Below, one piece after another: positions 1-35,309 of a DNA stretch of 35,309 nt (positions are counted from its first letter, which is position 1; each line of letters opens with the position of its first letter). The stretch is from NCBI GenBank assembly GCA_021777845.1, contig JAJYDB010000014.1, positions 1 to 35,309 of the forward strand. The letters are read 5' to 3'. The translations under genes were made by a program, and so were the position numbers. The DNA is from Planctomycetota bacterium (lineage in GTDB: Bacteria > Planctomycetota > Planctomycetia > Isosphaerales > Isosphaeraceae). Below the pieces are notes generated by a model. It had not been told where the DNA came from, did no database searches, and saw only the letters and a list, made by a program, of their open reading frames with translations.

Positions 1-321
1 GTGCATTGTCAAGGGTGCATGGATCGCTCGCCGGCGTGGATGGGGATTTATCGGTCTGTGGTGGAGGGCCGGCCGCTGCTGGAGATCTTGCAGGAGATTG
101 AGAGGCATAGGGGGTATAGGCCGAAGGCGGGTGTCACGGTGCTTTACAATCGGGTGCTGCCGCCGCGGGCAGGGGCCCGCTATGAAGCGGACCCGACGGG
201 TCAGGTGCTGCGTTGGGCTCAGTCGGGTGTGACGGGCCCACCGCCGGAGGATCGGCCGGCGCGCGCGAACCGATCGAGGTTGAGCGGTGACCATGCTCGT
301 GGTCGTGACGTTCCAAAATGA
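1..321 (+). CDS. C-terminal part of a cysteine-dependent (PTP/DSP-type) phosphatase, cut by the window edge
   Basis: The frame is open at base 1, where the GTG is probably an internal Val, and ends at TGA 319-321. The first visible residues, VHCQGCMDRSP, fit the phosphatase P-loop (V/I)HC-x5-R-(S/T): the Cys would be the nucleophile and the Arg would bind phosphate. In tyrosine and dual-specificity phosphatases the loop is normally HCxxGxxR. Here a second Cys sits at the usual Gly position and a Gly lies one residue earlier, so activity on phosphoprotein is uncertain. A helical stretch follows (about residues 11-45), as in DSP folds, and the last ~30 residues are Pro/Arg-rich. The N-terminal half, with the general-acid loop, lies outside the window. 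The assignment rests mainly on the P-loop. Confidence 0.5.
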   Translation: MHCQGCMDRSPAWMGIYRSVVEGRPLLEILQEIERHRGYRPKAGVTVLYNRVLPPRAGARYEADPTGQVLRWAQSGVTGPPPEDRPARANRSRLSGDHARGRDVPK

Positions 322-369
322 CGAGCTGCGCGGCTCCCGGATGGTCTCGCGAGGTCCTGGTCAGTGAAC

Positions 370-397
370 TTGACACCAGGCCGGCCCTCGTTAGAGT
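370..397 (+). promoter_or_regulatory. Sigma70-type promoter for the aminotransferase gene
   Basis: TTGACA (370-375, a perfect -35) is followed after 16 nt by TAGAGT (392-397, 4 of 6 matches to TATAAT). Transcription would start near 404, about 47 nt before the ATG at 451. Hexamers and spacing are seen in the sequence; activity is inferred. Confidence 0.5.
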
Positions 398-450
398 ACC
401 ATTTGGGCGGTCGGGCGGCGGTCAACCTCTTCTGACGGCAAAGATCATCC

Positions 451-1770
451 ATGCGAGCATCAGATCACGAGGGTGTGAGTTTAAGTAGTGCGGCGCGACG
501 GACGGACCCGCCGGCGATCAGCCGACTGATGCATTCGGCGTTGGCGTATCCGGACTTAGTCTCTCTTGCGGCGGGGTTCGTGGATCTCGACAGCCTGCCG
601 GTGATGGAGACGAAGTGCGCGATCGACGCGGTGCTGGGTGAAGCGTGGTCGGGACGTCGGGCGTTGCAGTACGGGACGACGGCGGGCGACCATGAGTTGC
701 GGACGCATTTGCTGCGTCTTCTCGATCGGACCGAGGGCGGGCAGGGGTGGCGGTCGGCGGACGTTTTGCCGCGCCTCGTCGTGACGAACGGGTCGTCGCA
801 AGTCCTTTACCTGACACTAGAAGCGTTGCTTGATCCGGGCGATCTGGTGATCGTCGAGACGCCGACGTACTTCGTGTTTTTGGGGATGGCGCAGACGCGC
901 GGCGCGAATGTGGTGGGGGTGGCGACGGACGACGGCGGGATGCGGATCGACGTGCTCGAGCGGACGCTGGAGTCGATTGAGGCGCGGGGCGATCTTGGTC
1001 GTTTGAAGCTGATCTACACGATCAGCGAGCACGCGAACCCGTCGGGGGTGACGCTGGCGGCGGATCGTCGGTCGCGGTTGGTCGAGACGGTGCGGACGTG
1101 GTCGCAGCGGCGCGGCGGGCCGATTTATATTTTGGAGGATGCGGCGTACCGGGGCTTGACGTTCGAGGGGGAGGAGTCGCCGAGCGTTTGGAGTCACGAC
1201 GCCGCGGGCGACACGGTGATTCTGGCGAGGAGCTTCAGCAAGACGCTCAGTCCGGGCCTCAAGTTGGGGTGGGGGATCTGGCCGGGCGAGTTGGCGGAGG
1301 CGGTGCGGGATTTGAAGGGCAATCACGATTTCGGGACGTCGAACTTCGTGCAGACGGTTGTCTCAAAGCTTGTCGGAGATGGAGTTTACGAGCGTCACAT
1401 CGAGGCGTTGAAGCCGGTTTATCGGCGGAAGCGGGACGTGATGCTCGAGTCGCTCGATCGATATTTTGGGGGGTTTGAGGGGGTGAGCTGGACGCGGCCG
1501 CGGGGCGGTTTGTTTGTCTGGCTGACGATGCCGGAGGGGCTCGACTCGAGCATTGATGGTCCGTTCTATCAGCGTTGCCTCGAAGAGGGGGTGCTGTACG
1601 TGCCGGGCGAGTTGGCGATGGCGGACGAGCCTGGTCCCGCGCCTCGGAATCACGCGCGGCTTTGTTTTGGGGTGGGTGACGAGCGTCAGTTGATTGAGGG
1701 GACGCGACGGCTGGCGACGGCCTTGGGCGCGTGTCTGGACCTGGTGGTTGCGGGCAAGGAAGTCGTTTGA
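451..1770 (+). CDS. PLP-dependent aminotransferase, class I/II fold (2-aminoadipate/MocR-type subgroup)
   Basis: A 439-residue fold-type I PLP enzyme that should transfer an amino group between an amino acid and a 2-oxo acid in the cytoplasm. Visible landmarks are the N-terminal substrate segment (LAAGFVD, ~39-45), the cofactor loop TNGSSQVL (112-119), the NPSG motif (196-199), Asp230 in YILEDAAY (pairs with the pyridine nitrogen), Lys264 in SFSKTLSPGLKLGW (Schiff-base lysine) and Arg403 (substrate carboxylate). There is no N-terminal GntR domain, so this is a free-standing enzyme like LysN/ARO8 homologues rather than a MocR regulator. The substrate cannot be told from sequence; 2-aminoadipate, aromatic or branched-chain amino acids are all possible. 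The start is the first ATG after the promoter; no strong ribosome-binding site is visible. lptF follows 73 nt downstream and may be co-transcribed. Confidence 0.88.
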   Translation: MRASDHEGVSLSSAARRTDPPAISRLMHSALAYPDLVSLAAGFVDLDSLPVMETKCAIDAVLGEAWSGRRALQYGTTAGDHELRTHLLRLLDRTEGGQGWRSADVLPRLVVTNGSSQVLYLTLEALLDPGDLVIVETPTYFVFLGMAQTRGANVVGVATDDGGMRIDVLERTLESIEARGDLGRLKLIYTISEHANPSGVTLAADRRSRLVETVRTWSQRRGGPIYILEDAAYRGLTFEGEESPSVWSHDAAGDTVILARSFSKTLSPGLKLGWGIWPGELAEAVRDLKGNHDFGTSNFVQTVVSKLVGDGVYERHIEALKPVYRRKRDVMLESLDRYFGGFEGVSWTRPRGGLFVWLTMPEGLDSSIDGPFYQRCLEEGVLYVPGELAMADEPGPAPRNHARLCFGVGDERQLIEGTRRLATALGACLDLVVAGKEVV

Positions 1771-1843
1771 CGAGCGCGGCACGGCCAAGCGCGGCCGGCG
1801 GGCGTCGAGATGATGATCGGCAAGGAAGCCGAGGGCGAGACGC

Positions 1844-3067
1844 GTGGGCCTGGGAATTCTGCAGCGATACGTGATGGCGGAGGTGCTGCGATCATTCGTG
1901 CTGGCGCTGGTTGCGCTCACGTCGGTGATTGTGCTGTTCATGGTGATGGTCGAGGCGACGCGGAACGGGCTTTCGCCGCGCGAGGTGCTCTGGCTGCTGC
2001 CGTTCGTGGTGCCGAACAGTCTGCCGTACACCGTGCCGGTTTCGCTGTTGTTGTCGGTGTGCGTGGTGTTTGGTCGGCTGGCGTCGGACAACGAGATCGT
2101 CGCGATCAAGACGGCGGGTTTGAGCGCGTTGACGGTGTTGGGGCCGGCGTTCACGCTGGGTGCGTTGCTGAGCGCCGCGATGGTTTACGGCAGTCACGGG
2201 CCGATTCCGTTGGCGACCTTGCACGGCCGCGAGATGATCTTCAAGAACAAAGAGGATTTCCTCTACGCGATCTTGAAGAAAGAACATGAGATCAACCTGC
2301 GGCATCTTGATTTCGTGATCAGCGTGCGCGACGTCGAGGACCGGACGTTGCTCGACGCGATCTTCAAGCATCGGAAGCCTCGCGAGCGTGATTCGGCGCA
2401 GACGAGCGCGTTTGACGCGGTGATCACGGCGAAGCGCGCGCGGCTGGCGTTCGACGCGAAGAAGGGGTTGATGCGGGTCTACTTAGACGAGGCCGAGTTC
2501 ACGCGCTTGAGCCAAAACGCCGACGTTTCGCTCGTGAACGACAGCGAGCTCGAGATGGCGACGCCCGAGGAGCCGGGTTTGAATCAAGAGCGTCGGCTGA
2601 TGGAGATGACGACGACCGAGCTCTCCGAGAAACAGAGCGAATATCTGGATAAGATCGAGCGCGAGCGGCTGCGGCAGGCGATCCGCGCGTCGTTGGCGAT
2701 CGGCGCGGGGCGGATTGGGCTGGCGAATTGGAAGGAAGTGCAGACCGCTTACGTCGACTACAACTTCTGGGATCAGCAGTATTATGTGCTCGAGACCGAG
2801 AAGCAGCAGCGGACGGCGCTCGGGTTCGGCAGTCTGTTTTTTGTGATCCTGGGTGCGCCGGTGGGGATTTTGTTCGCGCGGCGAGACTTTTTAAGCGCGT
2901 TCATCACCTGTTTCACGCCGATCATCGTGCTTTATTATCCACTGACGTTGCTTGGGATGAATCTGGGCAAAGAGAACATTTTGAACCCGACGGCGGCGCT
3001 TTGGATGGGGAACTCGCTGCTCGGCCTGTTGGCGTGTTTTGCGTTGCCGCCGATTTTGAAGCATTAA
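1844..3067 (+). CDS. lptF: LptF/LptG-family LPS export permease (first copy)
   Basis: A 407-residue permease of the YjgP/YjgQ (LptF/LptG) family. In the LptB2FG ABC transporter these proteins extract LPS from the inner membrane and pass it to LptC. The sequence shows the family layout: transmembrane helices at about 14-35, 48-76 and 97-118, a periplasmic domain (~125-320), then helices at about 330-345, 350-375 and 385-403. The loop SDNEIVAIKTAGLS (81-94) is the usual cytoplasmic segment that contacts the ATPase. A GTG start is chosen because a purine-rich site (AAGGAAGCCGAGGGCGAG, 1822-1839) lies just upstream and the protein then begins MGLGILQRYV, a typical LptF start. A second family member lies 76 nt downstream; the pair probably forms the heterodimer. 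Which is F and which is G is tentative. No lptB or lptC is present in the window. Confidence 0.85.
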   Translation: MGLGILQRYVMAEVLRSFVLALVALTSVIVLFMVMVEATRNGLSPREVLWLLPFVVPNSLPYTVPVSLLLSVCVVFGRLASDNEIVAIKTAGLSALTVLGPAFTLGALLSAAMVYGSHGPIPLATLHGREMIFKNKEDFLYAILKKEHEINLRHLDFVISVRDVEDRTLLDAIFKHRKPRERDSAQTSAFDAVITAKRARLAFDAKKGLMRVYLDEAEFTRLSQNADVSLVNDSELEMATPEEPGLNQERRLMEMTTTELSEKQSEYLDKIERERLRQAIRASLAIGAGRIGLANWKEVQTAYVDYNFWDQQYYVLETEKQQRTALGFGSLFFVILGAPVGILFARRDFLSAFITCFTPIIVLYYPLTLLGMNLGKENILNPTAALWMGNSLLGLLACFALPPILKH

Positions 3068-3143
3068 CGACCGAGGGCGCCGCGGGAGCGATCGGAGCGC
3101 GAGGCACGAGGCCGTCGCGAACGCGATCGATCAGGGAGGATCC

Positions 3144-4736
3144 ATGCGAATTCTCGACCGTGAGCGGTACTGGTCGTTCATCAAGTCGTACGCGATTTGC
3201 TTTGTCTCGCTCGTCGGGCTGTGGGTAGTGATCGACGCGTTTTCGAATTTCGACGAGTTCGCGAAGCGCGCCGCGGGCTGGCAAGTCTTTGCCATCATGG
3301 GTCGTTTTTATTTGGTGCGGATCACGCAGTATTATGACCGTCTGTGCGGCGTGATCAGCATGATGGCGGCGATATTCACCGTCACGATGATGCAGCGAAA
3401 CAACGAGCTGCTGGCGATGCTGGCGGCGGGGATCAGCACGCAGCGGGTGATCCGGCCGGTGCTGGTGGCGGCGGTCTTGGTGAACGGCTTGGCGGTCGCG
3501 AACCAGGAATTCATGATCCCGCCGCTCGCCGAGGAGTTGCAGAAGTCGCACGACGACGACGGGACGCGGCGGGTGCGCGTGGTGAGCCGGCTGGACAGCA
3601 AAGGGATCTTGGTCCAGGGTCTCGACGGCGACCGCGGGTCGCGGACCGTGGCGCACATGAACGTGACGATCCCTTCGGAATTCTTTGGCGGGCTCGTCGA
3701 GATCGAGAGTCGCGCGGCGACGTATATCCCCGAAACCGTGATGCGCACGCCGATGCGCGGCGGTTGGCTGTTGCGCGGCGCGAAGCTTGACGTCGCGATG
3801 GATCCGCGCGCGCTGCGCGGCGGCGCGCTGGTGCAGCTCGATACCTGCGCCGGCTTCCCGCCGGTGCCGCCGATCGGCGACCCGAAAGAGATGGCGCTGC
3901 TCGACTGCGAAGCGTATTTCATTCGCACCGAGGTCGACTTCGAGACGCTCGTCGGCGTCGAGCGCACCGCCGACCCCGCGCGCAACCGCGTCCCCGTCCC
4001 CGCGGCGGGCAAGCTCGACCGCAACGGCATCCTGCTGCACGGCAACGACGGCGCGGGCTCGCACGCGCTCCGAAACGCACGCACCGCGTTCATGTTTTAC
4101 GCGATCTTTCCCGACGCGATGTTCGGCGGTCCGCGCGAGGTCGAGGCGCGTCAGGCGACGTACATCCCGCCCGACGACAAGGAGTCGCCGATGCGCGGCG
4201 GCTGGCTCCTGCGCGGCGCGCGCTTCAACCTGCCGATCGACGCGGCGCGCGCGAAAGAGACGCCGCTCGCCGTGCTCGACTCGACCGACGGCTATCCGCC
4301 ACCCGCCGGCGACGACCCCTTGCTCGTGAGCAACGCGTTCTTCCTGCACACCGACCTCTCGTTTCAAGCGATGACGCGTCGGCCCGACTGGTATCAATAC
4401 GCGAACACGCGCGACCTCATCGTCGGACTCTACGACCCCGTCAATCGCTCCGAGAGCCGCTCGATCGAAGTCTTTCTGCACGGCCGGCTGCTGCGTCCGT
4501 TCTTGGGGATCACGCTCATGTGCGTGAGTCTGCCCCTGGTGCTGACCGGATATAACAAGAATATGTTCTTCAGTCTCGGCGTCTCGCTGGGAGTCTCGGG
4601 TCTGTTTTACGCGGTGACGTTTTTGGGGCAATACCTTGGCGGCAGCGCCGACCTGACGCCGACGCTGGGCGCTTGGCTGCCGATGTTCCTGTTCGCGACG
4701 ATCGCCGTCGCGCGCTGGGATACAATTCGGACGTGA
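3144..4736 (+). CDS. lptG: LptF/LptG-family LPS export permease (second copy) with a duplicated periplasmic domain
   Basis: A 530-residue partner of the preceding permease, well above the ~360 residues usual for LptG. Helices are at about 15-33, 48-80 and 100-120, and at 450-470, 474-493 and 510-525. Between them lie two related periplasmic segments, about residues 145-270 and 286-411. Both have the order (K/R)NGIL or SKGIL, then YIP, then (T/S)PMRGGWLLRGA, then an Asp-rich strand, then a (Y/F)F-(I/L) strand ending before the last helices. Equivalent motifs are 141-146 residues apart (GGWLLRGA at 206-213 and 352-359). The loop MQRNNELLAMLAAGIS (83-98) matches the coupling region of the family. 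The start has a strong ribosome-binding site (AGGGAGGA, 3133-3140). Codon use changes from G-ending to C-ending near 3800. Family membership is firm; the label G rather than F is tentative. Confidence 0.82.
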   Translation: MRILDRERYWSFIKSYAICFVSLVGLWVVIDAFSNFDEFAKRAAGWQVFAIMGRFYLVRITQYYDRLCGVISMMAAIFTVTMMQRNNELLAMLAAGISTQRVIRPVLVAAVLVNGLAVANQEFMIPPLAEELQKSHDDDGTRRVRVVSRLDSKGILVQGLDGDRGSRTVAHMNVTIPSEFFGGLVEIESRAATYIPETVMRTPMRGGWLLRGAKLDVAMDPRALRGGALVQLDTCAGFPPVPPIGDPKEMALLDCEAYFIRTEVDFETLVGVERTADPARNRVPVPAAGKLDRNGILLHGNDGAGSHALRNARTAFMFYAIFPDAMFGGPREVEARQATYIPPDDKESPMRGGWLLRGARFNLPIDAARAKETPLAVLDSTDGYPPPAGDDPLLVSNAFFLHTDLSFQAMTRRPDWYQYANTRDLIVGLYDPVNRSESRSIEVFLHGRLLRPFLGITLMCVSLPLVLTGYNKNMFFSLGVSLGVSGLFYAVTFLGQYLGGSADLTPTLGAWLPMFLFATIAVARWDTIRT

Positions 4737-4798
4737 CGCACGCCGGCGGCTTGCGATTCGGGCCGGTCGCGTCCGTCGATCGTCGTCGCGGGACGCGG

Positions 4799-4815
4799 GT
4801 CGGCGAAGCGCCGAC
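4799..4815. terminator. Hairpin between convergent genes, possible bidirectional terminator
   Basis: GTCGGCG (4799-4805) and CGCCGAC (4809-4815) form a perfect 7-bp stem with the 3-nt loop AAG, in the 112-nt gap between the convergent lptG and M56 peptidase genes. There is no T tract on either side, so intrinsic termination is uncertain; position is the main argument. Confidence 0.33.
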
Positions 4816-4848
4816 GAGCTTGCACCGGCTGACCGAGGTCAGGATTGT

Positions 4849-7371
4849 TCAACGAGCCTTTCGCATCGTGAAGATCACCTGCTTCGTTTCGCCGGGCCGG
4901 CATTCGACCTGACGCCCCTCGTCTTCGACCGGCAGGTAAAACCCGGGTCGCGATTCCAAGCCGACCCCCAGCGTGTGCTTGCCGGGTTCGATGAAAGTGC
5001 GGAATTTTCCGCTTTTGTCGGTGCGCGGACGGTCGCGCCGAGCGAGCCGAGGAGCTTCCCACGAGCGTAGGACGAACGTCTCGCGACCCGCTGCCGGCTC
5101 GGAGCGCCGCCAAAGGTCGACATCGCCGAGCGGAGCACCGGTGTCGGCGTCGACGGCCGTCACTTCAAGGACGCAAGCGCGCCGGAGCTTGGAGACGAGC
5201 GGCAGCGCACGCGGTTTCGCGTCGACAACGAGTTCACTGTCTGTGACGAGGTACGGCGTACCACGTGCCGGCCAGTTCTGCATGTGGTAAGTGCCGGGGG
5301 GGAGCCTCAAGACGGCGCGACCTTCGTCGTCGGTCGTTTGCCATGAGTCTGTCCCGCCTCCTCCCGCCTGGACGAGTGCCCGTGCCGCGGGCCGGCCGGT
5401 GTCTTCAAAAACGAGTTGGATCGGGATGTCGAGCGGCGTCGTGAGCGTGAGTTTCAGTTCGCCGGTGAGGACCGGAAAGCCGTCGTGATCTCGCACGGGA
5501 CCCGGGACAGATGCGGCTTGGATCCATTGTTCGGGATAATCCCTGACCCGCACGTTGATCCGAAATCGGCAATCCTCGGGCAGGCCGCCGAAGTCGAAAC
5601 GGCCCGCGGCGTCGGTGGTGCGCACCTTCATCGCAGTCGGCACGTCGGCGGGCTGATTGAGCGCGTCGAAAGTCCAACCAGGAAAGACGTTGTCGACGAC
5701 TTTCAGCGATTCACACTCGCGAATTTCGAGTTTCGCTTCGGCCAGAGGCTTGCCCCCGGCGTCGACGACGCTGCCGGAGAGGTGCGCGGCGGGCGAAAAT
5801 CGCAGATCGAGCACAATCGTTTCGCCCGCCTCGTAGCGGCCGGGCGGGTCGCGCCGTTGGGGTTCCATCCTGATGTTCGCGGGTGCGGGACGCGGATAAA
5901 ACGCTTTGGCTGGACGCCACGCGAAGCCGAAGCCCTGCGCCTGGCCAAAGATCTGGAATCGACCTTGGTCGCGCGCGAATAACTTGTCGGCCCGCGCGAT
6001 CGGCAGCGGGACGGCGCGGAACGTGTAGCGGCCCTCGACGTCGGACGTCGTCTCGGCCATGCGTTTATAATCGGCCTGCAGCGATGCCAAATAGACCCGC
6101 GCGCCCGCGATCGGCTTGCCCGCGGGGTCAAGCGCTCGACCCGTCACCGTGATCGGATGCGTCTCAGTCGCGGCCGGTTCTTGATCCGCCGGCGGTGCCG
6201 CGGGCGCGGCTTGAGTCTGTGTCGCGTCGGCGTCGTCCTTGGGACCGACCGCAACGGCCGCGGGGTGGATCGCCGCGAGTGCGATCACTGCCGCCAAGAC
6301 GACCACATACGAAGCAACGGACCCGCGCGGGGTGAGCGACCCGTGACCGCGGCTCTCGTCAAACAGCCGACGAATACGCTGTTCGAGCGTACTCGGGCGC
6401 GACGCGGGCAACGCCGCCGCGAGTGCCGACGGACGCAGCAGTCGCGCGAGTTCGACGAGCCGACCGGCGTACTCGCTGCGTTCGATCCCGACGGAGACCA
6501 CGTGATCATCGCAGGCGCACTCGCACTCGATGCGCAGCTGTCGCAGCGCGTACCAGACCGGAGGCAGAAACCAATACAGCGACGCCGCGAACCGCCCCGC
6601 CAGTTGGAACCCGACGTCGCGACGCTTGATGTGCGCCAACTCATGCAGCAAGACCAGACGCACGGCCGAGTCGGACCATGTGGCCGCCTGCGCGGGCAGC
6701 AGCACCACCGGCCGCGCCGGCCCCCAGGTCACGGGCATGGTCGGGAGCGAACTGAGCCGCAATTCAACCCGCCGAGTCATCCCCAAGGCACGCGCGGGAG
6801 ACTCGAACAAGCGCAAAAGTCGCGCGTCGACCACAAGCGAAGTGCGGCGGCGTCGCAGTTCGTTGCCAACCATGCCCGCGACCAACGGCGCGACGGCGAC
6901 GAGAAACCCCAGTGCCCAAATGTCGAGGATTCGACTCGAGGCCGCACTCGAAAAACCCGCGTCACGCGGCCGACCCAAAGTGTCCGCGGACCCGCGCGGC
7001 GCGCGGAGGTTGATCGAACCTGGAGCGGAGGTTTCCCGAAGCCCGGCCGTCGAGGCCGCGCGGGTTGAGTACGCCGTCGAAGCGTCCGCGGGCTCGGCCT
7101 CCGCCGCCTCGCGGGTCCGCGGCTCGAATACGCGCGCCAGGCCGCCGAAGGGAAGCCGTACCGCGGGAAGCAGCCATGAGAGCGGCGGCAGCACGATTAA
7201 CGCGCACAGCGTCAATGCCCAGAGACGATGACGCGCCGCCGCCGACGACCTTCTCAACAAGAGGGCCGCCGCCGCCGCGGCGCATAGCGCAAGCATCGAC
7301 TTCGCCGCCGCGTCCGCGGCGATCCACGACAATTCATCCGTGAGCAAGTAACCGCTCAGAATGCGCAGCAT
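4849..7371 (-). CDS. BlaR1/MecR1-like M56 membrane metallopeptidase with carboxypeptidase-regulatory-like repeats
   Basis: An 840-residue integral membrane protein. Helices lie at about 20-40, 48-70, 148-168 and 353-370. The M56 zinc peptidase domain contains HELAH (243-247), with the further acidic site in ECECACDDHV (282-291). In BlaR1 this domain faces the cytoplasm and, when activated, leads to loss of the BlaI repressor. The extracytoplasmic C-terminal part (~405-840) is not a penicillin-binding domain: there is no SxxK/SxN/KTG set. It holds several beta-sandwich modules of the CarboxypepD_reg/CnaB type, with GRALDPAGKPIAGARV (411-426), GSVVDAGGKPLAEAKL and two less regular copies. The signal is therefore probably not a beta-lactam. 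The gene starts one base after the stop of the BlaI-like gene (TGA-C-ATG), so the two are translationally linked. Role as signal-transducing protease is inferred from family and pairing. Confidence 0.82.
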   Translation of the reverse strand: MLRILSGYLLTDELSWIAADAAAKSMLALCAAAAAALLLRRSSAAARHRLWALTLCALIVLPPLSWLLPAVRLPFGGLARVFEPRTREAAEAEPADASTAYSTRAASTAGLRETSAPGSINLRAPRGSADTLGRPRDAGFSSAASSRILDIWALGFLVAVAPLVAGMVGNELRRRRTSLVVDARLLRLFESPARALGMTRRVELRLSSLPTMPVTWGPARPVVLLPAQAATWSDSAVRLVLLHELAHIKRRDVGFQLAGRFAASLYWFLPPVWYALRQLRIECECACDDHVVSVGIERSEYAGRLVELARLLRPSALAAALPASRPSTLEQRIRRLFDESRGHGSLTPRGSVASYVVVLAAVIALAAIHPAAVAVGPKDDADATQTQAAPAAPPADQEPAATETHPITVTGRALDPAGKPIAGARVYLASLQADYKRMAETTSDVEGRYTFRAVPLPIARADKLFARDQGRFQIFGQAQGFGFAWRPAKAFYPRPAPANIRMEPQRRDPPGRYEAGETIVLDLRFSPAAHLSGSVVDAGGKPLAEAKLEIRECESLKVVDNVFPGWTFDALNQPADVPTAMKVRTTDAAGRFDFGGLPEDCRFRINVRVRDYPEQWIQAASVPGPVRDHDGFPVLTGELKLTLTTPLDIPIQLVFEDTGRPAARALVQAGGGGTDSWQTTDDEGRAVLRLPPGTYHMQNWPARGTPYLVTDSELVVDAKPRALPLVSKLRRACVLEVTAVDADTGAPLGDVDLWRRSEPAAGRETFVLRSWEAPRLARRDRPRTDKSGKFRTFIEPGKHTLGVGLESRPGFYLPVEDEGRQVECRPGETKQVIFTMRKAR

Positions 7372-7372
7372 G

Positions 7373-7765
7373 TCACTTGCCCTCGCGACGAGCCTGTTCG
7401 ATCATTTTCTCGAGCCGTTGCAAATCTTGCTCGCTGAGACGAGTCGAAGAATCGTCGAGGATCGCCGCGACCGCGGCGGCGGGCGAATCCTCGAAAAACG
7501 TGCGCACCAGATGCGAAAGCGCCGACCTCGCCGCCGACGCTCGCGGCGTTTGCGCTCGATAGACGTACTTTGTCCCCGCTTGTCGATGCAACAGTAGTCC
7601 CTTCGACTCGAGCGCCCGCAGCATCGTCCGTACCGACGAATACGACGGCGGATCCGACAGCGCCGCCAGGACCTCGCCCACCGACGCCTCGCCCAGGCGG
7701 TAGATCACGTCCAGGATCTGTCGCTCGCGCGCCCCCAAACCGCTGACTTGGTGCTTTTTCGGCAT
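7373..7765 (-). CDS. BlaI/MecI/CopY-family winged-helix transcriptional repressor
   Basis: A 130-residue repressor. Residues ~8-75 form the winged helix (ARERQILDVIYRLGEASVGE, then SYSSVRTMLRALESKGLL as recognition helix and wing start), and the C-terminal part (~80-130) is the helical dimerisation domain. Such proteins bind a promoter operator as dimers and are removed by the partner M56 protease. The ATG at 7765 is preferred over the upstream in-frame start at 7837 because it has a ribosome-binding site (GGCGAGGAGAG) 6-7 nt upstream, and because 7837 would sit on the predicted transcription start. The protease gene follows with a 1-nt gap. A good promoter and a direct repeat lie just upstream, so autoregulation is likely. 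Confidence 0.88.
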   Translation of the reverse strand: MPKKHQVSGLGARERQILDVIYRLGEASVGEVLAALSDPPSYSSVRTMLRALESKGLLLHRQAGTKYVYRAQTPRASAARSALSHLVRTFFEDSPAAAVAAILDDSSTRLSEQDLQRLEKMIEQARREGK

Positions 7766-7824
7766 CGCACGCTCTCCTCGCCGCTCGATTCGGATGTCGA
7801 CGCGGGTCCCGCAACCTAGCCGGC

Positions 7825-7850
7825 ACTCTATTAACACCTGCTAGTCTATT
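7825..7850 (-). promoter_or_regulatory. Direct repeat at the blaI-like promoter, candidate operator
   Basis: On the minus strand AATAGACT (7843-7850) and AATAGAGT (7825-7832) are direct repeats 18 bp apart, one covering the -10 box and the other just past the start point. BlaI-family repressors commonly bind their own promoter, so these are candidate half-sites. They are direct, not the inverted TACA/TGTA dyad of staphylococcal operators, which lowers confidence. Confidence 0.35.
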
Positions 7851-7871
7851 GCCACTTTGCGATTTAGTCAA
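7843..7871 (-). promoter_or_regulatory. Sigma70-type promoter of the blaI-like/M56 operon
   Basis: On the minus strand TTGACT (7866-7871) and TAGACT (7843-7848) are separated by exactly 17 nt (7849-7865). Five of six and four of six bases match consensus. The start would be near 7836, giving a ~70-nt leader. The stretch is AT-rich compared with its surroundings. Confidence 0.65.
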
Positions 7872-7902
7872 GCGGCGAGCCCTGACGCGGTGACTCGCGC
7901 GT

Positions 7903-8772
7903 TCAGCGATCCTCGCCCAAACTTGCCGGCAGGCCCGCGTCGATGTCGGGATAGCGCAATTCGGCGAGCAAGCCCGCCTTCATCAATCGATTCGAGACGC
8001 GCTTGTGCGAGCCTTCGCGCGCGGCTTCGGGGCTGCCGGGCGTCGGCGCGACGAACGTCGGCGCGGGCGCGGCGAGCAAGCGCGCGACGGTCGTGTAATA
8101 CTCCTTGCGCGACACCGGTCGGTCGTCGCAGACGTTGTACAACGCCGACGGATTTGGCTCCGACAGCGCCGCGACCGCCGCGCGCGCCGCGTCGTCGATA
8201 TGAATCAAGTTGAGATATTTCGACGGCTCGCCGACGATCGCCTCGCCGCGCTCGATCGCCCCGCGACGCACCACCCGCCCCGGCCCGTACAAGCCCGCGA
8301 ACCGCAGCACGACGCCCGTCGCGCCCGTCGTCGCCGCGAAATCGCGCACGACGTCTTCCGCCTCCAGCCCCACGCGGCCCGACTCGTTCGTCGGCACGCA
8401 CGGCGACGTCTCATCGACCCACCCGCCGTCGTCTTGCCCATAGACGCCCGTCGTGCTCGCGTACACGAGTCGCGGCGAGCCCACGACCAGACGCGAACAG
8501 AGCCGTTTCAAGCCGTCGACGCGGACCTCGCGCAGACTCCGGCCCGCCGCGCGATCAAAACCTACGCAATGCATCACGTGACTGACATCAGGCGGCGAGG
8601 CTGACGTCTCGGGCCGCGTCACGTCGAGCACGACCGGCTCGAAACCCGCGCCTTCAAGCTCGACGGCACGCTCCGCGGAGCGAGTCGTCGCGAACACGCG
8701 CTCGCCGCGATCGATTAACAAGCGCCCGACGCGCATCCCCAAATAACCGCAGCCGACAATCAGGATCTTCAT
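7903..8772 (-). CDS. NAD(P)-binding SDR-like epimerase/dehydratase family protein (atypical SDR)
   Basis: A 289-residue Rossmann protein of the extended/atypical SDR group, resembling YeeZ-type proteins. The dinucleotide motif is at the very N terminus (ILIVGCGYLGMRVG, 3-16), followed by a strand and Arg suitable for NADP binding (TTRS, 29-32). YASTTGVYGQ provides the usual strand and Ser/Thr near the active site, and NLIHIDDAARA with LYNVCDD are typical of epimerase-fold proteins. The catalytic YxxxK pair is not seen: the expected place reads SGRVGLEAEDVV, without Tyr or Lys. It may be a redox-inactive binding protein or use other residues. It is the last gene of a close minus-strand set, 30 nt after ruvX. 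The substrate is unknown; the sugar-nucleotide genes upstream suggest, but do not prove, a sugar. Confidence 0.75.
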   Translation of the reverse strand: MKILIVGCGYLGMRVGRLLIDRGERVFATTRSAERAVELEGAGFEPVVLDVTRPETSASPPDVSHVMHCVGFDRAAGRSLREVRVDGLKRLCSRLVVGSPRLVYASTTGVYGQDDGGWVDETSPCVPTNESGRVGLEAEDVVRDFAATTGATGVVLRFAGLYGPGRVVRRGAIERGEAIVGEPSKYLNLIHIDDAARAAVAALSEPNPSALYNVCDDRPVSRKEYYTTVARLLAAPAPTFVAPTPGSPEAAREGSHKRVSNRLMKAGLLAELRYPDIDAGLPASLGEDR

Positions 8773-8802
8773 AGCAAATCCAAAGGTTGCCGCGTGCGGC
8801 GC

Positions 8803-9276
8803 TCAGTCGGAACTCTCGCGCGCGGCCCGATCGTCGAGCCCCTTGAATTTCTCCTCGACGTCGGGACATCCCGCGTCGAGATAATTTTGGAGCAAGATTT
8901 GCGCGGCGACGCGGTCCCGAAAACGCTTCCGGCGCGCGCGCTTCACGCCCGCGTCGATCAGCGTATATTCCGCTTCCACACTCGTGTAGCGTTCATCGAC
9001 GAACAAGACTTCAACGCTCGTGAGCCGCGCGAGCCGCTCGCCCCAGGCTCTCGAGAGCCTGGCCATCGAGCCTTCCGTGCCCGACCCGCGCACCGGCAGG
9101 CCGACGACGATGCGGTCAACCCCCTGCGTTTTCACGAGATTGACGAAATAGCGGTCCTCGCGCGCCTGGTCGCCGCGGGTGAAGATTTCAAACGGCGCCG
9201 CGACGCGTCGGCCGGCGTCGCTGAGCGCCGCGCCGATTCGGACGGTCCCAAAATCCAGCCCGAGCACGCGGCCCAT
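8803..9276 (-). CDS. ruvX: RuvX/YqgF pre-16S rRNA processing nuclease family
   Basis: A 157-residue RNase H-fold protein of the YqgF/RuvX family, which in E. coli matures the 5' end of 16S rRNA. Visible motifs are LGLDFGTVRIG (first catalytic Asp), VVGLPVRGSG, LFVDERYTSVEAE (catalytic Glu region) and RFRDRVAAQILLQNYL (last catalytic Asp). All three acidic positions are kept. The ATG at 9276 is chosen over the in-frame TTG at 9285: GAGG lies 11 nt before the ATG but only 2 nt before the TTG, and MGRVLGLDFGT is a normal family start. It sits 45 nt after the guanylyltransferase gene within a run of sugar-nucleotide genes, presumably only as a housekeeping passenger. Confidence 0.88.
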   Translation of the reverse strand: MGRVLGLDFGTVRIGAALSDAGRRVAAPFEIFTRGDQAREDRYFVNLVKTQGVDRIVVGLPVRGSGTEGSMARLSRAWGERLARLTSVEVLFVDERYTSVEAEYTLIDAGVKRARRKRFRDRVAAQILLQNYLDAGCPDVEEKFKGLDDRAARESSD

Positions 9277-9321
9277 TCCGATCAAGACCTCGAAGTGCGA
9301 GCACTCACTTGCAAGTTGAGA

Positions 9322-10401
9322 TCACATATGCGGTCCGTGGCCGCGCGCGTGCAGGCTCTCGACGAGCTGTTTGAGCTTGTCGAGCTGGTCTTTACGCGCG
9401 ACGAGCGTTGCGCCGCCCGACTGCACGACGACGAGGTCTTCGATGCCGAGGGTCGCGATCAGACCGCCTTCGTCGCTGATCACGATGTTGCGGCTCGAGT
9501 CGACCGCGAGCACGCTGCCTTGGATCGCGTTGCCGTCGTGGTCTTTCTCGAGCAGTTCGGCGAGGGCGCGCCAGTCGCCGACGTCGCTCCAGTCGTAGAC
9601 GACGTCGAGGACGCGGACGTTCGCGGCCTTTTCCATCACCGCCTTGTCGATCGGAGCCTTCTCCATGAGCGGGTATTCGCGATTCAGGACTTCGGCCGCC
9701 TCGGGGGTGCCGAACGCGTCGCCGACGCGGTGCAACGCCGCCGCGAGCCCCGGCTTCTGCCGCGATAATTCGTCGAGAATTGCGCGCGCACGCCAGAGGA
9801 AAATCCCGGCGTTCCACGCGAAGCGGCCCTCGTCGAGGAACCGCCGGGCGGTCGCGAGGTCGGGCTTTTCGCGAAACTGCGCGACGCGGTAGAGCGGGAT
9901 TCCGTCGGGCTCGCCGAGCTTCTCCGCGCGCTCGATATAGCCGTAGCCGGTCTCGGGACGCGTCGGCCGCACGCCAAACGTCAAGAAGCATGTCGGGTCG
10001 GCGTCGAGCACGTCCATCGCCGCCCGCATCGTCCTGAGAAACGTCTCGGCGGGCGAGATCACGTGGTCCGCGGGCATCACGATCATCGACCCCTCGGCGT
10101 CGGCCCGCGCCACGATCTCCGCCGCCAAACCGACGCACGCCGCGGTGTCGCGCGGGCACGGCTCGCCGACGACGTTCGCCGCGGGAAGATCCGGAAGCTG
10201 CGCGCGGACAGCGTCGGCCTGGTCGGCGCCGGTGATGATCAACACCCGCTCGCGCGGCACCAAGGGGGCGATCCGCGCCACCGTCTCCTGCAACATCGTC
10301 GTCTCGCCGAACAACCGCAGCAGTTGCTTCGGTCGATCGCGACGGCTCTTCGGCCAAAATCGGGTGCCGCTCCCCCCCGCCATCACCACGGCGTAAAGCA
10401 T
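9322..10401 (-). CDS. manC: Mannose-1-phosphate guanylyltransferase
   Basis: A 359-residue enzyme that joins mannose-1-phosphate and GTP to give GDP-mannose, a donor for polysaccharides and glycoproteins. The nucleotidyltransferase signature GGSGTRFWPKSRRDRPKQ is at residues 9-26. Downstream are MPADHVI (metal and nucleotide loop), GYGYIER, FREKPD (Lys binding the sugar phosphate), WNAGIFLWRA and YDWSDVGDW, all typical of the type II GMP family. There is no C-terminal cupin isomerase domain, so it is monofunctional like many ManC/RfbM proteins. The start has a ribosome-binding site (AGGATG) a few bases upstream. It lies 58 nt after the UDP-sugar pyrophosphorylase gene and is probably in the same transcript. 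Confidence 0.92.
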   Translation of the reverse strand: MLYAVVMAGGSGTRFWPKSRRDRPKQLLRLFGETTMLQETVARIAPLVPRERVLIITGADQADAVRAQLPDLPAANVVGEPCPRDTAACVGLAAEIVARADAEGSMIVMPADHVISPAETFLRTMRAAMDVLDADPTCFLTFGVRPTRPETGYGYIERAEKLGEPDGIPLYRVAQFREKPDLATARRFLDEGRFAWNAGIFLWRARAILDELSRQKPGLAAALHRVGDAFGTPEAAEVLNREYPLMEKAPIDKAVMEKAANVRVLDVVYDWSDVGDWRALAELLEKDHDGNAIQGSVLAVDSSRNIVISDEGGLIATLGIEDLVVVQSGGATLVARKDQLDKLKQLVESLHARGHGPHM

Positions 10402-10459
10402 GACGCATCCTGTACTAAAGTGTTTGCGCGATCATGTCCTCGAAACGTGGAACATCATC

Positions 10460-11884
10460 TTATCGCAAATAAACCGGCGCGTTAATCTCCACGCCGGGTT
10501 TGATCTTCGACCGCAGTTCGTCGGGATCGAGCGCGAACAGCGGACTAATCTCGACGCCGAACGGCACCGTCCCGTCGGCGCGACGCGGCACCTGCGCGCC
10601 GGCGCGCTCGAGCCAGCCCGCGTAGAGGTCGCTCATCCGCTGCCGGACGGTCGCGGGGGAGTCCGGCCCCGTCGCGTTCTTGAGCGGCTCAAACTCCTTC
10701 GCGCGGTCGGTCTCGACGATCGACCAGCTCCGCGCCATCGGCAGCGCGTCAAAGATGAACTGCTCGAACTTCACCGCGTTCGGCTCGGCGGGCACGACCA
10801 ACTCCCCTTGGTCGTCGATGTAAGGTACTTTTTTGATCGCGCGATGATACGGCAGACTTAAGTTGGTGAGAAGCTTTTCGACGAACTCTCGCTCCAGGAT
10901 GTGCACCGCGATGCTGCCGGCCCAAAGTTCGAGACCCCCCTCGGGCTCGCGACGTTCCGCGAGCGCCGCCGGCAGGTCGGAATACTCGATCACCTTCGGC
11001 GCGCCGACCTCGACCACCACCACGCCCAGACGCTCCTCCGGGAACAGTTTTTCGATCACCTTGAACGACATGTCGGCGTTCGCCGCGCGGTGCAGCCCGA
11101 GGAAAACCGGGTCCGCGATCCGCACCAGCGGGTTGTCGACCTGAAAGTAGAAGAGGGTCCGCACGCCCTCGGCGCGCATTTCGTCGAGACAGCTCGGCCC
11201 GCCCCCCGCGCTCGGTGCGCTCAGCGCCCGCAACGTCCCGCCGTGACCGTCCGGAGACTGCGCGGGCGAACATTTCTCCGCGAGCAGAATCTTGCCCGTC
11301 GCGCGGTCGACCGCCGGCATCCGTCCCTGCGTGAAAAACCGGACTCGCTCCAGCCCGAAGCGGTCGTGACGATCGAAAAACGCCACCGTCTCGGCATGAT
11401 TGTCGGGGCTCGTCATCACATAAAGCGGCAGCGGCCGGCCGTGCCGACGCCCCAGCGCGGCCACTTTCTCGGCGTGGATCTGAAACAGACTCGCCGCCGA
11501 CACCGGGCCGATCGGGTACGTTCCCTTGGGTCCCTCGAAGCCCAGCCGCGTCCCCATCCCGCCCGCCACGATCACCACCGCAACCTCGCCCGCCGCGAGC
11601 ATCGACGCGCCGCGCTCCGCCGCGCGACGACGTGCCGCACGTTCGGCGTCCGTCCTCGGCAAACGCACCACCTCGATCGGCCGCACCGGCCCCGTCGTTG
11701 CCGTCGAGGGCTCCTCGCGATGCACCAAATCGTTGATCAACGCGTCCAGACGCACCAGGTCGAGCGACGCAACCTCCGCCGCGAGTCGCGCCCGCGCCTC
11801 GGCGTCGAGCTCGTCCCAGAAACGCAACAGGTGCTCCTGTCCGTGACGCGCAAGTCGCGCGGCCAAGTCGGTGGGCGGGGGCAT
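10460..11884 (-). CDS. UDPGP-family uridylyltransferase, probably UDP-N-acetylglucosamine pyrophosphorylase (UAP/AGX type)
   Basis: A 474-residue enzyme of the eukaryotic-type UDP-sugar pyrophosphorylase family, expected to make UDP-GlcNAc (or UDP-GalNAc/UDP-Glc) from UTP and the sugar 1-phosphate. Visible: the UTP loop VIVAGGMGTRLGFEGPKG (~104-121), MTSPDNH, the uridine loop SPDGHGG, YFQVDNPLVRIADP (metal Asp), VIEKLFPEERLG, KFEQFIFD and EFEPLKNATG. SPDGHGG and EFEPLKN are closer to UAP/AGX enzymes than to UDP-glucose pyrophosphorylases. A purine-rich AAAGGGAG about 11 nt before the ATG supports the start. Its presence together with GlmU elsewhere in the window implies two independent routes to the same product. 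The exact sugar is inferred. Confidence 0.85.
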   Translation of the reverse strand: MPPPTDLAARLARHGQEHLLRFWDELDAEARARLAAEVASLDLVRLDALINDLVHREEPSTATTGPVRPIEVVRLPRTDAERAARRRAAERGASMLAAGEVAVVIVAGGMGTRLGFEGPKGTYPIGPVSAASLFQIHAEKVAALGRRHGRPLPLYVMTSPDNHAETVAFFDRHDRFGLERVRFFTQGRMPAVDRATGKILLAEKCSPAQSPDGHGGTLRALSAPSAGGGPSCLDEMRAEGVRTLFYFQVDNPLVRIADPVFLGLHRAANADMSFKVIEKLFPEERLGVVVVEVGAPKVIEYSDLPAALAERREPEGGLELWAGSIAVHILEREFVEKLLTNLSLPYHRAIKKVPYIDDQGELVVPAEPNAVKFEQFIFDALPMARSWSIVETDRAKEFEPLKNATGPDSPATVRQRMSDLYAGWLERAGAQVPRRADGTVPFGVEISPLFALDPDELRSKIKPGVEINAPVYLR

Positions 11885-11971
11885 GTCGCGAGTCGCTCCC
11901 TTTCGGTTCCGGAGGCGGGTTTCTCATCCAGACGACGCCGCGCATGCATGCCGCGGCCGCCGCGCCGTGAC

Positions 11972-12790
11972 TCAAAAATCGAGCGCGAGGCCATCGTAGG
12001 CCAAGTGCACGCCGTTCGGCAAGCGCGACTGCGCCTCGTCGTGGTCGTAATCATGCGCCAAATGTGTGAGAATCGCCCGCCGCGGCCCCAAACGCTCCAC
12101 AACCGCAAGTGCTTGGTCCAGCGAAAAGTGCGTCGGGTGCGGCGCGGGCCGCAACGCATCCAGAATCAACGTGTCCAGCCCCTCCAGATGAGGCCACGTC
12201 GCGTCCGGGATCTTGCTCACGTCGGTGCAGTAGGCCAGGTCGCCCACGCGGAATCCCAGCACGCGAAACCGACCGTGTTCCAAGCGCAACGGCATGATCG
12301 TTTCGCCCAGCACCTCGAACGGCGCGTACGGCTCGATCCGCTCGAACGCCAATTTCGGCAGACCGCCCAGCGGTACCCGCGCCGCGTGCTCGTTGAACGC
12401 GTAATCAAACACCCGCCGGATCGTCTCCTCAACCTCTTCCTCGCAATAAACCGGCACCGGCGCGTTCAAATACTTCGGAAACAACCGCGCGTCGTCGAGC
12501 CCAAAGAGATGGTCCGCATGATGGTGCGTGTAAGCAATCGCGTGCACCCGGCCAATCCGTTCGCGCAAGAGTTGCAGCCGCATCTCGGGCGAGGTGTCGA
12601 CGAGCAGGTTGCCCGCTTCGAACTGAAACAAAACGCTGGAGCGAGTCCGCTGATTCTTCGGCGCGCCCGAGCGACACACGCGGCACTCGCAGCCGATCAT
12701 CGGCACGCCCGAGGACGTCCCGCTGCCTAGAATAATCAAACGACGTCGCTTAGGGGACGAGTCCGGGGTCAAGGTGGGAAAGCACTCCAA
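11972..12790 (-). CDS. Metallo-beta-lactamase-fold hydrolase, PhnP-like phosphodiesterase group
   Basis: A 272-residue MBL-fold protein. It starts with ILGSGTSSGVPMIGC followed by CECRVC, the Gly-rich turn and Cys cluster found in the PhnP-like branch, where the extra cysteines bind a structural zinc. THHHADH is the HxHxDH metal motif, YCTDVS carries the later metal Asp, and ILTHLAHDYDH includes the last His. PhnP cleaves cyclic phosphodiesters; relatives act on nucleic-acid or cofactor phosphodiesters, and the substrate here is unknown. The start is uncertain: the TTG at 12790 is the only in-frame start near the predicted promoter and has no ribosome-binding site, and a later TTG just before ILGSG is possible. 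It is the first gene of a five-gene minus-strand set (gaps 87, 58, 45 and 30 nt). Confidence 0.82.
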   Translation of the reverse strand: MECFPTLTPDSSPKRRRLIILGSGTSSGVPMIGCECRVCRSGAPKNQRTRSSVLFQFEAGNLLVDTSPEMRLQLLRERIGRVHAIAYTHHHADHLFGLDDARLFPKYLNAPVPVYCEEEVEETIRRVFDYAFNEHAARVPLGGLPKLAFERIEPYAPFEVLGETIMPLRLEHGRFRVLGFRVGDLAYCTDVSKIPDATWPHLEGLDTLILDALRPAPHPTHFSLDQALAVVERLGPRRAILTHLAHDYDHDEAQSRLPNGVHLAYDGLALDF

Positions 12791-12821
12791 GCGGTCAATG
12801 AACTCGCGGCGCGAGACATGA

Positions 12822-12850
12822 ATGTTACCGCATGTCGCTCACCGTGACGA
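12822..12850 (-). promoter_or_regulatory. Possible promoter of the MBL-uap-manC-ruvX-SDR gene set
   Basis: On the minus strand TCGTCA (12845-12850) and TAACAT (12822-12827) are 17 nt apart, each matching four of six consensus bases. The start would be near 12815, about 25 nt before the TTG at 12790. No competing promoter of similar quality was seen before the other four genes. Confidence 0.38.
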
Positions 12851-13453
12851 GTCGGGACGTCGACGCGCGGCGCGATCGGCTTCGGCAAGTCGCGTCGGCG
12901 GGCGTTTGATTCCAGACCGCGAAACGCCGCGGCGCAGCGCGAGTCGATAACCCATCTCGATCAAAGACCTGTCGGTCCCCTCGACAGTGCGCGCCGTCCC
13001 AGCGCTGGATGATTTGCCGACTCGAGCACCGGCTGGAGCCAATCGACGCGCGACCGCGCGTTGCGGGTCCTCTCAAACGCCGAGTACAGCCATTCGTCGT
13101 GCGCGAGATCCGGCCGGCCGTGCAGTCGGATCAACGATCGCGACCAAGATCCCGAAAGGACGAGCCGCGCCGCTCAATCGGTATCCAGGCACGTGCCAGG
13201 CCTCCTGCCCTCGCATCCCGGCGAAGGATGCGTCTGGTGCGCGTCCATTGTGGCGTACCGCTTGCATCGTCGCCGCAAATCTTCCGGCCGGGCCGCCTTC
13301 GCGTCAAGCTCGAAATCAAGCCGCGACGCCCTTCGATTCGGACGCCTTCGGCACCGAGTTGTTGCCGTCGACCCGTCGCCGCCGAACAATCAATGCGCCG
13401 CGCCGCCGATCGGACGACCCGCTCCGGGCCGCCGCGCGAGACGCAAACCCCGG
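12851..13453. other. About 600-nt intergenic region with no supported gene
   Basis: This stretch lies between the divergent MBL hydrolase and GT-C-like genes. Open frames exist on both strands, but their translations are rich in Arg, Ser, Pro and Cys, have no recognisable motif and no ribosome-binding site. I saw no tRNA, known RNA family, long inverted repeat or insertion-sequence end. It may hold regulatory DNA for the two flanking genes. Confidence 0.5.
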
Positions 13454-13465
13454 GTGCCCGCGCCC

Positions 13466-15073
13466 TTGACGAACGACCGTGACGAGAATCCGACCGCAAC
13501 GGGGCCGCTCGAGCGAATCGCCGCGTGGATCTTGCGCGGACCGCTCGTTGTGTCGCTCGTTGTGCTTTGTCTGGCACAGCTCGCAACCTGGGCGCCACAT
13601 TATTTAACCTGGCCCTGGCACGTCGACTTCGACGTCTTCGCGACCCTCGCACGTGGTTGGACCGAGGGCAAACTCCCTTACCGCGACCTCCGTTGCGACA
13701 ACTTCCCCGGCGCGATCGAACAGTTCTGGATCGTCGGACATCTCTTCGGCCGCGGCGCGACGTGGGCTTTTTATGCGTGCGACGTCGGCTTACTTCTCGC
13801 CTGGCTCGGCCTCTTGCTCACCTGGAGCCGGGTCCGTCTCCACGCGGTTTTGCCGGGTGCGGTCGCGGCGGCGTTCGTGCTCACGCATTATTTGGCGAGT
13901 GACCTCACGTGCGTCGCCCAGCGCGACTGGCATGCGCCCATGCTTGTGCTCGCGGCGATCATGATCTGCGAGCTGAGCGCCGGGGCCGCGTCGATCGCGT
14001 TCGCCGCCGCTTTAACCGCCTGCGCCTGTGCGATTCGACCGCAGGTCGTCCTCTTTCTGCCCGCGGTTGCGCTCGCGCTCGCACAGACGCGTCGCGCGGC
14101 AGGCGGCGGAGCGGTCGCGGTCGGGCGCGGCTGGCTCGTCGGAGTCGCCTGGCTCGCGGTCGGCCTCGCCGCGTTGTTCGCTCCCCTTTATCTAGGCGGG
14201 CTTTTCGGCGATTTTCAGCGCGGCGTTAGTCTCGCTTTGTATGGCCGACCGTATAATCATGTCGGGTTGATGCACATCGCGCGTCGGCTCCTGCTGCAGG
14301 CGTTGGTCGCGCGTAATCTCCTGATCCCGATCGTGCTCGTCGTGCTTTATTCGGCGGGTCGACCGGGGACCCGCGCGCTCATCCGAACGTGGCTGCCGGC
14401 GTTGCTCGGCGCGTGGTTCTACAAGCCGCTTAGTCCGTCGCCGTATCCCTATTTGGATCATCCTCTTGCGCTTGCGAACGCGATCGGCGCGGGGTTGGCG
14501 GCCGCGGTCCTGGTCGATCGGCTCGACGTGTCGTCGCGGGTCCGTCTGGCGGCCTTGTTGTGTCTGATCGGGCTAGGCGTTGCGCCGAGGCCTGCGTACT
14601 GTGGACTCGGTTGGACGCGGCAGGGTCTGCGCGACCTCTCCGCCGGGGTGATGCCGCACCGCCCTCCGGCCGGATACGTGCTCGATTATGCCGATCCCGC
14701 GACTCGCGACCGCGTTTGGACGTCGTATCGAGACGCCATAGTGTTCCTGAAATATCGGACCGAGCCCGAAGCCGAGGTGATCAATTTGCTGCTTGAGCCG
14801 CTCGCGGTGTGTGCGCCGTCGGAACGGATGACGGCGATGCCGTTCGAGTCCTTATTTTGGCTGCTCGTCGATGCTGGGGACGAAACAGCGGTTGTGCGAG
14901 CACTCGAGGATGCCGGGCCGCGGGTGCGGGTGGTCTGGAGTCCTGACGCGCCGCGGAACGCGATCTTTCCGAACCTTTCCGCCGCGGTTGTCCGACTGAC
15001 GCCGGTCGTGCGTCGTAACTATATGTTTGAAAAGAAGTTCGGTGACGTCGAGATCTGGCGTCGACGACCTTGA
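13466..15073 (+). CDS. Polytopic membrane protein, GT-C/PMT-like glycosyltransferase candidate
   Basis: About 535 residues with around ten hydrophobic segments. The first (PLVVSLVVLCLAQLATWAP) is followed by the periplasmic-loop motif DFDVFATLARGWTEGKLPY and then RDLRCDNFPGAIEQF. Acidic and Gly/Pro residues in this first loop, in the pattern (D/E)...G..PY.D...N.PG, are typical of ArnT/PMT-like (GT39/GT83) transferases that use polyprenyl-phosphate sugars. The C-terminal ~150 residues are soluble and unassigned. The frame stays open another 135 codons upstream, but that part looks non-coding (Cys/Ser/Arg-rich). I therefore start at TTG 13466; GTG 13454 is an alternative, and neither has a clear ribosome-binding site. 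The sugar and acceptor are unknown. Membrane location is well supported; transferase function is inference. Confidence 0.62.
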   Translation: MTNDRDENPTATGPLERIAAWILRGPLVVSLVVLCLAQLATWAPHYLTWPWHVDFDVFATLARGWTEGKLPYRDLRCDNFPGAIEQFWIVGHLFGRGATWAFYACDVGLLLAWLGLLLTWSRVRLHAVLPGAVAAAFVLTHYLASDLTCVAQRDWHAPMLVLAAIMICELSAGAASIAFAAALTACACAIRPQVVLFLPAVALALAQTRRAAGGGAVAVGRGWLVGVAWLAVGLAALFAPLYLGGLFGDFQRGVSLALYGRPYNHVGLMHIARRLLLQALVARNLLIPIVLVVLYSAGRPGTRALIRTWLPALLGAWFYKPLSPSPYPYLDHPLALANAIGAGLAAAVLVDRLDVSSRVRLAALLCLIGLGVAPRPAYCGLGWTRQGLRDLSAGVMPHRPPAGYVLDYADPATRDRVWTSYRDAIVFLKYRTEPEAEVINLLLEPLAVCAPSERMTAMPFESLFWLLVDAGDETAVVRALEDAGPRVRVVWSPDAPRNAIFPNLSAAVVRLTPVVRRNYMFEKKFGDVEIWRRRP

Positions 15074-15198
15074 ACGGTGCTTTGGCAAGGCAGGTTCGCG
15101 AAAACGGTCTTGCCGGTCGTCCTTATCATTGACGCGGGGTGGCGAGTTTGCCGCGGCGCGTGCGCGTCGTTGCGATCGACACACCTTGACAGGGCGAC

Positions 15199-15228
15199 TT
15201 GACGAGGTCTCCCGGTCTTATGTAAGAT
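15199..15228 (+). promoter_or_regulatory. secA promoter
   Basis: TTGACG (15199-15204) and TAAGAT (15223-15228) are separated by 18 nt. The start would be near 15235, leaving a ~54-nt leader. Exactly the same hexamers and spacing precede glmU on the other strand (24318-24347). A second TTGACA at 15186-15191 has no matching -10 at a usable distance. Confidence 0.6.
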
Positions 15229-15240
15229 TGTTGCTGTAAA

Positions 15241-15253
15241 CGGGTTAAACCCG
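15241..15253 (+). promoter_or_regulatory. Perfect 13-nt palindrome in the secA leader
   Basis: CGGGTT-A-AACCCG is a perfect inverted repeat (6-bp arms, one central base), a few bases downstream of the predicted transcription start and 35 nt before the ATG. It could be a protein operator or a small RNA hairpin. Nothing identifies the regulator. Confidence 0.4.
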
Positions 15254-15288
15254 ATCGAACGGACCCTCGAAACGAGTTGCGAGCGGCA

Positions 15289-18915
<3,627 letters not shown>

Positions 18916-19253
18916 ACGAGGCGATTCAAGGATCTGTCGCAGCGGTTCGTCGCGGCTAGCGAGCGTGGACGGTGCGCGCCGGACGGGAGCTCGGCATGCG
19001 AGACGCCGCGCTGGAAGCCTGACGAAGCGTTGACTTTACGGCGAGCCTCCCGGGTTCCTCGGCGAGCGGTCCAGGGTGGCCGGGTTGGCTTGGGGCTGAG
19101 GATTGGAGCGGACAGGGGCGGGTTGCGACGGTCGTACGCGAAGATCTTGTCGTCAGGTTCGGGGGGGTTGGGTACGGCGGTTGCATGTAGGTAAAGGTCG
19201 TTGTGATTCTGAGCGTGGCCGACGCGCTCTGCCCGGCGAAGGTGTACGACCTC
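18916..19253. other. 338-nt intergenic region between secA and waaA
   Basis: No gene is supported here. A TTGACT at 19030-19035 lacks a -10 at the right distance, and TTGCAT (19184-19189) with TGATTC (19207-19212), 17 nt apart, is a poor promoter match. I saw no terminator hairpin with a T run after secA. An upstream in-frame start of the waaA frame (19203) falls in this region but is not preferred. Confidence 0.4.
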
Positions 19254-20576
19254 ATGCCTTACCTGCTTGACGCTGTTTATCTAGCCCTCCTGGTTATCTT
19301 TTCGCCTTTTTTGACGCGCCGATCGGTGCGTACGGGGCGTTATCGCGAGGGATGGGGCGAGAAGCTGCTGGGGAGCGCGCCCGCGCGCTTGGGGGACGGA
19401 CCGTGCGTCTGGTTTCACGCGGTGAGCGTGGGCGAGGTGTTGTTGTTGCGGCCGGTGATCGCGGCGATGCGGCGACGTCGGCCGGGCTGGGAGGTTGTGG
19501 TTTCGACGACGTCGAGGACGGGTCTGGAGGTGGCGCGGCGGACGTTCCCGGACATCGTGACGTTTTACGCGCCGATGGATTTGAGCTGGGCGGTGAAGCG
19601 AGCGGTGGCGCGAATCCGGCCGACGGTTTTGGCGCTCGTGGAGCTTGAGATCTGGCCGAATTTGATTCGTGCGGCGCGGGAGTCGGGCGCGCGTGTGGTG
19701 GTGGTGAACGGCCGCTTGAGCGCGCGGAGTCACCGCGGATACGGGTTATTGCGGATGCCGTTGCGGTCGACGTTCCACGGTCTCGACGCGGTACTGGCAC
19801 AAACGGGCGAGTACGCGCGTCGGTTTGTGGATTTAGGCGTACCCGAGCCGCGGGTGCGGGTGACGGGGTCGGTGAAGTACGACGGGCTCGAGGTGGACCG
19901 CGACAACGCGCGGACGCGGATGCTGCGTCGCGACTTGCGTTTGGACGCGTCGGAGATCGTGTTCGTGGCGGGGAGCACGATGGAAGGCGAAGAGACGGCG
20001 GCGTTTGCGGCCTACGAGGCGGCGCGGGCGACGCATCCGCGGTTGCGGTTGGTGGTGGTGCCGCGTCACGCCGAGCGCTTCGACCAGGTGGCGGAGGAGC
20101 TGACGTCGCGGGGCGCGCGGGTGTTGCGTCGGAGCGGCGTCGGGTCGACGCAGGGAGTGGAGTCGTCGGCGCAAGGACAAGCGCAGCCTGTGGTTTTGGT
20201 GGATACGATCGGCGAGTTGGCGGCGGTGTGGGGGCTGGCGGACATCGCGTTCGTGGGGGGGAGTTTGTATCCCGGCCGGGGTGGTCAAAACATGATGGAG
20301 CCGGCGGCGTTCGGGGCGTCGGTGCTGTTTGGCCCGCACACTCGAAATTTTAAGGACACCGTCGAGCAATTGCTGGCGCGCGACGCGGCGCGGGTGGTGA
20401 CGGACGCCGAGGACCTGAAGGCGGCGCTCTTGGAGTCGCTTGAGGACCCCGAGGGGGCGGCCTCGCGGGGGGCGTCGGCGCGGTCGTTCGTGCTGGCACA
20501 GGAGGGCGCCTCGGAGCGGACTTTGGCCGAACTCGACCGTCTCGTGGATTCAACAAGGCCGGCAAAGACCACTTGA
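19254..20576 (+). CDS. waaA: 3-deoxy-D-manno-octulosonic acid (Kdo) transferase, GT30
   Basis: A 440-residue GT-B enzyme that transfers Kdo from CMP-Kdo to lipid A precursor at the cytoplasmic face of the inner membrane. An N-terminal anchor helix (~1-20) is followed by the GT30 signature around FHAVSVGEVLLLRP (54-67, with catalytic Glu61). Then come STTSRTGLEVA, YAPMDLSWAVKRA, ELEIWPNLI, VNGRLSARSHRGY and GSVKYD, and in the CMP-binding half VVPRHAERFDQV, DTIGELA, FVGGSLYPGRGGQNMMEPAAFG. The ATG at 19254 is chosen over the upstream in-frame start at 19203 because GAAGGTG lies 9 nt before it and MPYLLDAVYL is a normal start. The gene implies that the organism makes Kdo-lipid A LPS, consistent with the Lpt permeases. 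Coding-strand codons are strongly G-ending. Confidence 0.93.
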   Translation: MPYLLDAVYLALLVIFSPFLTRRSVRTGRYREGWGEKLLGSAPARLGDGPCVWFHAVSVGEVLLLRPVIAAMRRRRPGWEVVVSTTSRTGLEVARRTFPDIVTFYAPMDLSWAVKRAVARIRPTVLALVELEIWPNLIRAARESGARVVVVNGRLSARSHRGYGLLRMPLRSTFHGLDAVLAQTGEYARRFVDLGVPEPRVRVTGSVKYDGLEVDRDNARTRMLRRDLRLDASEIVFVAGSTMEGEETAAFAAYEAARATHPRLRLVVVPRHAERFDQVAEELTSRGARVLRRSGVGSTQGVESSAQGQAQPVVLVDTIGELAAVWGLADIAFVGGSLYPGRGGQNMMEPAAFGASVLFGPHTRNFKDTVEQLLARDAARVVTDAEDLKAALLESLEDPEGAASRGASARSFVLAQEGASERTLAELDRLVDSTRPAKTT

Positions 20577-20626
20577 AACGAACGGCGGCATAGCGGAAAA
20601 CACAAGATTGAATGAGCCGTCGGCTT

Positions 20627-20643
20627 CGCGACCCGGAGTCGCG
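20627..20643. terminator. Hairpin after waaA, weak terminator candidate
   Basis: CGCGAC (20627-20632) and GTCGCG (20638-20643) form a 6-bp perfect stem with a 5-nt loop, 50 nt past the waaA stop. No T tract follows, so this is a weak call. Confidence 0.25.
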
Positions 20644-20755
20644 GGGCAATAGGCCGGGTTGCTTGCGGCGCTCGCCCGAGGTTGCGGCCCGCTTTCCGCC
20701 GTGGGGCGGGGTGCGTCGCGACGTCGACGGCCGACGACATTCGTGTCCCTTTCGT

Positions 20756-20768
20756 TCCCTGTCAGGGA
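20756..20768 (+). promoter_or_regulatory. Palindrome overlapping the ribosome-binding site of the DUF3467 gene
   Basis: TCCCTG-T-CAGGGA is a perfect inverted repeat. Its right arm supplies most of the Shine-Dalgarno-like AGGGAGAG (20764-20771), 10 nt before the ATG at 20781. In RNA the arm pairing would hide the ribosome-binding site, so translation could be controlled by a protein or by melting of the hairpin. This is inference from position only. Confidence 0.4.
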
Positions 20769-20780
20769 GAGCAGACCGAG

Positions 20781-21161
20781 ATGAGTACTCCGAAAGAAGA
20801 GACGCCCGCGGCGCCGATCGCGCAACAAACGACCGAAGTCGTTGTCGACGATACCGGTGCGCTGCCGTCCTACTCCAACTTCTGCCGCGTGACCGCGACC
20901 CCCGAGGAGGTGATCCTCGACTTCGGCCTCAATCCCCAGCCGTTCGCGACCGGGCGTCAAGAAGTGAAGGCGAACCAGCGGATCGTCATGAACTTCTACA
21001 CGTCGAAGCGTCTGCTTTCGGCGCTGGGGATGACGATCCAGCGTCATGAGCAGACGTTCGGGTCGATCGAGCTCGACGTCCGACGTCGCGCGGGTTCGGC
21101 GCAGCAGTTCCAAACTCCGACGCCGGCGCCGGCGACCGGTCCGCGCGGCATCGTCGAGTAA
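20781..21161 (+). CDS. DUF3467 family protein
   Basis: A 126-residue protein with a variable acidic N terminus (1-30), then the conserved core: YSNFCRVTATPEEVILDFGL (~34-53), a short loop, and RIVMNFYTSKRLLSALGMTI (~69-88), ending in a low-complexity Pro/Thr/Gly tail. This two-part pattern (strand pair, then MNFYTSKRLL) matches DUF3467 as I know it; the function of the family is not established. The ATG has AGGGAG upstream, set inside a palindrome. A strong intrinsic terminator follows the stop, so the gene forms its own transcription unit or ends the waaA one. The short conserved protein with such defined boundaries suggests steady expression. Confidence 0.78.
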   Translation: MSTPKEETPAAPIAQQTTEVVVDDTGALPSYSNFCRVTATPEEVILDFGLNPQPFATGRQEVKANQRIVMNFYTSKRLLSALGMTIQRHEQTFGSIELDVRRRAGSAQQFQTPTPAPATGPRGIVE

Positions 21162-21189
21162 TCGCGACGCCGGCGGCAGTGGGAATCCC

Positions 21190-21243
21190 AGAGACTTCGC
21201 GGTCGCGACCACGCGTCTCGGCCGGAAGTCTCTTCGTTTTTTT
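21190..21243 (+). terminator. Intrinsic terminator after the DUF3467 gene
   Basis: AGAGACTTC (21190-21198) and GAAGTCTCT (21225-21233) form a perfect 9-bp stem. The 26-nt apical part can itself fold (GGTCGCGACC palindrome, 21201-21210). Seven T residues follow at 21237-21243. It begins 28 nt past the DUF3467 stop and separates it from the GH32 gene. Confidence 0.75.
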
Positions 21244-21311
21244 CAGGCCCGCCGCGCGGATCGTCTCGCGACGTCGGACCCGCGCCTCGCAGCACCCCTT
21301 CGGAGACCGCC

Positions 21312-22829
21312 GTGCGCACTTTGATTTTGGCCCTTGTGCTGGTGATGTCGGAGGTTGCGGCGGCGACGCCCGCGCGCGGCGGCGAACCTGACGGCGGTCG
21401 GCCGCTGTTCCACTTTACGCCGACCAAGAATTTCATCAACGACCCGAACGGGCTGCTGTTTCTCGCAGGCGAGTACCACCTGTTCTATCAGCACAACCCC
21501 GAGGGCGATCGCTGGGGCCACATGAGCTGGGGCCACGCCGTCAGCCGCGACCTCGTCCGCTGGGAGCATCTGCCGGTCGCGCTGCGCGAGGCCGACGGGA
21601 TCATGATTTTCTCCGGCAGCGCCGTCTTCGACGCGCGGAACACGTCGGGACTGGGTCGCGACGGCCAGGCGCCGATGGTCGCGATCTACACCGGCGACGG
21701 CCGTCAAAGGCAGACGCAGAACATCGCCGCGAGCGTCGATCGCGGTCGGACCTGGACGAAGTTCGCGGGCAACCCCGTGGTTGATCTGCACTCGAACTCG
21801 TTCCGCGACCCGAAGGTTTTTTGGCACGAGCCGTCGCGACGCTGGGTGATGGCGACCGTTCTGGCCGACGAGCGCAAGGTCCGGCTGTGGAACTCGCGGG
21901 ATCTCAAAAACTGGGAGCGGCTCAGCGACTTCGGCCCGGCGGGGTCGAGGAAGGGCGTTTGGGAGTGTCCCGAGCTGTTCGAGACGCCGGTCGAGGGCGG
22001 GTCGCCGGGCGAGTCGCGCTGGATCCTGAAGGTGGACGTGAACGACGGCGCGCCGTTTGGAGGCTCGGGCGGGCAGTATTTCGTCGGTCGGTTCGACGGC
22101 AAGACGTTTCAAAACGAGCCGACGCCGCGCGACGAGCCGCTGTGGATCGACTTCGGCAAGGACTTCTATGCCTCGCAGACGTGGAACGACGCCCCGAAGT
22201 CCGGCGGGCCGGTTTGGGTGGCCTGGATGAACAACTGGCAATACGCGAACGACATCCCGACCTCGCCCTGGCGCGGCGCGATGACATTGCCGCGCGTCGT
22301 CGCCCTGCGCAGGACTCCCGACGGTCTCCGCATCGCACAAACGCCCGTCGCGGGAGTGGAGTCGCTGCGCGGCGCGCACCGGAAGGTCGAGAACCGCGTG
22401 ATCAAGGCGGGCGAGACGAGGCTGGACGTCGACAAAATCGAGGGCGCGGCGCTCGATCTGGTCGCGACGTTTGAGCCGGGCGACGCCGAGACGTTTGGGC
22501 TCAAGGTGCGTTGCGGCGCGGGCGAGGAGACGCTCGTCGGCGTCGACCGTCGCGCGGGGACGGTGTTCGTTGATCGGACGCGTTCGGGGACGGTCGGCTT
22601 CAGTCCGCACTTCGCCGGTCGACACTCGGCCCGCGCGAGCCTGGGGGACGGCTTGATTCGTCTGCGGGTGCTCGTCGACGCGACGTCGGTCGAGGTGTTC
22701 GCGAACGACGGGCTCGTCGTGCTGACCGACCAGGTTTTTCCGCGGCCCGCGAGCGTCGGCGCGAGCCTGTTCGCGACCGGCGGCGGCGCGCGTCTGCGAA
22801 CGCTCGACGTCTGGGAATTGCGGAAATGA
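21312..22829 (+). CDS. Secreted GH32 beta-fructosidase (levanase/invertase/inulinase type)
   Basis: A 505-residue glycoside hydrolase with a signal peptide (~1-23, hydrophobic LILALVLVMSEVAAA). All three GH32 catalytic motifs are present: FINDPNG with nucleophile Asp44, FRDPKVFW with stabiliser Asp166, and WECPELF with acid/base Glu218. The five-bladed propeller domain runs to ~335, and the C-terminal beta-sandwich (~350-505) ends with VEVFANDG and a final Trp-containing strand, as in family members. It should release fructose from levan, inulin or sucrose outside the cytoplasm; which of these is not readable. The GTG start has GGAG 6-7 nt upstream. The gene stands alone: no fructose transporter or SusCD pair is nearby, and it converges on glmU. 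Confidence 0.92.
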   Translation: MRTLILALVLVMSEVAAATPARGGEPDGGRPLFHFTPTKNFINDPNGLLFLAGEYHLFYQHNPEGDRWGHMSWGHAVSRDLVRWEHLPVALREADGIMIFSGSAVFDARNTSGLGRDGQAPMVAIYTGDGRQRQTQNIAASVDRGRTWTKFAGNPVVDLHSNSFRDPKVFWHEPSRRWVMATVLADERKVRLWNSRDLKNWERLSDFGPAGSRKGVWECPELFETPVEGGSPGESRWILKVDVNDGAPFGGSGGQYFVGRFDGKTFQNEPTPRDEPLWIDFGKDFYASQTWNDAPKSGGPVWVAWMNNWQYANDIPTSPWRGAMTLPRVVALRRTPDGLRIAQTPVAGVESLRGAHRKVENRVIKAGETRLDVDKIEGAALDLVATFEPGDAETFGLKVRCGAGEETLVGVDRRAGTVFVDRTRSGTVGFSPHFAGRHSARASLGDGLIRLRVLVDATSVEVFANDGLVVLTDQVFPRPASVGASLFATGGGARLRTLDVWELRK

Positions 22830-22980
22830 CGCGTCGGCCTCGAGGCGCTTTCGGATCGACGCCGGCAACTCCTGCGCGCAGCGAACGAATCTCCGGCGAA
22901 TCCGCTTCTCGACGATCACGTTGACGCGGCACTCGGCGTCGCGACTCGTTGCGCTTGGAAGTCACGGCGGGACGCGTGGA

Positions 22981-24240
22981 TCAGTCCTTGAGCTTTCGCG
23001 CGGGTATGCCGGCGATCGTCGCTCCCGAGGGGACGACGGTCCCTTTCGTGACGACGGCGTTCGCGCCGACGGTCGCGCCGTCGCCGATTTCCACAGGCGC
23101 GACGAGCACCGCGCCCGAGCCGATCAGCGCGCCGGCGCCGATGATCGTGCGCGACTTCACGCGGCCGTCGAAGTTCGCCGTGACGGCGGTCGCGCCGATG
23201 TTCGCGCCGGCTCCGACCTGCGCATCGCCGAGATACGCGAGGTGCCGCGCCGTCGCGCCGGCCTCGAAATGCGAGCGGTTCACCTCGACGAACGCGCCGA
23301 CCTGGGCGTCGTCGTCGAGAATCGTGCCGTCGCGTAGATGCGCAAACGGCCCGACGCGACAGCGCGCGCCGATCCGCACCGTCCCCGTGATCACGCTGAA
23401 GGGAAAAACGACCGTGTCCGGGCCGATGGTCGCGCGGCCGTCGATGTAAGTGTTGCGCGGGTCGACGATGCTGACGCCGTCGGACATGAGCTGGTCTTGG
23501 ATCCGCGCTTGCATCAGCGCGTTGGCTTGGGCGAGGTGCCGGCGGGTGTTCACGCCCAGGACGTCGTCGGGAGCGAGCGCGGGCGTCGCGACGACTTTAT
23601 AACCCATCGCATGCAGACGTTCCGGCGCGTCGGTGAGGTAGTACTCGCCTTGGACGTTCGTGGTCGTGATTTGGTCGAGCGCGGTCCAGAGAATCGGCGT
23701 CACGAAGACGTAGCAGCTCGGGTTGATTTCACGGATGGCGCGTTCCTCGGGGGAGCAGTCGCGTTCCTCGACGATCCGAAGGAAGCGTCCGGCGGAGTCG
23801 CGGAGAATCCGGCCGAAGCCGGAGGGGTCGGGGACGACGGCGGTGCCGAGCAGACAGGCGGCGTCTTCGGCGTCGCGGCGCGCGAGGAGGTCGGCGAGCG
23901 GTTCGGGTCGCAGGAGCGGCTCGTCCCCCACCAGCACCAGCACCGGCCCCGCGTACGAGCCGAGGATCGCGCGGCAGGAGCGCACGGCGTCGCCGGTGCC
24001 GAGCTGTTGCTCTTGCACGGCGAAGCGGACGTCGGGCTCGCCCTCGAAGGCCGCGCGGACTTGATCGGCGCCGCAGCCGACGACGACGACGATCGTGCGC
24101 GCACCCGCGGCGCGGGCCGCCTCGACGACGTAATGGATCATCGGTCGGCCGCAGACTTCGTGGAGCACCTTCGCGCGCTCGGAGCGCATCCGTTTGCCGT
24201 GCCCCGCCGCCAGAATGATCGCAACCGGACCGACAATCAT
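22981..24240 (-). CDS. glmU: Bifunctional GlmU: N-acetylglucosamine-1-phosphate uridylyltransferase / glucosamine-1-phosphate acetyltransferase
   Basis: A 419-residue two-domain enzyme of UDP-GlcNAc synthesis. The N-terminal pyrophosphorylase domain shows LAAGHGKRMRSERAKVLH, QEQQLGTGDAV, LVGDEPLL (metal Asp) and NVQGEYYLTD. The C-terminal left-handed beta-helix has hexapeptide repeats and the acetyltransferase elements: ARHLAYLGDA (catalytic His, equivalent to E. coli His363, and Tyr366), ANIGA (Asn377) and ANFDG (Asn386). The pair corresponding to E. coli Lys351-Lys352 reads Asn-Arg. It is shorter than E. coli GlmU (456), mainly at the C terminus. The frame is open upstream to 24561, but that part runs over the promoter and is not conserved-looking; ATG 24240 gives the normal start MIVGPVAIILAAG. 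A good promoter lies ~75 nt upstream. Confidence 0.9.
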   Translation of the reverse strand: MIVGPVAIILAAGHGKRMRSERAKVLHEVCGRPMIHYVVEAARAAGARTIVVVVGCGADQVRAAFEGEPDVRFAVQEQQLGTGDAVRSCRAILGSYAGPVLVLVGDEPLLRPEPLADLLARRDAEDAACLLGTAVVPDPSGFGRILRDSAGRFLRIVEERDCSPEERAIREINPSCYVFVTPILWTALDQITTTNVQGEYYLTDAPERLHAMGYKVVATPALAPDDVLGVNTRRHLAQANALMQARIQDQLMSDGVSIVDPRNTYIDGRATIGPDTVVFPFSVITGTVRIGARCRVGPFAHLRDGTILDDDAQVGAFVEVNRSHFEAGATARHLAYLGDAQVGAGANIGATAVTANFDGRVKSRTIIGAGALIGSGAVLVAPVEIGDGATVGANAVVTKGTVVPSGATIAGIPARKLKD

Positions 24241-24317
24241 GAGCGCAACGCCTTTCGGTGGACGAGTCGCAAGTCCGACGTCGCGCGGGGTTTCGCCGCG
24301 GTCGGGCTCCCGGAGCG

Positions 24318-24347
24318 ATCTTAAGGAGCGACCGAGGCGATCGTCAA
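24318..24347 (-). promoter_or_regulatory. glmU promoter
   Basis: On the minus strand TTGACG (24342-24347) and TAAGAT (24318-24323) are 18 nt apart, identical in both hexamers and spacing to the secA promoter. Start near 24311, leader ~70 nt. Confidence 0.6.
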
Positions 24348-24469
24348 AGGAGACTTGCGCGGAATCGAGCGGCGTCGGGGGCGTCCGGACGCGTCGAACC
24401 GCGCGGCCGACGCGGGTGTCGGGTCGATGCGCGACCCGCCCCGGTCTCCGCGACCCGAGCCGGCGCGGC

Positions 24470-24498
24470 TTGAAGCGATCGGCGGGTTCTGTCAAACT
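24470..24498 (+). promoter_or_regulatory. Weak candidate promoter for gatCAB
   Basis: TTGAAG (24470-24475) and CAAACT (24493-24498) are 17 nt apart, with a four- and three-base match to consensus. It is the best plus-strand pair found upstream of gatC, but weak. Confidence 0.27.
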
Positions 24499-24584
24499 GT
24501 CGACCTTGGTCGCGCGACGGCTCGACGCGACCCGGTCCGGACCGAGGTTTTCGGCCGGCACAAACCTCGCAGCAAGGTTCTCCG

Positions 24585-24872
24585 ATGACTCTCACGCCTG
24601 AAGACGTCGCTCAAGTCGCGCTCTTGGCGCGGCTGCGGGTTTCGCCCGCGGAGGTTGAGATGTTCACCGAGCAGTTGACGAAGATCGTCGGCTTTGTCGA
24701 GCAGCTCAACGAACTCGACACGTCGAACGTCGAGCCGCTGGCGCACGGCGTCGAGGTGTTCAACGTGTTTCGCGAGGACAAAGTCGAGCCGGCGCTGCCG
24801 CGCGCGGCGGCGCTCGCGAACGCTCCCGAACACAACGACGAGTGCTTTATCGTGCCGGTCGTGATCGAATAA
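24585..24872 (+). CDS. gatC: Asp-tRNA(Asn)/Glu-tRNA(Gln) amidotransferase subunit C
   Basis: A 95-residue GatC, the small belt-like subunit that clamps GatA to GatB in the amidotransferase that converts Glu-tRNA(Gln) and/or Asp-tRNA(Asn) to the amide forms. The N-terminal helical part (EDVAQVALLARLRVSPAEVE) and the loop with LDTSNVEPLAH are the standard family landmarks, and the length is normal. The ATG has AAGG 7-8 nt upstream. It is the first of three gat genes in order C-A-B. The presence of GatCAB implies that at least one of GlnRS or AsnRS is missing or supplemented, which cannot be checked here. Confidence 0.92.
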   Translation: MTLTPEDVAQVALLARLRVSPAEVEMFTEQLTKIVGFVEQLNELDTSNVEPLAHGVEVFNVFREDKVEPALPRAAALANAPEHNDECFIVPVVIE

Positions 24873-24955
24873 AACCGACGGTCGGGGCGCGCGGCGACGT
24901 CCCGCGCGGACTGGGCCGTTCTCCTCTCCAGACATTCTCGACGGAACGCTAATCG

Positions 24956-26446
24956 ATGGACATGACGCGACTGACCGCCGTCGGTCTGATTCAAGAATAC
25001 GAGCGCAAGACGCTCTCGTGCCTCGATGTGGCGCGGGGGTATCTCGACCGCGCGGAGAAGTACGGGCGTCTCAACGTGTTCGTGCATTTGGACGGCGAGG
25101 CGATTCTGTCGCGGGCGCGGGCGCTCGACGCGAAACGGGCCTCGGGCGCGGCGATGGGCCGGCTGGCGGGGGTTCCGGTCGCGATTAAGGACGTGCTCTG
25201 CGTCGAGGGCGAGCCGACGACCTGCGGCAGTAAGATGCTCTCGAATTTTCGGCCGCCGTACAGCGCGACGGTGATCGAGCGACTGCTCGCCGAGGACGCG
25301 ATCCTCGTCGGCAAGACGAACATGGACGAGTTCGCGATGGGCTCGTCGACCGAGAACAGCGCCTACGGGCCGACGCGAAACCCGTGGGACGAGGAGCGGA
25401 TTCCAGGCGGTTCGTCGGGGGGCTCGGCGGCGGCGGTGGCGGCCGACCTCGCGCCGCTCTCGCTCGGCTCGGACACCGGCGGCTCGATTCGACAGCCCGC
25501 CGCGGTCTGCGGCATCGTGGGGTTGAAGCCGACCTACGGCCGCGTGAGCCGTTACGGTCTGATCGCGTTCGCCAGCTCGCTCGATCAGATCGGGCCGTTC
25601 GCGCACGACGTCGCCGACGCGGCGCTCTTGCTCGGCGTGATCTCAGGGCCCGATCCGCGCGACGCGACTTGCGTCGACGCCCCCGTGCCGGACTACCTCG
25701 CGACGCTCGACGAGGCTCCGCGCGCGCTGCGCATCGGCATCGTCCGCGAGTTCTTCGGCGCGGGGCTCGACCCCGAAGTCGAGGCCGCCGTTCGCGCCGC
25801 GATCCAAGTGTACGAAGACGCGGGGGCGACCGTTCGCGAGGTCTCGCTGCCGCACTCCAAATACGGCGTGCCGGCATATTATATCGTCGCGCCGGCGGAG
25901 TGCTCGAGCAACCTCGCGCGCTACGACGGCACGATCTTCGGCCGGCGCTCCGCCGACTTCTCGCCGCGATATCCAGGCGAGGACAAGCTGCCGCCGATCG
26001 TCCGGATGATGATGGCGAGCCGCGCCGAAGGCTTCGGCGCCGAGGTCAAGCGCCGCATCATGCTCGGCACGTTCGCGCTCTCGGCGGGATACGCGGACCA
26101 GTATTACAACCAAGCGTTGAAGGCGCGTCGGCTCATCCGCAACGACTTCGACGCGGCGTTTCACGAGGTCGACGTGCTCGTCGGCCCGACATCGCCCACG
26201 CCCGCGTTCAAGCTCGGCGAGCGTGCCGCGGACCCGCTCGCGATGTACCTCTCCGACGTCTACACGATCACCGCGAATCTCGCGGGCATCCCCGGCATCA
26301 GCATCCCCTGCGGCCTCACGAAAGCGGGCCTGCCGATCGGCCTGCAACTGCTCGCGCCCGCCTTCGCCGAGGAGTCGCTGCTCCGCGCGGCCCGCGTCTT
26401 CGAACGCGCCGGCGACTGGCACCTGAAGCGGCCGCCGTTGGCTTGA
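24956..26446 (+). CDS. gatA: Asp-tRNA(Asn)/Glu-tRNA(Gln) amidotransferase subunit A (amidase)
   Basis: A 496-residue amidase-signature subunit that releases ammonia from glutamine for transfer to the misacylated tRNA. The catalytic triad is intact: Lys78 (VAIKDVL), Ser153 (cis-Ser in GGSSGGS) and Ser177 (nucleophile in GSDTGGSIRQPA), all within one position of the S. aureus numbering. GLKPTYGRVSRYG and AFASSLDQIGP are further GatA-type blocks, and IPGISIPCG is the substrate-side C-terminal motif. Length is normal (~485-500). The start is the first ATG of ATGGACATG, with only a weak site upstream. It lies 83 nt after gatC and 101 nt before gatB. Confidence 0.96.
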   Translation: MDMTRLTAVGLIQEYERKTLSCLDVARGYLDRAEKYGRLNVFVHLDGEAILSRARALDAKRASGAAMGRLAGVPVAIKDVLCVEGEPTTCGSKMLSNFRPPYSATVIERLLAEDAILVGKTNMDEFAMGSSTENSAYGPTRNPWDEERIPGGSSGGSAAAVAADLAPLSLGSDTGGSIRQPAAVCGIVGLKPTYGRVSRYGLIAFASSLDQIGPFAHDVADAALLLGVISGPDPRDATCVDAPVPDYLATLDEAPRALRIGIVREFFGAGLDPEVEAAVRAAIQVYEDAGATVREVSLPHSKYGVPAYYIVAPAECSSNLARYDGTIFGRRSADFSPRYPGEDKLPPIVRMMMASRAEGFGAEVKRRIMLGTFALSAGYADQYYNQALKARRLIRNDFDAAFHEVDVLVGPTSPTPAFKLGERAADPLAMYLSDVYTITANLAGIPGISIPCGLTKAGLPIGLQLLAPAFAEESLLRAARVFERAGDWHLKRPPLA

Positions 26447-26547
26447 TCGGAGGCGCCTCGCGTGCGTCGCAAACGGCGACGAACGCGGGCGGAATCAGGC
26501 GGGCCGGTCACGGTCGTTCCCCACGATTCTTGGATGTGGTCATTCCC

Positions 26548-28026
26548 ATGAATTACACGCTCATCATCGGCCTTGAAGTGCACGTTCAGCTCACGACCCA
26601 GAGCAAGATGTTCGCGCGGTGCGGAACCGAGTTCGGGCTGCCCCCGAACACGCAGACCGACCCCGTCTCGCTCGGCTTGCCCGGCACGCTTCCGGTCATG
26701 AACCGCCGCGCCTTTGAACTGGCGCTCAAAACCGCGACCGCGCTCCATGCCGAGATCGCGCCGTTCACGAAGTGGGATCGCAAGAACTACTACTATCCCG
26801 ACCTGCCGAAGAACTATCAGATCAGCCAGTACGACCTGCCGTTCAGCCGCGGCGGGCACCTCGACATCCCGGTCCGAAAGGACGGCACGGGCGGCGGAAT
26901 CTGCCGTCTCACGCGCGTCCATCTCGAGGAAGACACCGGCAAGCTCACGCACGGCGCGGGGGGATACTCCGAAATCGACCTCAACCGCGCGGGCATCCCG
27001 CTCATGGAGATCGTCACCGAGCCCGATATCCGCTCCGCCGCCGACGCCCGCGGTTGCCTCGAAGAGCTTCGCCTCGTGCTGCGCTACCTCGAAGTCTCGG
27101 ACTGCGAGATGCAAGAGGGCAGCCTGCGTTGCGACGCGAACGTGAACCTGCACATCGAAACGCCGCACGGCGCCATCGCGACGCCGATCGTCGAAGTGAA
27201 GAACCTGAACAGCTTCAGGTCGGTCGAGCGGGCGCTCGAATACGAGGCCGAGCGGCAGTTTCGTCAGTGGCAAGAGGACGGCCTGACGATCAAGGACGCG
27301 CATAAGGAAACACGGGGCTGGAGCGACCCCGAGGGCGTTACGAAGCCGCAGCGTCGCAAAGAGACCGCCGCCGATTATCGCTATTTTCCCGAGCCGGACC
27401 TCGTGCCGGTCGTCGTCGACGACGCCTGGCGCGCCCGCGTCAAAGCTTCGATCGGCGAGCTGCCCGCGGCGCGTCGCGCGCGCTTCGAGGCCGACTTCGG
27501 CCTCACCCCGTACGACGCCAACGTCCTCGTCGAGCAAGGCCGCGACGTCGCCGACTATTTCGACGCCGTCGTGACCAAAACCTCGGAGTACAAGCTCGCG
27601 AGCAACTGGATCCAGCAAGATATCCTGCGGATCGCGAAGGAATTGAAGCTGACGCTGACCGGATTCCCGGTCGGGCCCGACGAACTCGCCGAACTGATCG
27701 GACGCGTGCAGCGCGGCGAACTGAACACGAACCAAGGCCGCGAGGTGCTCGCGAAGATGGTCGAGCGCGGTCAGAGCGCCGAGGCGATCATCGAGGCCGA
27801 CGGCTACAAAATGGTCTCGGACCGCGGCGCGATCGCGGCGGCGGTCGACGCGGCCTTGGCGGCGAATCCGAAGGCGATCGAGGACCTCAAGAAGGGCAAA
27901 AAGCCCGACGCCGTGAAAGGATTCCTGCGCGGTCAAGTGATGAAGCAGACCGGAGGCAAGGCCGACCCGAAGGTCGTGCTCGACCTGCTCGACGCGAAAC
28001 TGGCCGAGTTGGCGTCGGATGGTTGA
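26548..28026 (+). CDS. gatB: Asp-tRNA(Asn)/Glu-tRNA(Gln) amidotransferase subunit B
   Basis: A 492-residue GatB, which binds and activates the tRNA-bound acid with ATP and accepts ammonia from GatA. Seen: IIGLEVHVQL near the N terminus, SLGLPGTLPVMN, YYYPDLPKNYQISQYD, HLEEDTGK, DLNRAGIPLMEIVTEPD, EGSLRCDANV, EVKNLNSFRSVERALEYE and ADYRYFPEPDL, all core cradle motifs. The C-terminal ~150 residues form the helical and YqeY-like tRNA-binding tail (LNTNQGREVLAKM, VKGFLRGQVMKQTGGKADP). The frame is open far upstream across gatA in another frame, but the family start MNYTLIIGLEVH begins at ATG 26548. No clear ribosome-binding site precedes it, so translation may rely on an unstructured leader. Confidence 0.96.
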   Translation: MNYTLIIGLEVHVQLTTQSKMFARCGTEFGLPPNTQTDPVSLGLPGTLPVMNRRAFELALKTATALHAEIAPFTKWDRKNYYYPDLPKNYQISQYDLPFSRGGHLDIPVRKDGTGGGICRLTRVHLEEDTGKLTHGAGGYSEIDLNRAGIPLMEIVTEPDIRSAADARGCLEELRLVLRYLEVSDCEMQEGSLRCDANVNLHIETPHGAIATPIVEVKNLNSFRSVERALEYEAERQFRQWQEDGLTIKDAHKETRGWSDPEGVTKPQRRKETAADYRYFPEPDLVPVVVDDAWRARVKASIGELPAARRARFEADFGLTPYDANVLVEQGRDVADYFDAVVTKTSEYKLASNWIQQDILRIAKELKLTLTGFPVGPDELAELIGRVQRGELNTNQGREVLAKMVERGQSAEAIIEADGYKMVSDRGAIAAAVDAALAANPKAIEDLKKGKKPDAVKGFLRGQVMKQTGGKADPKVVLDLLDAKLAELASDG

Positions 28027-28090
28027 GCGCGGCGGGCCGTCTTGCGATCATGGGGAATGTTGCAGACGGACACGTGGAAGGAGCGGACCG

Positions 28091-28966
28091 ATGCCGAACG
28101 CCGATCGCCGAACATTCTTGCAAGCCGCGGCCGCGACTCTCGCCGCCGGGACGCTCGCGCACGCGAGCAGGCCCGCCCGCGCCGAGAGCCCGAACCCCTG
28201 GAAAAAGGCGTTCATGCTCGGCGTCACGAAAGGGCCGATCCGGCCGCACTTCGAGAAGCTTCGCGCCGCCGGCTTCGAGGGCGTCGAGCTGCTCAGCCCG
28301 AACGAACTCGACCGCGACGAGGTCCTGAAGGCGCGCGACGCCACCGGCATCGTGATCCACGGCGTTTCCGGCTCGCGGCACTGGTCCGACGTGCTCTCCA
28401 GCCCCGACCCGCACGTCGTCGAGCGCGGCCTCGCCGCCATCCGCAAAGAGATCGACGACGTCGCGGCCTACGGCGGCACGACGGTCCTGCTCGTCCCCGC
28501 CGTCGTGACCAAACAGGTCAACTATCGAGACGCCTACGCACGCTCGCAGGCCGCGATCAAACAGATCCTGCCCGACGCCGAAAAGAAGGGGATCAAGGTC
28601 GCGATCGAGGAGGTGTGGAACCGCTTTCTCCTGAGCGCGCCCGAGATGTCCCGCTACATCGACGAACTCGGCAGCCCCGCCGCGGGCGCTTACTTTGACG
28701 TCGGCAACGTCGTCGAGTACGGCTACCCCGAACAGTGGATCCGCGAACTCGGGCCGCGCATCCTGAAGGTCCACATCAAAGAATACGCCAAGCCCAAGCG
28801 GTTCGACTACAAACTCGGCGAGGGCGAGATCGACTGGCCCGCCGTCCGCGCCGCGCTCGCCGAGGTCGGCTACAAAGGCTGGGTCACCGCCGAGGTCGGC
28901 TACGGCGACGTCAACGAGCTCAAGGACGTCGTCGCCCGCATGAACAAGATCCTGAATCTGGCCTGA
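28091..28966 (+). CDS. Tat-exported sugar phosphate isomerase/epimerase-like TIM-barrel protein
   Basis: A 291-residue protein of the xylose-isomerase-like TIM-barrel superfamily. The N terminus (DRRTFLQAAAATLAAGTLAH) is a twin-arginine signal with a hydrophobic core, so it is probably folded, with its metal, in the cytoplasm and then exported. The barrel begins at ~38. Candidate metal ligands are Glu173/174 (IEEVWN), Asp203 (YFDVGN), His228 (KVHIKEY) and Glu268 (TAEVGYG), the usual Glu-Asp-His-Glu set. Sugar-modifying activity is likely; the substrate is unknown. AAGGAGCGG upstream of the ATG supports the start. It follows gatB by 64 nt on the same strand, but a functional link is unlikely. 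It converges on the next gene with a 16-nt gap. Confidence 0.83.
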   Translation: MPNADRRTFLQAAAATLAAGTLAHASRPARAESPNPWKKAFMLGVTKGPIRPHFEKLRAAGFEGVELLSPNELDRDEVLKARDATGIVIHGVSGSRHWSDVLSSPDPHVVERGLAAIRKEIDDVAAYGGTTVLLVPAVVTKQVNYRDAYARSQAAIKQILPDAEKKGIKVAIEEVWNRFLLSAPEMSRYIDELGSPAAGAYFDVGNVVEYGYPEQWIRELGPRILKVHIKEYAKPKRFDYKLGEGEIDWPAVRAALAEVGYKGWVTAEVGYGDVNELKDVVARMNKILNLA

Positions 28967-28982
28967 TTCTCGGCCGCCGCGG

Positions 28983-29378
28983 TCACCCGCAAAAGCTCTT
29001 TTTCCACGCGCAGACGTGGTACACGACCATCAGCACGCCCGAGAACACGAAGCAGTAGATCGACGCCGGCAGCAGCCACGTCGGCAGGCCGCTCGTGATA
29101 TAAAGCCCGAGCGTCATGTCCCAAAAGCCGTGAAAAAAGAGCAGAACCGCGGAGACCACGAGCGGCGCATCAACGAGAGTGAGAGCCTTGGCAAAACCTT
29201 TGAGAGAGTTGATCCGCAGCTGGGATCGACTCTCTTTTTCTTGGGTCATGTGCAAGTCGTCCTCCATCTCGTTCCTCAACTCGCGAATCCTGTCGAAGAC
29301 CCGCAGGCGGATCGTCGCGACATAGGCCGACAGCGCCACGATCAACGACAGCAACGCGACCACGTCGACTTTGGGCAT
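28983..29378 (-). CDS. Small hypothetical membrane protein
   Basis: A 131-residue protein of no family I recognise. It has one hydrophobic helix near the N terminus (VVALLSLIVALSAYVATI, ~6-23), a charged middle (~24-66, RIRELRNEMEDDLHMTQEKE, probably helical or coiled), and two more hydrophobic segments (~70-90 and ~96-125). This predicts a three-helix inner-membrane protein with a charged loop. The ATG at 29378 is preferred to an upstream in-frame start because GGAG lies ~10 nt before it and the upstream part overlaps a promoter. It has its own likely promoter at 29470-29498. Function unknown. Confidence 0.6.
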   Translation of the reverse strand: MPKVDVVALLSLIVALSAYVATIRLRVFDRIRELRNEMEDDLHMTQEKESRSQLRINSLKGFAKALTLVDAPLVVSAVLLFFHGFWDMTLGLYITSGLPTWLLPASIYCFVFSGVLMVVYHVCAWKKSFCG

Positions 29379-29469
29379 TTGTCCAACTCCAAGGAGGATG
29401 TGCGCGGAAAGAGCGGACCTCGCGCGGCGCGAACGCTCGCGAAACCAGGCAAGGACCGACCCTCCGCGT

Positions 29470-29498
29470 ATCAAACGCGAGCGGTCGGCCCTTGTCAA
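29470..29498 (-). promoter_or_regulatory. Promoter of the small membrane protein gene
   Basis: On the minus strand a perfect TTGACA (29493-29498) is followed after 17 nt by TTTGAT (29470-29475, four of six). The start would be near 29463, giving an ~85-nt leader to the ATG at 29378. Confidence 0.5.
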
Positions 29499-29600
29499 GA
29501 ATCATGAAATCTCGCCCCCATCCGAGATCACACGGCGAATCATCACCTCTGAATCAGCATGTCGCGTTGACTTCGCGCTTTGCCCCGCGAGTGAGCCCGA

Positions 29601-31982
29601 CTATTTCGACGACGCGGTTTCGCGATCATCCGCGGCCTCCGCTTGGATCTTCCGATAGGCCGCGCGGGCGTGGTCGTAGGCGGCTTTGGCGGCGGGACGC
29701 TCGTCGGGTCGGATCGCGTTCTTCTTCTGGGTCCAACACCGCTCGACGCCCGCCAGGCACCAGTCCGCCGAGCGTCTCGAAGCCCGAATCGGCTTGCCCG
29801 CGACCGTCACGAACACCGGGTTCGTGTGCGACGACGGATAGATCCGCAGCGCGACCCAACTCGAGCGCTCGATCGCGACGTCGCAGCTCAGGTCGCGGAA
29901 CGTGCCGTCGGCGTCGATCAAGGTCCGCTCGACCGGCTGCCCGTTCACGATCACTTCGACCGGCACCTGACGCGTCTCGCCCAGACGGGCGCGCTCCAAA
30001 TCCCAGAACGGACGCTGGTCGAGCGGCGTCGCGCGGAGCAGCTTGACGGCCTCGTTGATTCGAGGCTCCAGTCGCGCCGCGACCCGCGCCGCGACGTGCA
30101 CTTTGCCCGGCTTCGCGAGCACCAGCTCGCTGCCCTTCGTGCCGACGTCGAGGGTATCGACGCGGAAGTCGACGAGGTGGCTCTTGCCGTCGGAGACGTA
30201 CGAACGGCCCTGCTTGATGCCTTCGACCCAGCGGTCGAAGTCGAGCTTGCCGTCGTCGAGCTTCACGTAGGAACGCCCCAGCCCGACGCGGTCGCCGTAG
30301 ATGCACGGAAAGTCGGTCTCGCCGCTGATCCGCGTCCGATAGCCGCAATTCAGCGTGTGGTACCAGATGTTGAGCTCCCAGGGGGCGGGGGTATCGACGG
30401 TCGAGATGAAGTCGACGGCGTCGTGGGTCACGTCGACGATGTACTCGTTGGCCCCGATGCCGTCGAACGGCGGCACCTCATACGAGAGCACCTTCATGTT
30501 GTCGATCTTCAGCCCCCAGCCCGAGTGCGAGAACCCGACGACGCCCCCTTGCGACTTGCCCCACTTCAGGATCGGCAGGTCCCAACTCGGCCAGTCCTCG
30601 ATGCGTTTCGCGCCGGGGTAGTCGTCCTCCTTGAGCCGCAGGAGGCACAGATGACCGGCGTGCGACGAGGGAAATCCCGAGACCTCGACGTCGTAACGCA
30701 TCAGGTTCGCGGCGGTCGAGAGCTTGCTCACCTGGCCGTCGAAGAACTGCTTCTGGACGTACCAGCACGGGCCCCAGCTCAGGACGCAGCCGACGTCGAG
30801 GTCCTCGCCGACGATGTGCCGCATCATGTCCTCGGGCCGGACCCCTTCGCTCGGGCTCTCGTAATGGGCGCAGCCCGCCGCGTGCACGTGGTGATCGCCC
30901 GAAAACCAGCCCATTTCAGCCAGATTCGCCCACCGCTTGAGCTGGAATCGCTCGCTCTGGACGGCCGCGACGCCGCCCGCCGGCCGCGACGGCACGTCGA
31001 TCGTTCGCGTCGCCGGGATGTACTCCGGCCCGCGGGTGACGGTGACGTTGAACTTGCCCGGCGGCAGCTCGACCGTCTCGCCGCTCGCCCTGTAAATCTG
31101 GGGGTGAAAGAAGAAGTCGGGCGCGAGGCGGCGGGATTGAGCGGGATAGACGCGTCCCTGCTGGTCGCGGATCAAGAAGGACGCGGTCGCGGGCTTGCCG
31201 TCGACGTCCAAAACCTCGAGCTTGATCGTGGTCGCGGGGAGGCAGTTGAAGAGGATGTCAACCTCGGCACGGAAGCCGAGATCCTGCGTTCCCTGGCCGA
31301 TGTTGAACTCGAACTTCCCCTCGCGATGCCCGGCGTCGCGGCTGTAGAGGTCGACGAGGCGGTACTCGAGCGCGAGTCCGCTGAGGGTCCTGCGCAAGGG
31401 GCGGTCGCGGATCATCGTGACTTCGAGCCAGCGGTCGAGCACCTCCGCCTTCGAGATCGTCGACTTCGCGGCCGGGGCGTTTGTCCCCGGAACGAAGGGG
31501 ATCTTGGCGTTCCGACTGAGGCAGACCAGCTCCGCCGTCGAGCCCGCCTCGTTGTGGACCTTGATCAAGAAGACGCGGCGACCGTTCTGGACCAGCTCGG
31601 GGGTCGCGGGCCCGAACGCCGCCTTCACGCGGCTCTCGGGGTTGATGTCGACCCCGATCAGGCAGAGCGGGTCGAGCACCTGCTGGATCAGCTTCGCGCC
31701 GCGCGCGGGGTCGTCCGCGTTCAGGCCGCGGTCGAGCTTCGCCCGCGTCGCCGGGTCGAGCGGCCGGCCAAGCTGCTCGAGCGCGTCGACCACCCGTCGG
31801 ACCTGCGCCGCGAGCGGCTGGAACTCGACGTTCGGCACGATCGGCAGGTCGTCGCCCTGGACATCAGCGGCGGAGGCCAAAAACAGGCCCAAATTGAGGA
31901 AAAAGGTGAAAGTCGACGCCGTCCGAACGAACCGGCCGCGGGGCTGTCGCCTCGACCCGACGGTTTCCGAATGTCTGGTCAT
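29601..31982 (-). CDS. Secreted CehA/McbA-family metallohydrolase (PHP-like)
   Basis: A 793-residue exported protein. The N terminus has a basic region and a hydrophobic stretch (TFFLNLGLFLASAADVQG, ~25-42) forming a signal peptide. The first ~330 residues appear to be beta-rich accessory domains. The catalytic part starts near 360 with GDHHVHAAGC, a His-rich PHP-type metal motif, followed by SPSEGVRPEDMM, WGPCWY and FSHSGWGL, the layout seen in CehA/McbA proteins. The named relatives hydrolyse carbaryl, but the family is large in planctomycetes and the natural substrate is unknown. The start ATG has AGGAGG 9 nt upstream, and the upstream in-frame extension is rejected. It is divergent from the AsmA-like gene. 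Confidence 0.75.
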   Translation of the reverse strand: MTRHSETVGSRRQPRGRFVRTASTFTFFLNLGLFLASAADVQGDDLPIVPNVEFQPLAAQVRRVVDALEQLGRPLDPATRAKLDRGLNADDPARGAKLIQQVLDPLCLIGVDINPESRVKAAFGPATPELVQNGRRVFLIKVHNEAGSTAELVCLSRNAKIPFVPGTNAPAAKSTISKAEVLDRWLEVTMIRDRPLRRTLSGLALEYRLVDLYSRDAGHREGKFEFNIGQGTQDLGFRAEVDILFNCLPATTIKLEVLDVDGKPATASFLIRDQQGRVYPAQSRRLAPDFFFHPQIYRASGETVELPPGKFNVTVTRGPEYIPATRTIDVPSRPAGGVAAVQSERFQLKRWANLAEMGWFSGDHHVHAAGCAHYESPSEGVRPEDMMRHIVGEDLDVGCVLSWGPCWYVQKQFFDGQVSKLSTAANLMRYDVEVSGFPSSHAGHLCLLRLKEDDYPGAKRIEDWPSWDLPILKWGKSQGGVVGFSHSGWGLKIDNMKVLSYEVPPFDGIGANEYIVDVTHDAVDFISTVDTPAPWELNIWYHTLNCGYRTRISGETDFPCIYGDRVGLGRSYVKLDDGKLDFDRWVEGIKQGRSYVSDGKSHLVDFRVDTLDVGTKGSELVLAKPGKVHVAARVAARLEPRINEAVKLLRATPLDQRPFWDLERARLGETRQVPVEVIVNGQPVERTLIDADGTFRDLSCDVAIERSSWVALRIYPSSHTNPVFVTVAGKPIRASRRSADWCLAGVERCWTQKKNAIRPDERPAAKAAYDHARAAYRKIQAEAADDRETASSK

Positions 31983-32081
31983 CCAAGTCGCCTCCTCGTA
32001 GTTGCGGGACGATGTCGTCGCGAAGCTGGTCTTGACACGCGGTCCCGACCGCGAGGCCGGGGCCCGTCGGGCGATCTCGCC

Positions 32082-32110
32082 TTGCCCGAATAGGCACCTT
32101 GGAGTATGGA
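32082..32110 (+). promoter_or_regulatory. Weak candidate promoter for the AsmA-like gene
   Basis: TTGCCC (32082-32087) and TATGGA (32105-32110) are 17 nt apart, three of six matches each. A hairpin CGCGGT/ACCGCG (32038-32053) lies upstream in the divergent region. Low confidence. Confidence 0.25.
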
Positions 32111-32182
32111 TGGACGAAGGACCGACTGCAAGGCGTCGGCTTCGACGCGGAAGCCCGTCTTGAGCCAAGGAGGGTCGGATCG

Positions 32183-33508
32183 ATGGAGATGTCCGGACTG
32201 TGTCGACGCTGGTGCCCGCGACTGCGACGGATCTGGGTGATCCCGGCCGCCGCGACGCTGGGCGCGGTCGTGGTTTGGTCCTTGATCGTGCTCTGCCTGC
32301 CGACCGACTGGGCGCGGCGCAGGATGGCCGCGCGGCTCGGCGCGACGATGGGCCGGCCGGTCGGGATCGAGTCGCTGCGGCTCGGCATCCTGGGTGATCT
32401 GCGGCTCTCGGGCCTCACGATCGCCTCGCCGAACAACCCGCAGGACCCCTGGCTGCGGGCGGAGTCGGCACGCATCGACGTCAACGCCGCGGGCCTCGTC
32501 TGCGGGGCCTCCGACCCCTCGAAAGTCACCGTCGAAGGCGTCGACCTCCGCGTCCGACGCCGCGCCGACGGCACCCTCGAACTCATCGAGCGCGACCTTG
32601 AATCATTACCTATTGATCCTAATGAGGGCTCCGCGTCGAGCTGCAACCTCGCCGTTCGGTTCGTCCTGCGGAACGCCTTGATTCGCTACGAGGACGCCCG
32701 CGACACCGCCCGCTTCCTCGCCCAAAACGTCGACGGCGAAGGCACTTGGGTCACAGGCGCCGTGCGGATCGACTCGCTCCGCGGCGGACTCAACGGCGGC
32801 ACCTTCGGCATCGAGGCCTCGGTCGAACGCGTCGGCCGCTCGATCTCGTTCGAGTCCCGACTCCGCACCCGCGGCGTCGAACTCTCCGCCGGACTCCGCG
32901 GACTCCGGCTCCTCGCCCCCGTCGTCGTCAACGAACGCGGACTCCTCCCCGGCAAGCTCGACCTCGACCTCAAACTCGCCGGCAACGGCTCCCGAGACGG
33001 CGACTTCAGCCGCTCGCTCCGCGGCTCCGGCACGCTTCGGATCGATGCGCTTGCACTTGGCGATTCCGTCCTCGTCGACGAGCTGTCGCGGGCGCTCGGA
33101 CTGCCGCGCACCAAGTCGCCCGGCTCGGTCGCGAGCCGCTTCAAAATCGACGACGGCAAGGTGATCAGCGACCCACTCACCCTCGAAATCGCCGGCGTCC
33201 CGATCGCGCTCTACGGCACCACCGGCTTCGACGGCCGCGTCGACTTCAGCCTCAGCCCAATCGCCGCGCTCGACCGACTCCCCGAAAAGGCACGCTCGAT
33301 CCTCTCCGAACTCAAAATCGACCGCGATCTCGACGACCTCGGCCGCATCCGGCTCGAAGGCACCCTCGATAAACTCACCGTCCGCGCCGAGGGGCTGAAA
33401 GCCGCCCCCACCGGCCCCGCCTCCAGAAACTCCCGCCCCAAAACCCTCGACGACCGCGAAAAAGTCCGCGATATCTCCCGCAAACTCATCGAACGCATCT
33501 TGAAGTGA
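32183..33508 (+). CDS. AsmA-like/DUF748-type inner-membrane-anchored periplasmic protein
   Basis: A 441-residue protein with a single N-terminal membrane anchor (IPAAATLGAVVVWSLIVLCL, ~21-40) followed by a long beta-rich periplasmic part. Features shared with AsmA/TamB-type proteins are the early block LGATMGRPVGIESLRLGILGD (~55-75), then SGLTIASP and SKVTVEGVDLRVRR, and a late block of alternating strands (GTLRIDALALGD; DDGKVISDPLTLEIAG; LYGTTGFDGRVDFSLSPIA). Such proteins form lipid-carrying grooves between the membranes, so a role in envelope lipid transport is plausible but inferred. The charged tail ends in a helix (REKVRDISRKLIERILK). AAGGAGGG (32167-32174) sits 8 nt before the ATG; the ATG at 32189 is an alternative. 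Third codon positions turn strongly to C after ~32500. Confidence 0.58.
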   Translation: MEMSGLCRRWCPRLRRIWVIPAAATLGAVVVWSLIVLCLPTDWARRRMAARLGATMGRPVGIESLRLGILGDLRLSGLTIASPNNPQDPWLRAESARIDVNAAGLVCGASDPSKVTVEGVDLRVRRRADGTLELIERDLESLPIDPNEGSASSCNLAVRFVLRNALIRYEDARDTARFLAQNVDGEGTWVTGAVRIDSLRGGLNGGTFGIEASVERVGRSISFESRLRTRGVELSAGLRGLRLLAPVVVNERGLLPGKLDLDLKLAGNGSRDGDFSRSLRGSGTLRIDALALGDSVLVDELSRALGLPRTKSPGSVASRFKIDDGKVISDPLTLEIAGVPIALYGTTGFDGRVDFSLSPIAALDRLPEKARSILSELKIDRDLDDLGRIRLEGTLDKLTVRAEGLKAAPTGPASRNSRPKTLDDREKVRDISRKLIERILK

Positions 33509-33577
33509 GTGAGTCGAGATGTCGTGACGGATGGTAAACGGTTGCGGGCGGGTCGGGCCCGCGGCCGACGATTTGGT

Positions 33578-33583
33578 TAGACT
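33578..33583 (+). promoter_or_regulatory. -10-like box immediately before the ymdB-type start
   Basis: TAGACT, the same hexamer as the -10 of the blaI-like promoter, ends 6 nt before the ATG at 33590. No -35 and no ribosome-binding site are visible. The spacing would fit a leaderless transcript. Confidence 0.3.
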
Positions 33584-33589
33584 AGCGCG

Positions 33590-34396
33590 ATGAAAATTCT
33601 CTTCATCGGCGACGTCGTCGGCGGTCCCGGGCGTAAAATCGTCTCGCAGGCGTTGCCGCGCTTGATCCCGCGGCTCGGCATCGACCTTGTGGTCTGCAAC
33701 GCCGAAAACTCGGCGGGGGGCTCGGGGATCACCGGCCCCTGTCACGAGGAACTCGCCGAGGCGGGCGTGGACGTGTTCACCCTCGGCGACCACGTCTATC
33801 GCAAGGACGACGTCTTCGACCTGTTCGACCGTCGCAAACATCTGCTCAGGCCCGCGAACTTTCCTCCCGACGCCCCCGGGCCGGATTGGACGCTCGTCGA
33901 GGCGCGCGACGGCACCTCGGTCGGCGTGTTCACCGTGCTGGGGCGGACCTTCATGCGGCCGGTCGACTGTCCGTTTCGAGCCGCCGACCGCGTGCTCGCC
34001 GCGCTCCCCGTCGCGACCAAGGTGATTTTGGTCGACATCCACGCCGAGGCGACCAGCGATAAACAACTCCTGGGACGTTACCTCGACGGCCGCGTCTCGG
34101 CGGTCTTCGGCACGCACACGCACGTCGCCACCGCCGACGAACGCATCCTCCCCGGCGGCACCGCCTATCAAACCGACGTCGGCATGACCGGCCCGCACGA
34201 CTCGATCCTCGGCCGCCGCTACGACCGCGTCCTCGAAGCGACCCTCACCTTCGTCCATCGCCACTTCGACGTCGCGACCGGCGATCCGCAGCTCAACGGC
34301 GCGCTCGTCGAGGTTGACCCCGCGACCGGCCGCGCCCTCGCCGTCGAGCGCATCCGCGTCGATCGCGAACAGACGCAACGCCTCATGACCGGTTGA
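33590..34396 (+). CDS. YmdB-family (TIGR00282) metallophosphoesterase, cyclic-nucleotide phosphodiesterase type
   Basis: A 268-residue two-metal phosphoesterase. The N-terminal FIGDVVGGPGR (Asp8), CNAENSAGG (Glu39, Asn40), DIHAEATSDK (His151), and GTHTHVATADE (His176, His178) match the B. subtilis YmdB metal ligands almost position for position. YmdB hydrolyses 2',3'-cyclic nucleotides, affecting RNA turnover and biofilm choice in Bacillus. One ligand differs: the usual GNH, with Asn67, reads LGDHVYR (Asp67). Length is normal. The start codon is fixed by homology (MKILFIGDVV); there is no ribosome-binding site. It follows the AsmA-like gene by 81 nt with no terminator between them, so co-transcription is also possible. 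Confidence 0.9.
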   Translation: MKILFIGDVVGGPGRKIVSQALPRLIPRLGIDLVVCNAENSAGGSGITGPCHEELAEAGVDVFTLGDHVYRKDDVFDLFDRRKHLLRPANFPPDAPGPDWTLVEARDGTSVGVFTVLGRTFMRPVDCPFRAADRVLAALPVATKVILVDIHAEATSDKQLLGRYLDGRVSAVFGTHTHVATADERILPGGTAYQTDVGMTGPHDSILGRRYDRVLEATLTFVHRHFDVATGDPQLNGALVEVDPATGRALAVERIRVDREQTQRLMTG

Positions 34397-34540
34397 AGAA
34401 GACGCCATTCTTTTCAACGCGCCGCCCCCCGTCGGTTGACCTCGCCGCGCACTCCGCTCGTCGCGCGCAACCCCTCCCAGGCCACGCTCCCGAAACCGCG
34501 CGCGCAATGTACCGAAACGAACCCACCGCGACCTCGTTTT

Positions 34541-34582
34541 GAAAAATGTTCCGTCAAAATCCCCATTTTTCCACTCTTTTTT
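34541..34582 (+). terminator. AT-rich inverted repeat with T6, possible terminator
   Basis: GAAAAATG (34541-34548) and CATTTTTC (34564-34571) are perfect 8-bp arms around a 15-nt loop, followed by six T residues (34577-34582). It lies 145 nt past the ymdB-type stop. The stem is AT-rich and so thermodynamically weak, and the block stands out from its ~65-70% GC surroundings. It could instead be a dispersed repeat. Confidence 0.35.
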
Positions 34583-34643
34583 CGCCCCGCGACCCGGCCC
34601 GGAAAGTTGGTGGCGGCCGACCTCGCACAAGCCGTGCGGGCTC

Positions 34644-34714
34644 AAATGTGCGCGCAACTCATTGACCCAATTAAGGATAACCTCGATTGGCTTCGTTTTG
34701 TCAAACGCTCGATC
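34644..34714. repeat. Intergenic repeat, copy 1
   Basis: Starts with AAATGTGCGCGCAACTC, has TTGACCCAATTAAGGATAA in the middle and the core CCTCGATTGGCTTCGTTT at 34681-34698. It differs from copy 2 at seven positions over about 64 nt, with no gaps. Confidence 0.75.
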
Positions 34715-34824
34715 GGCGCGCGCGTGCGCCGCACGCTCGTCGTGCACCGGCGCGCGAGGCGTCACGCGCGTCGACCGGCTCCGCAAGCTGGTCGGAATCG
34801 ACCGAGCGCGGGGCGGTGCGACGC

Positions 34825-34896
34825 AAACGTGCGCGCAAGTCGTTGACCCAATTGAGGCTAACCTCGATTGGCTTCGTTTCGTCAAGCGTCTCGATT
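34825..34896. repeat. Intergenic repeat, copy 2
   Basis: Core CCTCGATTGGCTTCGTTT at 34862-34879, exactly 181 nt after that of copy 1. On the minus strand it reads TKPIEVSLNWVNDLRA in one frame, where copy 1 reads TKPIEVILNWVNELRA. Confidence 0.75.
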
Positions 34897-35015
34897 GCGC
34901 GCACGCACCGCGCGCGTCCGGCGCGCGCTCGGCGCATCCGGGCACGACGTCGCGCTTGGAGGCCTCGGCGTCCGGGCGGTCGGACCCGGCCGACGATCGA
35001 CCTGTACAAGGTTCA

Positions 35016-35076
35016 GTATGCGCGCCGTAAGTCATTGTGAGGCTTGCAACAACCCTCGATTGGCTTCGTTTCGTCG
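35016..35076. repeat. Intergenic repeat, copy 3 (diverged)
   Basis: The core CCTCGATTGGCTTCGTTT recurs intact at 35054-35071, 192 nt after copy 2, and is followed by CGTC as in copy 2. The left part matches only in pieces (TGCGCGC, AAGTC, TTG, GAGGCT) with small insertions and deletions. Confidence 0.65.
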
Positions 35077-35309
35077 CGGAGCCGGTTCGCGTGCGCGACC
35101 GCGACCCGCCGCGCGCGCAACATGCCCGGCGAGGCCACACCCCGCGACCCGCCGCGAACGCTATAGTAAGCGTGTTGCGTGCAAGCAAGCGCGGTGCGGC
35201 GCGGGGTGTCGGTTGGTGGTGAAGTTGGTCGATCATGGCCGGCTGTTCTCTTCGAATTGGGTTGAAAGTGTGATCCGAGCGGTGCGCGCGAAGACTGTCC
35301 GAAAGCAAC

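Follow-up and report, generated by a model that had tools for sequence, protein, structure and literature searches.

The question raised by this locus is whether an LptG-type permease carries its periplasmic domain twice and, if so, whether the second domain takes over part of the work of LptC, as a first-pass annotation had proposed. The window (the whole stretch of DNA analysed, 35,309 nucleotides) comes from a Planctomycetota bacterium of the family Isosphaeraceae (assembly GCA_021777845.1, contig JAJYDB010000014.1), and the features of the locus are collected in Table 1. PF03739 matched the candidate protein with 111 bits (cut-off 27.9), the match being split in two stretches because the middle of the protein is doubled. 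With the NCBIfam models, the same protein gave 100 bits for LptG (TIGR04408) and 60 for LptF (TIGR04407), while its upstream neighbour gave 114 bits for TIGR04407 and 70 for TIGR04408; the scores are under the equivalog cut-off of TIGR04408 (240 bits) and also under that of TIGR04407, and the two genes were therefore assigned as an lptF-lptG pair by type. Judged from its sequence, the product of the second gene is an LptG-type permease.

Table 1. Features of the lptF-lptG locus, in window positions, with the evidence for each.
Feature	Position	Strand	Evidence
LptF-type permease with a single periplasmic domain, 407 aa	1844..3067	+	TIGR04407; PF03739 over full length
LptG-type permease, 530 aa, periplasmic domain doubled	3144..4736	+	PF03739 in two stretches; TIGR04408; fold match
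LptG TM helices 1-3, aa 1-134	3144..3545	+	Profile match and model
First copy of the LptG periplasmic domain (core of the repeat, aa 144-269)	3552..3956	+	Domain profile 1-130/135, 150.8 bits; repeat alignment
Inter-domain linker, about aa 272-286 at pLDDT <50	3957..3983	+	Models
Second copy of the LptG periplasmic domain (core of the repeat, aa 285-410)	3984..4394	+	Domain profile 4-135/135, 148.2 bits; pLDDT
LptG connector and TM helices 4-6, aa 418-530	4395..4733	+	Models; PF03739 C-terminal match

The surroundings of the pair fit an LPS exporter. LptF adjoins LptG, LptB is encoded in the genome (333 bits, cut-off 240) together with genes of LPS synthesis, LpxC (291 bits) and a truncated kdsC, and the window itself holds a KDO transferase gene (waaA, 19203-20576) which supports LPS synthesis; the LptB2FG assignment is thus one known from genes. 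By comparison with LptG of LptB2FG(C) (PF03739/TIGR04408; PDB 6mit, 6mjp, and 8frl), the protein likewise has six TM helices and its periplasmic part lies between TM3 and TM4, as read from the helices and strands of the models and their fold match to LptG chains. It differs in bearing two tandem periplasmic domains where the known proteins have a single jellyroll, and in its TIGR04408 score. The doubled LptG is also longer than the single-domain proteins of its relatives within Isosphaeraceae (383-451 aa), while the length of LptF is unaltered (401-431 aa in the relatives measured). Two other genes of the window were noted: downstream of lptG, on the opposite strand, a BlaR1-type M56 peptidase with a carboxypeptidase-regulatory domain adjoins a penicillinase-repressor gene (4849-7837), and a SecA of 1212 aa is encoded at 15277-18915, SecA being normally shorter.

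The repeat was confirmed by aligning the protein with itself. Residues 144-269 and 285-410 shared 51 identities in 131 columns (39%, BLASTP E 8e-28), and the Smith-Waterman score was 220, the highest of 2000 shuffles of one copy reaching 56. The alignment covers the entire domain, well beyond the GGWLLRGA motif, and has the offset of 141-146 residues read by the first-pass annotation. The tryptophan of GGW may correspond to W204 of E. coli LptG. Both copies retain the family-invariant residues and score with the domain profile inside the range of single-domain proteins (Table 1), neither copy being degenerate. Meanwhile, in the LptF-like neighbour, which had been read as having one domain, no internal repeat was detected (best score 34, no more than 60 shuffles of comparable regions gave).

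The annotation had also pointed to a close DNA match between positions 3750-3785 and 4188-4223, and 30 of the 36 bases are indeed identical. Over all aligned codons the nucleotide identity was 58% (50% at third positions), and at identical residues the codons agreed 28 times, compared with 27.1 expected from the codon usage of the gene. Since this count stands at the expectation, the 36-base match is simply the conserved GGWLLRGA motif. The synonymous sites are saturated, and thus the duplication is old and does not come from the assembly. An error of assembly or binning might have been suspected in a draft of 407 contigs, from a genus represented by this one genome, but it has a negligible probability, as 42% of the aligned bases differ between the copies, which share one open frame and are flanked by the TM halves as in relatives. 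What doubled the periplasmic domain of LptG in this Isosphaeraceae lineage was a tandem duplication, in frame and about 141 codons long.

By sequence alone the LptG periplasmic domain retrieved no solved structures, a profile of copy 2 and TM4-6 matching nothing relevant among their sequences. Two AlphaFold models of the doubled LptG were used, with the relatives aligned to copy 1 in one and to copy 2 in the other. In both models the order of strands and helices appears twice, with the same 141-146 residue offset, in two complete domains. The copy left uncovered by the alignment also keeps its strands, in either direction, and once covered, the copy 2 block reached pLDDT 82-96 over aa 311-410. 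The first model matched 6mit_G with a TM-score of 0.69 by target length (544 columns, E 3e-9), and the second was aligned with LptG chains over about 243 columns. Each copy is predicted to be a jellyroll, given these fold matches and the position that it takes within the LptG fold. The sequence shows that the copies stayed folded while diverging to 39% identity, and the models support this. With a pTM of 0.56 in both models the mutual orientation of the two domains is not fixed; the linker between them is short and of low confidence, and therefore a side-by-side or a head-to-tail arrangement is possible.

Homologues were then surveyed for the number of domains. The domain profile (A3), run on 45 Isosphaeraceae genomes, was matched in 42, and one copy is the typical state (40 of the 42); two full copies were seen in the window genome only (profile positions 1-130 and 4-135). 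In 8 of the 40 single-copy genomes the last strand is matched briefly a second time, which marks an insertion; in one genome (G028) the LptG gene is split and in another (G011) the second profile match is located elsewhere. In one Isosphaeraceae group (L006, L010, and L014-L019) the periplasmic domain of LptG has about 50-60 residues inserted ahead of its last strand. The closest parallel is the LptG of Isosphaeraceae bacterium 338R_metabat_119 (JANXSX010000043.1; L022, L055, and L075; hereafter G001, also among the relatives measured for LptF length), of 483 aa, which has a tandem repeat in the same region with an internal repeat score of 77 (maximum of 48 in 60 shuffles). Unlike that of the window genome, its second copy is partial (profile positions 45-135, the first copy matching 1-120) and the offset is about 100 residues.

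A profile of TM1-3 detected LptG in 245 of the 249 genomes of the class, Isosphaeraceae counted; weaker matches, many from one family, lie outside the matches listed. Among the matches listed outside Isosphaeraceae, 15 LptG chosen mostly for long frames showed no repeat, 14 of them measuring 363-383 aa from the match and one 342 aa, clipped by the stretch taken. No doubled LptG domain was found in other families of the class among these 15 and the further class members examined. Named genomes scanned with a single sequence gave no relatives; an alignment query did retrieve them, among them Singulisphaera acidiphila, Aquisphaera insulae, and Tautonia sociabilis, and these relatives point to Isosphaeraceae as the host family. 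Searches of the open-licence literature turned up no description of an LptF or LptG with its domain doubled. The doubled LptG makes this a known exporter in a rare structural form, almost unique to the window genome.

In the TM-region tree a supported group (95/92) contains G001 and leaves the window genome out, and a single ancestral duplication common to both is not favoured. In the domain tree copy 1 and copy 2 lie near each other, weakly. Two independent duplications, although not proven, are the simpler reading of these sequences. The LptG periplasmic region of the family may simply accept length changes, the duplication having been tolerated without new function and the second copy staying since its loss needs a precise deletion. 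The partial duplication of G001, the insertions before the last strand, and the confinement of two full copies to one genome agree with this, and yet over so long a time a copy without use should have decayed, while here both copies keep the invariant residues and full profile scores with synonymous sites saturated. We consider it rather unlikely that the duplication was tolerated in this way, and favour on balance an ordinary LptB2FG whose LptG bears an extra intact module, adding to the machine and not replacing LptC.

According to published work (PMC3422733), LptD occurs in every planctomycete genome that was inspected, among them those of Isosphaera pallida and S. acidiphila. A giant LptC/LptA-like protein was found in 26 of the 28 Isosphaeraceae genomes searched, counting the query genome G001, which has its own partial LptG duplication; the complete Isosphaeraceae open frames are mostly of 1196-1577 aa. 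The G001 protein begins with a hydrophobic N-terminal segment and contains an LptA/LptD_N domain that passes the Pfam cut-off, and its similarity to LptC and LptA models is weak and below cut-off; PF03968 is above cut-off in two giant proteins (P0003 and L114). The giant gene of G001 adjoins kdsC (by eye; a HAD hydrolase match), which lies upstream. Further giant LptC/LptA-like proteins of Planctomycetia, with frames of about 1000-1500 aa and an N-terminal hydrophobic segment, were seen at L113:2932-6492, L114:1451-4741, and L115:3031-6456, and in G050 the giant gene adjoins one that reads like kdsD. These proteins resemble the doubled LptG in joining Lpt-type periplasmic domains within one long chain, but they carry the N-terminal hydrophobic segment and lack permease helices, and are likely bridge proteins, not permeases; the phylum may span its periplasm with them as a single-chain bridge.

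The genome of the window was searched for these partners, and no LptC or LptA family match was found above cut-off, nor any match of the giant protein. An LptC family match on C284 (E 0.07) was discarded, the ORF reading by eye as of MCE/MlaD type. The kdsC gene, which in G001 neighbours the giant gene on its upstream side, is truncated here by the end of its contig (C249:4-210). The site expected for the giant gene thus falls at a contig end, so its absence from this assembly is uninterpretable and the missing LptA and LptC were rejected as an argument for an LptC role.

LptC, LptA, and the domains of LptF and LptG have one common fold (PMC9972910), and with the partners missing from the assembly the second domain could be imagined to share the job of LptC, LptG itself reaching the bridge. 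This reading is very improbable. The contig end accounts for the missing neighbour, and the relatives encode the separate giant protein. In solved complexes LptF makes most of the contacts with LptC, LptG touching it via one residue (PMC6744409), and the continuous path is that of LptF-LptC (PMC9972910). Besides, LptC has the plan of a single TM anchor and one jellyroll that takes over LPS from LptF, and the doubled protein, with its six TM helices, matches LptG. The share in the job of LptC proposed by the annotation was thus not sustained.

In the favoured model, with an extra module added to an ordinary exporter, the lptF-lptG operon would provide the inner-membrane part of the LPS exporter, and the permease most likely still works as LptB2FG. 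LPS, once lifted from the membrane, would pass by way of the LptF domain to the LptC/LptA-like bridge. Beside LptF, one copy of the LptG domain would retain the usual position, and the other would form an extra module beside or above it, enlarging the docking or guiding surface. A head-to-tail stack of both LptG domains, as an extra lipid-holding station beside LptF, seems unlikely; it would bring the inner-membrane jellyrolls to three and could open a second route, or provide an intermediate site, toward the bridge.

The role of the jellyroll of LptG itself is unsettled, considering that core mutations in the periplasmic domain are lethal and yet LptC is barely contacted (PMC6744409). A natural LptG with two domains, both copies intact after long divergence, would offer a test of whether the role of this domain is to guide LPS or only to give the transporter its shape.
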